Shown here: piece by piece, positions 1 through 64,000 of the stretch
Layout: the number at the start of each line of letters is the position of its first letter
Numbering within the stretch: the first letter of the stretch is position 1
Source: Gemmata massiliana
GTDB taxonomy: Bacteria; Planctomycetota; Planctomycetia; Gemmatales; Gemmataceae
Direction of reading: 5' to 3'
NCBI GenBank assembly: GCA_000531095.1
Contig: HG799472.1
Span: forward strand, 1 to 64,000
Length of the DNA: 64,000 bases
Translations under genes and position numbers: made by a program
Notes under the pieces: model-generated
Databases searched by the model: none
Told to the model about the DNA's origin: nothing
The model's input: the letters and a program-made list of their open reading frames with translations, nothing else

Positions 1-50
1 CACGATCCCACCCGAATCGGGAAACACGGTTCGGGCGCGGAAACGTGAAC

Positions 51-91
51 CCACGGCCCGGCCGGGATGTCTCATCCCGGCCGGGCCGTGG
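51..91. terminator. Long perfect hairpin, probable terminator
   Basis: Arms 51-69 and 73-91 are perfectly complementary (19 bp) around a 3-nt loop. The hairpin lies 33 bp beyond the stop codon of the minus-strand DUF4139 gene. There is no clear T-run on either side, so it would be a strong stem without a classical U-tract, or a bidirectional barrier or mRNA-end stabiliser. Confidence 0.6.
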
Positions 92-123
92 CGTTGGGTT
101 CGAGCTTCTTGTTTTTAGCCGTT

Positions 124-2145
124 TCACGAGCCCGCGTGCTCTGTGAGTACGGGCGCATCGTACTCGAGTTTCGCGAGTGCGGCGTTCAATCGCTCGCGGG
201 CCTCATCGCGGTCGGCGCGCAGTTTCACCTCTTCTTCTGTGATCTTCGCCAGGCGGTCTTCTTGTTTGTCGAGTGTGGCGACGAATCGCTCCCGGAGCGC
301 CTTCTCGCTCGCCCGGTCGCCGAGTGCGCCGAGGTTCTCGCGGATGCGCTTTTGCTCCGCGTGGATCTTGTTCCGCTCGTCGTTGAGCTGGGACAGCTTC
401 TCCTCAATGCGGCCGACCTGCTGTCGCTGCGCGAGCACTTCTTTCAGTGCCTTCTCGGTCGCTTTGTCGAGGTACTTCGCAGAAACCCACGCCGCGAGCT
501 GCTTGTCGGTGATGTCCGCGAGGCCGAACGACTGAAACAGCGTTTGCTGTTGCTGGACGACGAACTTGCTCGCGGTGCCGGGCGGGAGCGGGAACCGGAA
601 CCGCCAGTAGTTTTCGGTCGTCTCGTGCGGTTTCGCGGTCTCTACTAGTTTCCAGTGCGAATCATCACGCGGGTGATCGAGGTACACCACCTGTTCCTTT
701 TCGGATTTACTATTGAACGTGTACGTCGTCTTTTGCACTTCGGCGTAGTGCGTCTTGAGTGTGCCGTTGCGGATCGTCACGCGCGTCACGCGGTCGCTGT
801 GCGAGTCGATGTTGTCGAGCACACGGACCGCCAGTTCGACGGCGTAGCCGACCAGTCGCTTTTCCGTCGGTTTGAGCGTATCGAGCATCGCTTCGCCGAC
901 GTAACTGCCTTGTTCGAGTACCGTGACCGGCCCGCCTTCGAGCGTGAGCCCGGTCGTGTTCTCGAACTCGACACAGCGGATCGGGTTCTCCGCCCGCGCC
1001 GACTTCTGGTAGAGCAGCACCGAGCGCCCGGCGAACGGCTTCAGCAGAATCGGCACGAGCGCGGACTGGTTCCGGCGCACGGTAACGGGTTTGTCGATGC
1101 CGTACTCGAACAGGTCGCCTACCTGCCGCTCGCGCGTTTGCGCTTGAACTGAGGAGACCGCGGACTCAGGTTTGCGGCCACCTCCGCCGTAGCCACCACC
1201 ACCCTCACCCCTCAACTTCTTGCGCATCATTGCGGTTCGAGGCGCGGGTGCGGCTTCGGCAAACGCTCCCATTGTTAGCATCTCGGCCTGTTCATAGTCT
1301 TCCACACCGGCTTCGGCCATCGGCGGAAGCACACCCGTCGTTTCTTTCACCTCGACCACGGGCCGGCGGACGTATCGCGGCGTGTAGAGATCGTGCGTGA
1401 ACGACACGGGCAGTCCCGCAACGAGCGTCAGGCTCACGTCCTGCCAGTCTTCGTCCGAAGTGTTGTCGACGACCGCCCAACCCTGGATGAGGGGAGAAGA
1501 GCCTTCCCCTTCATCCAGCAAGATCCGGTACGTCGCCTTCCAAACGGGCGCTTCGAGCACGTAGCTCACGCGGACCGTGCGTTTCCCCTCGCCCTGCGCG
1601 AACAGCGTGAACGTGCGGGCGTCCTTTTTCTTCGATGCGAGCTGGGTGCGGAGGTAGAAGTCGAGGTCGCGCTTGATGCCGTCGTCGAGGAGCGTCAGTT
1701 CGAGGTCGAAGAGGTCGAACGTGCGGATGTCACCGGCGTCGGTGAGGAGGGAGAGCCGGTGCGTTTCTTCGAGACCGTGCTCGGTTCGCGCGTCCGTCTT
1801 GTCGATGCCGAGAATTGTGCCTTGAACCGCGGAGCCGCCGGTCGGCTTCACCGATACTCGCGCGCCCTTAATTTGGGGCAGCAACCCCTTCAGACTGCCC
1901 GAATCCGGGATGGAGAGTGCGATCTCCGCGAGTAATTGTTCGATCGGCGTGGTCGAGTCGTAACTGACCGCGGACACGATCCCGCCGTTCAAATCGAGCA
2001 CGGTCAGCGACTTGAGGACGTCGCTCACCTCGCGCTGCTTAAACGAAAGCGAGAGCGACTGGTCGCCCTCAAGGTTCGTTTCGCGCTCGAAGTACCCGAC
2101 CCCGTGCTTGTACAAGACCACCCGACGAATCGGTAAATCGGACAT
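124..2145 (-). CDS. DUF4139 domain-containing protein
   Basis: The 673-residue protein resembles the DUF4139/mucoidy-inhibitor-like family, whose biochemical role is not established. It opens MSDLPIRRVVLYKHGVGYFE with no signal peptide, so it is probably cytoplasmic. A beta-rich N-terminal half leads to a Gly-rich linker (GEGGGGYGGGGRK) at about residue 315. The last ~100 residues are a charged coiled coil (QLNDERNKIHAEQKRIRE region). The ATG at 2145 is chosen because AAAGGAG lies 7 nt upstream; an earlier in-frame start at 2208 reads through an intergenic repeat. The gene is divergent from glnA, with a GGAAC-rich repeat between them. Confidence 0.8.
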   Translation of the reverse strand: MSDLPIRRVVLYKHGVGYFERETNLEGDQSLSLSFKQREVSDVLKSLTVLDLNGGIVSAVSYDSTTPIEQLLAEIALSIPDSGSLKGLLPQIKGARVSVKPTGGSAVQGTILGIDKTDARTEHGLEETHRLSLLTDAGDIRTFDLFDLELTLLDDGIKRDLDFYLRTQLASKKKDARTFTLFAQGEGKRTVRVSYVLEAPVWKATYRILLDEGEGSSPLIQGWAVVDNTSDEDWQDVSLTLVAGLPVSFTHDLYTPRYVRRPVVEVKETTGVLPPMAEAGVEDYEQAEMLTMGAFAEAAPAPRTAMMRKKLRGEGGGGYGGGGRKPESAVSSVQAQTRERQVGDLFEYGIDKPVTVRRNQSALVPILLKPFAGRSVLLYQKSARAENPIRCVEFENTTGLTLEGGPVTVLEQGSYVGEAMLDTLKPTEKRLVGYAVELAVRVLDNIDSHSDRVTRVTIRNGTLKTHYAEVQKTTYTFNSKSEKEQVVYLDHPRDDSHWKLVETAKPHETTENYWRFRFPLPPGTASKFVVQQQQTLFQSFGLADITDKQLAAWVSAKYLDKATEKALKEVLAQRQQVGRIEEKLSQLNDERNKIHAEQKRIRENLGALGDRASEKALRERFVATLDKQEDRLAKITEEEVKLRADRDEARERLNAALAKLEYDAPVLTEHAGS

Positions 2146-2154
2146 ACGTGCTCC

Positions 2155-2345
2155 TTTGGAAGTTTCGAGTTCCGAGTTCCAAGTTTCAGCAGTTCCAAGT
2201 GAAAGCAAGTCGCTGTCCGCCGCTCACTCTCCGGCTCGGGCTTGGAACTGTTGGAACTTGGAACTGCTGGAACTGCAAGACTCGGAACTGTTGGAACTTG
2301 GAACTGCAAGACTCAGAACTATTGGAAGTTGGAACCCGGAACTTA
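2155..2345. repeat. GGAACT-periodic intergenic satellite
   Basis: The region between the divergent DUF4139 and glnA starts holds many imperfect copies of GGAACT(G/T)TT-like units (TTGGAACTTGGAACTGC and variants). On the left side they appear as the complement (AGTTCC/GAGTTCC). Related GAAC-periodic tracts occur at 4903-4933, 55699-55731 and about 62930-62975, each just upstream of a gene start. No coding function is apparent. Confidence 0.7.
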
Positions 2346-2425
2346 TAAAGACAGGACGCGCCACTTCCTCTCCGCGTTCGCGCTTTCCCCACCCGAGCGC
2401 CCCGGCCGCACCCGGAACATACTCG

Positions 2426-3862
2426 ATGTCTCACGCACGCACTCCCCGCGAAGTTCTGGCGTTCATTCGTGAGCGCGAGGTCAAGGCCGTTGACTTCCGG
2501 TTCATGGACTTCCCCGGTTTGTGGAAGCACTTTACCGTTCCGGCCGAGGTACTCGACGAGAACGCCTTCGAGGACGGGATCGGGTTCGACGGGTCCAGCA
2601 TCCGCGGGTGGGTCGCGATCAACGAGTCCGACATGCTGCTCATGCCGCAACCGGACACGCTGTTCATCGACCCGTTCTGCAAGGACGTCACGCTCGCGAT
2701 GCTGTGCAACATCCAGGATCCGCTCACGAAGGAGGACTACTCGCGCGACCCGCGGAACGTGGCGCGCAAGGCCGTCAACTACATGAAGTCCACCGGGGTC
2801 GCGGACGCGGCGATGTTCGGGCCGTCCCTGGAGTTCTTCGTTTTCGACGACGTGAAATTCGACCAGACCCCGCACTCCGCGTTCTACTACGTCGACTCGG
2901 GCGAGGGGCAGTGGAACACGGGGCGCGACGAGCGCCCGAACCTCGGGTACAAGGTACCGTACAAGCAGGGGTACTTCCCGTGCCCGCCGCAAGACTCGTT
3001 GCACGACCTGCGGAGCGAGATGATGCTCGCGATGATGCAGTGCGGGATGACCGTGGAGAGCCACCACCACGAGAAGGCCGGCGGGGGGCAGTGCGCGATC
3101 AACGTGCGGTACGACGACCTCGTCGCGATGGCCGACAACGTGCTGAAGTACAAGTACATCGTGAAGAACGTGGCGCGCCGGCACAACAGGGCCGCGACGT
3201 TCATGCCCAAGCCGCTGTTCGAGGACTACGGCAGCGGGATGCACGTCCACGTGTCGCTGTGGAAGGACAAGGGCGGGGACCGCGTGAATTTGTTCTCGGG
3301 TAGCGACTACTCCGGGCTGTCGGACGTCGCGATGTACGCGCTCGGTGGATTGCTGAAGCACGCACCGGCGCTCTGCGCGATCACCAACCCCACCACGAAC
3401 AGCTACAAGCGCCTGGTGCCGGGCTACGAGGCGCCCGTGAACCTCGCGTACAGCCAGCGGAACCGGTCGGCCGCGATCCGCATCCCGGTGTACTCGTCCC
3501 GCGCGAAGTCGAAACGGCTGGAGTTCCGCATCCCCGACGGGGCCGCCAACCCGTACCTCGCGTTCGCCGCGATGCTCATGGCGATGCTCGACGGCATCCG
3601 CAACAAGACGCACCCGGGCGACCCGCTCGACAAGGACATCTACGACATGCCGGCGGAGCAGCTCAAGAACGTACCGAAGACCCCCGGTACACTCGTAGAG
3701 GCGCTCAACGCGCTGGAGAAGGATCACGAATTTCTGCTGCACGGCAGCGTCTTCACCGAGGACGTGATCGAGACGTGGATCGACTACAAGCGGAAGGCCG
3801 AGGTTTCCGCGATCCGCGTGCGCCCGCACCCCTACGAGTTCGCGCTGTACTTCGACTCGTGA
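2426..3862 (+). CDS. glnA: Glutamine synthetase, type I
   Basis: This 478-residue cytoplasmic enzyme makes glutamine from glutamate, ammonia and ATP. The N-terminal beta-grasp motif GFDGSSIRGW is at residues 53-62. The catalytic barrel shows FGPSLEFFVFD, a VESHHHEKAGGGQ-type metal and substrate segment, and the C-terminal RLEFRIPDGAANPYLAF block. The DIYDMPAEQ segment places Tyr406 where GSI-beta enzymes are adenylylated, so GlnE-type control is possible. Length fits the family. The ATG at 2426 begins the conserved domain; an upstream in-frame start (2012) would add repeat-encoded residues. A 13-bp inverted repeat follows the stop at 3872-3944. Confidence 0.95.
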   Translation: MSHARTPREVLAFIREREVKAVDFRFMDFPGLWKHFTVPAEVLDENAFEDGIGFDGSSIRGWVAINESDMLLMPQPDTLFIDPFCKDVTLAMLCNIQDPLTKEDYSRDPRNVARKAVNYMKSTGVADAAMFGPSLEFFVFDDVKFDQTPHSAFYYVDSGEGQWNTGRDERPNLGYKVPYKQGYFPCPPQDSLHDLRSEMMLAMMQCGMTVESHHHEKAGGGQCAINVRYDDLVAMADNVLKYKYIVKNVARRHNRAATFMPKPLFEDYGSGMHVHVSLWKDKGGDRVNLFSGSDYSGLSDVAMYALGGLLKHAPALCAITNPTTNSYKRLVPGYEAPVNLAYSQRNRSAAIRIPVYSSRAKSKRLEFRIPDGAANPYLAFAAMLMAMLDGIRNKTHPGDPLDKDIYDMPAEQLKNVPKTPGTLVEALNALEKDHEFLLHGSVFTEDVIETWIDYKRKAEVSAIRVRPHPYEFALYFDS

Positions 3863-3871
3863 CCGCGCCCG

Positions 3872-3944
3872 CCCGGAATTCAGCCCCACTACGATTCGCC
3901 GAGCTTTTCCGACGAGTGTTGAATCTCAGGCGCTGAATTCCGGG
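3872..3944 (+). terminator. Inverted repeat after glnA, possible terminator
   Basis: Arms 3872-3884 and 3932-3944 (CCCGGAATTCAGC and its complement) match perfectly over 13 bp across a 47-nt spacer. Position just after the glnA stop suggests an mRNA 3' end. The long loop and lack of a T-tract make it weak as an intrinsic terminator. Confidence 0.35.
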
Positions 3945-4049
3945 CGCCACTGAATTGGCCTTGTATCGTACTTTTCTCGCCCGCTACACTACGTTTCTCA
4001 CCTCGGGCATGACGCCCCAGGCACGCCGGTCACGGAGGACTCGCAGCAC

Positions 4050-4835
4050 ATGCCCCCTCGCGCCAAAGAGAAAGAACCTGCCGCGCCGCCCGCTCGTCCG
4101 TTGATCGCGGTCAACACCGACTTCATCGCTCCCAAGAACGGTGTCCCGTTCGCCAAACTCAACGTCGGTTACATCGATGCGATCCTGACCGCCGGCGGGC
4201 TGCCGGTCGTGCTGCCGCCGCTCCGCAAGGACAACCTCGCGGACGTCGACGCGCTGCTCGATCAGTGCACGGGGATCGTGCTGACAGGCGGGGCGGACAT
4301 GGACCCGCGCCGCAACGGGCAACCGCTGACGGCCGTCGTGAACCCGATGCCGGGCCGCCGCGAGGACTCGGACCGCTACCTGCTCGCCAAGATCTTCGAG
4401 CGCAAGATTCCCGTGCTCGGCATCGGCGTCGGGATGCAGCAACTGAACGTGTTCGCGGGCGGCACGTTGTACATGCACCTCCCCGCGGACAACCCGAAGG
4501 CGCTGCCGCACTTCGACCAGACCGGCGCCCCGCACCGGCACATGGTGCTCATCGAAGAAAACACCCGCCTCGACGACATTTACGGCACCCAAGAACTGCG
4601 GGTGAACAGCACGCACCACCAGGCCATCAACCAGATGGGCAAGCGGATGCGCGTCGCGGCTAAGGCGCCGGACGGCGTGATCGAGGCGATCGAGTCGACC
4701 GACCCGAACTGGTTCTGCGTCGGCGTGCAGTGGCACCCAGAAGCGGACACCGCCAGCGCGCTGGACGTGCAAATCTTCGAGTGCTTCGTCCAGGCCGCGG
4801 TGCGGAACTCGGACGTGGCCCTCGCGGCCGCGTAG
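4050..4835 (+). CDS. Peptidase C26 / PuuD-like amidotransferase, nucleophile missing
   Basis: The 261-residue protein has the class I glutamine amidotransferase fold of gamma-glutamyl-GABA hydrolases (peptidase C26). Visible landmarks are IVLTGGADMDP (77-87), the nucleophile elbow GIGVGMQQLNV (124-134), VNSTHHQAI and QWHPE (227-231). In active relatives the elbow reads GICRG or GxCxG; here the codon at residue 126 is GGC (Gly), so the catalytic Cys is absent while His229 and Glu231 remain. Hydrolase activity is therefore doubtful. It follows glnA on the same strand with a 187-bp gap, consistent with a link to glutamine or polyamine metabolism, but an operon is not shown. Confidence 0.8.
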   Translation: MPPRAKEKEPAAPPARPLIAVNTDFIAPKNGVPFAKLNVGYIDAILTAGGLPVVLPPLRKDNLADVDALLDQCTGIVLTGGADMDPRRNGQPLTAVVNPMPGRREDSDRYLLAKIFERKIPVLGIGVGMQQLNVFAGGTLYMHLPADNPKALPHFDQTGAPHRHMVLIEENTRLDDIYGTQELRVNSTHHQAINQMGKRMRVAAKAPDGVIEAIESTDPNWFCVGVQWHPEADTASALDVQIFECFVQAAVRNSDVALAAA

Positions 4836-4872
4836 CCCTCAGTTTCGGGTTCCGCGCTCCCAGATCCGGTCC

Positions 4873-4890
4873 GAGAACCACCGGGTTCTC
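4873..4890 (+). terminator. Short hairpin after the C26-like gene
   Basis: GAGAACC (4873-4879), a 4-nt loop and GGTTCTC (4884-4890) form a 7-bp stem, followed by a T-rich CGTTTATATT tract. It sits 38 nt past the stop codon. Confidence 0.45.
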
Positions 4891-4902
4891 CGTCCGTTTA
4901 TA

Positions 4903-4933
4903 TTGGGAACCTGGAACCCGGAACCCGGAACTA
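4903..4933. repeat. GGAACC-periodic tract upstream of the AnmK-like gene
   Basis: Tandem GGAACC(C/T) units run up to a few bases before the ATG at 4937. They resemble the satellite at 2155-2345 and leave no conventional Shine-Dalgarno sequence. Confidence 0.6.
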
Positions 4934-4936
4934 CTC

Positions 4937-6136
4937 ATGGTCCGAACCCTACTCGGCCTTTCCGTAAGCTCGGGGCTGGAAGGTGTGGACGCGACCGCGG
5001 TGCGGGTCGAAGGGTTGGGCCTCGACCTCACGCCCCGCGCGGTCGCCGCGCCCCGAATCGCGTTCCCGCCCGCGGTGCGCGACATCCTTCGAGCACCGGC
5101 CACTTCACCCACCCCAATACCCCCCGAATTCCTCCGGGCCGTTGCCGACACGGTCGTATTCGCCGCGCGCCAGGCACTGAGCAAGGCCGCCGTATCGCCG
5201 CGCGACACGTTCGCGGCCGGCATCCTCGAACCGAACCGAACCGCTGCTAGTGTTCCGATTTACTGGCCGGAAGTCGCAGAGCGCGTGGCCGAACAGACCG
5301 GCATCACGACGCTACACGGCTTCGCCGACCGCGACCGCGCGACCGGCGGTTCTGGGCGCCCCATCACCGCCGCAGCCGATTTCCTGTTATTCCGTGACGC
5401 TGCCGAATCGCGCCTCCTGATCCACTTGGGAGCGGCGGCGAGTGTATTGTTTGTGCCCGCCGGGGGCACAGTTTCCACTGCGTTCGGCTTTGAACCCGGG
5501 CCGGGAAACCAACTCCTCGACGCGATCCTCTTCAACGGAACGCGCGGAAAAGAGCTGCCCGCCAGCGTCGGAAAGCACGCGGTCCAGGGCCGGTGCTTGG
5601 AGCCGCTCCTCGCGCGCTGGGCGGAACACCCGCACCTCACACGCACGCCGCCCAAAACGGTCCACGCAGAAGCTTTCGGACGCAGTTTCTTGCTCGCCGC
5701 GTTCGACGCGGTGCGCCAACTGAACGCGAGCCTTCCCGATCTACTCTGCACTGCAACGCACCTCGCTGCCCGTGCGATCGGCGGTGGGTGTCGCTTTGCG
5801 CTCATGAAGCCCGACGGCCCGCGCCGCGTAGTGCTCTCGGGTGGCGGTGTGCGGAACGGCTTTTTGTGGCAACTGGTGGCGAAGCAGTTCAACGATAGCG
5901 TCGAGCGTACGGAATGCGTGGGGGTGCCGGCTCTATCGCGCAATGCCGCTGCCGCCGCGGTTCTGGCCGCACTAACCTGCGACGGGGTGGCCGGGAACTT
6001 ACCGGTGCTCACGGGCGCGACCGGCGGGCGCTTGCTGGGCCACATCTGCCCCGGTGACGGCCGCAACTGGGCTCGCTGCGCCGCGTGGCTCGCCGATCAA
6101 ACTGGCGAATACCCCCGCTCGAACTGGGCCGCGTAG
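4937..6136 (+). CDS. Divergent anhydro-N-acetylmuramic acid kinase-like protein
   Basis: The 399-residue protein resembles AnmK, which cleaves and phosphorylates 1,6-anhydroMurNAc to MurNAc-6-P in peptidoglycan recycling. Supporting blocks are GLEGVDATAV (13-22), DRDRATGGSGRP, GFEPGPGNQLLDAI (184-197) and VVLSGGGVRNGFLWQLV. Two signature blocks deviate: SGTSxDGVD is VSSGLEGVD (Asp to Glu), and FDTGPGN is FEPGPGN (Asp to Glu at the expected catalytic-base region). It may be a planctomycete variant, or have altered or lost activity. The start is the first codon after a GGAAC repeat. A BadF-type kinase gene lies within 1 kb on the other strand. Confidence 0.7.
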   Translation: MVRTLLGLSVSSGLEGVDATAVRVEGLGLDLTPRAVAAPRIAFPPAVRDILRAPATSPTPIPPEFLRAVADTVVFAARQALSKAAVSPRDTFAAGILEPNRTAASVPIYWPEVAERVAEQTGITTLHGFADRDRATGGSGRPITAAADFLLFRDAAESRLLIHLGAAASVLFVPAGGTVSTAFGFEPGPGNQLLDAILFNGTRGKELPASVGKHAVQGRCLEPLLARWAEHPHLTRTPPKTVHAEAFGRSFLLAAFDAVRQLNASLPDLLCTATHLAARAIGGGCRFALMKPDGPRRVVLSGGGVRNGFLWQLVAKQFNDSVERTECVGVPALSRNAAAAAVLAALTCDGVAGNLPVLTGATGGRLLGHICPGDGRNWARCAAWLADQTGEYPRSNWAA

Positions 6137-6159
6137 AACCTCACAACTCACGCGACGAG

Positions 6160-7080
6160 ATGCCAGAGAACTATTACGACAAAGCGAGTCGGTTCTTGGC
6201 CAAACTCGATCCGGTCGCGTTCCTGAGTTAGCTCCTCCGGTTGCCCACGAGTTCTTTCGTATTTCGCGGTTGGCTTGATACGCGAGGTGTCCCGTTTCCC
6301 GGCGACGCGGATCGCGTATCGGATACAGTGGCTCACGTCGAAAACGTTGGTGAGAACGGCGTGCCGTGGGTGATTGCAATCGAATTCCAAACGAAGCCGG
6401 ACCCGGAGATGTTCGGGCGATTGGTGGGCTACCTGTCCGGATTGTGGCTCGAACGAAAGCCGGATACCGAGCGCGGCAGCCGCTTCCACCTCGGCGCGGC
6501 GGTCGTTAACCTGACGGGATGCGGTTCTGCGTCGCGCGAGATGGCTTGGCCCGCGGCCGGTCTTCACGCTCAACTCCAAGTTGCCGAACGCAATCTCGAA
6601 CTCGAATCGGCGGAAGAACTGTTAGCGGAGATCGAAGCGGGGCACCGGGCGCCGGCACTACTGCCCTGGCTCCCGCTCATGTCTGGAGGCGATAATTCCG
6701 ACATCATCGATCGATGGAAGGCGCTCGCCGGGAGCGAACCCGATCGGCGGCGAAAAGCACAAATGGCCGCAATCGCAATGCTTTTCGCGACTAAAGTCGG
6801 TCGAAAAGCCATCTGGCAAGCAAAATTGGAGGACTGGAACGTGGACGAGTCCGAGTACGTGAACGAGTGGATCGCGCGGGGAGTTGTGGTGGGTGAGGCC
6901 CGCGGTGAGGTTCGCGAGGCTCAGCAACTCATTCTCCGGATCGGTGCGAAGAAACTCGGCCCGGTACCGGCGGGTGTTGAGAGTGTGTTGCGCGCGATCC
7001 AAGACCGCGCCCGGCTCGAACGTATTGCGGACCGAATCTTTGAGGCGCCCGGTTGGGGCGATCTCGTGGCGACCGTGTAG
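6160..7080 (+). pseudogene. Rpn/PD-(D/E)XK-type protein with DUF4351-like tail, interrupted by TAG
   Basis: Translation from the ATG at 6160 gives MPENYYDKASRFLAKLDP and then meets an in-frame TAG at 6229-6231. The same frame continues from LLRLPTSSF to 7080. The body has VSDTVAHVEN and WVIAIEFQTK (an E-x-Q/K core like PD-(D/E)XK nucleases of the Rpn/transposase-like group). The C-terminus (ILRIGAKKLGPVP to RIFEAPGWGDL) resembles DUF4351. One base change, TGG to TAG at a likely Trp codon, explains the break. A shorter product from TTG at 6241 (279 aa) remains possible. The gene starts 24 bp after the AnmK-like stop. Confidence 0.6.
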
Positions 7081-7089
7081 TGATTCTGG

Positions 7090-8028
7090 CTACTGTGCTA
7101 GTAACCGGCGCGCGAGCACCACCCCACCCACGACGGGATCGTCCACCAACCCCACTGGTCCCGGAGATACACCGCAGCCGCGGAGTTCGTGCAGGAAGCG
7201 GTTCCGGAACATTTCGCTTTCGCGTAGCAGTCCGCCGGCCAGTGCCACCGGAACATTCTCACGCGACAACCCGCCCGCTGCGACCGCGCCGGCGGCAGTC
7301 AGCGCCAATTCGCGTGCTTCTTGTTCAAAGATCGCGGTCGCGGTAGTGTCGCCCGAGGCGGCAGCCGTTAACACGAGGGGCGCGAGTGCGGCAATCGCGG
7401 CTTTGTCCCACTTCCCGCGGTACACCGCCGGAATGAACTCGCGCGGGTCGTCGGAACCGAGTGCCTTCAGGTAGGTGGGCAGCAGTGTGGTGCGTTCGCC
7501 GATGTTGTCTGCGGCGCGACACGCGGCCCGCAAACCGAGCAGCCCGATTCGGAACGCACTCCCCTCATCGCCCATCAAGTAACCCCACCCGCCGGCGCGG
7601 GCGTCGTTCCCACGTGCGTCGAGCGTGAACGCGATCGAACCTGTCCCCGCGATGACCGCCAGCCCCCACCCTTCCGGGGTGCCGGCCGCGAAGAGGAGCG
7701 TGGCGTCGTTCGCGATCGTGATTTTGTCCGCGAGCTGAACGAGATCGGCCCACCCGCGGATGACTTCCAGCCCCTCGGCCCGGTCCACGCCGGCCAAACC
7801 GAGTGCCGCCGCCGCGACCGGCTCGCGGTGTCGACCGGCCGCTTTGAACGCTTCGACAACGGCCGCGTTCAGTTCCCGGAGGGCCGATTCGACGCCGGTC
7901 GCCTGAATGTTCGACGGCCCGCCCTCTCCGCGCCCCAGCGTCGCGCCGGTCCGTGCGTCCGCGAGCACGGCCACCGTGTTCGATGCCCCGCCGTCGATCC
8001 CGATCACCAACTGTGCCGAAGCAGCCAT
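7090..8028 (-). CDS. BadF/BadG/BcrA/BcrD-family ATPase, N-acetylglucosamine kinase-like
   Basis: The 312-residue protein has the ASKHA phosphate-1 motif IGIDGGASNT near the N-terminus, GEGGPSN, a phosphate-2 style AVIAGTGSIAF segment, GGWGYLMGDEGSAF and VALAGGLLRE. These are typical of GlcNAc kinases of the BadF family, which phosphorylate free amino sugars with ATP in the cytoplasm; the true substrate is not proven. The ATG at 8028 precedes the conserved motif; earlier in-frame codons run through a palindromic repeat. Proximity to an AnmK-like gene suggests amino-sugar or muropeptide salvage. It ends 10 bp from the converging interrupted gene. Confidence 0.8.
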   Translation of the reverse strand: MAASAQLVIGIDGGASNTVAVLADARTGATLGRGEGGPSNIQATGVESALRELNAAVVEAFKAAGRHREPVAAAALGLAGVDRAEGLEVIRGWADLVQLADKITIANDATLLFAAGTPEGWGLAVIAGTGSIAFTLDARGNDARAGGWGYLMGDEGSAFRIGLLGLRAACRAADNIGERTTLLPTYLKALGSDDPREFIPAVYRGKWDKAAIAALAPLVLTAAASGDTTATAIFEQEARELALTAAGAVAAGGLSRENVPVALAGGLLRESEMFRNRFLHELRGCGVSPGPVGLVDDPVVGGVVLARRLLAQ

Positions 8029-8062
8029 GCGAATCCCGTTGCTCAACACCGAATATGTCTCA

Positions 8063-8161
8063 CCACAAAGATACGAAGGAGGGACCAAGAGACACGGTGG
8101 AAGCGAGGATCGCTCTCGCCGTTCTCGTGTCTCTTTGATTCCCCATCCAAGCTCTTTGTGG
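8063..8161. repeat. Imperfect palindromic intergenic repeat
   Basis: CCACAAAGA (8063-8071) pairs with TCTTTGTGG (8153-8161). Inside, CAAGAGACACG (8086-8096) pairs with CGTGTCTCTTTG (8126-8137) with a 1-nt bulge. It fills the gap between the S9 peptidase stop and the kinase start, both on the minus strand. It looks like a dispersed palindromic repeat and could act as a terminator or mRNA-processing site. Confidence 0.6.
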
Positions 8162-8171
8162 CGATCTCGAA

Positions 8172-10577
8172 CTACTTCTTCACGTTCTTGACGTACTTGT
8201 CGAACCACGCGATCTGCTCGTAGAGCACGTGGCCGATGGACTCGCGTGCGGAGTACCCGTGGTCCTCGTGCGGCAGCAGCACCAACCGCACGGTGCCGCC
8301 GGTGCCGCGCACGGCCTGGTACATGCGCTCGCTCTGCACCGGGAACGTGCCCGGGTTGCTGTCCGCGGCGCCGTGGATCATGAGGAGCGGGTCTTTGATC
8401 TTCTCCGCGTGGTAGAACGGCGACATCTTGCCGTAAATCTCCGGCGCCTCCCAGAACGTCCGGCGCTCGTTTTGGAAGCCGAACGGGGTGAGCGTGCGGT
8501 TGTACGCCCCGCTCCGCGCGATACCCGCTTTGAACAGCTTTGCGTGCGCGAGCAAGTTCGCCGTCATGAACGCGCCGTAACTGTGCCCCATCACCCCGAC
8601 GCGGTCCGTGTCGATCCCGAACTCGGCGGCCTTATCGAGTGCCGCTTGTGCGTTCGCGTTGAGCTGCTCGATGAAGTCGTTGTTCGCTGTTTCGGGCGGG
8701 CCGACGATTGGCATGGACACTTCCATCACCGCGTAGCCTTGCGTGAGGAAGAACAGGTGCGAGTAACCGGTGACGCTCGTGAACCGGTGCGGCGAACCGG
8801 TGACCTGGCTCGCAGTGTCCGCGGACGCGAACTCGACCGGGTAAGCGTAAAACACCGCGGGAATCTTGGCGCCCTCTTTGTGGTCTGGGGGCAGGTGCAG
8901 CGTGAACGAGATCGTGGTCCCGTCGGCGCGCTTGGTGGTGACGAGTTGTTTCTTCGCCTTACGTAGTTCCGGGGCCGGGTCGGTGTTCTTCGTGAGTGCC
9001 TTTTCGTGCGCGCCGTCGCGGTAGTAGTAATTCGGCGGTTCGCTCACCGACTCGCGCCGAATAAGTACCTTCGTCCCGGACACGTTCAGCACCCGAACCA
9101 CTTCTTCGTACACCCCCTCTGGGCAGTGGTAGAGGCGCTCCGATTTCGTCGTTTTGAGGTCGAATTTGTCGAGGAACGGCCGGTCACCCTTCGGGGTCGA
9201 GCCGTCGCCGCGCAGGAAGAACGTGTCGCCCGCCGGGTCGCCCGCGGTGCGGATGACCGAGTGCCCGCTCGGGAGTTGCCGCATCATCGGGGTGCCCGGA
9301 TCGCCGTAGTGGTCCTGCACGGAGCGCTCGAAGAGGAGCTTCGGCTCGGAGGCCAGCAGCGCGGTGCTCGATACCAGGAACGTGCGCCCCCACTTGCGGT
9401 CGCGGTCATAATCGCGGACGAGCATCCGGTTCCCGGTCGGGAAGAAATCGGTCCCCGCCAATCGGTGCTCGACCTTCAGCAGTTCCGTACCTCGAATTTC
9501 GCCGCCGGCAGTCGCGGTGAAGAGCGCGTCGCGGTGCGGAACTTTCTTCTTGGGGTCGCCGCCGTCCTGGGCTTCGGCCCAAATGAGCGCGTGCGGGAGG
9601 GTGGGCACCCACCGGATCGCACGCGGGCCGGTCGGCACGCCCTCGATGGGCACTTTGTCTTGCAGCGGCAGTTCCGCGACGGTGGAGTCCTTCGCGCCGG
9701 TCGCTTTGTAGACTTCGACCGCACGCGGGAACGCCGAGTACGGGTACAGGTACGAGAACGGCTTCTGCGCGCGGTACAGCAGCACGAACTGACCGTCCGG
9801 CGACGGATCGCACCCGATGTTGATCGAGGGCTTGCCGATCGATTGAATCGTGGGTTTCTCGGCTTCGCCGCTGATGAGCGCAAGTTGCGACGTGCAGTAG
9901 TGCTCGAACAGTGCCGCGTCGTGCGGGTCTTTCAGCATGTCCTGGAACGTGCGAACAGGTGCCGCTTTTCCGCCACTCTCCTGGATCACCGGACCGGCCG
10001 GCGCGATCGGGGGAGTGGGGGCATCGCCGCGCCCTTCGGGAATGAGTTGCACGAGCAGCGTTCGGCTGTCCGGCATCCACTGTGCAGATTCGCCGATCGC
10101 GGCGTTCAGGCGCACGCCTTTGATTTTCTCCAACTTCAGTTCATCGAGCGCGCACACCCACAACTCGATGCCGGCGTCCGTGGTGCTCTGGACCGCGAAT
10201 CGCTTGCCGTCCGGTGCCCACATCGGGAGCCCGATCTTGGCTTTCTCGGGCAGGGCGATCGGCTTCGGGTCGCCGCCCGTGACCGGAACCAGCGACAGCC
10301 CGGTGACGCGCGTGGGCCGCGCGGGGCCGTTCGTTCGGGGATTGATGCGCAACCCCGCGAGCCGGAGCATCGGCGCCGCGACCTCTTCGATCGACGGGTA
10401 CCGCGCGGACTGCACGAGCAGCACGTTTTCGCCCGTCGGACTGATCGAAAGGGCCGGCGGAGCGGGGGCATCAAGAATGTCGATGACCGCTTGCGGCGGT
10501 TTCTGGTAACCCTCTTGCCCGAAGGCGTCCACGGAAATGGTCAACGCGCACACCCCACACAACAGCAGACGAAACAT
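8172..10577 (-). CDS. Secreted prolyl oligopeptidase family (S9) peptidase, glutamyl-endopeptidase-like
   Basis: The 801-residue protein begins with a signal peptide (MFRLLLCGVCALTISVDAFG), then a beta-propeller-like region, then an alpha/beta hydrolase domain. The catalytic triad can be assigned: Ser666 in GHSYGAFM, Asp739 in IHGAADSN and His773 in PHEDHGY. The catalytic domain resembles the glutamyl endopeptidase (S9D) branch. It should cleave peptides in the periplasm or outside the cell. The ATG at 10577 starts the signal peptide. It is divergent from the ThuA-like gene; the shared 130-bp gap should hold both promoters. Confidence 0.88.
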   Translation of the reverse strand: MFRLLLCGVCALTISVDAFGQEGYQKPPQAVIDILDAPAPPALSISPTGENVLLVQSARYPSIEEVAAPMLRLAGLRINPRTNGPARPTRVTGLSLVPVTGGDPKPIALPEKAKIGLPMWAPDGKRFAVQSTTDAGIELWVCALDELKLEKIKGVRLNAAIGESAQWMPDSRTLLVQLIPEGRGDAPTPPIAPAGPVIQESGGKAAPVRTFQDMLKDPHDAALFEHYCTSQLALISGEAEKPTIQSIGKPSINIGCDPSPDGQFVLLYRAQKPFSYLYPYSAFPRAVEVYKATGAKDSTVAELPLQDKVPIEGVPTGPRAIRWVPTLPHALIWAEAQDGGDPKKKVPHRDALFTATAGGEIRGTELLKVEHRLAGTDFFPTGNRMLVRDYDRDRKWGRTFLVSSTALLASEPKLLFERSVQDHYGDPGTPMMRQLPSGHSVIRTAGDPAGDTFFLRGDGSTPKGDRPFLDKFDLKTTKSERLYHCPEGVYEEVVRVLNVSGTKVLIRRESVSEPPNYYYRDGAHEKALTKNTDPAPELRKAKKQLVTTKRADGTTISFTLHLPPDHKEGAKIPAVFYAYPVEFASADTASQVTGSPHRFTSVTGYSHLFFLTQGYAVMEVSMPIVGPPETANNDFIEQLNANAQAALDKAAEFGIDTDRVGVMGHSYGAFMTANLLAHAKLFKAGIARSGAYNRTLTPFGFQNERRTFWEAPEIYGKMSPFYHAEKIKDPLLMIHGAADSNPGTFPVQSERMYQAVRGTGGTVRLVLLPHEDHGYSARESIGHVLYEQIAWFDKYVKNVKK

Positions 10578-10707
10578 GACTGCCCTCCCGAACGTCGTTC
10601 AGGCAGTGTACCCGCTCGATACGCGAGCGTATACTGAGCGACGACCTGGAAGAACCTATCCCTCGGGGTAGGTTATCGGTCCGCCACCCTCACCCACCGT
10701 ACACGCT

Positions 10708-11727
10708 ATGAAACACATCCGATTCGCTGCCCTGCTCGCTCTGGTCGCGCTTCCCGCACTCGGGCGCGCGGAAGACAAGTTCGTCGTACTCGAAGGCGGC
10801 GACGGCCCCGGGAAGGGCAAACACATTGTCCTCGTGAGCGGCGACCAGGAGTACCGCTCCGAAGAGGCGCTCCCGCAGCTCGCGAAGATCCTCTCCAAGC
10901 ACCACGGGTTCAAGTGTACGGTCCTGTTCACGGTGGATCCCAAAGACGGAACTGTCAACCCGAACATCAACAACGTTCCGGGACTCGAAGCCCTCCAGAC
11001 TGCCGACCTCCTGGTGATTTTCACGCGGTTCCTCAACCTGCCCGACGACCAGATGCAGCACGTCGTTGATTACGTGGCCGCAGGGAAGCCCGTGGTCGGG
11101 TTGCGCACCGCGACCCACGCTTTCAACATCCCGAAGGACCGGAAGTTCGCGAAGTTCTCGTGGAGCAACGGCGAGTCGGACTTCAAGCAGGGGTTCGGCA
11201 AGCAGGTGCTCGGCGAAACGTGGGTCGCGCACCACGGCTCGCACGGCAAAGAGGGCACGCGGGGCATCGTTGTGAAGGGTCAGGAGACTCACGGGATTCT
11301 GAAGGGCATCGCGCCCGGCGCGATCTTCGGTACCACGGACGTGTACACGGTTACGCTCCCGCTGCCCGGTGACAGCACGCCCCTCGTGCTGGGCGAGGTG
11401 ACCGAAACGCTGAAGCCCGACTCGAAGGCCGTGAACGGCAAGAAGAACGATCCGATGATGCCGGTTGCGTGGACCAAGACCTACAAGGGCGCGGGCGACA
11501 AGACCGGCCGCGTGTTCACGACCACGATGGGCGCGTCGCAGGATCTGGAGTTCGAGGGCACCCGGCGGCTGATCGTGAACGGGTGCTTCTGGGCGGCGGG
11601 GCTGGAATCGAAGATCCCCGACAAGACGAACGTGGACCTCGTAGGTACGTTCAAGCCGACGGCCTTCAAGTTCAAGGGCAACGCCGACTGGAAGCCCGGT
11701 GTTACGCCGGCCGATTTGCTGAAGTGA
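10708..11727 (+). CDS. Exported ThuA-like domain protein
   Basis: The 339-residue protein has a clear signal peptide (MKHIRFAALLALVALPALGRA) and a ThuA-like fold related to class I glutamine amidotransferases: HIVLVSGDQEYRSEEALPQL, ADLLVIFTRFLNLPDDQM, GKPVVGLRTATHAF, HHGSHGKEGTRG and FTTTMGASQDLE. ThuA-like domains are common in exported planctomycete proteins linked to carbohydrate metabolism, with no agreed activity. The ATG at 10708 opens the signal peptide. Downstream is a structured non-coding element. Confidence 0.82.
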   Translation: MKHIRFAALLALVALPALGRAEDKFVVLEGGDGPGKGKHIVLVSGDQEYRSEEALPQLAKILSKHHGFKCTVLFTVDPKDGTVNPNINNVPGLEALQTADLLVIFTRFLNLPDDQMQHVVDYVAAGKPVVGLRTATHAFNIPKDRKFAKFSWSNGESDFKQGFGKQVLGETWVAHHGSHGKEGTRGIVVKGQETHGILKGIAPGAIFGTTDVYTVTLPLPGDSTPLVLGEVTETLKPDSKAVNGKKNDPMMPVAWTKTYKGAGDKTGRVFTTTMGASQDLEFEGTRRLIVNGCFWAAGLESKIPDKTNVDLVGTFKPTAFKFKGNADWKPGVTPADLLK

Positions 11728-11744
11728 GAATCTGTGTTCCGGTT

Positions 11745-11941
11745 GTTCGGCCGTGCCGGGTGCAGTTAGCTCGGTGGTTTCCACCAGGATGATGTTGCGT
11801 CATCCGAGCACTTGCTTTTCGACCCCTCCGCGGGGACCGCTGTTCCAGCACCGCTATCCGGACGATATCGTCCGAGTCACGGATGGCCGCGAGCGCTCCG
11901 TGCCCCAGGTTCAGAAGTAACCGCACCCGGCACGGTCGAAC
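11745..11941. repeat. 19-bp inverted repeat bounding structured element copy A
   Basis: The arms 11745-11763 and 11923-11941 are complementary over 19 nt with a single G-T pair. They enclose structured element copy A and a 16-nt palindrome at 11859-11874. The right arm ends 15 bp before the kinase stop codon at 11956. The unit may be a small mobile or dispersed element inserted between two converging genes. Confidence 0.6.
11766..11858 (+). ncRNA. Candidate structured RNA element, copy A
   Basis: From TTAGCTC to CGCTATC this 93-nt sequence aligns almost gap-free with 41464-41555. Hairpin 1 (11773-11785) is GGTGG-TTT-CCACC. Hairpin 2 (11787-11805) is GGATGA-TGTTGCG-TCATCC. GCTC (11769-11772) and GAGC (11806-11809) can close a three-way junction around them. 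A GCTG-TTC-CAGC hairpin follows. Compared with copy B, paired bases change together while unpaired loops and the flank CGCTGTTC-AGCACCGCTATC are conserved. Strand is assumed; the reverse strand folds too. Function unknown. Confidence 0.5.
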
Positions 11942-11955
11942 GATCGGAATCGCAC

Positions 11956-14433
11956 TCAGTTCTTCTTCGGCGGGAAGCCGTCTTTCTTGCCCCAACCCCG
12001 CTCTCCCTTTTTACCCCCGTACCACAAACCGAACGGCCCGGGCGGGAAGTCTTCGGTGAAGCCCAATTCTTTGAGATTCGCGAGAGCTTTGTTCATTGCG
12101 CGGTGGTCATTTTGTTCCTTGCAGACCTGCGCGAGCATCCAGTACGTATCGGCCAGTTGCATACGCCCGGGGGTGAAGCGCGGGTGCCCCTCTTGCGGTT
12201 GCCGCTCGCCCGGTTCAACGGACTCGGATTGTTCCCGGATCGATTGTTCCAGTTCCTCGCGTGCGGCTGTTAATTTTCCCTGGAATTTTAGTGTGCTCGC
12301 GAGGCGCTGGCGCACGAATCCGAGTTCCGTGTGACCGTGCGGCGGACGGTCGTCTTCGGGCACGGAAGTAAACGCTGCGATCGCGTTGCGGTACGCGGCT
12401 TCGGCGGCCTCGGGCCGGTCTTCGGACTGCTCGTGTGCCAGCCCGACGCGAACGAACACGGACCCGGTGAGCCACACGTTCCCGCGTGCGAGTTCGGCCG
12501 CGCGCCGGAGGGGGACGTCGCGGTCGTTTGGGTACGCCTCCTGCGGCGCGACCAGGTACACAATGACGAGTTCCGTTCGCATCGATTCGTTGTCGGGGTA
12601 CTTCTCCACGAGCGGCTTGAGCAGCGCGACCGCGCGCCGGTACGCGGTGATCGCCTTGTCCGGGCGCCGCTGTCGCACGTTCGCCTCGCACAAGCGGCGC
12701 GACGCCTTCGCCGCTTCAAACTGGAGTAGCGGGTCTTCGGGCGCGTTTTGCTCGACGAACTTGTCGTAGAACGCGAGGACCGCTTCCAGGATCGCGGCCT
12801 TGTCCGCACCGAAGTCGCGCGGTCCCGGTAGTTCAGGCGGACCGTTCGGGCCACCCGGCCCCCCAGGGCCAGGGCCACCGGGACCACCAGGACCAGGACC
12901 GTTTGGGCCTCCCGGTCCCCCGGGACCGCCCGGACCTCCCGGTCCGCCCCCGAAACTGAGGAAGATATGGTTCTCCGGTCCGCGCCCCGCCATTGGCATC
13001 ATGATGCCGAAATTCGAGTGCGAGTTGCTGCTCGCGGCCTCGAAAACCTTGGCGAACGTTTCGAGTGAGAGCTTCAGGTTCGCGCGGAGCTTGTCGGACA
13101 TCTCGCGAACTTCGTTCGTCGCGGTTTCGGCCTCCTTGCGGCGTTTCTCCTCGCGTGCGTAGCCCATCCACCCCGTCACGGCCGCGAAAATGAGGGCCGC
13201 GGTCGTGGTGAACGCGAGCGACGCGACCGTCGGGTTGCGCCGGCACGCGAGCCACGCGCGCGAAACGAGCGTCATGCGCCGGGCCTTGATGGGCCGGTCG
13301 TCGAGAAACGCTTCGAGGTCGCGTGCGAGGTCGCGTGCGGTCGCGTACCGGTTCTTCGGTTCGCGGGCCATCGCCTTCAGGACGATGGTTTCCAGGTCGC
13401 GCGGGACGTCCGGGTTCAGCGTGCGCGGGGCCGGCGGGTCCGCGTCGGCCACCTTCTTGATGAGTTGGGCCGGGCTGTCGGCCGCGTAGGGCGGTTCGAG
13501 CGTGAGTAGTTCGTAAAGCGTCGCGCCCAGACCGTACACGTCGCTCCGGGCGTCCGCGGCTCCGGTCAGGCACTCGGGCGGGAGATACTGGAGCGTGCCC
13601 AGGATGTCACCGGTTGCGGTGAGTCCGTGGATGTGCATCATCTTTGCCAGGCCGAAGTCCGTCACCCAGACGGTTTCGCCGTCGAGAATGAGGTTCGCCG
13701 GCTTCACGTCACGGTGCAACACGCCCTGCTTGTGGGCGTAGTGCAGCGCGTCTGCGGCCTGCACCCCGACCCCCGCGATGAACCGCCAGTCGCTTCGTTG
13801 GGGACCGTTGAGTTCGGGTTCGATCACCTCGAACGGGGCCGGTGTGCTCGTGGGCTTCGCGACGGGAGTATTGGGCGTGTGGGCGCGCGTTTCGTTGGAG
13901 GCTTCGTCGCTCTTGTTCAGGCTCTTGCGCCACTGGCGCACCACGGAATGCAGCCCGCACCCGGGGATGAGTTGCATCACGTAGTACGGCAGCCCGTCCT
14001 GTTCGCCGACGCCGAATACGGGAACGATGTTCGTGTGGTGGAGCTTCGCCGCAGCCAGTGCCTCGCGCACGAATCGCTCGCGCTGGACCGGGTCGAGTTG
14101 GGCGTGCCGCGCGAGTACCTTGAGCGCGACGGGTCGGTCGAGCGATTCCTGCACCGCCTCGAACACCACGCCCATTCCGCCGCGCCCGAGTTCGCGCACG
14201 ATGCGGAAGTCGCCGAGCCGGTCGGGGAGCGATTTCTCCGTCAGGCTCGTGGGGTTGCGGAACCGCTTCAGCAATTCCATCTGAGCGACGGCCGGGAGCA
14301 ACTCCTGGAGTTGTTCCGCGTGCTCGGGGTGCGCAGCGGCGTAAGCGCTGACGGACGGGTGTTCCCCGCGCCGCAGCAGGTCGGCGAACTCTTCGGCCAG
14401 TACGTCTACCGGGTCGCGATCGTCGGAGTTCAT
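11956..14433 (-). CDS. Transmembrane Ser/Thr protein kinase with collagen-like segment and TPR region
   Basis: The 825-residue protein has a kinase domain (about 75-380) with the glycine loop GRGGMG (83-88), Lys105, HRDVKPANL and DFGLAK. A transmembrane helix at about 420-445 (VASLAFTTTAALIFAAVTGW) is followed by a coiled segment, a Gly-Pro-rich collagen-like stretch (GGPGGPGGPGG, encoded around 12838-12955) and a TPR-like helical region. The kinase is cytosolic and the C-terminal part probably outside. It lies 134 bp downstream of an ECF sigma gene on the same strand, a planctomycete pairing that suggests the two work together. A GC-rich hairpin (14532-14549) sits between them. Confidence 0.88.
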   Translation of the reverse strand: MNSDDRDPVDVLAEEFADLLRRGEHPSVSAYAAAHPEHAEQLQELLPAVAQMELLKRFRNPTSLTEKSLPDRLGDFRIVRELGRGGMGVVFEAVQESLDRPVALKVLARHAQLDPVQRERFVREALAAAKLHHTNIVPVFGVGEQDGLPYYVMQLIPGCGLHSVVRQWRKSLNKSDEASNETRAHTPNTPVAKPTSTPAPFEVIEPELNGPQRSDWRFIAGVGVQAADALHYAHKQGVLHRDVKPANLILDGETVWVTDFGLAKMMHIHGLTATGDILGTLQYLPPECLTGAADARSDVYGLGATLYELLTLEPPYAADSPAQLIKKVADADPPAPRTLNPDVPRDLETIVLKAMAREPKNRYATARDLARDLEAFLDDRPIKARRMTLVSRAWLACRRNPTVASLAFTTTAALIFAAVTGWMGYAREEKRRKEAETATNEVREMSDKLRANLKLSLETFAKVFEAASSNSHSNFGIMMPMAGRGPENHIFLSFGGGPGGPGGPGGPGGPNGPGPGGPGGPGPGGPGGPNGPPELPGPRDFGADKAAILEAVLAFYDKFVEQNAPEDPLLQFEAAKASRRLCEANVRQRRPDKAITAYRRAVALLKPLVEKYPDNESMRTELVIVYLVAPQEAYPNDRDVPLRRAAELARGNVWLTGSVFVRVGLAHEQSEDRPEAAEAAYRNAIAAFTSVPEDDRPPHGHTELGFVRQRLASTLKFQGKLTAAREELEQSIREQSESVEPGERQPQEGHPRFTPGRMQLADTYWMLAQVCKEQNDHRAMNKALANLKELGFTEDFPPGPFGLWYGGKKGERGWGKKDGFPPKKN

Positions 14434-14567
14434 AATCGGCCGCTTTCTTCACCTGGGGCGCGACAGCATAGCATACCGCGTGGGCGGTGGCCCCGGAGGT
14501 GTTTAACGGATAGCAAATCAGGCGAGGGGAGGAGGCGCGGGCGCGCCTCTCGTTGGCATGAAATCTC

Positions 14568-15197
14568 TTACCCGCCGAAGCCCGGGATCGTTTCGAGGAT
14601 CTGTTTCAGGCGGGCGAGTGCCCGGACGTAGCGCTTGCTCGCGGCGGCGGGTTGGACCCCGAGCAGTGCCGCGGTCTCGGTGTTGCTCAGTTCTTCAAAG
14701 TGGCGCAGTGCGAGTACCTCGCGGTCGAGCGCGTCCATGCTGTTGAGCGCTTCTTCCAGGTGGGTGAACGCTTCCGTCCGCGCCGCCGCGTGGCTGGGGC
14801 TGCTCCCGTTCCCGAGCAGGCACGCCGCGAGGCACGCCGAGTCCGTGGTCGGCCCGCCGCGGTTGATGGACACCTCTTGCCCCACGTCGCGCTTCTGGGC
14901 CAGGTGCTCGCGGTGGACGTCGGCGAGGCGCTGGCCGACGATCAGCCGCAGCCACCCGAAGAACGGCTGGTCCGGCTTCTCGAAGTAGTGGTCGACGCGC
15001 TTCAGGGCATCGATGTACGCCTCCTGGAGCACGTCCGACGGCGACACGCGGCCCGCAAGCCGGTGATCGAGCCGGAGCTGAACCATTCGGCGCAACTTGT
15101 TCCGGTGCCGCGCGAAAAGTTCTGCCAGGGCTTGCTGGTCGCCGGCCCGCACCTTGGTGAGCAGTTCCGCGATCTCCACTTCCGCTTCGACGGCCAT
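14568..15197 (-). CDS. ECF-type RNA polymerase sigma factor, planctomycete type
   Basis: The 209-residue protein has sigma region 2 (AELFARHRNKLRRMVQLRL, VSPSDVLQEAYIDALKR, FFGWLRLIVGQRLADVHR) and region 4 (MDALDREVLALRHFEELSN, TETAALLGVQPAAASKRYVRAL). Length and the long linker match the planctomycete sigma group often encoded beside STPK genes. It should redirect RNA polymerase to specific promoters. The ATG at 15197 has GAGGAA upstream; an earlier in-frame start lies within the divergent promoter region. The kinase follows on the same strand. No anti-sigma factor is seen, so kinase signalling may control it (inference). Confidence 0.87.
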   Translation of the reverse strand: MAVEAEVEIAELLTKVRAGDQQALAELFARHRNKLRRMVQLRLDHRLAGRVSPSDVLQEAYIDALKRVDHYFEKPDQPFFGWLRLIVGQRLADVHREHLAQKRDVGQEVSINRGGPTTDSACLAACLLGNGSSPSHAAARTEAFTHLEEALNSMDALDREVLALRHFEELSNTETAALLGVQPAAASKRYVRALARLKQILETIPGFGG

Positions 15198-15404
15198 CGT
15201 ATTCCTCGCGTCAGCGCTGTTGTGAAGATAAACGGCTCCGGCCCATTCCTCGCGACCGTGAACGCGGGCGCAAGTAATGATAACGGTCTGAGTAAGAGGT
15301 CGTGACCGGGGCCGTTCGCCGTTTTTCATTATGACAGAGAACGCGACACTTTGGGCGCTGCGATTCGCCCGTGTTGTCCTCTCCTATCGCTGCGGAGAAA
15401 CGGG

Positions 15405-16182
15405 ATGTTCTGGGTTTCAAAAGTGTTGGCTCCGGCCGCTCTGGTACTGGGACTCGTGGGGGCCGCTGTTGTGACGGCTGCTCCGGACGGCAACCAACCG
15501 CCGTTCGGCGGGAAGGGGCAGTTCGGTAAGGGCGGCAAAAAGGCCGACGAGAAGGTCGAGCAAAAGAAAGCCGACGAGAAGAAGAAGGTTGAAGACAAGA
15601 AGGGGCCGCCCCCGGCGCCGAAGAGCGACGCGGTGGTGGATGCGTGGCTGAAAGTGTTGCTCGAAAAGATCACTGACCCGCACGACACGGTGCGCGACAG
15701 CGCCCGTGGGGCAATCGTCGCGGTCGGCCCGGCGGCACTCCCAGCGCTCCAGAAACTGGCCGACGGCGACGATCCCGCCAAGGCGGTCGCGGCCCGCAAG
15801 TTGATCCACGCGATCCACGGGCACCACCCGGCTCACGCCGACCATCCCGGTCACCCCGGCTTCGGAGGCGGCATGCGTGGCCCGGGCTTCTCCGGTGGAC
15901 CCGGGGCCGGACCGATGGGACAGCGCGGGCTGGGTGGCTCGGGCGGACAACGCGGAATGGGGCCGGGCGGTCCGGGTGGGCGCGGTGGGTTCCCCGGCGG
16001 GCCGGGCAGTGGGGCCGGGTGGTCGAGGTCCGGGCGGCTTCGGTGGGCCAGGTGGCTTCCCGGGTATGGGGCCGGGCGGTCGCGGCGGGTTCCCCGGTGA
16101 ACGCGGCCCGGGGCGCCCCGGGCGCGAAGAGGAGAACGAACTCGAAGTCGCGCCGATGCCGCGTGACCTGGCGAACCGCTAA
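15405..16182 (+). CDS. Secreted HEAT-like, collagen-like Gly/Pro-rich protein with frameshift
   Basis: The protein begins MFWVSKVLAPAALVLGLVGA (signal peptide), then a Lys/Glu-rich coiled stretch, a HEAT-like pair of helices (TVRDSARGAIVAVGPAALPA) and a Gly-Pro-rich tail. In the starting frame the collagen-like text degenerates after GGPGSGAG and ends at 16100. From about 16015 the +1 frame continues the same Gly-Pro text and ends in EEENELEVAPMPRDLANR at 16182. The switch falls at GGGG (16011-16014); one G fewer would fuse the frames. It may be slippage, a sequence error or a true mutation. GGAG lies 8-9 nt before the ATG. Divergent from the sigma gene. Confidence 0.65.
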
Positions 16183-16200
16183 TCCAGTGAAAATTTTAAT

Positions 16201-16243
16201 GACGCGGCCCCGGTTTACTGCCGGGGCCGCGTCGTTTCTATTT
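16201..16243. terminator. Bidirectional intrinsic terminator
   Basis: GACGCGGCCCCGG (16201-16213), a 7-nt loop and its complement (16221-16233) form a 13-bp stem. It is followed by GTTTCTATTTC on the plus side and ATTAAAATTTT on the minus side. It separates the converging collagen-like and beta-lactamase/VanX genes. Confidence 0.85.
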
Positions 16244-18583
16244 CAGTTCCTCGAACGTCTTGTTCAGGATGGGGTACTTCTTCCAGTCCTTGTAGTCGAA
16301 GTGCCACCACTCCTCTTCGTACACCGTGAACCCTTCTGCGTGCATCGCGGAGCGGAGTAGCTCGCGGTGCCAGCGCTGCCGGGACGTGCCGCCCATGTAA
16401 TCCGGGAACGCGCGGTCCGAGAACTCGTCGTAGCCGCTCACCATCTCGACGACCTTACCGGTCTTCAGGTCGTACAGCGTGAGGTCCACCGCGCAACCCC
16501 GATTGTGCCGCGAGCCCTTCGACGGGTCCGCCACGAAGCCGTGGAACTTCTCCGGCGCCGCGTCCCAAAACATCTTGGTGACGTACCAGGGGCGGTACGC
16601 ATCGAACACGAGTAGCCCGTATCCCTGTTCCTTCAGTTTCGCGTGAACGCGGGCCAGCGCGTCGGCCGCGGGCTTCTGCATGTACGCTTTCGCGGAAGAG
16701 TAGAACGGCGTGCTGAGGAAGTTGTTGTCGGTCGCGTAGCGGATGTCGAACTTCACCCCGTCGATGGTCGCGAGGTCGATCAGCTCCGGCTTCAGGAACT
16801 CCCCCCGTTCGGCAGGCGGTTTGGCGGCGAGTGCCTCTTTGCGCAAGTCCGCGAGCGGGCGCACGGACTTGATCTTGAACGTTTCGCCGTTCTCGCCGTC
16901 GAGCTTTCGGCGCTCCATGACGACGCTCGCGGACGTCACTTTGGTGGCGCGCCCGGTCGCGTCGTGCGTGAAGACGAGCTTCTCGCCGTGGTACATCCCG
17001 CGGTCCGCGGGGAACGCGAACACGTTCTGCGATTCTTCGGTGAGCGGATCGATTTCGGTCAACTCGATGAGCGCGTGGAGCTTCCCGTCGCGCTCGTAAA
17101 TGTACAGCGGGAGGTGGTCCCAGCCGTACTCACCGATCAACCCCTTGTACTTGCTCGGCGGTTCCGCGGGGGGAGCGAGTGCCGGTTTCTCCTTCTCGAA
17201 CGTGAGCTTCCCGTTCGTGATTTTGCCGTCGGCAAGGCCGAGCTTGTTGCCCCACACCTGAGTATCGTCCGCAATCAGCCCGTTACCGAATTTCCGGAGC
17301 TGCATCCGCGCACCGCCACGATCCGGCTCGAAGAACGCGCGCCCGCCGGACTCGAACACGTCCGCCCAGCGCTCACCCGCGCGGTAGCGACCGGCCAGCG
17401 CGACGGCTTCGCTCGTTGTGAGCGACTCGCTCATTTCGATTTTCGGCAGCGGCTTGCCCGATTTCGCCGCGAGCATCTGGCGCAGTGCGTCGTCCGCGAT
17501 GCGCCCCGTCACCGCGTTTGATACGTCACGCGACGCGACCACCACCGCGCCGATCTTCTCTCCTGGGAGTGCGACAAAGGTCGTTGCAAAGCCGTAGATC
17601 GCCCCGCCGTGCCCGACGCGCGGCTTGCCTTCAAATTCTCCCAACGAGAAACCGAGACCGAAGCCGCTCTTGGTTCCCTTCTCCGAGAACTGCGGTCGGA
17701 ACATCTCCGCGAGCGTTTCCGGTTTGAGGAACACTTTGTCGCCGAGTTTCCCGCCGGTGAAGAGGCACGACTGGAACTTCGCGAGATCGAGCACGGTCGA
17801 GTACATGCAGCCCGCGGGCGCTTCGCCGAGTTCAAACGTCGGCGCGGGGAACTCGCGCCCCTGGTACGTCCACATCACCGCGTCCGCGAGGCGCTTCTTC
17901 ACTTCGGGTGTCGGCAGGAACGAACTCGCGCTCATGCCGAGCGGTTCGAGTACGCGGCGCTGGACGTACTTCTCGAACTGCTCGTTTTGCGACTTCTGGA
18001 GCGTGTACCCGACCACGCCGATGGCGGCGTTGGAATACTTGATGCGCGATTCGGGCGGGTAGATCAGGCCGATCCCGTTCAGGCTGGCGACGGTCTTTTC
18101 GACGCCCGGTTCGGTCGGGTCGAAGTAGTTGCCGACCGGTGGTTCGCGGATCAGACCCGAGCGGTGCGACATCAGCATCCGCAGCGTGATCTGCTTTTCA
18201 CCGTCCTTGTACGTGGGCTTGAAGTCGGGAATGTATTTCGCCACCGGCGCGTCGAGATCGAGTTTCCCCTCCTCGACTAGTTGCATCACCGCGACGTCGG
18301 TGAACAGCTTCGACACCGACCCGACGCGGTACACAGTTTCGGCCGTCGCGGGGATCTTCTTCTCGCGGTCCTGGAACCCGTAACCCGCGGCCCAAACGAC
18401 CTTCTGGTCGTCCACGAGCGCGATCGAGAGCGCGGGCAGTTTCTTGTCGCCCACCTCGTGCTTGATGAGCTTTTCCATTTCCGCGACCGCGGCCCGGTAC
18501 GGCTCGGCGGCCGGAACGGACGGCTGCGCGAATACGGGCGGACCGAGCGCACAGAGCGCGAAAACGGCTACGAAGCAGCGCAT
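16238..18583 (-). CDS. Secreted serine beta-lactamase-like / VanX-type D-Ala-D-Ala dipeptidase fusion
   Basis: The 781-residue protein starts with a signal peptide (MRCFVAVFALCALGPPVFAQ). The N-terminal domain is a class C beta-lactamase/DD-peptidase type with SVSK (Ser89, Lys92), KYSN and RVGHGG motifs. After a linker domain, the C-terminus is an M15D dipeptidase: FDAYRPW, SRHNRGCAVD (zinc ligands His693 and Asp700) and EWWH (catalytic Glu758, zinc ligand His761), with the 7- and 3-residue spacings of VanX. Both halves act on D-Ala-containing peptides in the periplasm, so this may be a two-step enzyme. GAGGAGGGG precedes the ATG at 18583. Confidence 0.88.
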   Translation of the reverse strand: MRCFVAVFALCALGPPVFAQPSVPAAEPYRAAVAEMEKLIKHEVGDKKLPALSIALVDDQKVVWAAGYGFQDREKKIPATAETVYRVGSVSKLFTDVAVMQLVEEGKLDLDAPVAKYIPDFKPTYKDGEKQITLRMLMSHRSGLIREPPVGNYFDPTEPGVEKTVASLNGIGLIYPPESRIKYSNAAIGVVGYTLQKSQNEQFEKYVQRRVLEPLGMSASSFLPTPEVKKRLADAVMWTYQGREFPAPTFELGEAPAGCMYSTVLDLAKFQSCLFTGGKLGDKVFLKPETLAEMFRPQFSEKGTKSGFGLGFSLGEFEGKPRVGHGGAIYGFATTFVALPGEKIGAVVVASRDVSNAVTGRIADDALRQMLAAKSGKPLPKIEMSESLTTSEAVALAGRYRAGERWADVFESGGRAFFEPDRGGARMQLRKFGNGLIADDTQVWGNKLGLADGKITNGKLTFEKEKPALAPPAEPPSKYKGLIGEYGWDHLPLYIYERDGKLHALIELTEIDPLTEESQNVFAFPADRGMYHGEKLVFTHDATGRATKVTSASVVMERRKLDGENGETFKIKSVRPLADLRKEALAAKPPAERGEFLKPELIDLATIDGVKFDIRYATDNNFLSTPFYSSAKAYMQKPAADALARVHAKLKEQGYGLLVFDAYRPWYVTKMFWDAAPEKFHGFVADPSKGSRHNRGCAVDLTLYDLKTGKVVEMVSGYDEFSDRAFPDYMGGTSRQRWHRELLRSAMHAEGFTVYEEEWWHFDYKDWKKYPILNKTFEELK

Positions 18584-18744
18584 GACCCCTCCTCGAAGTG
18601 GTGTGCGGTGTCTGTGTACGGGATTCGTGACAAGCCGGAGAGGAAACAACGAGACAAAGACGGCGGAACAAGTCTCGCGTTCAAGTGGTCGGCACCAGTA
18701 TAATGCCAACCTCACCGAATTCGCCTCCCCACCGACCATTCATC

Positions 18745-21392
18745 ATGCGATCTTTCATCACCCTCGCATGCGCCCTTTTGCTCGCGCCCGTTTTCCGACC
18801 CACCGAAGGATTGGGCGAGCAACCACCAGCGCCGATCGATCCCCCGGTCGATTTCGCACGCGACGTGCGCCCCATTCTGTCGAGCCAGTGCTTCGCGTGC
18901 CACGGGCCGGACGAAAAGGTTCGCAAGGCGAAGTTGCGCCTGGACGTGCGCGAGGACGCGATTAAATCGGGCGCTCTCGTTCCGGGGAAGCCGGACGCGA
19001 GCGAAGTATTCACCCGCATTTGCACGACCGACCTCGAACAGCGGATGCCGCCCGCGAAGTCCAAGAAACCGCCGCTCACCGAGGCACAAATCAAAACGCT
19101 GCGGAAGTGGATCGCGGACGGGGCAAAGTATTCCGAGCACTGGTCGTTCGTGCCGGTGAACCGACCGGACGTTCCGAAAACCAAAGCCCAATCCGCGAAC
19201 CCGATCGATGCGTTCATCCGCACGCGACTGGAAAAAGAGGGCGTTGCTCCCGCGAAGGAAGCGGACCGCGTCACGCTGATCCGCCGGCTGTCGTTCGACC
19301 TCACCGGGTTGCCGCCGAAGCCGGAAGACGTGCGGGCCTTTGTAAACGACAAAGACCCGAAGGCTTACGAGAACCTCGTCGAGAAGTTGTTCGCGTCGCC
19401 GCATTACGGCGAGCGCATGGCGGTGTGGTGGTTGGATCTCGTGCGGTTCGCGGACTCCGCGGGCTACCACAGCGACAACCCCATCAACGTGTCGCCGTAC
19501 CGCGACTACGTCATTCGGAGCTTCAACACGAACAAGCGGTTCGACCAGTTCACGATCGAACAACTTGCGGGGGATCTGTTGCCCAACGCGACAATGGAGC
19601 AGAAGGTCGCGAGCGCCTACAACCGCTTGTTGCAAACAACCGAAGAGGGCGGGGCGCAGGCGAAAGAGTATGAGGCGAAGTATGCGGCCGACCGCGTGCG
19701 GAATTACGGACAGGTATGGCTCGGTGGCACGCTCATGTGTGCCGAGTGCCACAACCACAAGTTTGACCCGTACACCCAGGCGGACTTCTACTCGATGGCT
19801 GCGTTCTTCGCCGACATTCAGGAACCCGCGATCGGGAACCGCGGCCCCGGTGTGCCCGTACCGTCTTCGCCCGAACAGGAAGCCGAACTCAAGCGCCTCA
19901 CCGGTGCCGTCCCCGCGGCCCAGGCGAAACTCGATGCCGCCGCGAAGAAATTTGCTGGGGGGGCGAAGGCATTCGAGGACGTGGAGAAGTGGTCCAACCC
20001 GAAGCCCGACAAAAAGGGCGCGGCGGTTACCGTTCCCAACGACGTAAAGGCAATTCTCGCGAAGGCCGCCGACAAACGAACTGCCGCGGAGAACGGGCGC
20101 CTCGTGACCTTCGCACGCGACAACGCGCCCGATCTTAAATCTGAGCGCGACGCCATCGCTGCCGCGACAAAAGCACGGGCGGATTTCGAGAACGCGATCC
20201 CGCACGTGCTCATTTCCATCAGCGGACCGGCGCGCACGGTGCGCGTCTTGCCGCGCGGTAACTGGCTCGATGAAACCGGCCCGGTCATGAAGCCGAGCAC
20301 TCCCGGATTCTTGCCGCCGCTCGCGCCACTCGCAGGCGGCACGGGACGCTACACTCGGCTCGATCTCGCGAAGTGGACCGTTTCGGCCGAGAACCCACTT
20401 GTCGCACGCGCCACGGTCAACCGGCTCTGGCGCCTCTTCTTCGGCTACGGCATCGCCCGCTCGCTCGAAGAAACGGGCATTCAGGGCGAACAGCCGACGC
20501 ACCCGGAGCTGCTCGACTGGCTCGCGAGCGAGTTCTCAAACCCCTCCCCAACCCCTCCCCCAAAGGGAGAGGGGCTAAAAAGCATCGAGGGTTCTGCTCC
20601 CCCTTCCTTCTCAGGGAAGGGGGCCGGGGGTTAGGTTCTTCGCCGTGGGACGTGAAGCACCTCGTTCGGCTGATGGTCACGTCGGCGACGTACCGGCAGT
20701 CGTCGGTGGAAACGCCCGCGGTTCGCGAGCGCGACCCGATGAACAAGCTGTTCGCGCGCCAAACGCGCCAGCGCCTCGACGCTGAGTTCATTCGCGATAC
20801 CGCCCTGTCCGTGAGCGGGCTGCTGAACTCACAAATCGGCGGTCCGAGCGTGAAGCCCTACCAGCCGGCCGGGTACTGGGCCGCGCTCAACTTCCCTGTG
20901 CGCGAGTGGCAGAAGGATGCGGGGGGCCAGGTGTACCGGCGCGGGATGTACACGCACTGGCAGCGCACGTTCCCGCACCCGGCGATGGTCGCGTTCGATG
21001 CACCGAGCCGCGAGGAATGTACCTGTGATCGACCGAAGTCGAACATTCCGCAACAGGCGCTCGTGCTGCTCAACGACCCGGAGTTCGTGGAGGCGGCTAA
21101 AGCGTTCGCAGCCAAAGCGCTGAAGGACGGTGGCGCGACTGACGACGCGAAAGTGGCGTGGGCGTTCGAGCGCGCCACCGGTCGTGCCGCCAAGCCCGAG
21201 GAGACTCAGGTGTTGTTGAGCGTGCTGAACAAGCACCGCAAGCAGTTCGCGGACAAGCCGGATGATGCGAAGAAGCTCCTCGCGATCGGCGACATGCCGC
21301 CGCCCAAGGATACGAAGCCCGAGGAACTTTCCGCGTGGGTGAGCGTGTGTCGGGTGATCCTGAACCTGCACGAGACGATCACGAGACAGTAA
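18745..21392 (+). pseudogene. PSCyt1/DUF1549/DUF1553 protein disrupted by a REP-like insertion
   Basis: The gene encodes a signal peptide, a cytochrome-c-like CFACH motif (residues 49-53, PSCyt1), a DUF1549 region (RRLSFDLTGLPPKPEDVR; YRDYVIRSFNTNKRFDQFT) and a DUF1553 region (ENPLVARATVNRLWRLFFGY). After ELLDWLASEF a palindromic insert at about 20536-20636 shifts the frame, and the first frame stops at 20634. The second frame resumes at SSPWDVKHLVRLMVTSATYR and ends at 21392. Removing 101 nt restores a continuous reading. Normally this family pairs with a DUF1501 protein, which follows at 22181. Function in planctomycetes is unknown. Confidence 0.75.
20536..20636. repeat. REP/BIME-like palindromic insertion inside a gene
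   Basis: Two GC-rich hairpins make up the unit: CCCCTCCCC...GGGAGAGGGG and CCCCCTTCC...GGGAAGGGGG. The ends carry AACCCC and GGGGTT. GTTCT occurs on both sides (20532-20536 and 20635-20639), perhaps a target duplication, though exact ends are ambiguous. The 101-nt length explains the frame change in the host gene. Confidence 0.7.
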
Positions 21393-21393
21393 G

Positions 21394-22144
21394 TTGGTGA
21401 ATCCGCCCGCAAGGGCAGTGAGGTACGGGTTGCATGTAGGTCGTAGGTGAACCCCGCCCGCAAGGGCGGTGGGTGGCGACACGAGGGCGGTGGGTGACGT
21501 TGCAAGGGCGCGAGGTCAATTGCTCCACTTGGGTAGCGCATGGACCGTTACTGGTTTTTTACGTGGCGCACTTATGGAACTTGGTTGCCCGGTGTGCCAG
21601 GATTTGTGGGGACATACCGAACCGTTCACGGCCGGCGCGTAGTCGATAACCAGTACAACCAGCTAACTACCGAACCGATTCCTGCCCTTGCTCGTTACGC
21701 CAAAGGCGTACAGACGCACGTGCCCGTTTACTTGGCGCCAGAGCAGGCGCCGGTTGTACTTCTCGAACTGCTACGGACGTGTACCTTTCGCGGCTGGCGC
21801 CCTGATGCAATTGCCGTGATGCCAGATCACGTTCACGTTCTAGTTGCTGTTGTGGGTGACCCCGATCCGGCGAACGTGCTGGGCGAATTCAAGAGCTACG
21901 TGAGCCGCGCACTGAATCGGATCAACCCGCGCCCAAAGGGTTGGTGGTGGGTTGATGGCGGGTCCAAGCGGCGTGTGCGTAATGAAATGGGGCGCGCCAC
22001 AGTGATCTGCTACATTCGGGATCAAGCCAGTGCGTACCTTGTTTGGGTATCCGGAGAGGCGCGAAGCCTGCTGCTGAACCCGCAATTAGTCGCCCTTGCG
22101 CCGTCACCCGCCGCCCTTGCGGGCGGGGTTCACCCGGACTTCGA
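21394..22144 (+). mobile_element. RAYT/IS200-like element with flanking palindromic repeats
   Basis: The transposase gene is bracketed by a 29-nt inverted repeat (21446-21474 and 22106-22134, 28 of 29 matching) built around CCGCCCGCAAGGGCGG. Two more partial copies lie at about 21394-21424 and 21481-21515. The layout is that of a REP-associated tyrosine transposase with its own REPs. It sits between a DUF1553 gene and the DUF1501 gene it usually adjoins, so it is probably a recent insertion. Confidence 0.75.
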
Positions 22145-22184
22145 CTTGCTTCACACCGCACCGCTATCAGGAGCACCCTCATGA
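21540..22184 (+). CDS. REP-associated tyrosine transposase (Y1/IS200-like)
   Basis: The 214-residue protein has the single-strand transposase (HUH) signature in AVMPDHVHVLVAV (His97, His99). A candidate catalytic tyrosine is Tyr158 in CYIRDQ, matching the YIxNQ pattern of IS200-type enzymes. It opens MDRYWFFTWRTYGTWLPG. Such enzymes cut and rejoin single-stranded REP palindromes. The C-terminal residues are read through the right inverted repeat, so the original stop may have been lost. The TGA (22182-22184) overlaps the ATG of the DUF1501 gene. Confidence 0.85.
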   Translation: MDRYWFFTWRTYGTWLPGVPGFVGTYRTVHGRRVVDNQYNQLTTEPIPALARYAKGVQTHVPVYLAPEQAPVVLLELLRTCTFRGWRPDAIAVMPDHVHVLVAVVGDPDPANVLGEFKSYVSRALNRINPRPKGWWWVDGGSKRRVRNEMGRATVICYIRDQASAYLVWVSGEARSLLLNPQLVALAPSPAALAGGVHPDFDLLHTAPLSGAPS

Positions 22185-23605
22185 ACCTCCAAGCCATCAG
22201 GTTCCTCCAGCGCCGCGCGTTTCTCGGTGACGCCTGTCGCGGGGTGGGCACTGCGGCGTTGGCGTCGTTGCTCGCTGGACGGAACGCGCGTGGGGCGGAA
22301 CCGCAAGTGCCGCGCGGGGTGATCGCGAAGCCGCACGTGGCGCCGAAGGCCAAGCGCGTCATCTTCATGGTGATGGCCGGCGGCGCGAGCCATTTGGAAC
22401 TGTTCGATCACAAGCCCGAACTCGCGAAGCGGAACGGCCAACTGATGCCCGAGAGCGTCACGAAGGGCCAGCCGATCGCGCAACTTCAAGGCGCGAAGTT
22501 GACCTGCTTCGGCCCCCAGTGGGGGTTCAAGAAGCACGGTAAAAGTGGCCAGGAGATGAACGAACTGTTCAAGTTCCTGCCCGACGTCGCGGACGATTTG
22601 TGCATCGTCCGGTCGTGCAAAACGGAGGCGATCAACCACGACCCGGCCCACACGTTCATGAACACCGGGTCGAGCGTGTCGGGGCGGCCGAGTATGGGGA
22701 GCTGGCTCACCTACGGCATCGGGAGCGAGTCCGCGGACCTGCCTGGGTTCGTAGTGCTCACCTCGAACGGGCGGGGCGGGCAGAACCAGCCGATCGCGTC
22801 GCGCCAGTGGTCGGCCGGGTTCCTGCCGGGCAAGTTCCAGGGCGTGCAGCTTCGGGGGAAGGGCGACCCGGTGCTGTACCTCACGAACCCGCCCGGCGTG
22901 GACGCGGGCCAGCAAAAGGACGTCATCGACGCCGTCGCGAAGCTCAACCAGATGCAGAACGCCGCGGTTGACGACCCGGAAATTGCCACGCGCATCGGGC
23001 AGTACGAACTCGCGTTCAAAATGCAGGCGAGCGTGCCCGACCTGATGGACATGCGGGACGAGCCGGCGAAGGTGATGGAGTCTTACGGCACAAAGGGGAG
23101 CGACGGCTCGTTTGCGGCCAACTGCCTGCTCGCCCGGCGCATGGCCCAGAAGGGCGTGCGGTTCATCCAACTCTACCACCGTGACTGGGACCACCACGGC
23201 GGCATCAAGGACGGCATCAAACTGAAGATCGAGGAGATCGACCAGCCGCTCGCCGCGCTGGTCCGCGACCTGAAGCGGCTCGGGATGTTCGAGGACACGC
23301 TGATCGTGCTCACCGGGGAGTTCGGGCGCACGCCGATGTCCCAGGGCGGCAACGGGCGCGACCACCATATGAAGGGGTTCAGCGTGTTGCTCGCGGGCGG
23401 TGGGATCAAGGGGGGCGTCTCGTATGGGGCCACCGACGAGTTCGGGTACAATGCCGAGGAGAACGTGTTCCCGGTCCACGACCTGCACGCGACCATGCTC
23501 CACCTGCTCGGCATCGATCACGAGCGCCTGACCTACAAGTTCCAGGGCCGCGACTACCGCCTCACCGACGTCCACGGCCGCGTGGTGAAGGACATTTTGG
23601 CGTAA
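22181..23605 (+). CDS. DUF1501 domain-containing protein (sulfatase-like fold)
   Basis: The 474-residue protein has RRAFLGDACRGVGTAALASL, resembling a Tat-type or planctomycete N-terminal leader. The body shows VIFMVMAGGASHLELFDHKP, HDPAHTFMNTGS, GVRFIQLYHRDWDHHGG, TLIVLTGEFGRTPMSQG and HDLHATMLHLLGIDHERL, all DUF1501 hallmarks. DUF1501 proteins usually pair with PSCyt/DUF1549/DUF1553 proteins; the joint function is unproven. The ATG at 22181 follows a CAGGAG site and overlaps the transposase stop, so expression may depend on readthrough from the inserted element. Confidence 0.88.
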   Translation: MNLQAIRFLQRRAFLGDACRGVGTAALASLLAGRNARGAEPQVPRGVIAKPHVAPKAKRVIFMVMAGGASHLELFDHKPELAKRNGQLMPESVTKGQPIAQLQGAKLTCFGPQWGFKKHGKSGQEMNELFKFLPDVADDLCIVRSCKTEAINHDPAHTFMNTGSSVSGRPSMGSWLTYGIGSESADLPGFVVLTSNGRGGQNQPIASRQWSAGFLPGKFQGVQLRGKGDPVLYLTNPPGVDAGQQKDVIDAVAKLNQMQNAAVDDPEIATRIGQYELAFKMQASVPDLMDMRDEPAKVMESYGTKGSDGSFAANCLLARRMAQKGVRFIQLYHRDWDHHGGIKDGIKLKIEEIDQPLAALVRDLKRLGMFEDTLIVLTGEFGRTPMSQGGNGRDHHMKGFSVLLAGGGIKGGVSYGATDEFGYNAEENVFPVHDLHATMLHLLGIDHERLTYKFQGRDYRLTDVHGRVVKDILA

Positions 23606-23715
23606 CGCGCCCTTGTTGGTCGTTACACCATCGTTGCGCCTCTTTTCGCGGAAGCCCGGTATAGTCCAAACACTCGCGGTCGTGTGCCGCGAGCACTTGG
23701 AACGGGAGAGACGCG

Positions 23716-24351
23716 ATGAAGTACCTCGTCCTGGCGCTCGTTTTCGTGGGCGGTTACTGGGCCGCGAACGTCGGCGCTCCGACCGCGAACTCGGCCGACT
23801 CGCAGCCCCCGGCCGCTCAAAAAGCCACGGCCCAAGCACCGGACCCGCTCGCGAATCCCAACATCGATTTCAACGGTTACCTGAAGATCGCTCAGGAAGC
23901 CGCACAACACCGCGAGAAGCGCCGGCTCACGGAAGCCGAGTTCCTCAAGATGAGCCAGGAGAAGGGCGTGATCCTGCTCGATGCCCGCAGCAAGGAGAAG
24001 TACGACATCCTGCACATTAAGGGCGCGATCAACCTGAGCTTCCCGGACATCGACATCGAGAGCCTCAAGAAGACCCTGCCGGACAAGGACGCCAAGATCC
24101 TGATCTACTGCAACAACAACTTCGTCAACGGTGGCCCGCCCACGACCGTCCGCGTCACGCGGGATAATCCCACGGGTAAGGCCGTCGGCGCCAAAGCGGT
24201 CCTGGCGTTTCCGTCGAAAGCCCCGACCGCGTCGCTGAACATCTCGACCTACATCGCGCTATACGGGTACGGTTACAAGAACGTGTACGAACTCGCCCCG
24301 CAACTCGATCCCAAGGGCTCGGTGTTCGCCTTCGAGTCCAACCCGAAGTAA
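23716..24351 (+). CDS. Exported rhodanese-like domain protein
   Basis: The 211-residue protein has an N-terminal hydrophobic signal or anchor (KYLVLALVFVGGYWAANVG). The rhodanese-like domain includes ILLDARSKEKYDILHIKGAINL (the Asp89 region) and LIYCNNN, where Cys132 sits at the active-loop position. Rhodanese domains transfer sulfane sulfur or sense thiols; the substrate here is unknown. It probably acts in the periplasm. GGGAGAGACGCG lies before the ATG. A strong terminator follows at 24376-24400. Confidence 0.82.
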   Translation: MKYLVLALVFVGGYWAANVGAPTANSADSQPPAAQKATAQAPDPLANPNIDFNGYLKIAQEAAQHREKRRLTEAEFLKMSQEKGVILLDARSKEKYDILHIKGAINLSFPDIDIESLKKTLPDKDAKILIYCNNNFVNGGPPTTVRVTRDNPTGKAVGAKAVLAFPSKAPTASLNISTYIALYGYGYKNVYELAPQLDPKGSVFAFESNPK

Positions 24352-24375
24352 AGACGGGTCTATCCTGTGCTAGAC

Positions 24376-24412
24376 AAACGGGGGCTGAAAGCCCCCGTTT
24401 CGTGTTTTTCTC
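24376..24412 (+). terminator. Intrinsic terminator after the rhodanese-like gene
   Basis: AAACGGGGGCT (24376-24386), loop GAA and AGCCCCCGTTT (24390-24400) form an 11-bp stem followed by CGTGTTTTTC. Confidence 0.88.
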
Positions 24413-24580
24413 GCTCGATCTAACTTGTAGCTACTCACGGAGTTTACGTGAATCAACACCTTTGCAACTGCGGCTCGCGTGCCTTACCATGAGGCAACTA
24501 TGAGTGTTGCGTAAGCCCCGCGTGCCGGTGCGGTATTCAACTGGCGCCCGCCGCAGTCCCGCTCCCACTGCCGCTTATCC

Positions 24581-25813
24581 ATGATAAATCGACGATACGC
24601 TGCCGCTGTCGCTTTTGTCGTTACCGCCTCTGCGCTGGCCGGGTGCGCCCGGAAGCCACCGGAGCCAGTAAAAACTCCGCCACCTGTTGTGATCGTGAGT
24701 TCGCCACTGTCACAAAAGGTGAACGACTACGAGGACTTCGCCGGGCGCACGGAGCCGTACCGGGTCGTTGAACTCAAGTCGCGCGTGACCGGGCACCTCA
24801 AGAAGATCCACTTCAAGGACGGCCAGGATATTGAGGAGGGGCAACCGCTGTTCGAGATCGACAGCCGCATCTATCGCGCTCAACTCGATCAGGCGACGGC
24901 GGCTCTGTCTAAAGCCGAAGTTCACCTGAAGACCGCGACCGACAACTACGACCGCGTAAAGGGGTTGTACGACAAGGGGAGTGCGGCCAAAGAGGACTAC
25001 GACATCAAGGCGGGCGACAGGGCCGAGGCCGAGGGCGACGTGAACGTGGCCCGCGCCGCGGTACAACTCGCCGCCACCAACCTCCGGTACTGCACCATCC
25101 GCGCCCCGTTCGACGGCCGGCTGGACAAGCGGTTCGTGGACGAAGAGAACCTCATCAAGGCCGACGACACGGCCCTCAGCACCATTGTCCGACTCGACTA
25201 CGTGTACGCGACGTTCGACGTGGACGAGCGGACCGTGTCGCGGGTACGGAAGCTGATCGAGCAGGGGGCGGTCAAGTCGTCCCGCGAGCACCCGCGCATG
25301 GTGCAGATCGCGCTGGCCGATGACGACACGCACACGCTCTCCGGGCAGGTCGTGTTCACGTCCAACCAGATCGACGCGGGCACCGGGACGCTCCGGGTAC
25401 GGGCCGAGATCCTGAACCCGCGCATTCCTCGGGCGCCTTGGTACATGCTCTCGCCGGGGCAGTTCGTCCGCGTGCGCATGCCCATCGGCGAGCCGCACGA
25501 CGCGATCCTTGTTCCGGAAAAGGCTCTCGGGTCCGACCAGGGGCAGAAGTTCTTGTACATCGTCAACGAAAAGAACGAGGTCGTTCGGCGCAATGTTCGC
25601 GTCGGCCAACAGTACGGTCAACTGCGGGTGATCGAGGACGGCGCGGTCAAGACGAGCGATAAGGTCATTGTGGACGGGATGCTCCGCGTGCGCCCGGGAG
25701 CGGAAGTGAATCCGAAACCCGCCCAGCCGACGAAAACTGCTACTACCGACTCCCCGGGCTCGCTCCCGCTCGCACCCGCGCCCCGCGTGAAGAGTCCCGC
25801 GGGTTCTCTCTAG
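24581..25813 (+). CDS. RND efflux periplasmic adaptor subunit (MFP), lipoprotein
   Basis: The 410-residue adaptor has a lipoprotein signal with lipobox LAGC (Cys22). It shows the lipoyl-like half-motifs ELKSRVTGHLKKIHFKDGQ and IRAPFDGRLDKRFVDEENLI around a short coiled-coil hairpin (AALSKAEVHLKTATDNYDRV), then beta-barrel and membrane-proximal domains. It should link an inner-membrane RND pump to an outer-membrane channel. The two pump genes follow on the same strand; no outer-membrane factor gene is in the window. The C-terminus is Pro/Ala-rich. Confidence 0.92.
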   Translation: MINRRYAAAVAFVVTASALAGCARKPPEPVKTPPPVVIVSSPLSQKVNDYEDFAGRTEPYRVVELKSRVTGHLKKIHFKDGQDIEEGQPLFEIDSRIYRAQLDQATAALSKAEVHLKTATDNYDRVKGLYDKGSAAKEDYDIKAGDRAEAEGDVNVARAAVQLAATNLRYCTIRAPFDGRLDKRFVDEENLIKADDTALSTIVRLDYVYATFDVDERTVSRVRKLIEQGAVKSSREHPRMVQIALADDDTHTLSGQVVFTSNQIDAGTGTLRVRAEILNPRIPRAPWYMLSPGQFVRVRMPIGEPHDAILVPEKALGSDQGQKFLYIVNEKNEVVRRNVRVGQQYGQLRVIEDGAVKTSDKVIVDGMLRVRPGAEVNPKPAQPTKTATTDSPGSLPLAPAPRVKSPAGSL

Positions 25814-25958
25814 CCACAAATCGGGTTGCTGGTTCCAACAGCAACCCGAATCGCCCAACCGCGTTCAAACAGCACTCTTTCGAGCCGCACAGCGGCGATC
25901 GTTGATGGCCGGGGTGTTCCCCCGGCGGGCGCCTCCCCGACCTCGCGTTGCTGCCTCC

Positions 25959-28900
25959 ATGATTGCACGGTTCTTCATCGACCGGCCCATCTTCGCCACC
26001 GTCCTTTCGGTGGTGATTACTCTCGCCGGCGCAATGGCGGTTGGGACGCTGCCTGTTTCGCAGTACCCGAAGGTCACTCCGCCGACGATCCAGATCGACT
26101 GCAACTACCCCGGCGCCAGCGCACAGGTCGTGTCCGAAACGATCGCGTCGCCGATCGAACAGCAGGTGAACGGCGTCGAGGACATGCTGTACATGACCTC
26201 GCAGTGTACGAGCGACGGGACGTACACGCTGACGGTCACGTTCAAGAGCGGCACCGACCTGAACATGGCCCAGGTGCGGGTGCAGAACCGCGTCAACCTC
26301 GCGTTCCCGCAACTGCCGGAAGTGGTCCGCTCCACGGGCATCACCACGCGGAAGCGCTCGCCCGAACTGCTCATGACGGTCGGGATCACGTCCCCGCCGG
26401 AACCGGGGGTGCCCGACGGCCGGTACGACCAGCTCTACCTGAGCAACTACGCGGTCCTGAAGCTCAAAGAAGAGTTGCAGCGGTTGCCGGGCATCAGCGA
26501 CGTGACCATCTTCGGCCAGCGTGACTACGCGATGCGCCTGTGGGTGGACCCGGACAAACTCGCTGCCCGGAACCTCACCGCGGCCGACGTGGTCCAGGCG
26601 CTGCGGCAACAGAACTTGCCCATCGCGGCCGGGCAGGTCGGCCAACCGCCCAACGGGTCCGGGCAGCCGTACCAGCTCACGCTCGCGGCACTCGGCCGGC
26701 TCGAAGACATCGAGCAGTTCGAGCAGATCGTCGTGAAGGGCGGCCCGCAGGGGCAGTTGGTGAAGGTGAAGGACATCGCCCGCGTGGAACTCGGCGCGAA
26801 GTCCCACGACGTCGCCAACCGGTTCGACGACAAGCCCACTGTTGGCCTCGCCATCTTCATCCTGCCCGAAGCCAACGCCATCGAAACGGCGGAGGCGGTG
26901 AAGGGGCACATGGCGAAGATGGGCAAGGACTTCCCGCCGGGCATCACTTACGAAATCGGGTACGACACCAGCCCGTTCATCCGCGAGTCCATCTTCGAGG
27001 TGTTCAAGTCGCTTCGTGACGCGATCGTGCTGGTCGCGATCGTGGTACTCGTATTCCTTCAGACGTGGCGCGCGGCGATCATCCCGCTTGCTGCGGTGCC
27101 CGTTGCTATCATCGGTACGTTCGGCGCAATGGCGCTGGCCGGGTTCACGATCAACAACCTGACGCTGTTCGGTTTGGTGCTCGCGGTAGGGATCGTGGTG
27201 GACGACGCCATCGTCGTCGTCGAGGCCGTTCAGCACCAGTTGGAGAAGGGGCTTACCCCTCACGAAGCGACTATTCGCGCGATGGAGGACGTGTCCGGTC
27301 CGATCATCGCTGTTGGGATTGTGTTGGGTGCGGTGTTTCTCCCGTGTGCGTTCCTCTCGGGGATCGTGGGGGCGTTCTTCCGCCAGTTCGCGCTCACGAT
27401 CGCGGTCAGCACACTGATCTCGACCTTCAACTCGCTCACACTCAGCCCGGCACTCTGTGCCCTGCTGCTCAAGGGGCCGCCCGACCCGACCCGGAAGCCG
27501 TCGTTCGTCGCCGTGCTGATGGGGTACGCCTTCGCTCCGCTGACGTACTTGGGCCGGCTGTTCAACCGCGTGTTCGAGACGACCAACCGCGGGTACGTGA
27601 AGCTCGTCAGCCTCGGGCTGCGCGTGCCGCTTTTGGTGCTGGCCGGCTACGCAGCGATCGTCGCGTCGGGCATGGCCGCGTTCCGCACGCAGCCCACCGG
27701 GTTCATCCCGCAGCAGGACAAGGGCTACATGATTTGCAGCGTGCAGCTCCCGGACGCCTCGAGCGCCGAGCGCACGCGCGAGGTGATGTCGAAGATCAGC
27801 CGCATCGCGCTGGAGACGGAACTGGACGACGGCACCGGTAACAAGGTGCGCCCGGTGCGCCACGTGAACGCGGTCGCCGGGAACTCGTTCGTCATCAGCG
27901 CCTACGGCTCGAACTTCGGTTCGATGTTCGTCATCCTCGACGACTTCGAGAACCGGCGCTCGAAGACGCTCACGGCCGACGCGATCGCGACCGAGTTGCG
28001 GAAGCGGTTCAACATGCTGTGCCCCGAGGGGCAGGTGCAGGTGTTCGGCGCGCCGGCGGTGTCCGGCCTCGGGCGCGCGGGCGGGTTCCGCATCATGATC
28101 GAGGACCGCGGTGATGTCGGCCCGGCCACGCTCCAGCAGCAAACGGAAGCGTTCATCGAGAAGGCGAACCAGCAAAAGCAGGTGGTCGGGCTGTTTACGG
28201 TGTTCAAGACGAACTCGCCGCAGCTCGTCCTGGCCATCAACATCGATGCCTGTTTAGAGCGCCAGGTGGACGTGGGCGACGTGTACGCGACCCTTCAGGG
28301 GACGATGGGCAGCCGCTACGCGAACGACTTCAACCGGTTCGGGCGCACGTGGCAGGTGAACGTACAAGCCGACGCCCGGTTCCGGGACCAGTTGGAGGAC
28401 GTGAAGCGCCTGAAGGTGCGGAACAAGAAGGGCGACATGGTGCCCCTGGGCGCGCTGCTGACCGTGAACGAGCGGAGCGGCCCGCTGGTCATCACGCGGT
28501 ACAACATGTACCCGGCCGCGGCGGTCAACGGCAACGTGTCGGCCGGGAGCAGCACCGGCGACGCGATCGGGATGCTCGAAAAACTCGCCGAGCAACAACT
28601 GCCCGACAAGATGGCTTACGAGTGGACGGAACTCACGTTCCTCGAGAAGCAGTCGCGCAACACGGGCGGGCTGGTGTTCGGGCTGTCGGTCGCGTTCGTG
28701 TTCCTGATCCTCGCCGCGCTCTACGAGAGCTGGGCGTTCCCGCTGGCGGTGATCCTCGTGGTGCCGGTGTGCGTGGCGTGCTCGCTCGGGGCGGTGTGGC
28801 TCAGCGACCCCGGTTCCGCGACGCAGCAAGTTCTGCAGTGGAACGCGGGCGACGGACCCGCGTTTCTGAAGCTGGGACCGTGGGCGCTCGAAACCGCGGC

Positions 28901-29621
28901 GTGGATCGATCGCGTACTCATCGGCAAAGCCAACAAGTGGGCGCTCGCGGCCGGTATCGGCAAGCAGGACGTGAACATCTTCACGCAGGTGGGGTTCGTG
29001 GTGCTGGTGGGCTTGGCGTGTAAGAACGCGATCCTCATCGTCGAGTTCGCGAAGATCGCCCGCGACCGGGGCGCGGAGCTGAACACCGCTATTCTGGAGG
29101 CGTGCGCGCTCCGGTTCCGGCCGATCATGATGACCTCGGTCGCGTTCATGCTGGGCGTGGTGCCGCTCGCGATCGCGACCGGGGCCGGGGCCGAGATGCG
29201 CCAGGCGCTGGGCGTGGCCGTGCTGGGCGGGATGCTCGGGGTGACCGCGTTCGGCGTGTTCCTCACGCCCGTGTTCTTCGCCCTCATGGACCGCCTCGTG
29301 CGCCACGCGCGGAGCCTCACCGGGCACCCCGGGGTGATGTCACGGGCCGAGCGGGCTTTTATCCCCGTGGCAGCCACGGGTTTGTGCCGGATGATCGAGT
29401 ACGGGTACGAAGAATTGCTCTACCAAGTTCTGCTCGGGTTCGCCGGGCTGCTCACGGCCGTGTTCCTCGGGATGCTGGTGCTGGCCGCCGGCGACACCGC
29501 GCGCACGCTCGGGGGCGTCGTGCGGGGGACCGGGCGCATCGTGCTCGCGGTCCCGACCCGGGCCGTCCGGAAGTTGAGTAGTGTCGTGCGCAAGATCCGG
29601 ATTCGTGGCGGAACGAAGTGA
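25959..29621 (+). CDS. RND-family efflux permease (HAE1/AcrB type), first of two
   Basis: This 1220-residue inner-membrane pump starts MIARFFIDRPIFATVLSVVI. The transmembrane proton-relay motif FGLVLAVGIVVDDAIVVVEAV has both Asp residues. Other landmarks are SQYPKVTPPTIQI, PIEQQVNGVEDMLYM, GFIPQQDKGYMI and the TM10 KNAILIVEFAK segment. It is longer than AcrB (about 1050): there is an insertion of roughly 50 residues before KQDVNIFTQVG and a C-terminal extension of about 100 residues with extra hydrophobic segments. The start is set by homology because no clear SD is visible. Likely substrates are toxic small molecules. Confidence 0.92.
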   Translation: MIARFFIDRPIFATVLSVVITLAGAMAVGTLPVSQYPKVTPPTIQIDCNYPGASAQVVSETIASPIEQQVNGVEDMLYMTSQCTSDGTYTLTVTFKSGTDLNMAQVRVQNRVNLAFPQLPEVVRSTGITTRKRSPELLMTVGITSPPEPGVPDGRYDQLYLSNYAVLKLKEELQRLPGISDVTIFGQRDYAMRLWVDPDKLAARNLTAADVVQALRQQNLPIAAGQVGQPPNGSGQPYQLTLAALGRLEDIEQFEQIVVKGGPQGQLVKVKDIARVELGAKSHDVANRFDDKPTVGLAIFILPEANAIETAEAVKGHMAKMGKDFPPGITYEIGYDTSPFIRESIFEVFKSLRDAIVLVAIVVLVFLQTWRAAIIPLAAVPVAIIGTFGAMALAGFTINNLTLFGLVLAVGIVVDDAIVVVEAVQHQLEKGLTPHEATIRAMEDVSGPIIAVGIVLGAVFLPCAFLSGIVGAFFRQFALTIAVSTLISTFNSLTLSPALCALLLKGPPDPTRKPSFVAVLMGYAFAPLTYLGRLFNRVFETTNRGYVKLVSLGLRVPLLVLAGYAAIVASGMAAFRTQPTGFIPQQDKGYMICSVQLPDASSAERTREVMSKISRIALETELDDGTGNKVRPVRHVNAVAGNSFVISAYGSNFGSMFVILDDFENRRSKTLTADAIATELRKRFNMLCPEGQVQVFGAPAVSGLGRAGGFRIMIEDRGDVGPATLQQQTEAFIEKANQQKQVVGLFTVFKTNSPQLVLAINIDACLERQVDVGDVYATLQGTMGSRYANDFNRFGRTWQVNVQADARFRDQLEDVKRLKVRNKKGDMVPLGALLTVNERSGPLVITRYNMYPAAAVNGNVSAGSSTGDAIGMLEKLAEQQLPDKMAYEWTELTFLEKQSRNTGGLVFGLSVAFVFLILAALYESWAFPLAVILVVPVCVACSLGAVWLSDPGSATQQVLQWNAGDGPAFLKLGPWALETAAWIDRVLIGKANKWALAAGIGKQDVNIFTQVGFVVLVGLACKNAILIVEFAKIARDRGAELNTAILEACALRFRPIMMTSVAFMLGVVPLAIATGAGAEMRQALGVAVLGGMLGVTAFGVFLTPVFFALMDRLVRHARSLTGHPGVMSRAERAFIPVAATGLCRMIEYGYEELLYQVLLGFAGLLTAVFLGMLVLAAGDTARTLGGVVRGTGRIVLAVPTRAVRKLSSVVRKIRIRGGTK

Positions 29622-29696
29622 CCGGGGTTACCAACGCGGTTCGCGGCGCCCGTTGAGCGCGCCCGGGTACCAACTTCTCTCTATCCCACACGCGGC

Positions 29697-32600
29697 ATGT
29701 TCACACGCTTCTTCATCGACCGACCGATCTTCGCCGCGGTGCTGGCGATCATGACCGTGCTCGCGGGCCTGGTCGGGCTGGACTCGCGCCCGGTCGCCCA
29801 GTACCCGGACATCACCCCGCCGACGGTCGAGGTGTACGGCATCTACCCCGGGGCGAACGCCCGGGTGGTCGCCGACACCGTGGCCGCGCCGATCGAACAA
29901 CAAGTAAACGGCGTGGAAGACATGATGTACATGTCGTCCACGTGCGGGAACGACGGCTCGTACACGCTGACGGTCACGTTCAAGCCCGGTATCGATTTGA
30001 ACATCGCGCAGGTGCTCGTGCAGAACCGCGTGAACCTGGCTGAACCGGTGCTGCCCGATCTGGTGAAGCGCCGCGGGGTCACGGTCAAGAAGAAGTCGCC
30101 CAGCCAGTTGATGATTATCAACCTGTACAACACGAAGGACGTACCGGACGACGAGAAGGCGCGCCAGCGCCTGCTGCTCGAACTGAGTAACTACGCGACC
30201 ATCCAACTGCGCGACGAACTGGCCCGGCTCCAGGGCGTGGGCGACATCACGTACCTGGGCCAGCGCGACTACTCGATGCGGATCTGGCTCGACCCCGAGA
30301 AGATGGCGGTGAAGGGGCTGTCCTCCGCCGAGGTGCTCCACGCGGTCGAGCAGCAGAACGCGCAGGTCGCAGCCGGGCAAGTGGGCCAGCCCCCGGCCCC
30401 GCGCGGGCAGGCGTTCCAGTACACGATCAACACGCTGGGCCGGCTCACCGACGAGAAACAGTTCGGTGAGATCATCCTCAAGGCCGACCCGGACAGCCGA
30501 CCGGTGCGGCTCAAGGACGTGGGCACGATCGAATTGGGCGCGCTCAGCTACGACCAGTCCTGCACGTTCGACGGCAAGCCGTCCGTGGCGCTCGCGGTGT
30601 ACCAACTCCCCGGCACCAACGCGATCGATACCGCGCGGCGCGTGCGCGAGAAAATGGCCGAACTCCGGCCCCGGTTCCCCGCGAACGTCGAGTACCAGAT
30701 CGCTTACGATACGACGCCGTTCATCGACGAGTCGATCAAAGAAGTGTTCCACACGCTCCGCGACGCGGTGATCCTCGTAGCGATCGTGATGCTGGTGTTC
30801 CTCCAGTCGTGGCGCGCGGCAATCATCCCGCTCGCCGCGGTGCCCGTCGCCATCGTCGGCACGTTCGCGGCGATGGCCGCTCTCGACTACTCGGTGAACA
30901 ACCTGACGCTGTTCGGGTTGGTACTCGCGGTGGGGATCGTGGTGGACGATGCCATCGTCGTCGTCGAGGCCGTCCAGCACCACATCGAGCACGGACTCCC
31001 GCCGCGCGACGCGACCATAAAAGCTCTCGACGAAGTGGCCGGTCCCGTCATCGCGGTGGGGCTGGTGCTGTCGGCGGTGTTCGTGCCGTGCGTGTTCATC
31101 TCGGGGATCGTGGGGGAGTTCTACCGCCAGTTCGCGGTGACGATCGCGGTCAGTACGCTGATCTCGGCGTTCAACTCGCTCACCCTCAGCCCGGCGCTCT
31201 GCGCGCTGCTGCTTAAATCCAACTCCGATGCCCGGGCGCGGGACCCACTGCCCTCAATGGTCTTCCCGATCGCGGGGGCGGGGCTCGCGTACTACTACTT
31301 GACGACCAACCCGCCGTCGTGGGCCGTGGGGACCGTGGACGCGCCGATCGGGCCATTCTCGTTCTCCCTGCCGATGTCCGTCGCAGTGGCTGCGGGGGCC
31401 GGGGTGGTGGGCTGTGGCGTTGGGTGGGCACTGCGGACGGCGCTAAACCACACGCTGGGGTACCTGTTCACCGGTTTTAACCGCGGGTTCGACGCGGTGA
31501 CCGTGGGCTACACGCGGGTCGTTGCGGTCACACTGCGCGGGTCGCTGCTCGTCCTCATCGGGTACGGCGGGCTCCTGTACCTCACATACGACACCCTCAA
31601 CACCACGCCGACCGGCTTCATCCCGGCTCAGGACAAGGGGTACTTGCTCGTGAACGTGGTGCTCCCAGATGCCGCGTCGGTCGAGCGCACGGAACAGGAG
31701 ATGCGGAAACTGGAAGCCGTCGCGCAGCGCACGCCCGGGGTAAAGCACACCGTGAGCGTGTCCGGGAACTCGGTGATGATCGGTACGACCGCGCCGAACT
31801 TCGCGACGCTCTACGTGATGCTCGACGACTTCCCGAACCGGCACGACCCGGCCCTCTCCGGCGACGCGATCGCGGCCAAGCTCCAGCGCGAGCTTTCGGA
31901 CGAGGTTCCCGGCGCGCGACTCACCGTGTTCGGCGCGCCGCCCGTGGACGGGCTGGGCAACACCGGCGGCTTCAAGCTGATCGTGGAGGATCGTGGCGAC
32001 ACCGGTCCCGAGGCGATCGAGGAAGCGGCGCGGGGCATCGTCGAGAGCGCGGACGAGAAGGAGTTGCGGGACACGTTCACGGGCTTCCGCGCGGACACGC
32101 CCTGGTTGCGGCTCCACATCGACCGCGACGCGGCTCAGATGAAGGGCGTCGCGGTGGGCGACATCGTGGGGGCGCTTCAGGTGTACTTCGGCTCGCTGTA
32201 CGTGAACGACTTCAACCTGTTCGGGCGCACGTGGCAGGTGAACGTGCAGGCCGACGAGAAGTTCCGCCGGCGCTCCTCGGACCTCAAACGTTTACGGGTC
32301 AAGAGCGCGGGTGTGGAACTCGAAAATCAGATGGCCGCGCAGCAGGCGCGGGCGGCCGGGAAGCCCGCTCCGGCGCCGAAGGAGGTTATGGTCCCGCTGT
32401 CCTCGTTCCTCTCCGTGCGCGACACGAGCGGACCGGTGATGGTGCAGCGGTACAACCTCTACCCCGCCGCGGCGATCACCTCGAACCCGGCGCCGGGCGT
32501 CAGTTCCGGGCAGGCGCTCGCCGCGATGGAGCGCACCGCGAACGAGAAACTGCCGTCCACCATGAAGGCCGAATGGACCGAACTCGCGCTGCTGCAACTA

Positions 32601-33158
32601 GAAACGAAGGACACCGCGCTGCGGGCGTTCGTGCTGAGCGTGGTGCTCGTGTTCCTGGTTCTGGCCGCGCAGTACGAGAGCTGGGCGCTGCCGCTGGCGG
32701 TGATCCTGGTGGTCCCGATGTGCATCCTGAGCGCCGCGGTCGGCGTGCTGTACGCGGGCCAGGACGTGAACATCTTCACGCAGGTGGGGTTCGTGGTCTT
32801 GGTGGGGCTTGCGTGTAAGAACGCGATCCTCATCATCGAGTTCGCGAAACAGCGGGCCGACGCGGGCGCGGCGCGCTGGCAAGCGGCCCTCGATGCGTGC
32901 AAGTTGCGTTTGCGGCCGATCATCATGACTTCGGTCGCGTTCATCATCGGCGTGGTTCCGCTGGTGCTGGCGAAGGGGGCCGGGGCCGAGATGCGCCACG
33001 CGCTCGGTACGGCGGTGTTCGCGGGGATGCTCGGGGTGACCGCGTTCGGGCTGTTCCTCACGCCCGTGTTCTTCGTGGTCATTCAGCGCCTGAAAGAATC
33101 GTGGGCCGGCGCCCGCGAGCCGGTGCCGGTAGACACGGAGCCGCCCTCGGCGCATTAA
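29697..33158 (+). CDS. RND-family efflux permease (HAE1/AcrB type), second of two
   Basis: The 1153-residue pump begins MFTRFFIDRPIFAAVLAIMT and shares all main motifs with the preceding gene: SRPVAQYPDITPPTVEV, PIEQQVNGVEDMMYM, FGLVLAVGIVVDDAIVVVEAV with both relay Asp residues, TGFIPAQDKGYLL and KNAILIIEFAKQ. A Pro/Ala-rich insertion (AAQQARAAGKPAPAPKEV) occurs in the second periplasmic half. It lies 75 bp after the first pump, presumably in one operon with the adaptor. Two pumps with one adaptor may form mixed trimers, as in MdtBC/MuxBC, or be alternatives; this is inference. Confidence 0.92.
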   Translation: MFTRFFIDRPIFAAVLAIMTVLAGLVGLDSRPVAQYPDITPPTVEVYGIYPGANARVVADTVAAPIEQQVNGVEDMMYMSSTCGNDGSYTLTVTFKPGIDLNIAQVLVQNRVNLAEPVLPDLVKRRGVTVKKKSPSQLMIINLYNTKDVPDDEKARQRLLLELSNYATIQLRDELARLQGVGDITYLGQRDYSMRIWLDPEKMAVKGLSSAEVLHAVEQQNAQVAAGQVGQPPAPRGQAFQYTINTLGRLTDEKQFGEIILKADPDSRPVRLKDVGTIELGALSYDQSCTFDGKPSVALAVYQLPGTNAIDTARRVREKMAELRPRFPANVEYQIAYDTTPFIDESIKEVFHTLRDAVILVAIVMLVFLQSWRAAIIPLAAVPVAIVGTFAAMAALDYSVNNLTLFGLVLAVGIVVDDAIVVVEAVQHHIEHGLPPRDATIKALDEVAGPVIAVGLVLSAVFVPCVFISGIVGEFYRQFAVTIAVSTLISAFNSLTLSPALCALLLKSNSDARARDPLPSMVFPIAGAGLAYYYLTTNPPSWAVGTVDAPIGPFSFSLPMSVAVAAGAGVVGCGVGWALRTALNHTLGYLFTGFNRGFDAVTVGYTRVVAVTLRGSLLVLIGYGGLLYLTYDTLNTTPTGFIPAQDKGYLLVNVVLPDAASVERTEQEMRKLEAVAQRTPGVKHTVSVSGNSVMIGTTAPNFATLYVMLDDFPNRHDPALSGDAIAAKLQRELSDEVPGARLTVFGAPPVDGLGNTGGFKLIVEDRGDTGPEAIEEAARGIVESADEKELRDTFTGFRADTPWLRLHIDRDAAQMKGVAVGDIVGALQVYFGSLYVNDFNLFGRTWQVNVQADEKFRRRSSDLKRLRVKSAGVELENQMAAQQARAAGKPAPAPKEVMVPLSSFLSVRDTSGPVMVQRYNLYPAAAITSNPAPGVSSGQALAAMERTANEKLPSTMKAEWTELALLQLETKDTALRAFVLSVVLVFLVLAAQYESWALPLAVILVVPMCILSAAVGVLYAGQDVNIFTQVGFVVLVGLACKNAILIIEFAKQRADAGAARWQAALDACKLRLRPIIMTSVAFIIGVVPLVLAKGAGAEMRHALGTAVFAGMLGVTAFGLFLTPVFFVVIQRLKESWAGAREPVPVDTEPPSAH

Positions 33159-33224
33159 TCGCGTGCATCCGGCACGCCCGTTGCCGTAAAATATCGCGCT
33201 TGGCCTCATCGCGGAGGAACACCC

Positions 33225-33827
33225 ATGACGCGGATTCTGTTCGCACTCGCGGTCACGGTCGGGTTCGCCGACCTCGCCAGCGCCCAGCAAAACAATTTGC
33301 CGCTCTCACCGGGTGTTCGGCCGGTGATGCCGGCGGGGGTCGGTGCCGCGACGTCGCGCCCGGACCAACCGGGAATCATCTATTTCCCCGCCATTGCTCC
33401 GTGGGGCTGGGCCACCGGTTGGGCCTACCAGACGTCCTACAGTCCGTGGACCGGCTTCGGGTACACGTTCGGTGGGTACCTTCCCAACGGGTCCACAACC
33501 ATCGCGCCCGTTCAGGAAACTCCCGCCCCGCGCCCGCAAAAGCCTCAGCCGCGAATCGTGCTGGCGAACGAGTTCCCGGCGACGCTCGCGCTCCAGTTCC
33601 CGGCGGCGGCCGAAGTTTGGTTCAACGGGGAAAAAGTGAAGGGCGAGGCACAAGACGCTCGGGTGCTCACGTCCCCCGTCTTGAGGCCGGGCACGCAGTA
33701 CACTTTCGAGGTGAAAGCCCGCTGGAAGAATCAGGGTAAACTCTTTGAGAGTGCCCGAACCGTGACACTCGGTCCGGGGGACCACAGCCGGCTGCTCGTC
33801 GTATCCGGGACTGAAGTACGGGAATAG
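33225..33827 (+). CDS. TIGR03000 domain protein (first of tandem pair)
   Basis: The 200-residue protein has a signal peptide (MTRILFALAVTVGFADLASA), an aromatic Gly-rich region and a C-terminal ~75-residue TIGR03000 domain with ATLALQFPAAAEVWFNGEKV, GTQYTFEVKARW and VTLGPGDHSRLLVVSG. TIGR03000 is a planctomycete domain of unknown function, probably an all-beta extracytoplasmic module. A GCGGAGG site lies upstream. The next gene is a paralogue 21 bp away, so they are likely co-transcribed. Confidence 0.8.
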   Translation: MTRILFALAVTVGFADLASAQQNNLPLSPGVRPVMPAGVGAATSRPDQPGIIYFPAIAPWGWATGWAYQTSYSPWTGFGYTFGGYLPNGSTTIAPVQETPAPRPQKPQPRIVLANEFPATLALQFPAAAEVWFNGEKVKGEAQDARVLTSPVLRPGTQYTFEVKARWKNQGKLFESARTVTLGPGDHSRLLVVSGTEVRE

Positions 33828-33847
33828 AAGCCCGCCGGAGAGACACC

Positions 33848-34492
33848 ATGATCCGCACCCTTGCGACACTACTGGCGCTGGCCGGTGGTGCCGGATTCGC
33901 AAACGCGCAACCGCGTCACAATGCTCCTCTGCCCCTTTCACCGGGTGTCCACCCGGGTAGTCCCATTGGTCCCGGAACTCAATTCATTCCCCAACCGACG
34001 CACCGATTCGCCCCTGCGGGCGGAAGGAACATGCACGGGGGGCACAATTGGGCCGGCCCAGGGCACTACTTCACTCCCTACGGTCGCAGTAACCTCTTTG
34101 GTTACGGAGGGTACGGATACGGTTACGGAGTGTATGATTACGGGTACGGACCGGTGTACGACTACGCGCCGCCGGTCATCGTAGAGGTGCCCGTACTTCC
34201 GCCGAGCCCTCCCCAACGGCGGATCGTGCTAGCGAATGAGTTCCCGGCGACGCTCGCACTTCAGTTCCCGGCCGCGGCTGAAGTCTGGCTGAACGGGGAG
34301 CAGGTAAAAGGCGAGGCGAGCGAGGAGCGAGTGCTCACGTCGCCGATTCTCAAACAGGGCGAACAGTACACCTTCGACGTCAAGGCACGCTGGGCGATCA
34401 ACGACAAGACCTACGAGAACGTCCGAACCGTAACGCTCGGTTCCGGTGACCGTAGTCGGTTGCTCGTGGTTTCCGGGGTCGAAGTGAAATAG
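33848..34492 (+). CDS. TIGR03000 domain protein (second of tandem pair)
   Basis: The 214-residue protein has a signal peptide, a Pro/His-rich stretch, a Tyr-Gly repeat segment (GYGGYGYGYGVYDYGYGP) and a C-terminal TIGR03000 domain nearly identical in places to the preceding gene (ATLALQFPAAAEVWLNGEQV). Tandem duplication is clear. GGAGAGACACC lies just before the ATG. A strong hairpin follows at 34609-34640. Role unknown; probably extracytoplasmic. Confidence 0.8.
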   Translation: MIRTLATLLALAGGAGFANAQPRHNAPLPLSPGVHPGSPIGPGTQFIPQPTHRFAPAGGRNMHGGHNWAGPGHYFTPYGRSNLFGYGGYGYGYGVYDYGYGPVYDYAPPVIVEVPVLPPSPPQRRIVLANEFPATLALQFPAAAEVWLNGEQVKGEASEERVLTSPILKQGEQYTFDVKARWAINDKTYENVRTVTLGSGDRSRLLVVSGVEVK

Positions 34493-34608
34493 CAAGAGCA
34501 TTCCTGTCAATACTTTGCGCGGTTCGTCGGGATCGAAACGTCCCGGGCGGTTGCATCCCCACGAGTTGCGAACTACGATCTGAGGCCGCGTGAAGGGGAC
34601 GCGCGGCA

Positions 34609-34650
34609 CCCGCGCCGGTCGAGGGACCCGCCGGTGCGGGGTTTTATCCT
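34609..34650 (+). terminator. Intrinsic terminator after the TIGR03000 pair
   Basis: CCCGCGCCGG (34609-34618) pairs with CCGGTGCGGG (34631-34640), 10 bp with one G-T pair, followed by GTTTTATCC. The 34493-34832 gap shows no other obvious feature. Confidence 0.75.
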
Positions 34651-34832
34651 CTTCCTTTCCAGCACCAGATCCGCAACTCACTTCGTTCCGCATGTGCGAG
34701 GCTGCCAACCGATCTGGGCCTCGATATTGCCCGGCGTGAAGAACCAAATCACTTGAAATCCGGGTCGATTAGTGCGCCGGTCTGACGGTGGTTGCTCTAA
34801 CGATTTTCCGCGACGCGACGTACACTGTGAGT

Positions 34833-36374
34833 ATGCCGATACTCTTGGTGTTCGTACTCATCGCGGCCTGCCTCCCGGTTGAATGGCCGTTCCCGCCCTT
34901 CGCCCCCGAACGCCGGGTCGCGCTCGCCTTGACCGGCGGGTCCGTGTCACTCGTTCTGGCGCTCGCGTTCACGCTCCGCGTTTGGGTCGTCCGCACGCTC
35001 CGGCTCGACCCAGCCCGTCGGTATGAGGTTGCGCGAACGTACAACTGGTGGCGCCGGACACTGTTCTTCCTGAACATCGCAACGGTCGTCGCGTGCGTGC
35101 TCGTGTTTGGGTGGGGGTGGCTCGTTCAGCGCGAGTTGCTCGTCTTCTGGAATGATTCCGCACAACTCGCTCCCTTTGCTGAACTTGCGGTGCCGCTCCC
35201 CTACTTCGTCATTCTCCTGGGGTGCTGGTTCATCTACTACGACGCCGAACGCGCCTTGCACCGCGTGCTGCACCTCGGGGACCGCCCGTACTGGTCCCGG
35301 TCCGCGTACCTGCTCCACCACCTGCGGCAATTCGCGCTCCTGATCGCGATGCCCGTCGTACTGATCGTGACGCAACAGACGCTCAACCGGTACGCGCCAG
35401 AGATGTCGCGGACCACGCTCTACAAGGTCGCGTCGCTGGCCGTGGTGCCGTGCATCATCCTGTTCATGCCGCTCCTGATGAAGCCGCTCCTAGGGCTGCG
35501 GCCGATGCCCGCGGGTCCGACGCGGGACCGGTTCGAGGCGCTGGCGAAGCGGCTCAACTTTCGCTGTGCGGACTTCCTGTTGTGGCACACGCACGGGGCC
35601 GCGATAAACGCCTTTATTACCGGGCTGGTACCTCGAGTGCGGTACGTCGTGTTTACCGATCGCATTCTGGAAGACATACCTCCGGACGAACTCGACGGCG
35701 TGCTCGGCCACGAGATCGGGCACGCGAAGCACGGCCACCTCTGGCTGTACGCGGTGTTTCTCGCCCTGAGCCTGTCGGTGCTCGCGGCACTGACGCTGTA
35801 CCTCGATCAGTACATTGGCGCCGCTACGTCCGAGGAGTTGGTACGATTGCGGGGCTGGCTCGTGGGCGCCAAAACGTGGATGTTGCTTCCACCGGTCGTG
35901 CTGATCGCGGCGTACCTGTTTGTGGTGTTCGGGGCGCTGTCGCGGCGCTGCGAGCGGCAGGCCGATTTGTACGGGTGCAAAACGATTTCCTGCGCGAACC
36001 TGGCGTGTACCGAGCACGACGAGAAGACCGTCTACCCGCCGGGCGGTAACTGCTTGTGCCCGACCGGTATCCGAACCTTTGCCCGCGCCCTCGACCGCGT
36101 GCGCGAGTTGAACGGCATGGAGTGCGACACCGGCGGCCGGTTCACCCTGCGCCGAATGCTGCGCTCCGTTTGGGGCTGGGTGCGTGCCTGGCAGCACGGC
36201 CCGATATCCCGGCGCATCTCGTACCTGCAGGACCTCGCCAACGGGCTGGTCGACGAGCGCCGGTTCCAGCGCCGGCTGTTCGCGTTCAAGTGCGTGCTGA
36301 TGTTATCCCTGGCCGCGGCGCTCGTCGCTTTGGGCGAAGCCGTCGGGTGGAAAGACCTGTTCGATGCGTTGTAG
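34833..36374 (+). CDS. M48-family (Ste24-like) membrane metallopeptidase
   Basis: From the ATG at 34833 the protein has 513 residues, several hydrophobic helices and the zinc motif HEIGH in GVLGHEIGHAKHGHLW; a second metal ligand is expected in CERQADLYG. The sequence NAFITGLVPRVRYVVFTDR precedes it, as in M48 proteases. A Cys-rich segment (CKTISCANLACTEHD) follows. It is an inner-membrane protease, perhaps for membrane-protein quality control. A GTG start at 34788 is also open, but ATG directly before the first helix is preferred; neither has a strong SD. Confidence 0.85.
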   Translation: MPILLVFVLIAACLPVEWPFPPFAPERRVALALTGGSVSLVLALAFTLRVWVVRTLRLDPARRYEVARTYNWWRRTLFFLNIATVVACVLVFGWGWLVQRELLVFWNDSAQLAPFAELAVPLPYFVILLGCWFIYYDAERALHRVLHLGDRPYWSRSAYLLHHLRQFALLIAMPVVLIVTQQTLNRYAPEMSRTTLYKVASLAVVPCIILFMPLLMKPLLGLRPMPAGPTRDRFEALAKRLNFRCADFLLWHTHGAAINAFITGLVPRVRYVVFTDRILEDIPPDELDGVLGHEIGHAKHGHLWLYAVFLALSLSVLAALTLYLDQYIGAATSEELVRLRGWLVGAKTWMLLPPVVLIAAYLFVVFGALSRRCERQADLYGCKTISCANLACTEHDEKTVYPPGGNCLCPTGIRTFARALDRVRELNGMECDTGGRFTLRRMLRSVWGWVRAWQHGPISRRISYLQDLANGLVDERRFQRRLFAFKCVLMLSLAAALVALGEAVGWKDLFDAL

Positions 36375-36464
36375 GGATCGGGCGGGTTCGGCGCTCCGCA
36401 CTATGCGTGGGGAGCCACATTGGTTACGATAGTGCCGATCACGACCGACCCAGGAGCGAGCACG

Positions 36465-38288
36465 ATGAGCGACACCCCGCCCCCGGCTGACGCTGCGCCT
36501 GTTGTCACCGCCACACCGTCCGCCCCCAAAACCAAGTTCGCGTGGCCGTGGGCCGTCGCGCTGGCGCTCGGGTGCGGCGTGGTGTACCTCACGTTCGAGG
36601 CGGTGGCCGGGCGCGCGGAATCGACCCCGCCCGCTGAATCGCAGAGCAAAAAGAACCTGGACATCGCTCCCCTCAAGACCTCGGAACCGGTCGCGTTCCG
36701 CGCCGATGATAAAGACAAGAAGGACGAAAAGAAGAAGGTCGCGGCCCCGGAACTCGAGGGGGGCAGTGCGTGGTTGAATAGCGGTGGCCCGCTCACGCTC
36801 AAGAAGGATTTGAAGGGCAAGATCGTCATCCTCGACTTCTGGACGCTGTGCTGCATCAACTGCATTCACATCATGCCGGATCTCGCGAAACTCGAAAAGA
36901 AGTACCCGAACGAGCTGGTGGTGATCGGCGTGCATTCGCCGAAGTTCGAGAACGAAAAGGCGACCGCGAGCATCCGCAAAGCGGTCCTGCGGTACCAGAT
37001 CGAGCACCCCGTCATCAACGACGCCGACCACACGATCTGGAACAAGTACGAGGTGGAGGCGTGGCCGACGCTCGTGGTCATCGACCCGGAAGGCAATCTC
37101 GTCGGGTACGCCTCCGGGGAGGGGAACTACGAGGTTCTCGACACCGTTATCGCGAAACTGATCGACGAGCACAAGAAGAAGAAAACGCTCAACGAGAAGC
37201 CGATCCGGTTCGACCTCGCGCGGTTCCGCGAGAGCGGCGACACCCCGCTGTTCTTCCCCGGCAAGGTCGTCGCGGACGAGAAGGGCAAGCGCCTGTTCAT
37301 CGCGGACAGCACGCACCATCGGCTCGTCGTGACCGACCTGGAGGGCAACAAGATCGCGGTGATCGGCACCGGGGCGCCGGGCAAGACCGACGGGGCGTTC
37401 GACAAAGCACAATTCGACGACCCGCAGGGGATGGCGGTTCGCGGCGACACGGTGTTCGTGGCCGACCGCAAGAATCACCTCATCCGTGAAGTCGATCTGA
37501 AGGCGAAAACGGTCACCACGATCGCGGGGACCGGCGAACAGGACCACGAGGTCGATAACCGCCGGCTCACTCGCTCGGTGCCCGCGAAGCAAATTGGGTT
37601 GAACAGCCCGTGGGACTTGGCGCTCGACGGAGACAAGCTCTACATCGCGATGGCCGGGCACCACCAGATTTGGTTACTGGACCTCAAAGAGAAGAACCTC
37701 GCCCCCTACGCGGGTAACGGGCGCGAGACGATCGGCGACGGGGCGCTGCGCCGGGCCATGTTCGCACAACCGAGCGGTCTGGCGAGCGACGGCAAAAACT
37801 TGTTCGTTGCGGACAGCGAAATCAGCGCGCTGCGTAAGGTGCCGCTCGACCCCGAGGGCAAAGTCGAAACGCTCGTCGGGCGCGGGCTGTTCACGTTCGG
37901 TGACGTGGACGGCCCGGGGCAGGTGGCCGCCGACCCGCTCATGGCGAAGACCGAGGCCCGGCTCCAGCACGCGCTCGGCGTGACCTACGCGGACGGCAAG
38001 CTGTTCGTTGCGGACACTTACAACAGCAAGATCAAGGTCTTCGACCTGAAGACCGGCGACCTGAAGACGTTCGTTGGCGGGAACCCGATCGGGTGGTTCG
38101 GTCCGACGACGTTCAACGAGCCGGCCGGTATTAGCTTCGCGGGCGGCAAGCTATTCATCGCGGACACGAACGCGCACCGCATTCGGGTCGTGGACGTGGC
38201 GACGAAAGCCGTATCCACGCTGCAACTGAAGGCCGTCGAACCTCCCGCCGTGGTGCGAGAGATCAAGTCAGACGAGCCGAAAAAGTGA
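36465..38288 (+). CDS. Membrane-anchored thioredoxin-like protein with NHL repeats (NHLRC2-like)
   Basis: The 607-residue protein has an N-terminal TM helix (about 27-47), a thioredoxin-like domain with DFWTLCCINCIHIMPDL (CxxC = Cys130, Cys133), VEAWPTLVVIDPEG, and a C-terminal NHL beta-propeller with repeats such as FIADSTHHRLVVTDLEG, FVADRKNHLIREVDL and FIADTNAHRIRVVDV. The CCINC thioredoxin plus NHL layout matches NHLRC2-like proteins. It probably handles thiols in the periplasm. CAGGAGCGAG precedes the ATG. DsbD-type genes follow. Confidence 0.85.
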   Translation: MSDTPPPADAAPVVTATPSAPKTKFAWPWAVALALGCGVVYLTFEAVAGRAESTPPAESQSKKNLDIAPLKTSEPVAFRADDKDKKDEKKKVAAPELEGGSAWLNSGGPLTLKKDLKGKIVILDFWTLCCINCIHIMPDLAKLEKKYPNELVVIGVHSPKFENEKATASIRKAVLRYQIEHPVINDADHTIWNKYEVEAWPTLVVIDPEGNLVGYASGEGNYEVLDTVIAKLIDEHKKKKTLNEKPIRFDLARFRESGDTPLFFPGKVVADEKGKRLFIADSTHHRLVVTDLEGNKIAVIGTGAPGKTDGAFDKAQFDDPQGMAVRGDTVFVADRKNHLIREVDLKAKTVTTIAGTGEQDHEVDNRRLTRSVPAKQIGLNSPWDLALDGDKLYIAMAGHHQIWLLDLKEKNLAPYAGNGRETIGDGALRRAMFAQPSGLASDGKNLFVADSEISALRKVPLDPEGKVETLVGRGLFTFGDVDGPGQVAADPLMAKTEARLQHALGVTYADGKLFVADTYNSKIKVFDLKTGDLKTFVGGNPIGWFGPTTFNEPAGISFAGGKLFIADTNAHRIRVVDVATKAVSTLQLKAVEPPAVVREIKSDEPKK

Positions 38289-38441
38289 TCGCGGCTTCAG
38301 TGCATTACGAAACGAGTTAAAACGGAAAAAATCCGTGCCGAAGGCGCAAGTATTGTGTTTGCGGCACGGACCGTCGCCACCAAACCGAAAACCAAACGCA
38401 CCAAGGCCGGCAACGCAACAGAAGGACTCAAGGAGATTCCC

Positions 38442-39026
38442 ATGATCCGCACTCGTGCGGCAGTGCTGGCAGCAGCCGCGGCCGTGACGTTCGCGCTCGT
38501 GCCCGGTTCGGCGAGCGCTCAAAAGTGGTACGAGAAGGCCGTGAAGAAGGTCGAGGGGCGCTTCACACCCGCGGAAGCGAAGCCCGGGCAAACGGTCACG
38601 TTCACGCTGACCGTTGAACTCAACGAGGGGTACCACACGTACCCGCTGTTCCAGTCCGACAAGAAGGCCGAGGGGATGGTGAACGTCATCAAGTTCCCCG
38701 CCCCGGACAAACTCATTTTCGTGGGCAAGCCGGAAGACTCGAAGGACGTCGTTACGAAGGAAGAACCGGACCTGGAAATCCGGGAGCTGCGGTACTGCCC
38801 GGGCACGGCCGTGTACACCCGCAAGGTGGTCGTGTCGCCGAAGGCCGCGGCCGGCGCCACGACTGTTAAACTGGCGTCGTTCAGTCTGAACGTGTGCGAC
38901 AAGAACAACTGCTTCCCTCCCAAGACGGTCCCGGTCGAGGCCGCGTTCAAGGTGCTCGAAGGCCCCGCGGTTCCGGTAGAAAAGGCGTTCGCGGAAGAAG
39001 TCGAAAAGGCGCTCGGCGCGAAGTAG
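38442..39026 (+). CDS. DsbD N-terminal (alpha) domain-like exported protein
   Basis: The 194-residue protein has an Ala-rich signal peptide ending SASAQ and one immunoglobulin-like domain resembling nDsbD: ITLTVELNEGYHTYPLF-type strands, RYCPGTAVYTRK and FSLNVCDKNNCFPP. The paired Cys of VCDKNNC is the likely redox site. It is a free-standing copy of the domain present at the N-terminus of the next gene and may relay electrons from DsbD. AAGGAGATTCCC precedes the ATG at 38442. Confidence 0.78.
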   Translation: MIRTRAAVLAAAAAVTFALVPGSASAQKWYEKAVKKVEGRFTPAEAKPGQTVTFTLTVELNEGYHTYPLFQSDKKAEGMVNVIKFPAPDKLIFVGKPEDSKDVVTKEEPDLEIRELRYCPGTAVYTRKVVVSPKAAAGATTVKLASFSLNVCDKNNCFPPKTVPVEAAFKVLEGPAVPVEKAFAEEVEKALGAK

Positions 39027-39142
39027 CGTTGTGCCCGGTGCGCGAATAACGCGCACGCGGTCCGCGTCTGTAAGGTCATCTCGAAGCCCGCTGTATGCCC
39101 CATCAACGGGGCAGACCGGCATGTCGCTCCTTGATCCATAGA

Positions 39143-39174
39143 AAAGCCCACGGAAGCCGTGGGCTTTGCTTTTG
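39143..39174 (+). terminator. Intrinsic terminator upstream of the DsbD gene
   Basis: AAAGCCCACGG (39143-39153), loop AAG and CCGTGGGCTTT (39157-39167) give an 11-bp perfect stem followed by GCTTTTG. It ends the DsbD-alpha-like transcript or attenuates the DsbD gene 23 bp downstream. Confidence 0.82.
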
Positions 39175-39196
39175 TCCCTCATCGCGGTGTGCTCAC

Positions 39197-41395
39197 ATGC
39201 CACGCTCCGCCCTTCTGCCCGCCCTGTTCGTTCTGTGTGGTCTCGCCGCGCCCGCCGGTGCCCAGTTCGGGGAAGAACCGCTCGCGAAGGTCGCCAGCAA
39301 ATTACCGAAAGAGTTCACCAAGCGCGGGGACGTGACGGTTCAGGTCGTACCCGCAAAGGCGAAGTGGGGCGAAACCGTCACTGTGAAAGTGACCGTGACG
39401 CCGAAGTCGCATGCCTGGACGTATCCGGCGTTCCCAACGGACCCGAAACAAAGCGCCCGTAACACCGTCGAACTCCCTTCTCCGAGCGATCTGATTTTCA
39501 TCGGCGGCGTGGTGGACCCGCCGGTCAAATGGAAGGTGAAGCCGCGCGAGGGTTCGCCCGGGATGGATCAGTACACCGATCAGCCGGTTACCTGGGAGTT
39601 CAAGGCGGTCGTATCGCCGAAGGCAAAGCCCGGGGCTAAAGCGATCGTTTTGGACACCCTGGATCTTCAGGTGTGCGACGACAAGAACTGTATCCCTGCG
39701 GACGGCCGGAAGCTCCCGCCCGTCGAACTTCTGGTAGAAGAAGGTGCGTCGGACCGTGTGAACGCACAAGATCTTGCGTCTGCGTTGGACGCCCTCAAAG
39801 TGCAGAAGTTACCCACATCTGATCGCGGCCCCAACGGTTCCAAGCCCCTGCCTGTTCCCGCCGGTTCTGCTGACCCTACGTCGGCGAAGGGCGATACCCG
39901 CAAGACTGCGAAAGCGGTTGAGACTTACACCGACGAACTGAAAACGATCGCGGCGAGTATCGTTCCTGCTGAAACGGCTACCGACGCGGGTAACGGGGGC
40001 GCGCAAACGGGGCTGTGGGCATTCGTGGCGACTGCGGCGCTGTGGGGGCTGATCTCGCTCGTGACGCCCTGTGTCTTCCCGATGATCCCGATCACGGTCA
40101 GCATCTTCCTGAAGCAAGCTCACGGGTCGTTCGGGGAGCGCCTGAAACTGGCCGGGGTGTACTGCCTCACCATCATCTCGGTTCTTGGGGTGTCCGCGTT
40201 CGCGCTTCTGAAGTTCATGGCGTGGCTCAGCACGCAACCCGTCACCAATGTGTTGCTCGCGGTGCTGTTTCTCGTGCTGGCCCTGAGTCTGTTTGGGATG
40301 TACGAGATCTCGCTGCCGAACGCGCTCCAGAAGCGGTTGCAGGCGAAACAGTCCAAGGGTGGCGTGGTCGGCACGATCTTCGGCGCGCTGGCGTTCACGG
40401 TGATCAGTTTCACCTGTGTGGCCCCGTTCCTCGGCGGGTTCGCGGGAATCTCGGCCGGGAACGACACCGGCGGGAGCCTGATCGCGGTACCCACCGTGAA
40501 AGAGATTGCGGGCGGGTTGGCGTTTGCCACTGCGTTCGCGGCTCCGTTCTTTGTCCTCGCGCTTGTACCGGGGCTGATGAAGGCGCTGCCCCGATCCGGT
40601 GGGTGGCTCGACAGCGTGAAGGTGGTGATGGGCTTCTTGGAACTGGCCGCGGCGCTCAAGTTCCTTCGTACCGCCGAACTCGGGGTGCTCCCGACACCGC
40701 AATATTTCACCTACGACGTGGTTCTGGGCGGGTGGATCGCGATCAGCGTCGCGTGCGGGCTGTACCTGCTGAACGTCTACCGCCTGCCGCACGACGAAGA
40801 GAGCCCCAACATCGGTGTCCCGCGGTTGATCTTCGCGCTACTGTTCCTCGGGCTCGCACTGTATTTGCTCCCGGCCACGTTCAAGGGCCAGGACGGGAAA
40901 CCGCAGCGCCCGGCCGGTACCGTGTACGCCTGGGTCGAATCGTTCCTCCTCCCGGAAACAAACAAGGAGGAGGGTTGGAGCACGGACCTGAAAGATACCA
41001 TCGCGACGGCCCGCAAGAGCGGGCGCCCGATCTTCATGGACTTCACCGGCGAAACGTGTACGAACTGCAAGTACAACGAGCACTCGGTGTTCCCGCAACC
41101 CGCGGTGCGCGAGGAGATGCAGCGCTTCGAGAAGGTCCAGCTCTATACGGACTGGCTCCCGGCCGCGTCGTACTCGTCCGACCCGGGGTTAGCGGCTCGC
41201 AAAGCCGAGGCGCGGGTCAATCGCGACTTCCAAACTGAGGTCTTCAAGGACATCAAGCTCCCGCTCTACGCGGTGCTCATGCCGCAGGCCGACGGCAAAC
41301 TAAAGCTGATCGGCACTTACGAAGAGGGCAAGATCAACGACCCGGCCCAGTTCGCGGCGTTCCTGAAAGACTCGCTGGAGAAAGCGAAGAAGTAA
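39197..41395 (+). CDS. dsbD: Thiol:disulfide interchange protein, DsbD family
   Basis: The 732-residue protein has a signal peptide (MPRSALLPALFVLCGLAAPA), an N-terminal alpha domain with LQVCDDKNCIPADG, a CcdA-like membrane core with the conserved Cys in TPCVFPMIPITVSIF and in TVISFTCVAPFLGG, and a C-terminal thioredoxin domain with GETCTNCKYNEHSVF (CxxC). The three-domain relay moves electrons from cytosolic thioredoxin to periplasmic thiols. It is longer than E. coli DsbD (about 565) owing to extra linker sequence. Start chosen at the signal peptide; no strong SD is visible. Confidence 0.9.
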   Translation: MPRSALLPALFVLCGLAAPAGAQFGEEPLAKVASKLPKEFTKRGDVTVQVVPAKAKWGETVTVKVTVTPKSHAWTYPAFPTDPKQSARNTVELPSPSDLIFIGGVVDPPVKWKVKPREGSPGMDQYTDQPVTWEFKAVVSPKAKPGAKAIVLDTLDLQVCDDKNCIPADGRKLPPVELLVEEGASDRVNAQDLASALDALKVQKLPTSDRGPNGSKPLPVPAGSADPTSAKGDTRKTAKAVETYTDELKTIAASIVPAETATDAGNGGAQTGLWAFVATAALWGLISLVTPCVFPMIPITVSIFLKQAHGSFGERLKLAGVYCLTIISVLGVSAFALLKFMAWLSTQPVTNVLLAVLFLVLALSLFGMYEISLPNALQKRLQAKQSKGGVVGTIFGALAFTVISFTCVAPFLGGFAGISAGNDTGGSLIAVPTVKEIAGGLAFATAFAAPFFVLALVPGLMKALPRSGGWLDSVKVVMGFLELAAALKFLRTAELGVLPTPQYFTYDVVLGGWIAISVACGLYLLNVYRLPHDEESPNIGVPRLIFALLFLGLALYLLPATFKGQDGKPQRPAGTVYAWVESFLLPETNKEEGWSTDLKDTIATARKSGRPIFMDFTGETCTNCKYNEHSVFPQPAVREEMQRFEKVQLYTDWLPAASYSSDPGLAARKAEARVNRDFQTEVFKDIKLPLYAVLMPQADGKLKLIGTYEEGKINDPAQFAAFLKDSLEKAKK

Positions 41396-41463
41396 GGGCT
41401 GCTCCCGTGCTTGCGAACCCGTGGCCAGCGGGGTAAAACGGCGAGTGTTGGTTGTGGATTCGT

Positions 41464-41555
41464 TTAGCTCGTCGCTCTGCGACAGGCTGATGTTGCGTCA
41501 GCCGAGCACATTCCACCACACTCGTCGCGGGGAACGCTGTTCTAGCACCGCTATC
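41464..41555 (+). ncRNA. Candidate structured RNA element, copy B
   Basis: Second copy of the element at 11766-11858. Hairpin 1 (41471-41483) is GTCGC-TCT-GCGAC and hairpin 2 (41485-41503) is GGCTGA-TGTTGCG-TCAGCC. GCTC (41467-41470) and GAGC (41504-41507) close a possible three-way junction. GCTGTTC-TAGC and CACCGCTATC follow. Three base pairs of hairpin 1 and one of hairpin 2 differ from copy A on both sides at once. Strand is assumed. It lies between converging genes, 68 bp after the dsbD stop. Function unknown. Confidence 0.5.
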
Positions 41556-41638
41556 GGCCGGGTCACCCCCGGGTTCCCGGCGGTCTGGAGCAACCCCGCG
41601 GGTCGTGGTTCCGCCGGGAACCCGGGGGTGACCCGGCC
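41556..41638. repeat. Perfect 28-bp inverted repeat next to structured element B
   Basis: Arms 41556-41583 and 41611-41638 match perfectly over 28 bp, with a 27-nt spacer that is itself GC-rich. It directly abuts element copy B. In copy A the equivalent position holds a shorter 8-bp palindrome (11859-11874). Confidence 0.75.
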
Positions 41639-41700
41639 GGCGTTGCCGTGAGCGTTCCGCGCATCAGGTCGGGAAGTAGACTTACACACGACTAACGCCG

Positions 41701-41734
41701 AACGCCCCGAGTTTACCTCGGGGCGTTTTGCATT
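41701..41734. terminator. Bidirectional intrinsic terminator
   Basis: AACGCCCCGAG (41701-41711) and CTCGGGGCGTT (41717-41727) form an 11-bp stem with a 5-nt loop, followed by TTGCATT. It serves the minus-strand gene ending at 41752 from the far side and transcripts running through the dsbD 3' region. Confidence 0.75.
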
Positions 41735-41751
41735 GAGTGGTGCCGCTTCCG

Positions 41752-44082
41752 TTATTCCTCTCCGCGGCGCTTCCACACGCGGAGCAGGTTCGCGAAGTCG
41801 TCGCGCCAAATAGGGCCGTCTACCAACTTAACGGGATCCCACTGGATGGGCGATTTCTTGACGTGAGTGCGGTTGAAGTTGAGAACCGGCGCGAGGTCGC
41901 TTTCCGATCGTGCGAGCAGCATCCATTGCGACTCGGTCTTGCCGTCTTCGGGCTCGCCGTCGCGCGGCACATCGTAACAGTAGCGGGTGACCAGTGACGG
42001 GCTGTGGTCGTCGGCCAATCGGCGGATGAGGGGCGGCAGGTTCAGGTGAGCGTTCGAGACGTGGAGTGCGATGATCCCGTTGGGCGCGAGCTTCGAGACG
42101 TACAGTGCAATAGCCTCGCGCGTGAGCAGGTGAACGGGGATCGCGTCGGAGCAGAAGCCGTCGAGGATGATAACGTCGAACGCGCCGTCCGGGGCACGGT
42201 TCAGGTGCCGGCGGGCGTCGCCGAGGACCACTTCGCACTTCCCGCGGCAATCCGACAGAAACCGGAAGTATTGCTTGTCGTTGGCGATGCGCACGACTGC
42301 CGGGTCGATTTCGTAAAAGGTCCACTTCTGACCGGGTTGCGCATACGACGCGACGGCTCCCGTCCCCAAACCCACCACCGCGACGTTATTCACCCGCTCC
42401 CGGGGCAGCGCGTCGAACAGGTTCCCGACCGGCCCCTTTTGGTGGTAGTACGTCATCGGGCGCGGTGGGCCGGATTCGTCCGCGCGCTGCTGCCCGTGAA
42501 GTGTGGTACCGTGAATTAACTTGATGAACTTTCCGTCGCGTGTCACGCGGATCACGCCGAAGAAGTTCCGCTCCTTGTGAAGCGTCTCGCCGAACAGTCC
42601 CGTGTCGAGGGCGCCCGCGAGCAGAATCGCTGCGAGTGCGAGGGAGTACCGGGCCGGCTTGCGGATCAGTGCGAACGCCGCGACACCCGGAATCCCGAAC
42701 ATCAGCCCCCCGCGGAGCAAACGCTGGGCAACGGCGTCGGACGTGTTCTGTTCCACGGGCATCTTCAAGAACTGTTGCACCGTGAGCACTAACCCGACCG
42801 AAAGTCCGAGCAGCACCAGCACCAGCACGACGTCGGCGACGCGCAGCTTCCCTTCCTGTTCGTCGTCGTGCGGGCGGACGGCCCCGGCTAGCACGAGAGC
42901 TAGCGGGTACTCCACCATTCCGAGTGACGAAAACAGGAGCGGCGCGATCAGGGCGTTAAACAACCCGCCCAAAACGCCCCCGAGCGACAGCCAGAAATAG
43001 AACGCGGTGAGGTGCTCGGCAGGCGGGCGGTCCTTGGCTAGTTCGCCGTGGCACACGAGACAGACGCCGAAGAACGCCGCCATGTGTAGCAGCACGACCA
43101 GGGCCAGTGGTTCGGCCGCGTTCAGCAAGAGCGTGAGCACGACGAACAGGAGCAGCATCGGCGTCACCCGGCCGACGACGCGGTGTACGCTGTCCGGCCA
43201 CCGGGCGAACACCAGGATGAAGCTCATGAGATACAGCGCCAGCGGTACTACCCACAAGAGTGGTACTGGGGCGAGGTCGGTCGAAATGTGCGTGGTCACC
43301 CCGAGCAACAAACTCGACGGTAGCGTGGCGAGAACGACCCAGCGCCCGATTCTTCGGGCCGAAACGGGAAACACGGACGTGGGGGGAACGAGTTCCGACC
43401 CCAGATCCTGCGGCACGTCCTTTTTCAGTTCCACGTTCGAGACGCGGGTTTCACCATTTCGGATGACGGTGAGCGCGCACACCACGACCAGTGCCACGTA
43501 CCCGAGTACGCCGCCCGCAAACACCCACTGTTGGTCCTGGAGCGCGAGCCGCGGTTCGATCAGGAGCGGGTACGCGAGCAACCCGAGCAGGCTGCCCGCG
43601 TTACTCGCCGCGTAGAGGAAATAGGGGTCTTTGGCCGCCGGGTGGCCGGTCGTGGCGAACCACCGTTGGAGCAGCGGCGAGGTAGTAGACAGCACAAAGA
43701 ACGGCACGCCGATCGAAATCCCGACGACGACACCGAGCCGCGCGACCATCAGGAGCAACGAGTCCTGGTCGTCCGGCAGCATGGAGGGAACGACCGCGAC
43801 CGGCGAACCCGTGTAAGCAATCGCCGCCTTGAACGACACAATAACTGCTGCGAGCAACAGCAGGTGAAACACCGCTTGTCGGCGGACGCCGAACTTTCCG
43901 GTGCTACGGTGCGCGTAGAGATAACCGGCGAGGAGTACGATCTGGAAGAACACCATGCAGGTGTTCCACACACCGGGTGTACCCCCGACGAGCGGTAAGA
44001 GCAGTTTGCCGACGAGCGGTTGCACGAGGAACAGCAGAGCTGCCCCCACGAACAGAGTCGTCGCGTACAGGACTGCGAGCAA
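41752..44082 (-). CDS. Fused membrane transporter-like / spermidine synthase-like protein
   Basis: The 776-residue protein starts with TTG at 44082, supported by GGAGGT 7 nt upstream. The N-terminal part has about ten hydrophobic helices (MLAVLYATTLFVGAALLFLV; PLVGKLLLPLVGGTPGVWN). The C-terminal domain is a Rossmann methyltransferase/spermidine-synthase fold with VGLGTGAVASYAQPG, YEIDPAVVRIA, GDARRHL and DVIILDGFCSDAIPVHLLT. Such fusions are widespread, but polyamine synthesis by them is unproven. A second protein of this general type starts at 63195. Confidence 0.85.
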   Translation of the reverse strand: MLAVLYATTLFVGAALLFLVQPLVGKLLLPLVGGTPGVWNTCMVFFQIVLLAGYLYAHRSTGKFGVRRQAVFHLLLLAAVIVSFKAAIAYTGSPVAVVPSMLPDDQDSLLLMVARLGVVVGISIGVPFFVLSTTSPLLQRWFATTGHPAAKDPYFLYAASNAGSLLGLLAYPLLIEPRLALQDQQWVFAGGVLGYVALVVVCALTVIRNGETRVSNVELKKDVPQDLGSELVPPTSVFPVSARRIGRWVVLATLPSSLLLGVTTHISTDLAPVPLLWVVPLALYLMSFILVFARWPDSVHRVVGRVTPMLLLFVVLTLLLNAAEPLALVVLLHMAAFFGVCLVCHGELAKDRPPAEHLTAFYFWLSLGGVLGGLFNALIAPLLFSSLGMVEYPLALVLAGAVRPHDDEQEGKLRVADVVLVLVLLGLSVGLVLTVQQFLKMPVEQNTSDAVAQRLLRGGLMFGIPGVAAFALIRKPARYSLALAAILLAGALDTGLFGETLHKERNFFGVIRVTRDGKFIKLIHGTTLHGQQRADESGPPRPMTYYHQKGPVGNLFDALPRERVNNVAVVGLGTGAVASYAQPGQKWTFYEIDPAVVRIANDKQYFRFLSDCRGKCEVVLGDARRHLNRAPDGAFDVIILDGFCSDAIPVHLLTREAIALYVSKLAPNGIIALHVSNAHLNLPPLIRRLADDHSPSLVTRYCYDVPRDGEPEDGKTESQWMLLARSESDLAPVLNFNRTHVKKSPIQWDPVKLVDGPIWRDDFANLLRVWKRRGEE

Positions 44083-44291
44083 TCGCGACCTCCGCGAAGG
44101 GCGGTGGACCCTCGGAGCGGTGGCGGGGAGACCCGACCGGCGGCACCGGTGTTAACAGGATGCGGACCCGACCGCGCGGGGGCAAGAGGATACTTGCCGT
44201 AACCCGAAAACAGCAGCGCCCGTGCCGCGCGCGAAGCAAAATGTGATACAAAAATGAGTTCGAGACGGCGTTTTGTCGCGCCCGTGCTGAC

Positions 44292-45293
44292 TCACAGCGT
44301 GATGATCGCGCTGCTCCAGGTCAGGCCGCCGCCGAACGCGACGAGCAGCACCGTGTCGCCGGGCTTACAGCGCCCAGTGCGGAGCGCTTCATCGAGCGCA
44401 ATGGGCACGCTCGCGGCCGACGTGTTCCCGTACTTGTCCAGGTTCACCATGACCTTGTGGCGCGGGAACCCGGTTGTCTCCAGTGCCGAATCGATGATCC
44501 GCTGGTTCACCTGGTGCGGGATCAGCGCGTCGATTCCGTTTAGCCCGAGTTCGCGCAGGTCCGTTTCCGCTTGCTCGATCAGTTCCACCATCCGCGTGAC
44601 CGCGAACCGGAACACCTCGCGCCCGCTCAACCGCATGTGGTCGAGGCGCTGGAGCTGCGGCGGACCGGGCGGCGGATTCGGCGTTACGCGGCTGGGCACC
44701 TGGATCAGTTCCTGGCGCGAGCCGTCGGAATAGAGCCGGATCGTGCGGACGCCCGCGTTCAGCACCGGGGTGCCGCTGAGTACCACGGCCCCGGCCCCGT
44801 CGCCGAAGAGGATGCACGAGTTGCGGTCGGTGAAATCGAGGATGCGCGAGAGCACCTCGGCCCCGATCACGAGTGCGTGCTTCGCGGCCCCGGTTCGGAT
44901 GAACTGTGCCCCGACCGACAGTGCGTAGAGGAACCCCGAGCACGCGGCGGACACGTCGAAAGCCGGGATGTGCCGGCACCCGAGTCCGGCCTGAATAAGC
45001 GTAGCCGCGGAGGGCGACATCAGGTCCGGTGTCACGGTCGCACAGACGATAAGATCAATGTCTTCGGGCGTCAGCCCGGCGGACTCGATTGCCAAGCGTG
45101 CCGCGGCGGTTCCCAGTGTGGCGGACGTTTCGCCCTGGCCCGCGAACCGGCGCTCGCGGATTCCAGTTCGAGTCCGAATCCATTCGTCTGACGTGTCCAG
45201 GTTCAGAACGTCGGTGAACTCTTCGTTCGGGACGATGCGCGCGGGCAACGAGCTACCCGTCCCGCGGAGAGCTACACCGAGTAGTTGCGTCAT
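44292..45293 (-). CDS. fabH: 3-oxoacyl-ACP synthase III
   Basis: The 333-residue enzyme begins the fatty-acid cycle by condensing acyl-CoA with malonyl-ACP. The catalytic triad is visible: Cys118 in DVSAACSGFLYAL, His in LIPHQVNQRII and Asn in KYGNTSAASVPIAL. The N-terminus TSDEWIRTRTGIRERRFA and C-terminus GDTVLLVAFGGGLTW are typical. The ATG at 45293 fits the family start; an in-frame codon at 45323 adds ten residues. It stands alone, convergent end unpaired, divergent from the YkgJ gene. Confidence 0.93.
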   Translation of the reverse strand: MTQLLGVALRGTGSSLPARIVPNEEFTDVLNLDTSDEWIRTRTGIRERRFAGQGETSATLGTAAARLAIESAGLTPEDIDLIVCATVTPDLMSPSAATLIQAGLGCRHIPAFDVSAACSGFLYALSVGAQFIRTGAAKHALVIGAEVLSRILDFTDRNSCILFGDGAGAVVLSGTPVLNAGVRTIRLYSDGSRQELIQVPSRVTPNPPPGPPQLQRLDHMRLSGREVFRFAVTRMVELIEQAETDLRELGLNGIDALIPHQVNQRIIDSALETTGFPRHKVMVNLDKYGNTSAASVPIALDEALRTGRCKPGDTVLLVAFGGGLTWSSAIITL

Positions 45294-45442
45294 CGCGGAA
45301 CCACGGAGGGCGCGGACAGACAAAATTCCTGTTTAAGTATAGCGAGTTTTGGTCAGATCGCCAGGCGCCGAAGCTCCCGCGGCAGTTGGTAACTCCCGAC
45401 ACGCGCGGTATCATCAGCTTCATTGATTTCTGGAGAATAAAC

Positions 45443-45877
45443 GTGAGTGACGCGAAGCAGAATCGCACGCCCGAACCCTGGTTCGCCGAGGGGCTGGCGT
45501 TCGAGTGTACCCAGTGCGGGGACTGCTGCACCGGTGCGCCCGGCTTCGTGTGGATAACGGACGAGGAACTCGCGGCACTCGCCGAGTTTCTGGGGCAACC
45601 GATTGAGGAAGTGCGCGACCTGCACACTCGTAAAGCCCGCGGGCGCCGGACGATCCGCGAGAAGACCAACGGCGACTGCGTGTTCTTCGACCGCAAGAAG
45701 GGCTGCACCGTGTACCGCGTGCGCCCGGCGCAGTGCCGCACGTGGCCGTTCTGGGACAGCAACCTGACGACGCCCGAAGACTGGAAACGTACCTGCGAAG
45801 TCTGTCCCGGATCGGGGAAGGGCGAGGTGATCCCGGTCGAGGAGATTTCCCGGCGGCTGAAGGTCATCCGAATGTGA
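45443..45877 (+). CDS. YkgJ family cysteine cluster protein
   Basis: The 144-residue protein carries Cys motifs CTQCGDCCTGAPGF, NGDCVFFDRKKGCTVY, RPAQCRTWPFW and CEVCPG, a layout that suggests metal (probably zinc or Fe-S) binding; family function is not known. GTG at 45443 is chosen because GGAG lies 9 nt upstream (GGAGAATAAAC); an upstream ATG at 45386 lies in the fabH promoter region. A second, divergent YkgJ-like gene lies at 47680. Confidence 0.78.
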   Translation: MSDAKQNRTPEPWFAEGLAFECTQCGDCCTGAPGFVWITDEELAALAEFLGQPIEEVRDLHTRKARGRRTIREKTNGDCVFFDRKKGCTVYRVRPAQCRTWPFWDSNLTTPEDWKRTCEVCPGSGKGEVIPVEEISRRLKVIRM

Positions 45878-45917
45878 GGAGCGACCGGTCGGAGGGCCGA
45901 TCGGTCGCGAATTGCTG

Positions 45918-46349
45918 TTACTTCTTGGAGATCGTGATCTCGATCACCGAGTCCGCGGCCACTGTGTAGCTGAGGCCGGACGTCGTGATGTCTTCGTACT
46001 TCTTCGGCACGGCTGTGTAGGTGCCGTCGCGCCCGCCCACGGTAATCGCCTTACCGTCCTTCGACGCCGGGCGAGCGAACCGGGCGTAGTTCGCGGTGCG
46101 CACGGCGGCTTTGACCTTGCCCAACGGAGCGGACGGCATCCGGTACGTGCCGTCCGGGGCGATCTCCCCGCGTGCGCTCGCTTTGCCGTCCTCGGCTTCA
46201 AAGTACACTTCGCCCATCGTCAGCTTTTCGCCGTCGAGAAGGACCGAACCGGTGACGACGGTTTCTTTCGTTTCTGACTTCGACGAGCACCCGAGTGTGG
46301 CCAGTGTGACCGTTGCGATACCCAGGAATAATGAGGCTGTCCGGCGCAT
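45918..46349 (-). CDS. Lipoprotein with carboxypeptidase-regulatory-like domain
   Basis: The 143-residue protein has a lipoprotein signal (MRRTASLFLGIATVTLATLG followed by Cys). The mature part reads VTGSVLLDGEKLTMGEVYFE and GEIAPDGTYRMPSAPLGKVK, a small beta-sandwich repeat seen in planctomycete lipoproteins. It follows a DUF1559 gene on the same strand, separated by a hairpin (46393-46427), the same arrangement as 58809/57661. It is likely on the outer surface; role unknown. Confidence 0.75.
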   Translation of the reverse strand: MRRTASLFLGIATVTLATLGCSSKSETKETVVTGSVLLDGEKLTMGEVYFEAEDGKASARGEIAPDGTYRMPSAPLGKVKAAVRTANYARFARPASKDGKAITVGGRDGTYTAVPKKYEDITTSGLSYTVAADSVIEITISKK

Positions 46350-46379
46350 TCTTGAACGTCCGCTTGCGGGAGGTGGAGA

Positions 46380-46427
46380 GGGTGTGAAAAGCGACCGGCC
46401 CCGGCGCTCGGGAGCGCGGGGCCGGTC
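46380..46427 (-). terminator. Hairpin between DUF1559 and lipoprotein genes
   Basis: Arms 46393-46402 and 46418-46427 (GACCGGCCCC and complement) enclose a second stem GCGCT-CGGG-AGCGC, giving about 15 bp with one bulge. On the minus strand it is followed by GCTTTTC. It could reduce lipoprotein-gene expression relative to the upstream pseudopilin gene. Confidence 0.7.
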
Positions 46428-46440
46428 TCCGGTTGGGGGG

Positions 46441-47430
46441 TTACCAGTTGCTCAGCACGCTGCCGTCGCGCGGTAGGACGGCCTGGCTCCAGGTGAGTTG
46501 CGTGACGCTCGACGAGACCCCGCGCACGCTGCCGTCGCCGAGGCCGACCATGATTACGCCCGAGGACATGCCGTGGGCGCGGTAGTTGTCGCAGTTCGCG
46601 TTCGTCGGGGCGAACTGTGGGACCGGGAACTGGCGCTGATCGACCGGCACGCCCGTGCTGACCGGGATGCGGGCGAAGGTCGGCCAGTACCGGTCGTCGG
46701 CCGGGTGCCCCCATGCGGTGCCGAACGTGTTCGAGTTGTTCGGCGTCCCGGACGGGCCACACGCTTTCCGCTTCTCGGCGACGAAGATGGTGTTCGAGGT
46801 GCCGTCGGAGATGCTCGTCAGCGTGCTCTTGCCGGCCGTGTTCTGCCAGTCCCACGGGTCATTGGCGTTCTGGCCCGGGCGCCCGAACACCTGGAAGTTA
46901 CAGGCGTAACTGCACAGGGCCACGTCCACGCCGCCCGCGCTCTTCGCCGGATCCCACATCCAGTCCGCGTTGAACCCGCGGACGAAGATGCCGTCCCCGC
47001 CGCTCGGGTCGTTCGGGGCCGTCAGGATCTTGATCGGGAAACTCATCGCCGCCTTGCCGGTGGCACCGACCTGGCCCAAACCGGAGCCGCCCCAGTTCGA
47101 GATGCCCGCGGAGATCGCGCCCTGCTCGTAGTACGGGAGCAGGGAGAAGTAGAACGTCGCGTCGCTGCTGGAGTACGTGAAGTTCGTCGGGTTGCTCCAC
47201 CAGAACGACACGACCGGCGGCAGGTAGTTCGTGGTGTCGTGCCCGTTGTGGCACGCGAGGAGCGTCTGTTTGATGTTGTTCTGGCTCTGTGCCCGGGCCG
47301 CGGCCTCGCGCACTTTCTGGACGGCCGGGAGCAACAACCCGATGAGGATCGCAATAATGGCGATTACCACCAGCAATTCAATGAGTGTGAACCCGCGCGA
47401 GCGGGGGGCACGAGAGAGGGAGAGAGGCAT
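46441..47430 (-). CDS. DUF1559 domain protein (type II pseudopilin-like)
   Basis: The 329-residue protein has a short basic leader and the prepilin-type motif [19 protein letters not shown], then [20 protein letters not shown], and a C-terminal DUF1559 region with [33 protein letters not shown] and [13 protein letters not shown]. It should be cleaved by a prepilin peptidase and assembled or anchored in the envelope. DUF1559 proteins are greatly expanded in planctomycetes, roles mostly unknown. The ATG at 47430 has GGAGTCGG upstream. Confidence 0.87.
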
Positions 47431-47679
47431 GACCGACTCCGAACGAAAAATGAGAAAAACACACGAAGTAGGGGCGAACATAAAACAAACGGGGACTTCA
47501 TCATGAGCGAAGTGTAAATTTCCGTCAAGGCTTTTCGTTAAATCGGCGCGGCCGCTTGAAGTATCGGCTCCCGGTTGTGGTGTGCGTTCATAAATGTGCC
47601 CACGCTATCAGCGGCGCCTCCGTGTGACAATGACCCACGTTCCCGCTCCGGATTTTGACCCACGACTGGAACTGCTCTG

Positions 47680-48174
47680 ATGACTGACGAGGTGCGGAAG
47701 GAAGTGCTCGCGGTGTACGCGGACGCGGACGCGGGCGTTGCTCAGGCCCGGCCGCGGTGCGATGCGTCTGGGCAGTGCTGTCGGTTCACCGAGTACGGGC
47801 ACACGCTCTTCATTAGTGCGTTCGAGGCGGAGATCCTGCTCGCGCACGCGCCCCACTACGAACAGCCCGTTTCACGCGACGGGTGCCCGTTCCAGGTTGG
47901 GGGGCTTTGCACCATGCGTGAGGCGCGCCCGCTCGGGTGCCGGATCTACTTCTGCGATCCGGGGTACGAGGCGCGCATGACGGAGATCACGGAAGAGGCC
48001 CTCACGAAGCTGAAGCGGATCGCCGACGCGCACGACACGGGCTGGCACTACGCGCCCCTCCACCACTTCTTGAACGCCCCGCGCGAGGCGGGGCCAAACG
48101 ATCGGGCAGGCGATAGCATGACACCGCCCGTGACACGGGTGCCGCTGCCCGTCGTCAATCACTCCGGGGGCTGA
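47680..48174 (+). CDS. YkgJ/CxxCxxCC-type cysteine cluster protein
   Basis: The 164-residue protein shows RCDASGQCCRF, DGCPFQVGGLCTMREARPLGC and RIYFCDPGY, the cysteine pattern of the zinc/iron-chelating YkgJ group. No signal peptide is seen, so cytoplasmic. The C-terminal ~30 residues are Pro-rich and may be unstructured. It is divergent from the DUF1559 gene across a 249-bp promoter region and 26 bp before the PQQ-propeller gene. Confidence 0.72.
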   Translation: MTDEVRKEVLAVYADADAGVAQARPRCDASGQCCRFTEYGHTLFISAFEAEILLAHAPHYEQPVSRDGCPFQVGGLCTMREARPLGCRIYFCDPGYEARMTEITEEALTKLKRIADAHDTGWHYAPLHHFLNAPREAGPNDRAGDSMTPPVTRVPLPVVNHSGG

Positions 48175-48200
48175 CGCCTCCGGGTCGCCAGGAGGTCCGC

Positions 48201-49421
48201 ATGTCCCGCTTCCTCGCTGCTTTAGCGCTCACTTTCGTGCCCGCGCTCTCGCTGAGTGCGGCCGATTGGCCGCAGTTCCTCGGGCTGAATCGTGACAACA
48301 GTACGACCGAACCGGTCGCGCCGTGGGAGGGCACCCTCAAGCCCGTGTGGACGAAGCCGGTCGGCGAGGCGCACAGCTCGCCCGTTGTTGCCGGCGGGGT
48401 CGTGTACGCCTTCTATCAGCCGAAGGGCAAGAACGCCGACGCGCTGGCCGCGTTCGATGCGAAGACCGGTGACCTGAAGTGGGAGAAGAGCTACGATCGC
48501 CCGGAGTTCAAGCCGCTGTTCGGGAACGGGCCGCGCGGCACACCGTCGGTGAGTGGTGATAAGGTCTTCACTTACGGCGGGACCGGCGTCCTCGCGTCCT
48601 GGGACGCGAAAACTGGCGAAACCGATTGGAAGGTGGACGCGCTCAAGGAGTTCAACGCGAAGAACCTGTTCTTCGGCACCTCTGCGTCGCCGCTCGTCGC
48701 CGGGGATAAAGTGGTTGCGCTGGTGGGCGGGAAGGGAGCCGGGATCGTCGCGCTCGACGCGAAGACCGGCAAGACCGCGTGGAAAGCGACCGACGACCCG
48801 TCGAGCTACGCCTCGCCGACCATTATCAACGAGCAAATCGTCGCGCTGACCGGTTCGCACGTCCGCGGGGTGGGGTTGGACGGCAAACCGCTCTGGGAAG
48901 TTCCGTTCAAGGACAAACTGAACGAGTCCTCCACCACGCCGCTTTCCGCCGGCGGACTGATCTTCGCCAGTTCCGTGACGGCCGGGAGCATCACGGTCAA
49001 GGTAGCCGACAATAAGGCCGAGAAAGTGTGGGAGAACAAGGCGCTCACCTGTTACTTCTCGACTCCGGTTGTGGTCGGCGAGTACCTTTACATGGTGAAC
49101 GGCATGGCCTCGCTGACGAACGCGAGCATCACCCTGCGGTGCGTCGAACTGAAGACGGGCAAGGTCGCGTGGGAGAAGAAGAACGTCGGCAAGTACCACG
49201 CGGCGATCCTGCGGTGCGGCCCGGCGGGGAAGGAAACGCTCCTCATGCTCGACGACAACGGGTTCCTGTCGCTGTTCGAGGCGAACTCGAAAGAGTTCAA
49301 GGAGCTCGCGCGCTCGAAAGTGTGCGGCACCACGTGGGCGCACCCGGCTCTCGTGGACGGTAAACTGTACCTCCGCGACGAGAAGGAACTGTTCTGCTTC
49401 GACCTGAACGGGAAGAAGTGA
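48201..49421 (+). CDS. PQQ-binding-like beta-propeller repeat protein
   Basis: The 406-residue exported protein has a signal peptide (MSRFLAALALTFVPALSLSA) and starts WPQFLGLNRDN, usual for planctomycete PQQ-like propellers. Repeats include ALAAFDAKTGDLKWEKSYD, VLASWDAKTGETDWKVDAL and GIVALDAKTGKTAWKATDD, followed by LRCVELKTGKVAWEKK. These blades often bind no PQQ and act as periplasmic scaffolds or in outer-membrane assembly (BamB-like). AGGAGGTCCGC precedes the ATG. Confidence 0.88.
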   Translation: MSRFLAALALTFVPALSLSAADWPQFLGLNRDNSTTEPVAPWEGTLKPVWTKPVGEAHSSPVVAGGVVYAFYQPKGKNADALAAFDAKTGDLKWEKSYDRPEFKPLFGNGPRGTPSVSGDKVFTYGGTGVLASWDAKTGETDWKVDALKEFNAKNLFFGTSASPLVAGDKVVALVGGKGAGIVALDAKTGKTAWKATDDPSSYASPTIINEQIVALTGSHVRGVGLDGKPLWEVPFKDKLNESSTTPLSAGGLIFASSVTAGSITVKVADNKAEKVWENKALTCYFSTPVVVGEYLYMVNGMASLTNASITLRCVELKTGKVAWEKKNVGKYHAAILRCGPAGKETLLMLDDNGFLSLFEANSKEFKELARSKVCGTTWAHPALVDGKLYLRDEKELFCFDLNGKK

Positions 49422-49507
49422 CTTCATAAGGCGGGCCGGGTTCGGCCGGTCCGCCAAGGCGTCAAGGCCGCGGACCAAAACTCCGCTCCATACGTTCCAG
49501 GTGCCCC

Positions 49508-50065
49508 GTGATTTACGGCCTGATACTCGCGGCGGTTCTGGTGCTGGTCGGCTCGGCCATGATCGCCCGCCAGCGCAAAGCACTTCGCGCGTTGGCGGAC
49601 GAACCCTTTCTCCCCGACGAGGACCGCGCGTACCGGCGCGGACAGGCCCGGCGCCGGGTGGCCACGTCCGGGTTGCTCGTCCTTCTCGGCGTGTTAATCG
49701 CGAACTATTACGTGTCCGGTATGGACGCGCGGATGGACGCGATCCCCGAGCGCAAGGTCGGGGGCGCGCCCGATACCGAACCCGACCCGCGCACGGACGA
49801 GGACCGCCAGTTCACGCGGATCGTCGGCTTTTACTGGATCGGCGTGATGGGGTTGGTGTTCGTCGCCGTGTGCCTCGCGACGGTCGATTTCTGGGCCACG
49901 CGGAAATACTGGATGGCGCGCTACAAGGAACTGAAGGCCGATCACGAGGTGAAGTTGCAGCGCGATTTGGCCGTGTACCGGCAGCAGAAGTTGAACGCCC
50001 GCGCCCCCGGGCTGAAGCCCCCCTCCGTGGCCGACGACACCTCGATCGACGAACCGCCGGTGTGA
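49508..50065 (+). CDS. Hypothetical protein with two transmembrane segments
   Basis: The 185-residue protein, from GTG at 49508, has a TM helix at the N-terminus (IYGLILAAVLVLVGSAMIA), a second around residues 55-72 and a third around GVMGLVFVAVCLATVDFW. Charged cytoplasmic stretches (FLPDEDRAYRRGQARRR) and a C-terminal coiled segment follow. No family is recognised. It sits 86 bp after the PQQ propeller and may be co-transcribed. No signs of transfer. Confidence 0.6.
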   Translation: MIYGLILAAVLVLVGSAMIARQRKALRALADEPFLPDEDRAYRRGQARRRVATSGLLVLLGVLIANYYVSGMDARMDAIPERKVGGAPDTEPDPRTDEDRQFTRIVGFYWIGVMGLVFVAVCLATVDFWATRKYWMARYKELKADHEVKLQRDLAVYRQQKLNARAPGLKPPSVADDTSIDEPPV

Positions 50066-50084
50066 CCCCGCCTCTACACCCACA

Positions 50085-50117
50085 ACCAAAGAAAAAGGGT
50101 GAGCCGAAGCTCACCCT
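50085..50117 (-). terminator. Intrinsic terminator with UUCG loop
   Basis: On the minus strand AGGGTGAGC-TTCG-GCTCACCCT (50096-50117) is followed by TTTTCTTTGG. It ends the histone-H1-like gene transcript and lies just past the converging gene ending at 50065. Confidence 0.88.
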
Positions 50118-50146
50118 GTCCGAAGCGTACCCACTGTTCCGCGAAC

Positions 50147-50488
50147 TTACGCAGGCGGGGCAGCCGGAGTCGCCGCGGGCGCCGGTTCCGGAGTCGCCAC
50201 GGGCGCCGGGGCCGGAGCTTTCTTGGGGGCGGGTTTCTTCTTGGTGACCTTGCTCGCGGCCGGAGCAGCCTTCTTGGGAGCGGCCTTCTTCACGGTGGCC
50301 GTCTTGGGAGCGGCTTTCTTGGCGGCCGTCTTCGGGGCTACCTTCTTAACGGCGGCCGTCTTCGGTGCGGCCTTCTTCACTGCTTTGGGTGCGGGCTTCT
50401 TAGCAACGGCCTTCGGTGCGGGCTTCTTAGCAGCGGCCTTCTTCACGGCCGGTTTCTTCGCCGGGGCCTTTGCTGGTGCCTTTGCCAT
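50147..50488 (-). CDS. Histone H1-like Lys/Ala/Pro-rich basic protein
   Basis: The 113-residue protein consists almost entirely of AKKPAPKAV/KKAAPKTA-type repeats, ending in a Pro/Ala tail (APVATPEPAPAATPAAPPA). It resembles bacterial histone H1-like proteins, which bind and condense DNA or modify nucleoid structure. Gemmata-like cells have a condensed nucleoid, which makes a nucleoid role plausible (inference). CAAGGAGTCCGC precedes the ATG at 50488. A clear intrinsic terminator follows. Confidence 0.75.
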   Translation of the reverse strand: MAKAPAKAPAKKPAVKKAAAKKPAPKAVAKKPAPKAVKKAAPKTAAVKKVAPKTAAKKAAPKTATVKKAAPKKAAPAASKVTKKKPAPKKAPAPAPVATPEPAPAATPAAPPA

Positions 50489-50858
50489 GATGCGGACTCC
50501 TTGAGCTTGGGGGGAATAAGGGCGGCTCGACCGTGACCGCGAATCGAACCGGTGTCGCACTCATCGACCGCGACAAGATCGGCGGGCAGCGAATCAAGCC
50601 GAGTTGCGGGACATCTTGTGCTTACCCGCCGCGCCAACCGGCGCCGCCACACTCACTGTGTTAAATCTGGCACACGACGCGAACCGCGCAACTGGCGCAG
50701 GCGCGGAATTTCGCCCAACTGCTGAACACGGCCGGTATGTTCGGCCGATCTAGACCAAGTTCACCCAAAAACGGGTGAAATCGGGATCGAGCGGCACGCC
50801 GGGTCACGGATTCGACACTCGATTTCTCCGAGTTGGAACTCCCGCGGGCGAGGTTGTC

Positions 50859-51770
50859 ATGGGGTGGAAGTCGATCGCGTGGGCGGGGCTACTCGTCCCA
50901 GCGCTCGCCGGGTGCGGAGCGCTTCGTCACGTCGCGAACCGGGTGTCGGACGACCCCGCGCCGAGCCGGACGCGCCTCGGGATCGAGCGCGAACAGCGGC
51001 GCGACGCGCGTGCCGCGTGGCTGGCTGTTGGTGCCCGCCACTCCGATCGCGTCTTCAGCAACGAGTTCCGCGACGGGTTCCTGGACGGGTACACGGCGTA
51101 CCTCGATCGCGGCGCGGGCGCGCAGCCACCGGTCGTATCACCGGCCAGTCTCGTGCGCAGTAGGACCGCCGGTCCCGGTGAAGACAACGTCTTGATCCGC
51201 GACTACTACCTCGGCTTCCAGTACGGCGGTGAGGTCGCGGGCGTGAACATCGTCCAGCCGGCCTCCGCGATTACCGTGCCCGCTGAACCGGTTCGCCCGG
51301 CGCCGATCACGCCGTCCGTTCCCTATGTCCCGCCAGCCTGGTCGAACCCGAAGCCGGGGCCGGCTTCACAACCGCATCCGGTGTCGAGCGGCACGGGCAA
51401 GTTCGACACACTCGATTCCGGGGCGGTCGAAGCCCCGGCGCAAGCGCCTCCGCCGTTGCCGAAGCCCGAAGTGCCGGTCATCAAGCCGTTCAGCCCGTCC
51501 GTGCCCGACGCGAAACTCGCTCCGCTCCCGGTGCCCTCGGCTTCCGACCTACTGCCGGTGCCGACCTTACCGGCTCCGCGCACCGAACCGCTACCCGTGC
51601 CCGCACTGCCGGGTACACTGACCCCGCCGGTGCCGTCACCGGGTGACCTTCCTCCGCTCCCGATCCCGGGCGCACCCAAGTCATCCATTATCAGTGAGGT
51701 GCCGGTGATTCCGTTCCAGTTCAAGCCGTTGACAACGGCGCCTGCGGTGGTGATTGGCTCGCCGAAGTAA
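50859..51770 (+). CDS. Lipoprotein with long Pro-rich C-terminus
   Basis: The 303-residue protein has a lipoprotein signal MGWKSIAWAGLLVPALAG followed by Cys. A folded region to about residue 140 includes REQRRDARAAWLAVGARHSD, FRDGFLDGYTAYLDRG and IRDYYLGFQYGGEVAG. The rest is Pro-rich (LPVPSASDLLPVPTLPAPRT) and probably extended across the envelope. No known enzyme motif. GCGAGGTTGTC precedes the ATG. Upstream, 50489-50858 holds no gene; a tRNA-like T-arm there was rejected. Confidence 0.65.
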   Translation: MGWKSIAWAGLLVPALAGCGALRHVANRVSDDPAPSRTRLGIEREQRRDARAAWLAVGARHSDRVFSNEFRDGFLDGYTAYLDRGAGAQPPVVSPASLVRSRTAGPGEDNVLIRDYYLGFQYGGEVAGVNIVQPASAITVPAEPVRPAPITPSVPYVPPAWSNPKPGPASQPHPVSSGTGKFDTLDSGAVEAPAQAPPPLPKPEVPVIKPFSPSVPDAKLAPLPVPSASDLLPVPTLPAPRTEPLPVPALPGTLTPPVPSPGDLPPLPIPGAPKSSIISEVPVIPFQFKPLTTAPAVVIGSPK

Positions 51771-51897
51771 CGTTTTCGGCGCCGAGGTATCGGCACGGCC
51801 GTTGCTCTCTATCGGTTGAAAAGTGCGTTAGGTGCCGTCTCACATCGGGTACACTCCCGTGCTAGGGGACGGACACTCGCCACCGAAGGAAACAAAC

Positions 51898-52410
51898 ATG
51901 AGCACTGGCACCAAGAAGGCCGACTCGGGCACGACCTTCTCCACGCGAAACGATCTCGCGGCCGAAACCCGGACGAAGTCCATTTCGCTGCTGAACCAGC
52001 ACCTCGCGGACACGTTCGACCTGATGTCGCAAACCAAGTTCGCGCACTGGAACGTGAAGGGGCCGGACTTCATCGCGCTGCACAAGCTGTTCGACGAACT
52101 CGCGGAAGGGCTGGAAGAACACATCGACGAGATCGCGGAGCGCGCAACGGCCCTGGGCGGGGTCGCGCTGGGCACCACGCGGCAGGCCGCGTCGTCGAGC
52201 CGCGTCCCAGAGTTCCCGTCCGGCACGCACAAGGGGCAGGACGTTGTCGCGGCGCTGGCCGAGCGGTTCGCGGCACTCGGCAAAACGACCCGCGAAGCGA
52301 TCGACACCGCGGACGAACTGGGTGACAAGGGAACGTCCGACCTGTTCACGCAAGTGTCACGCGACCTCGACCAGTCGCTCTACTTCCTCGAATCGCACTT
52401 GCAGGGCTAA
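51898..52410 (+). CDS. dps: Dps family DNA-binding/ferritin-like protein
   Basis: The 170-residue protein has the Dps core: LLNQHLADTFDLMSQTKFAH, HWNVKGPDFIALHKLFDELA, HIDEIAERATALGG and DLDQSLYFLESHL. The ferroxidase residues (His in KFAHWNVKGPDF, Asp/Glu in the DEIAER helix) are conserved. It should store iron and protect DNA under oxidative stress as a dodecamer. A short basic N-terminus (MSTGTKKADSG) may touch DNA. AAGGAAACAAAC precedes the ATG. Confidence 0.9.
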   Translation: MSTGTKKADSGTTFSTRNDLAAETRTKSISLLNQHLADTFDLMSQTKFAHWNVKGPDFIALHKLFDELAEGLEEHIDEIAERATALGGVALGTTRQAASSSRVPEFPSGTHKGQDVVAALAERFAALGKTTREAIDTADELGDKGTSDLFTQVSRDLDQSLYFLESHLQG

Positions 52411-52423
52411 GAGAAGATGAAAT

Positions 52424-52763
52424 CCGCCACGGATGAACGCAGAAAACGCGGATCAGAGCAGAGATCAGAAGACAGAGAACAGCGATTAGTACAAGCCCTG
52501 TTAGGGGCGAAAGCGAGTAGCCAGGGGTGAAGCGAGGCCCCGCGAGCACAACCCCTGTTAGGGGCGAAAGCCAGGGGTGAAGCGAGGCCCCAGCGAGCAC
52601 AACCCCTGGCGGGTGGCGGGGCCGGGCACCTCACAAGCAGCGCGCCAGGGGTTGCGCTCGCGCTTCACCCCTGGCTACTCGCTTTCGCCCCTAACGGGGC
52701 TTAAAGCCAATTCCGCGCCTGTTCTCTGTTTTAATCCGCGTTTTCTGCGTTCATCCGCGGCGG
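52424..52763. repeat. Nested palindromic intergenic element
   Basis: Outer arms 52424-52453 and 52734-52763 are a 30-nt inverted repeat with one mismatch, built on CGGATGAACGCAGAAAACGC. Inside are two tandem ~50-nt units starting CCCCTGTTAGGGGCGAAAGC (about 52497 and 52552) and one inverted copy (about 52646-52702, ending TTTCGCCCCTAACGGGGCTT). The whole folds into a large cruciform. No ORF of note. It fills the gap between dps and a minus-strand gene. Confidence 0.75.
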
Positions 52764-52779
52764 CTTTGCTCTTTGCGAC

Positions 52780-53127
52780 TCACACCAAGCGCCAAACCAC
52801 GCCCACAACTCCGAATAACAGCACCAGTCCGAAGCAACCCTTGTTAATGACTTTCGGGGGAGCAGCAATCGCACGCAGCTCGGCTTCGGCCTCGTCGCAG
52901 GCGCGGATGTAGCCGTCGCGGTCGTCGATGTGCTTGTAGTCCGACTCGTGGACGATCTTGTTCCGCACGGTCGCGACGAACCGGATCTTCCGCACCAGGG
53001 GTTGCGGGAGCCGGTTCTGCACGCTCGTCACCTTATCGTGCAAGCCCTTACCGGTCGCATTGAAGGCTTGCTCCAGAAGCGCTTCCAGCGCTTTGGTCCG
53101 CGTGATGGCCAGTTCGATGTCACTCAT
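52780..53127 (-). CDS. HEPN-like protein with C-terminal transmembrane anchor
   Basis: The 115-residue protein has helical N-terminal sequence (ALEALLEQAFNATGKGLHDK), a motif VATVRNKIVHESDYK that matches the HEPN RNxxxH signature (Arg55, Asn56, His60), and one hydrophobic C-terminal helix (CFGLVLLFGVVGVVWRLV). HEPN domains are often RNases, but many DUF4145-like relatives are uncharacterised. No antitoxin-like partner is adjacent. It starts at ATG 53127, divergent from the TPR gene. Membrane-tethered topology with a cytosolic HEPN domain is inferred. Confidence 0.55.
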   Translation of the reverse strand: MSDIELAITRTKALEALLEQAFNATGKGLHDKVTSVQNRLPQPLVRKIRFVATVRNKIVHESDYKHIDDRDGYIRACDEAEAELRAIAAPPKVINKGCFGLVLLFGVVGVVWRLV

Positions 53128-53302
53128 GGGCTATTTCTTACCCAAAAGGCGATCAACGACCCAGCATTCACCGGCCCGAATCTGCTGGGGCTTTCACACG
53201 GTCACTGGGTTCGGTAACGAGGCGAGGGCCGGCAGTTTACACGTGTGTGGGTGGAGGGTTATCATCCGCTTTCGCCCGCTCGTTCACTCCCAGGGGGCGC
53301 CA

Positions 53303-54460
53303 ATGCCACGGTTCAGCTTCAAACTCGTCCTCGCGCTAATTGCTCTCGGAACTGTCGCTGAGGGCGCGCGAGCGATTTATATGCGGGTCGAAACCGATAA
53401 AGTCCCGGTCGGGCGCCTCGCGAAGAACCTCGAAGAGGTCGTCAAGAAGAACCCGAAGGACGCGAACGCGATCCTGAACTTGGCCCGCGTTCATGCGATG
53501 GCCTATTCGCTGCGTTCCGAGGACGTGCCGGTCGACAAGAAGGCGCCCGATTCCATTTGGTTCGGGTACGAATCACCCTTTGTACCGTTCCGCTCGGTTG
53601 TGAAGGTCGATGACAAGGAGAGGCTCAAGGCCGCTCAGGAGCACCTGAAGACCGCCATCAAGCTCTACGAGGATGCGATCAAACTGGCCCCGGACGACCT
53701 GCGTGCGAAGCTCGGGCACGCATGGCTGCTCTCGCAGACCGACAAGAAAGACGACGCGATCAAGGCGCTGCGCGAGGTGATCGATGAGGGGTGGAAGAAG
53801 GACAAGGACTTGAAGGCTCTCGGCCTCGGTGGGCACACAATCACGGCCGAGGGTGCCGGTTACCTGATCCCGCTCCTCGACAAGGAGAAGGACAAGGACG
53901 AGATCGCGACTCTGACCGAGCGCATGAACACGCTGAAGAAACTCCCGCGCCCGGTTACGCCGATCGCCGTGCCCTTAAAAGACGGACTCACTGCGGCCGA
54001 CCTCGAAGACCGCAACGCGAGTGTCGTGTTCGATGCAGATGGTACCGGTCTTCAGAAGAAATGGACGTGGATTAACGCGAACGCGGCGTGGCTCGTTCAC
54101 GATCCGAAACGTGGCGGGAAGGTCACTTCCGCACTCCAGATGTTCGGCGGCGTCACGTTCTGGCTGTTCTGGGATACGGGCTACGACGCGCTCGCTTCTC
54201 TCGACGACAACGGCGACGGAGTCATTGCCGGCAAGGAACTGGATGGTTTGTCACTGTGGCACGACGCGAACGGCAACGGCTTGTGCGACCCGGGCGAAGT
54301 GAAGCCGCTATCCGAACACGGCATCGTGTCGCTGTCGTGCAAGTTCACCCGCGACCAAAAGCACCCGGACCGGATCGCGTACTCGAAACTGGGTGTCACG
54401 TTCAAGGACGGCACCACGCGGCCAACGTTCGACTTGGTGCTGCACCCCGCAAAGAAGTGA
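53303..54460 (+). CDS. Exported TPR protein with EF-hand-like C-terminal region
   Basis: The 385-residue protein has a signal peptide (MPRFSFKLVLALIALGTVAEG), two or more TPR-like helices (LEEVVKKNPKDANAILNLAR; AIKLAPDDLRAKLGHAWLLS), a charged linker and a C-terminal part with paired Ca-binding-type loops (LDDNGDGVIAGKEL and HDANGNGLCDPGE). The latter resemble dockerin/EF-hand loops of exported planctomycete proteins. A start at ATG 53303 gives the signal peptide. It is probably periplasmic; partners unknown. Confidence 0.72.
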   Translation: MPRFSFKLVLALIALGTVAEGARAIYMRVETDKVPVGRLAKNLEEVVKKNPKDANAILNLARVHAMAYSLRSEDVPVDKKAPDSIWFGYESPFVPFRSVVKVDDKERLKAAQEHLKTAIKLYEDAIKLAPDDLRAKLGHAWLLSQTDKKDDAIKALREVIDEGWKKDKDLKALGLGGHTITAEGAGYLIPLLDKEKDKDEIATLTERMNTLKKLPRPVTPIAVPLKDGLTAADLEDRNASVVFDADGTGLQKKWTWINANAAWLVHDPKRGGKVTSALQMFGGVTFWLFWDTGYDALASLDDNGDGVIAGKELDGLSLWHDANGNGLCDPGEVKPLSEHGIVSLSCKFTRDQKHPDRIAYSKLGVTFKDGTTRPTFDLVLHPAKK

Positions 54461-54567
54461 AGGTAGTTCGTCGCTCGGTGCGGCGCGGTGGGTATCGCCT
54501 CGCGCCGGGTACGGTTTTGCTTCGAGTTCGGGGTACCGACGAACTGCACTTGCTGCGAGCAGTTTGG

Positions 54568-55544
54568 TCACTCGGGGAGATCGAATGCGTGCTGAAACCG
54601 TTGAAGGTTATCGAGGATGCCTCGTTTCTGCACGAGCGACATCATTCGGTCGCGCAGCGGGGTGGGGCACTTCGCACGGTCGGCTGCGCGCGACTGCTCG
54701 AAAGACCAATCACTCAAAAGACGTGCCGCGCCCAGTAACTCGGTTTCTGTGGCACTTTCTGTCCCAATGGCACGAAGCAGGGAATCAATGGGGTACTCCA
54801 TTAACAGCCGTCGGGCCGCAGACTCGTAGGACGGAAATCCGCTCCACGGCCCGGCTCCGGAGCCAAGCCAGTGGTACAAAGCCCGAATGCGAGAGCGCGC
54901 GTCTGGAACTCCGGTGGTCAATAAAGATCGCGCCGTACTGATATCATCGCCGTATTGCCCGAACCCGTCCGGCCACAGCGCACGCAGGCACTCCGGCATT
55001 GCTTGACGCCACTGTTCGATTTGCTGTTGGCGCTCGATCTCGCGCTGCTCATCTTGTTCACGTTGCTGCTGTGCGTCGGGAATGCCGTGCTCGACGAGCC
55101 AGTTTTCCAATCGCCGGCGATCGGCTAACCGCGCGTCGTGCTTCCAATATTCGGCCAGCGGATCGCCATCCAGTAGAGGAGCGCGAGAGTCGAGAGGTGT
55201 TCGTCCCCCGCCCACAACTCCAATTGGTGGTCCTCGATCGACAGCAGGTGCCCGAACGAGTCGGGATCTTCAACAATACGCAGCGCCTCACGAAGTGAGG
55301 CGAGCCTCGCCGGATCGGAAATGTCGAGGCGCAACACATCGAACTGAAAGATGCGATTCTCGTCGACGCGCGAGGCAAACAATTTGATTCGCGTCGTGCG
55401 GGAGAGGACCGAGTCGAGCGCTGCTTGTGTCGGATCGGGCGCGACTGAAGCCAAATAGTCGGCCGTCGCCCGATCCATAGCGCCCGTAACGCGTCCCTGC
55501 GCGTCGACCATTGGAATAAACAGTTCGTCAGATTCCTCGGCCAT
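54568..55544 (-). pseudogene. Hypothetical protein, probably split by a frameshift
   Basis: Two overlapping minus-strand frames cover this stretch. 55544-55125 encodes MAEESDELFIPMVDAQGRVT to STLALLYWMAIRWPN (139 aa). 55215-54568 (215 aa) contains KHDARLADRRRLENWLVEHG and a helical remainder. They overlap by 91 nt, and the second lacks an SD. A missing base near 55143-55155 would join IRWPN to KHDARLADRR. No family is recognised. Alternatively they are two separate genes. No neighbour hints at function. Confidence 0.5.
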
Positions 55545-55698
55545 TTCGTGCTCCGAATTAGGTCACGTCCTTGCAACGACGGCTCTAGCGCTACACACGG
55601 GCCATATTGGAGCCGAGAGGCGGAGAGGTTGGCTTGCCGCCGGAATGTAGGGGTTATAGTATCACAGTTCGCGGTGGTCGGTGCCCTGTCGCCCCGAC

Positions 55699-55731
55699 CC
55701 CGAACACTGAACACCGAACACCGAACACGAC
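55699..55731. repeat. GAACAC-periodic tract upstream of the small basic protein
   Basis: Units of CGAACAC or TGAACAC repeat about four times directly before ATG 55733, so no Shine-Dalgarno sequence is visible. It resembles other GAAC-rich tracts in the window. Confidence 0.6.
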
Positions 55732-55732
55732 A

Positions 55733-55966
55733 ATGTCCATCGATAAGAGCCTGAAGCGCAAAGCCGGCATGTCTCGTCAACGGTGCGTCCTCACTCGCGC
55801 CGAACGCATCGCGAAGATGCTGGAGAACGGCAAGTTCGGGACCGACAGCAGCCCCTACGGGCTGCCGAAGACCCGCGTTCAGAAGGTCGCGCTGAAGAAG
55901 AAGGTCAAGAAGGAAGCGGCCGAAGGCGACGCGGCCCCCGCGGCCGGCAAGGGCGGGAAGAAGTAG
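55733..55966 (+). CDS. Small basic protein (TIGR04137-like)
   Basis: The 77-residue protein reads MSIDKSLKRKAGMSRQRCVL, TRAERIAKMLENG and YGLPKTRVQKVALKKK, closely matching the small basic protein shared by planctomycetes, chlamydiae and verrucomicrobia. Its function is not settled, perhaps ribosome- or RNA-related. The tail is Ala/Lys-rich. The ATG at 55733 is set by homology, since the sequence upstream is a GAACAC repeat. Confidence 0.8.
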   Translation: MSIDKSLKRKAGMSRQRCVLTRAERIAKMLENGKFGTDSSPYGLPKTRVQKVALKKKVKKEAAEGDAAPAAGKGGKK

Positions 55967-56053
55967 TTGCGGTTCTCGGGGTGTCGGTTCCAGTAAGGTA
56001 TTGAGGGGATTCGTCCCTCGGATGCCGCGAACTGTTACCGATACCCTTGAACC

Positions 56054-57358
56054 ATGCCACTCGCGTACATTGCTCTCGGTTCCAACCTCGGCGACCGCTG
56101 GGGCACGCTCTCGGCCGCGGTTCAGCGCCTTCGGGCCGAACCGGGTTTGCGCGTGGTCACGCGGTCCGGGTTCTACGAAACGGCCCCGGTCGATTGTCCG
56201 CCCGGGGTCGGCGAATTTCTGAACGCGGTCGTCGGCGTTGAGACGGACCGCTCCCCTCACGATCTGCTCCAGTTCCTGCACCAAGTCGAACACCAATTCG
56301 GGCGCATTCGCACGGAAACTAACGCCCCGCGCACGCTCGATCTCGATCTCGTCCTGTACGACGACGCGGTTATCAACACCCCGGAACTGCTCGTCCCGCA
56401 CCCGCGGGCACACGATCGCGCGTTCGTGCTCGTACCGCTGGCTGAGATCGCTCCCGACGTCGTTCACCCGGTACTAAAGAAGACGATCCGAGAACTCGCG
56501 GCCGCGCTCGCACGTGACGACGTGCGTGTGCTATCCGCACCGGGCCGACCGCCCGCGCGCGAACTATCCGGACTGCGAGCGCTCGTCACCGGGTCCACAT
56601 CAGGCATCGGCCGGGCCATTGCGACCGCGTTCGCGGAGCACGGTGCCGATGTGGTGCTTCACGGGCGCGGGTTTATTCCGCCGCTCGGTGCCGCGAGCGA
56701 AGACGAAATGACCGCGTTCGGGATCGGTACAGAGGCAATTTTGCGCTCGTACCGCGATCGAGGCGTTCGTGCTGTGGGTATTGGGGAAGATCTGAGCACG
56801 CCGGGCGCTGCGGAACGTCTCGCGGCCCGCGCGTGGGATGCCTTTGGTGGCCTCGACGTCCTCGTGTGCAACGCGGGTGCGGACACGCTGACCGGCGCTG
56901 CGGCGAAATGGTCCTTCGACGAGAAACTGGACGCGCTACTCGCCATCGATCTGAAAGCGACGATGCGCCTGTCACGCGACATCGGCACGCGCATGAAAGA
57001 GCGCGGGCGCGGGTGCATCATCACCATCGGCTGGGATCAGGCCGAAACGGGCATGGAGGGCGACAGCGGGCAACTGTTTGCGGCCGTGAAAGGTGCCGTG
57101 ACGTGTTTTACACGCAGTCTCGCACTCTCGCTGGCGCCGGAAATTCGTGTGAACTGCATCGCGCCGGGGTGGATTCGGACCGCGTGGGGGGAAACGGCTT
57201 CCTCGGTGTGGCAGGACCGCGTGCGCGATGAAACGCCGTTGGAAGTGTGGGGGCTACCCGAGGACATCGCTACCACGGTTCGGTGGCTGGCGAGCCCGGC
57301 TGCCGCGTTCGTCACCGGTCAAACGATCCGCGTCAACGGCGGGGCGGTACGGGCGTGA
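56054..57358 (+). CDS. folK: HPPK (FolK) fused to an SDR-like domain lacking catalytic Ser/Tyr
   Basis: Residues 1-165 are 2-amino-4-hydroxy-6-hydroxymethyldihydropteridine pyrophosphokinase: ALGSNLGDRWGTL, FYETAPVDCPPG, RTLDLDLVLYDD and VPHPRAHDRAFVLVPL. Residues 174-434 are a short-chain dehydrogenase fold with TGSTSGIG (179-186), CNAGAD and VNCIAPGWIRT. In the SDR the YxxxK motif is FAAVK (Phe342, Lys346), and the catalytic Ser position falls in IGWDQ. The reductase is probably inactive or atypical. Pairing with FolK suggests a pterin link (inference). Start at ATG 56054. Confidence 0.82.
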   Translation: MPLAYIALGSNLGDRWGTLSAAVQRLRAEPGLRVVTRSGFYETAPVDCPPGVGEFLNAVVGVETDRSPHDLLQFLHQVEHQFGRIRTETNAPRTLDLDLVLYDDAVINTPELLVPHPRAHDRAFVLVPLAEIAPDVVHPVLKKTIRELAAALARDDVRVLSAPGRPPARELSGLRALVTGSTSGIGRAIATAFAEHGADVVLHGRGFIPPLGAASEDEMTAFGIGTEAILRSYRDRGVRAVGIGEDLSTPGAAERLAARAWDAFGGLDVLVCNAGADTLTGAAAKWSFDEKLDALLAIDLKATMRLSRDIGTRMKERGRGCIITIGWDQAETGMEGDSGQLFAAVKGAVTCFTRSLALSLAPEIRVNCIAPGWIRTAWGETASSVWQDRVRDETPLEVWGLPEDIATTVRWLASPAAAFVTGQTIRVNGGAVRA

Positions 57359-57460
57359 AGTGGGTGCTGTCCTGACCGATTCCAATTGTTCGTGAGATTG
57401 CCCACGGTCGACGGCTCGGTTCTTCCGTCCGTTGATCGTGGGGCCTGGATTCCGTTCTTT

Positions 57461-57661
57461 TTAGGGAGGGGAAACGGGGGCGGGGGCTTTAGAACCATCA
57501 CCCGGACCCTGTTTCGGCGCGGGACCGGCACCCGCACCCATGGGCTTCGGGGTGTTCGGGTCAATCGGCTTCAGGTTTTTGTTCGGATCGTCGTCCTTGC
57601 CGCAGCCCGCGGCAAGTGCTACGAACGCGGCCAAAAGCACCGGGAATGTGAAACGCTTCAT
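57461..57661 (-). CDS. Small Pro-rich lipoprotein
   Basis: The 66-residue protein has a lipoprotein signal MKRFTFPVLLAAFVALAAG then Cys, followed by a short Pro/Gly/Lys-rich sequence (PIDPNTPKPMGAGAGPAPKQ). GGAGG lies before ATG 57661. It follows a DUF1559 gene 75 bp upstream, with a hairpin between, like the pair at 46-47 kb. Function unknown. Confidence 0.65.
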   Translation of the reverse strand: MKRFTFPVLLAAFVALAAGCGKDDDPNKNLKPIDPNTPKPMGAGAGPAPKQGPGDGSKAPAPVSPP

Positions 57662-57675
57662 ATCGCCTCCGTGAG

Positions 57676-57715
57676 AACTAAAATAAAGAGCCGACCGGGA
57701 GCAATGCCCGGTCGG
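57676..57715 (-). terminator. Hairpin between DUF1559 and lipoprotein genes
   Basis: Arms 57691-57699 and 57707-57715 (CCGACCGGG and complement) form a 9-bp stem. On the minus strand it is followed by CTCTTTATTTT. It likely terminates or attenuates transcription before the small lipoprotein gene. Confidence 0.75.
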
Positions 57716-57735
57716 ATTTTTGACAGTCGTTTCGA

Positions 57736-58809
57736 TCAGTTGATCGCGTCGGTCGGCGTATCCCCGTCGCGGCTCCCAGCGTAACGCTGGAGGGCGTCCC
57801 ACGAGGTGTTCGTGCGATTGGCAATTTCGGCGGCCGAGGTCGGCAGCGCGTTCCCGGAGCGGAGACTGCGAACGGACCCGTCACAGAAAACCGCGTTGAT
57901 GATGCCGGTGTGGAAACTGCTGGCCGAGTAGAAGCCCGGCCGGCTGGTCGCCGACCAGTACAGCGGCATCCCGGTCGCGCTCATCCACGCGGTGCTCCAG
58001 GTCCGTGCACCGAGCGGGCCACTGGAGGCCCCGGAGTTCGCGAAGTCGCCGGTGTACTCGAAGAACGCGATCGTGTTCGAGGAACCGTCGGTGATGCCGA
58101 TGATCGTCGTGCGGTTTTCGTAGGTGAACGGGCCGGCGTGGGCCGCGTAGAACGGTTGAGAGAGGCTGGCCGTGTTGGTGACGTTGTATTGGCCGAGCGT
58201 ACCCGCGTTGGGCATGTAGTTCGTCAGCCCCGGCAGCCCGCCCGCGTTAATAAGAGAGGACGAAGTGTAGCCGCCCCCGCTCCCCGCACCGGACTGCGTG
58301 GCGCCGCCCGACGAGCTGATGTTCCCTTGACCGATGTTGGTCGCGATGGCGCCAGAAGCCTCGTACAGCGACGGGTCGGACGGGCACTCGAACATCTTGA
58401 CCCGGTTGCGGCTCACGGAGAACGTTGACGGCCAGAAGGCCACGAGCCAGTCGCCACCGTCGATCGGACTGGTCGTCACACTGGACGGGACCAGATTGTA
58501 GATCCGGGGGTCGAGTTGCTTGTAGATGTTCTCCTGCTCCACATACGGGAGCAACTGAACCAGCGGCCCGACGAGCGTCCAGCGGTTCTTGCTGTACGGG
58601 ATGACCCCGTTCGCGCTCTCGAAATTGTGTACGGCCAGACCGATCTGCTTCATATTGTTCTGGCACTTCATGCGAGCCGCGGCTTCGCGGACCTTCTGCA
58701 CGGCCGGGAGCAACAAACCGATGAGGATCGCGATAATGGCGATCACCACCAACAGCTCGATCAGCGTGAAGGCGCTGCGGCTGCGATTCGGACGGGTACC
58801 GGGCATCAT
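57736..58809 (-). CDS. DUF1559 domain protein (type II pseudopilin-like)
   Basis: The 357-residue protein starts [20 protein letters not shown] and has [20 protein letters not shown], the prepilin-type N-terminus, then [20 protein letters not shown] and a C-terminal block with [14 protein letters not shown] and [18 protein letters not shown]. These identify DUF1559, a family expanded in planctomycetes. It is processed by prepilin peptidase and exposed outside. GGAGACTCA precedes the ATG at 58809. Confidence 0.87.
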
Positions 58810-59193
58810 TGAGTCTCCGAGTTGGAACGCGCATCGTAGCCGAAAGAGAATAAGCAGAAATAGCTTTCGGCGTACCTAAACGGGCTCCCGATTACGCCGG
58901 CTGTACCGGCGAACGAAAAAAGAGCAAAAAGACCGGGAGGGTGGGGCGGAGGAGAGAGAGAGTTGATGGCAGATACATGTGGCTTGCAAAGCCACAAAGC
59001 GAGTCATCAACAGTTAAAACATTCTCCGCGGTAACCGATACTATTTTCGTCCAATTTCGCTGCACGTCAATCGCATTTTTCACCAATTTCACATCTCCGG
59101 CCCGTGTTTCAGATGAGGCGATAACTATTAGATCGTATAGTGTTGAAGTGATAGATGGCGCAGATTGCTCAGGAACCGAGCGCATAGCACACG
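58810..59193. other. Gene-poor, AT-richer gap
   Basis: From about 58970 to 59260 the sequence is clearly richer in A/T than its surroundings (runs such as TTATTTGTATAATCGCC). Open frames exist on both strands (58892-59224 minus, 110 codons; 58941-59243 plus, 100 codons), but neither matches a known family, and no SD is clear. It may be acquired DNA, a decayed gene or a regulatory region. Confidence 0.4.
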
Positions 59194-60009
59194 TTATTTG
59201 TATAATCGCCAATTTATTGCGCATTGAGATGTGGCGCGAATAATGCTAACTAGGTCGCACGCATAAATCCACGAACAGCTAAAGCTGTTCAGTTCGACGA
59301 GTCGTAAGCCATCGGTCGATTCGCACACATCGAGTATGAAGACATCGTCTGGTCGCCATCCGACCGTTTCAAACATTGCATTGGCAAAAGTGAGCGCTTC
59401 GTTCGGGCAGCCCGCGGCAACGGATCTGGTGCCGCCTTCCGCGTACCGATTCGCGGCGATCACCTCGTTGTGCGCAACAACCAACCGCCATTCAGCTCCG
59501 AGTTCGCGCGGCCCCGCGACCACGATCTTCGTTTCGGGATCGTACCGCGTCGGGGCGGGTGCGGTCTCGAAGTCGTCTTCCGCGATCAGTCGCCCGACGA
59601 ACAGCTTGTGAACACTCGTGGGCCGCGCGAACACGTACCCGTTGCGGCCGAACGTATGAAACAGTCTCTCCTTCTTGCGAATCGCGCCCGCACCCGTAAT
59701 GATTTCGTGCCGTTGATTGAGCAGAAAATCGGCGAAGTGCGGGTAGTATGCCGTGCAATCGAGGTTCTCCGGCGAGCACCACCCGCCGGGCGTCCAGCCG
59801 AGCCGGAGTATCGCGTGCCGGACGGTGGGGTACGTGCCGTAGGTGATCGCACACGAACCGGGCGGCAGCGGGGGCGGTCCCTTCACGATCTCGCGGTACG
59901 TGACGAACCGGCATTCCATCCCCTGGCGCCTCACCTCGGCCGCAAACGGCTCGATCTCGGAACCGTACACACCGGACTCGATGAGCCAATTAAGGTGGTG
60001 CGTTTTCAT
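59194..60009 (-). CDS. ATP-grasp domain protein (DUF4343-like)
   Basis: The 271-residue protein shows an ATP-grasp-like C-terminal half: FARPTSVHKLFVGRLIAEDD, PRELGAEWRLVVAHNEVIAA and DVCESTDGLRLVELNSFSCS, where the Glu/Asn pair is a likely Mg-ATP ligand set. Such enzymes ligate a carboxylate to an amine or thiol; the substrate here is unknown. The last ~10 residues run into AT-rich DNA. The ATG at 60009 overlaps the stop region of the upstream HEPN-like gene by 20 bp, so the genes are translationally linked. Confidence 0.72.
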   Translation of the reverse strand: MKTHHLNWLIESGVYGSEIEPFAAEVRRQGMECRFVTYREIVKGPPPLPPGSCAITYGTYPTVRHAILRLGWTPGGWCSPENLDCTAYYPHFADFLLNQRHEIITGAGAIRKKERLFHTFGRNGYVFARPTSVHKLFVGRLIAEDDFETAPAPTRYDPETKIVVAGPRELGAEWRLVVAHNEVIAANRYAEGGTRSVAAGCPNEALTFANAMFETVGWRPDDVFILDVCESTDGLRLVELNSFSCSWIYACDLVSIIRATSQCAINWRLYK

Positions 60010-60544
60010 GTGCGGTAGTGGGAGGAAGGATGACCGCTAAGAAGCGACTCAATCGGTCATACGCGGCCTCTGGCTCGACGGTCGCAGGGGGCTCGTTTCG
60101 GCGCCCGTGGGCGACCCAATTGCGGTAGCGCCGCACTTGATTGACTTGTTCGACCAGGTCCGCGTAACCGGCTGTCTTAAATGGGTCCAGTACGCGAAAG
60201 AAGCTGCCGCTCTCAATGGCTTCGCAAGCGTCCTTTGCGGCGTGCTGTAGCGCCGCGTGGCGGAGTTGTTCGACCTCGGGTTTCACCTCGGCGAGCACGG
60301 CCTCGCGCACCGTTGCTTCAAACACCGAGAACAACACCAACACGGCCAAATCGTCGACGTGCTCTGTGACAAAAATCGCTCGAGTGGCAAGTTGTTCGGG
60401 ATCGAGATCTCGAATAAACGCATCGCGACCGACCGAGCCATCCCAGGGCAGGTCTGCCCAATGTTTTTCCGCGAACCGTTTGACGAGCTTCGCTTGTTGG
60501 CGGATACCCTCGTACCAGCGCCATGCGTCATCGAGACTCATCAT
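59990..60544 (-). CDS. HEPN-like protein with RNxxxH motif
   Basis: The 184-residue helical protein carries QVRRYRNWVAHGRRNE, matching HEPN RNxxxH (Arg141, Asn142, His146). A preceding helix LAVLVLFSVFEATVREAVLA fits the HEPN or MAE_28990-like fold. HEPN proteins include toxins and RNases, but catalysis is unproven here. It overlaps its upstream neighbour by ATGA (60541-60544) and its downstream neighbour by 20 bp, so the three genes form one tight operon. It may act as toxin to the upstream unknown (inference). Confidence 0.65.
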   Translation of the reverse strand: MMSLDDAWRWYEGIRQQAKLVKRFAEKHWADLPWDGSVGRDAFIRDLDPEQLATRAIFVTEHVDDLAVLVLFSVFEATVREAVLAEVKPEVEQLRHAALQHAAKDACEAIESGSFFRVLDPFKTAGYADLVEQVNQVRRYRNWVAHGRRNEPPATVEPEAAYDRLSRFLAVILPPTTAHENAPP

Positions 60545-61026
60545 CGGAAGAGGCTCACGATAGTCGCTTCAAATGATTCGCGGTCGAACGGTTTCCCGAT
60601 TCCACCGTGCGACCACCACACCCACACATCACGGTCGCCGTCTTTGACCCGGTAAAGTGGGACGCGGTCGGTGCCGTTGTCGAAGATCACGCGCCCCCGC
60701 GCCCGCCGGCGCTCCGTTTCGCCGGGGAGCTGAAGCGCGCCGACGACCTCCGAGGAACTCGGTGCGATGCGAACCGTTCCGTCGCCGAGCGCCAGCGCTA
60801 ACCCCTTTACGACGTGACGACCGAGATCGTAATCCTCAAACACATGGTCAACCTGTTGGACGCGAAGTACCCCGTCGAGATCGGCGGCATTCAGCCACTC
60901 AACCATCTGGTGAACGAGATCCTGGACGGCTCGCTGCCAGTCTAGTTTTGTTGCCTTGATCGATTCGGATTCGTTACGAATGTGAGCGGCTTGATTTTTT
61001 AGGAAGTCGGCCAGAATGCTACTCAT
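60541..61026 (-). CDS. Unknown protein in the Hsp70-HEPN operon
   Basis: The 161-residue protein begins MSSILADFLKNQAAHIRNES and has a helical first half (AVQDLVHQMVEWLNAADLDG) and a beta-rich second half (RARGRVIFDNGTDRVPLYRV, DVWVWWSHGG). No family is recognised. AGGAGG lies upstream of ATG 61026, which is 29 bp after the Hsp70 stop. The stop codon overlaps the HEPN-like start. Position suggests an antitoxin, adaptor or substrate for the HEPN protein (inference). Confidence 0.7.
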   Translation of the reverse strand: MSSILADFLKNQAAHIRNESESIKATKLDWQRAVQDLVHQMVEWLNAADLDGVLRVQQVDHVFEDYDLGRHVVKGLALALGDGTVRIAPSSSEVVGALQLPGETERRRARGRVIFDNGTDRVPLYRVKDGDRDVWVWWSHGGIGKPFDRESFEATIVSLFR

Positions 61027-61055
61027 TTTGTGATCTCCTCCTGTACTCCCTCATT

Positions 61056-62915
61056 CTACTTCCCCTCGCGGGCGTTAAATTCCAGCTTCCAGCGGTTCTT
61101 GCCGTCGCGGGATTGTAGCCACAGTTCCAGTTGCCCCACCGCCGTTACCTTGCTGTGCAAGTGGACCGGCACCACCTGTCCGCCCGCTGCGGCGCCCTTC
61201 GCTTCCAGGGTGGTTTTCACGGGGGACAGTTCGTCGACCTGGCCCTCCCACTCTTCGACCACCACGCCCGCGCCGTCGTCGCGCCGGACCGTTGAGCCGA
61301 GGAACCGGAACTCCGCCTCCGTGCCCACGCGGACGCCGACTTCATAGCTCGGGATGTCGGCCTCGGTGCCCTCTTCCATGCCGAACGGCGCGACGCAGAT
61401 CGCCTTGATCGGCGGCGCGAACCCGGGGACCGCGGGCATGTTCGTTTCCACGCCGATGTAGTACGCGCGGGCCGTTCCCCCGCGGATGCGCACGCCCTTT
61501 CCGCGCTTCACCAGCCCGTAGTAGGCCGCCCCGCGCGCGACCGCGAGGTCGAGGTCCGCGCCGGGAAGATCGCGAGTCGGATCGGTCTTGGCGGATTTGG
61601 CCCAACTGCCCAGAACGTTCAGCATCCGCGTGCGGAGCACGTCGCCCTTGAATACGCCACCGTTGAAGAGAATCGCCCCGGGAATGCTGGCCGCGTCCGA
61701 AGTGGCTTTCTTCTTTTTGCTGGCTGCAGTCGTCGATTCACGGTTCGCGAGCGCTTCTGCCTGACGCGCCAGGAACGACGCGAGGTGTCGGGTGATGCCC
61801 GCATCTGCAACGTAGGGCAGACCAAGTTCCTGAAGACCCGAGCTGCGCCCCAAACCGGGTGTTGCGTCGCGCGGACAGTCCGGGAAGAAACCGTCGACGA
61901 GCACTTTCTCGACGTCGGCCCGAGTGAGTTCGTGCTTGATCGTGCCGCCGACGATCGACCGGCCCTTGCCCAGTACCGTTACCGGCGCGCTCTGGAGCTT
62001 GGGGCGCGCGAAAAGCTCTTCCTTCGCGTTGCGGCAGGCGTAAGTGAGTTGCACCATCTGGCCCGCGTCGAGCTTCGTGCCCTTCGCGGCCAGCGTTTGG
62101 GCCGCGTGGTGGGCGAGCGTGAGGTCCATGTTGTCGCCGCCGAGCAACAGGTGGTCGCCGACCGCGAGGCGCGTGAGGGCCAGGTTGCCGTCCTCTTCGC
62201 CGACTTCGATGAGCGTGAAGTCGGTCGTTCCGCCGCCCACGTCCGCGACCAGCACCAGTTCGCCGACGGATACCTGTTTGCGCCACTCGTCGCCGGTACG
62301 GTCGAGCCACGCATAGAACGCCGCTTGCGGCTCCTCCAAGAGCGTGAGGTGCTCGAAGCCCGCGGCGCGCGCAGCTTCGACGGTCAGTTCGCGTGCGCCG
62401 GCATCAAACGAAGCCGGTACGGTCAGCACGATGTCCTGGGCTTCGAGCCGGTTCGCTGCGACTTCCTTTGCGATGACGTGGTTCCACGCTTCCGCGATGT
62501 GCTTCAGGTAGCGCGTGGTGGCGTCGACCGGCGACACCTTTCGGGCGCCGGTATCCGGGGCGCGGTGCGGAAGGATTTGAGCTTTGCGGTCCACACCCGG
62601 GTGACACAACCACGACTTCGCGGACGCGACCAACCGCGTCGGTACTTGCGACCCGAACGCGCGGGCGAACTCGCCGACGCAGTAATCGCGCTTGGCGTCC
62701 CAGGGGAGCTTCATCGCGCCGGCCGGCTGCTCCCCGTCGCCGGGCAGGTACAGGAACGACGGCAGGAGCGGCCGCTCCTCGACCGAGCCTTGCGCCACAA
62801 CTTGCGGAATGGGGAACGGGGTGACCTTCGCGTCCTTGCCCGCGCCGGTGTCCACATAGGCCAGCGCGCTGTTGGTGGTTCCCAGGTCGATACCGACGAC
62901 AAAGCGCGAAGACAT
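61056..62915 (-). CDS. Hsp70 family protein
   Basis: The 619-residue protein has the actin-like ATPase fold: VVGIDLGTTNSALAYVD, DIVLTVPASFDAGARELTVE, LVADVGGGTTDFTLIE and AILFNGGVFKGDVLRTRM. Insertions include a Lys-rich STTAASKKKKATSD. The C-terminal beta domain is short and no helical lid is seen, unlike DnaK. It is a non-canonical Hsp70, likely specialised to its operon partners. A GAAC/GTTC-rich tract lies upstream of ATG 62915. Confidence 0.85.
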   Translation of the reverse strand: MSSRFVVGIDLGTTNSALAYVDTGAGKDAKVTPFPIPQVVAQGSVEERPLLPSFLYLPGDGEQPAGAMKLPWDAKRDYCVGEFARAFGSQVPTRLVASAKSWLCHPGVDRKAQILPHRAPDTGARKVSPVDATTRYLKHIAEAWNHVIAKEVAANRLEAQDIVLTVPASFDAGARELTVEAARAAGFEHLTLLEEPQAAFYAWLDRTGDEWRKQVSVGELVLVADVGGGTTDFTLIEVGEEDGNLALTRLAVGDHLLLGGDNMDLTLAHHAAQTLAAKGTKLDAGQMVQLTYACRNAKEELFARPKLQSAPVTVLGKGRSIVGGTIKHELTRADVEKVLVDGFFPDCPRDATPGLGRSSGLQELGLPYVADAGITRHLASFLARQAEALANRESTTAASKKKKATSDAASIPGAILFNGGVFKGDVLRTRMLNVLGSWAKSAKTDPTRDLPGADLDLAVARGAAYYGLVKRGKGVRIRGGTARAYYIGVETNMPAVPGFAPPIKAICVAPFGMEEGTEADIPSYEVGVRVGTEAEFRFLGSTVRRDDGAGVVVEEWEGQVDELSPVKTTLEAKGAAAGGQVVPVHLHSKVTAVGQLELWLQSRDGKNRWKLEFNAREGK

Positions 62916-62929
62916 TGCGTGTCCCCAGT

Positions 62930-62975
62930 GTGGAGGGTTCGGTGTTTAGGACCGGGTGTTCGGTGGTGGAGTTTG
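62930..62975. repeat. GTGTTCGGTG-like tract upstream of the Hsp70 gene
   Basis: GGTTCGGTGTTTAGGACCGG and GGTGTTCGGTGGT are the complement of GAACAC-type repeats at 55699-55731. They lie in the divergent region between the Hsp70 and the 63195 gene. Confidence 0.5.
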
Positions 62976-63194
62976 TGTCCGTCGGTCGCACGCTCTGTTC
63001 GGGCGGGGCAAAGCGCTGGGAGAGGCGCCCGGCGCTCCGCGCCAGAACGAGAGGGAACACGAAACACGCACCATCAAATACCAATCACTACCTCGACATT
63101 CTACCGTTCCGGCGGAACCGAATGGCCGTTCGGTGGTTCCAAACGTAGCTTTGCGTGCAACGCACCACCCGCACTACCGGACCTTGAACACCAC

Positions 63195-64000
63195 ATGAGT
63201 AGCGCACCCGCTCCGGTTAGTGCCCCGATCCCGTTGCCGGTCGGCCGGCTCGTCGGTGTCGGGGCGATCATCTTTTTCGCGAACGCCGCCCTCCTCGTGC
63301 TCCAGTTGGTCGCGGGGCGGCTGCTCTCGCCGTACATCGGTTCGAGCTTGGAAACGTGGACGTCCATTATCGGCGTGTTCCTCGCGGGTATCGCACTGGG
63401 GAACGCCTTCGGCGGCCGGCTCGCGGACCGCTACCCGTCCCCGAAGACCCTCGCCATACTCCTGGGTGTCGGTGTGGTCGCGGCGCTGTGGATGCTCCTG
63501 TTCCCGCAATTGCTCGCGTCGAACGGGGCTTACAAGTCGATCCCGCTCGGACCGCGCATTCCGGTACTGGCTGCGATCTTGTGCCTGCCCGCGGGCTTCG
63601 TGCTCAGCCTCCTCACGCCGCTCGCGATCAAGCTCGGGCTGCCGGACGTGGCCCACACCGGGCGCGTCGCGGGGCTGATCTTCGCGCTCAGTACGCTCGG
63701 TTGCTTGGTGGGGAACTACGTTACCGGCTTCTATTTGATTCCCACGTTCACCGTGAACGCGCTGGTCCTGTTCTCAGCCGGGGCACTAGTTGTGTTGGCG
63801 ATGGTGGCGCTGGTTGTGGTGAAGCCGTCCCCATCGGCTCCGGACGCAGCCACGAACGGTGGGCGGACGGAAGCGATTGATGCGTCCGCTGGCCTCAACC
63901 CGCACGCCTTCTCCGACATCCGCCGGGCGTACCTGATCGTCTTCCTCGCGAGTTTCTGCGGGATGACGCTCGAACTGACCGCGTCGCGGGTGCTCGCGCA
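63195..64000 (+). CDS. Membrane spermidine-synthase-like/fused MFS protein (3' end beyond window)
   Basis: An open frame of at least 268 codons from ATG 63195 runs off the window. It opens MSSAPAPVSAPIPLPVGRLV and has several hydrophobic helices (VGVGAIIFFANAALLVLQLV; GRVAGLIFALSTLGCLVGNY) with the conserved GRLLSPYIGSSLETWTSIIG and GGRLADRYP segments seen in integral-membrane spermidine-synthase-like proteins. The catalytic domain would be downstream. It is divergent from the Hsp70 gene. Confidence 0.78.
   Translation, partial: MSSAPAPVSAPIPLPVGRLVGVGAIIFFANAALLVLQLVAGRLLSPYIGSSLETWTSIIGVFLAGIALGNAFGGRLADRYPSPKTLAILLGVGVVAALWMLLFPQLLASNGAYKSIPLGPRIPVLAAILCLPAGFVLSLLTPLAIKLGLPDVAHTGRVAGLIFALSTLGCLVGNYVTGFYLIPTFTVNALVLFSAGALVVLAMVALVVVKPSPSAPDAATNGGRTEAIDASAGLNPHAFSDIRRAYLIVFLASFCGMTLELTASRVLA

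Follow-up and report, generated by a model that had tools for sequence, protein, structure and literature searches.

Dispersed copies of a probable type XIII retron msr-msd RNA with exchangeable msd stems in Gemmata massiliana and related planctomycetes

The window, a stretch of 64,000 nucleotides from Gemmata massiliana, contained two copies of a structured element (copies A and B) that were intergenic and not adjacent to any reverse transcriptase (RT) operon. The first-pass annotation had aligned 11766-11858 with 41464-41555 and described two hairpins that kept their pairing while their bases differed. Our comparison reproduced this alignment over 93 nt at 75% identity: three pairs in hairpin 1 and one in hairpin 2 differed on both sides, and the loop and the GCTC/GAGC pairs were indeed invariant. 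The 3' flank, which had been described as fixed, was largely but not wholly conserved. The aligned stretches represented only the 5' part (the msr and the foot of the msd) of each unit, whose length was about 210 nt in copy A and about 285 nt in copy B. Copy B (41447-41729) was a typical and complete example of the element. Copy A was a shortened derivative: its msr and long basal stem were present, whereas the msd was reduced to a palindromic remnant and lacked the apical loop (Table 1).

Table 1. Features of the two element copies in the window
Feature	Position	Strand	Basis
Copy B, promoter-like pair TTGCGA, 17-nt spacer, TAAAAC	41411..41439	+	sequence reading
Copy B, a1 (5' half of the basal stem; ends at TTTA before the presumed priming G of AGC)	41447..41466	+	homology
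Copy B, msr: TTTAGCTC, hairpin 1 (41471-41483), hairpin 2 (41485-41503), GAGC	41463..41509	+	covariation
Copy B, msd variable arm, 5' side, 29 nt	41555..41583	+	29-nt inverted repeat (100% complementary)
Copy B, apical loop (27 nt, conserved) of the msd hairpin	41584..41610	+	copy comparison, inverted repeat
Copy B, msd variable arm, 3' side, 29 nt	41611..41639	+	inverted repeat
Copy B, conserved 3' block and a2 (a2 about 41677-41696)	41640..41696	+	sequence; 3' block kept among copies
Copy B, intrinsic terminator (hairpin and TTTT)	41702..41729	+	sequence, inverted repeat
Copy B, unit extent (stretch unmatched at the orthologous G066 site)	41402..41743	+	G066 alignment
Copy A, a1, 32-nt arm of the long basal stem	11737..11768	+	inverted repeat
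Copy A, msr: TTAGCTC, hairpin 1 (11773-11785), hairpin 2 (11787-11805), GAGC	11765..11809	+	covariation
Copy A, shortened msd without apical loop; remnant CGGACGATATCGTCCG at 11859-11874	11834..11899 (outer ends approximate)	+	sequence
Copy A, a2	11918..11949	+	inverted repeat

The site of copy B was empty in the related genome G066, where the matches ended at window position 41401 and restarted at 41744 (91% and 90% identity); the intervening 135 nt were of different sequence. In another genome, G081, the orthologous site had identical arms. The basal inverted repeat of copy A was 88% complementary, and stem parsing of this copy gave no long msd stem; its G066 orthologue diverged at the same point as the shortened msd. 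The DNA of copy B had no match among plasmids. An Rfam scan of the window found no family at the gathering score, and a lax scan around copy A yielded three weak matches at E 5-10, none of them credible. RF00170, the Rfam family that bears the name of the retron msr RNA, likewise missed the copies of this genome, since its covariance model had no match at E <= 10 in the whole genome.

Copies A and B alone were thin evidence, but they belonged to a family, so that the claim no longer rested on two copies. In the genome of the window (G000; 9.27 Mb in 22 contigs), a sequence search at E <= 1.4e-6 found 27 places. A covariance model, which was built from 26 copies and represented the 5' part of the element, found 31 copies at E <= 1.4e-7 and one weak match at E 0.008; the msr of copy B matched it with 115.1 bits and that of copy A with 97.3 bits. 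A very weak match at window 59413-59507 on the minus strand (12.8 bits, E 0.85) was probably due to chance. The element was present in 18 of the 81 genomes of the family sample and in 17 of the 19 species of the genus sample, each with 7-36 copies, and the two genus members without it were near-complete genomes of 4.8-4.9 Mb. In the class sample, 29 of 248 genomes had the element; outside the family, it occurred as a single copy in six genomes that all belonged to one other family. Samples of more than 40 genomes were searched with stricter filters. Moreover, an exact-pattern scan of 84,980 species genomes returned 78 stretches, all from planctomycete records (Gemmata and Singulisphaera included). 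Two IMG/VR contigs filed as viral (L169 and L170) also carried solo copies of the ncRNA. L170 was 100% identical to the genome of the window over 3902 bp and was therefore a prophage or mislabelled host DNA.

Covariation exceeded chance in this family. Among the 26 copies, 99.3% of 442 cells were standard pairs (89.4% in shuffles), six of the 17 pairs were altered on both sides, and the covariation was 0.294 compared with 0.096 in shuffles, none of 500 being as high; further pair types were not unusually numerous (68 of 500 shuffles). In 39 distinct rows that included the second family, 99.1% of cells were paired, ten of 17 pairs changed on both sides and the covariation was 0.428 against 0.174 (0 of 500 shuffles; 17 of 500 for further pair types), with the reservation that this alignment was fitted to the covariance model and thus leaned towards it. 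The further covarying copies in Gemmataceae supported the earlier proposal of a selected RNA or single-stranded DNA structure.

Most full copies shared one fold that consisted of a basal stem, two short hairpins, a linker, a long hairpin, a 3' block and a2. The 5' arm of the basal stem (a1) ended in GTTTA and was followed by GC, together forming TTTAGC; in some copies, other bases preceded AGC. The foot of the long msd hairpin and its apical loop of about 27 nt were conserved, and its arms were variable. The conserved 3' block ended in AGTA(A/G)AC, which was able to pair with GTTTA, and a2 followed it. Duplex energies calculated for 60 copies, those without a long stem being excluded, supported a1/a2 pairing. 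Namely, a1 paired with its own a2 at a mean of -23.9 kcal/mol and with the a2 of other copies at -15.0 kcal/mol (the standard deviation of the shuffled mean was 0.5), while it paired no better with its own linker (-13.9 kcal/mol) than with other linkers (-13.6 kcal/mol). The a1:a2 duplex was stronger than a1:linker in 58 of the 60 copies. For copy B, in which a2 was placed by its cognate pairing with a1, the two energies were -22.2 and -16.0 kcal/mol. The minimum-energy folds of some copies, copy B among them, joined a1 to the linker instead of a2.

Retrons are bacterial reverse-transcriptase defence systems. The element had the corresponding layout, in which an a1/a2 inverted repeat surrounded the msr and the msd and AGC adjoined a1. 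The priming guanosine of retrons sits in a conserved AGC of the msr (PMC6868368).

Retron-class enzymes were found in the same genome. Reverse TRANSCRIPTASE were represented in G000 by six RVT_1 genes, four of which had RT_XIII as their best PADLOC family (L047 with 534 bits, L045 with 519, L046 with 355 and L049 with 166). The RT translations contained NAxxH and VTG stretches, which are known as motifs of retron RTs. The closest solved relative of the RT was the retron Ec86 RT (E = 2.1e-37), and a comparison of the RT protein with phages gave only distant matches, none of which covered 80% of the query. The remaining two enzymes were a group II intron-type protein (L044) and the antiviral DRT9 RT (L048, G000:C7:429937-433617, 548 bits). 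Both were rejected as partners because they lacked linkage: the best ncRNA match within about 9 kb had 9.9 bits (E 4.9) and was not credible.

No copy of the ncRNA was found in about 9 kb around each of the six RT genes of G000, and the copy at C8:177808 lay upstream of the L047 RT at a distance of 12.7 kb. Other genomes had the same arrangement. In 19 of the 24 ncRNA-bearing genomes that were searched for both, at least one copy of the ncRNA lay upstream of RT_XIII on its strand, at a distance of 11.6-13.4 kb. These comprised 14 of 18 genomes in the family sample (G000, G010, G032, G033, G043, G049, G051, G053, G064, G066, G070, G074, G078 and G080) and five of six in the second family; in the other five genomes, the two were on different contigs. 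Moreover, an RT_XIII of at least 500 bits was encoded by all 18 ncRNA-positive family genomes but by only eight of the 63 ncRNA-negative ones, and the two genus members without the element also had no long RT_XIII.

The genes between the ncRNA and the RT of G000 encoded HEAT-ARM_XIII, a second HEAT-ARM_XIII in two overlapping frames, and SWIM_XIII. Thus, RT_XIII, SWIM and HEAT/ARM, the type XIII combination in PADLOC, occurred together at L101 (G000:C8:176001-195000) with the ncRNA at the operon head; the scores were 1176, 1133 and 968 bits for HEAT-ARM_XIII, 623 for SWIM_XIII and 534 for RT_XIII. The scan of the intervening genes covered G000 and, in G066, the HEAT-ARM protein of 2302 aa. The second HEAT-ARM gene was in two frames in G000 (L101:5404-12307) and in the single 2302-aa frame in G066 (L102:5073-11981). 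Since the G000 gene was split by a mutation or an assembly error, the retron may be damaged in this genome. The N-terminal part of the second HEAT-ARM protein also matched WD40-type beta-propellers.

Two further RTs of G000 (L045 at C2:718k and L046 at C5:118k) were long, RT_XIII-like and extended by extra N-terminal regions, and no R1-type ncRNA lay closer to them than about 9 kb. These enzymes may rely on the dispersed RNAs as well, or on different ones. A gene with an FGE-sulfatase domain followed L046.

The distance of about 12 kb between the operon ncRNA and the RT counted against a retron, since known retrons are compact cassettes. Nevertheless, we regarded it as highly probable that the element is a retron msr-msd RNA. 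By its anatomy and linkage, it would belong to a type XIII retron and would exist both as an RNA structure and, once reverse transcribed, as a DNA hairpin.

In the genus members, every copy except the operon one stood apart from the RT. The solo full-length copies of five genus members carried signals of their own: an intrinsic terminator within 90 nt of the 3' end in 37 of 60 (0.3 in shuffles) and an upstream TTGNNN-16..19-TANNNT motif in 30 of 60 (0.75 in shuffles), where the 60 copies were related and did not amount to 60 independent trials, and copies without a long stem were excluded. None of the five operon copies tested had a terminator or the promoter motif. The signals suggested that many solo copies were likely genes rather than debris, although half of the 60 lacked the tested motif and 23 lacked a terminator, which counted against this. 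Copy B combined a terminator with a near-match to the motif; its TAAAAC box ended in C and thus only resembled the counted pattern. One solo locus (C4:453k) was kept in G066, G043, G078 and in G049 of another genus, with flanks that were 70-87% identical. Only 21 of the 32 parsed copies of G000 had a long stem, and the rest, copy A included, were truncated or degenerate. In the fragmented assembly of G080, three msd hairpins (L060, L079 and L097) had NN at the apex and no loop. This was possibly a collapse of the hairpin during assembly, so stem counts from such genomes may be underestimates.

The msd stem was the most striking part of the element. Among 118 parsed copies, 80 had an msd stem of 26-30 bp, of which 66 were perfectly complementary and 56 were exactly 29 bp long. 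In 20 copies of G000, the arms had an average identity of 37% compared with 85% for the first 46 nt of the msr. The arms were therefore usually perfectly paired, yet different in nearly every copy.

Whole arms were replaced both between tandem copies and at orthologous loci, while the remaining element was conserved. Two tandem ncRNAs before the type XIII operon of G051 (L089:9838-10440) were identical at 92/92 positions of the msr, 27/27 of the loop and 43/44 of the 3' block but at 11/29 of the arms. Similarly, the operon loci of G000 and G066 agreed at 82/92 positions of the msr and at 9/29 of the arms, and the downstream sequence was 92% identical over 1168 nt. Eight G000/G066 pairs matched in one or both flanks and had a full msd (atypical at C10:244k); four of them had unrelated arms and four had the same arms, one of the latter with a compensated base pair. 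The score of 11/29 for L031 and L117 arose only through a one-base register shift, and the arms were the same once aligned. Two flank matches to L105 of G066 (from L005 and L019) were ambiguous and were set aside. The same arms were also present at different loci, namely L024 and L005 in G000 (29/29) and L008 in G000 and L110 in G066 (28/29). Turnover was thus not universal, as identical or near-identical arms were found at four G000/G066 loci and at the G081 orthologue of copy B. It is possible that arms were exchanged by gene conversion between copies or by recombination with msDNA.

These observations bear on the possibility that the solo copies were a mostly neutral, non-autonomous mobile repeat (SINE- or MITE-like) that arose from the retron RNA, in which case only the operon copy would work. 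We considered this unlikely. The high copy number, its difference between species, the truncated copies and the empty site of copy B in G066 would fit a mobile repeat. However, the pairing retained with covariation, the abundant terminators, the perfect stems of unrelated sequence, the conservation of one solo locus across four species of the genus and a further genus, and the exchange of arms with the remainder unharmed all argued against it. Use of the solo copies in trans appeared to us rather likely.

The arms were also enriched in internal palindromes. In 64 arms, the longest gapless half averaged 3.78, compared with 2.67 in mononucleotide shuffles, 2.84 in dinucleotide shuffles and 2.44 in GC-matched genomic sequences (0 of 300 sets as high in each case). 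The excess was weaker for 4-bp palindromes (a level reached by 3, 7 and 1 of 300 shuffled or genomic sets), and for 6-bp palindromes one of 300 dinucleotide shuffles was as high. These 64 arms were what remained of the 80 after removal of arms at least 20/29 identical to a kept one; L119, which was among them, had a doubtful stem in another register. When arms sharing a 9-mer were also removed, 47 non-redundant arms were left, and 43% of them had a palindrome of at least 8 bp in the inner 23 nt compared with 12% expected (0 of 500). The genome collection provided 34 further arms, all of them less than 20/29 identical to the first set, of which 41% had such a palindrome compared with 10% expected (0 of 500). 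They were derived from the 78 pattern matches, four of which were cut by contig ends; 60 of the other 74 had a long stem, 57 were in the usual register, and 34 were left after arms at least 20/29 identical to earlier ones were dropped, the collection overlapping with the sampled genomes.

In all 98 arms, AATT occurred in 18 (1.5 expected), GATC in 14 (5.5) and GTAC in 12 (5.4). CCGG was in modest excess (40 compared with 28.3), and GGCC and CGCG were below expectation. Of the 64 possible 6-bp palindromes, 40 were present. A fixed centre of dyad symmetry was also sought, with an unclear outcome of several weak peaks (z up to 3.6); palindromes were therefore tested free of position. The enrichment alone is not proof of a bait function.

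A perfect stem of near-constant length and variable sequence would also suit a structural role, in which the solo RNAs act as RNA only (as protein-binding or regulatory RNAs or as decoys for the RT complex) and the hairpin is a rod whose sequence drifts. Free drift, however, failed to explain the replacement of whole arms where the msr was about 88-95% identical, as well as the excess of internal palindromes in two sets of arms, which left this explanation with a small probability. A still different role, as guides or captured foreign sequences that act like spacers against the DNA or RNA of invaders, would agree with cassettes that were mostly unique, replaceable and of fixed length. We found it improbable: the inner 23 nt of the window arm had no other occurrence in G000 at up to three mismatches, the two arms of G000 (out of 21; inner 23 nt) that were searched in viral contigs had no exact match there, and random captures would not be expected to hold internal palindromes. 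Finally, DNA unrelated to a retron (attC-like, REP-like or terminator repeats) would account for a palindromic, dispersed element that was intergenic in the window, but this was very hard to reconcile with its collinearity with RT_XIII in two families, its retron anatomy and its absence from the two genus members without a long RT_XIII, the linkage having already disfavoured it.

We therefore favoured a model in which one type XIII RT serves a repertoire of msDNAs encoded in trans, many of the solo copies having their own promoter-like motif and terminator, and judged it probable. The msr, which the solo RNAs retain, is taken to be what the RT recognises, so that a single RT could produce about 20 to 30 distinct msDNAs. 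A complex of RT, ncRNA and DNA keeps an effector in check in known retrons. In the model, the solo genes would be transcribed, and the type XIII RT would bind the conserved msr of any copy in trans and would prime on the G of TTTAGC beside the a1/a2 stem. The msd would then be copied into branched msDNA whose duplex, usually of 29 bp, would be specific to the copy. A complex of HEAT-ARM, SWIM and RT would be loaded with a panel of msDNAs, each of which would display a different and often palindromic duplex site. The effector would be released when a displayed site is methylated, cut or bound by a protein of a phage or plasmid; many palindromes would widen the set of triggers, and arm exchange would renew it. 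The last part of this model, that the stems are a repertoire of baits for foreign methylases, nucleases and DNA-binding proteins whose cassettes are exchanged among the solo genes, is a tentative suggestion that we hold to be somewhat doubtful.

A precedent for such sensing is provided by Retron-Asa1 and Retron-Squ1, which are reported to be triggered by a phage GATC N6-adenine methyltransferase and to have GATC in both ncRNAs (PMC12548924). The passages on these two retrons do not mention a stem repertoire, and they add that a phage glycosidase also contributes in the case of Retron-Asa1 (PMC12548924). Retrons are otherwise described, in passages of two reviews, as one transcription unit with one template RNA (PMC6868368, PMC8867640). 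The type XIII retron considered here differed in that its ncRNA occurred in up to 36 copies per genome, which were mostly solo and had differing msd stems. In our literature search, neither dispersed msr-msd copies nor a type XIII ncRNA were described, although an earlier prediction of the ncRNA may exist. Retron-Eco1 (Ec86), the source of the closest solved RT, may share further features with the element: its msr also starts with TTAGC beside a1 and has a second hairpin of the form GGATG-loop-CATCC. Unlike the system described here, Ec86 has one compact cassette, one ncRNA and another effector.

The interchangeable stems would offer ready-made msd inserts for retron editing tools. Every stem varies naturally while the RNA around it is constant, which would make it directly testable what msDNA senses. 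About 30 mostly solo templates with precise stem exchange and a palindrome bias would show how a retron broadens its sensing. If this is true, the genus would possess an innate immunity with a diversified and replaceable library of sensors made of DNA.
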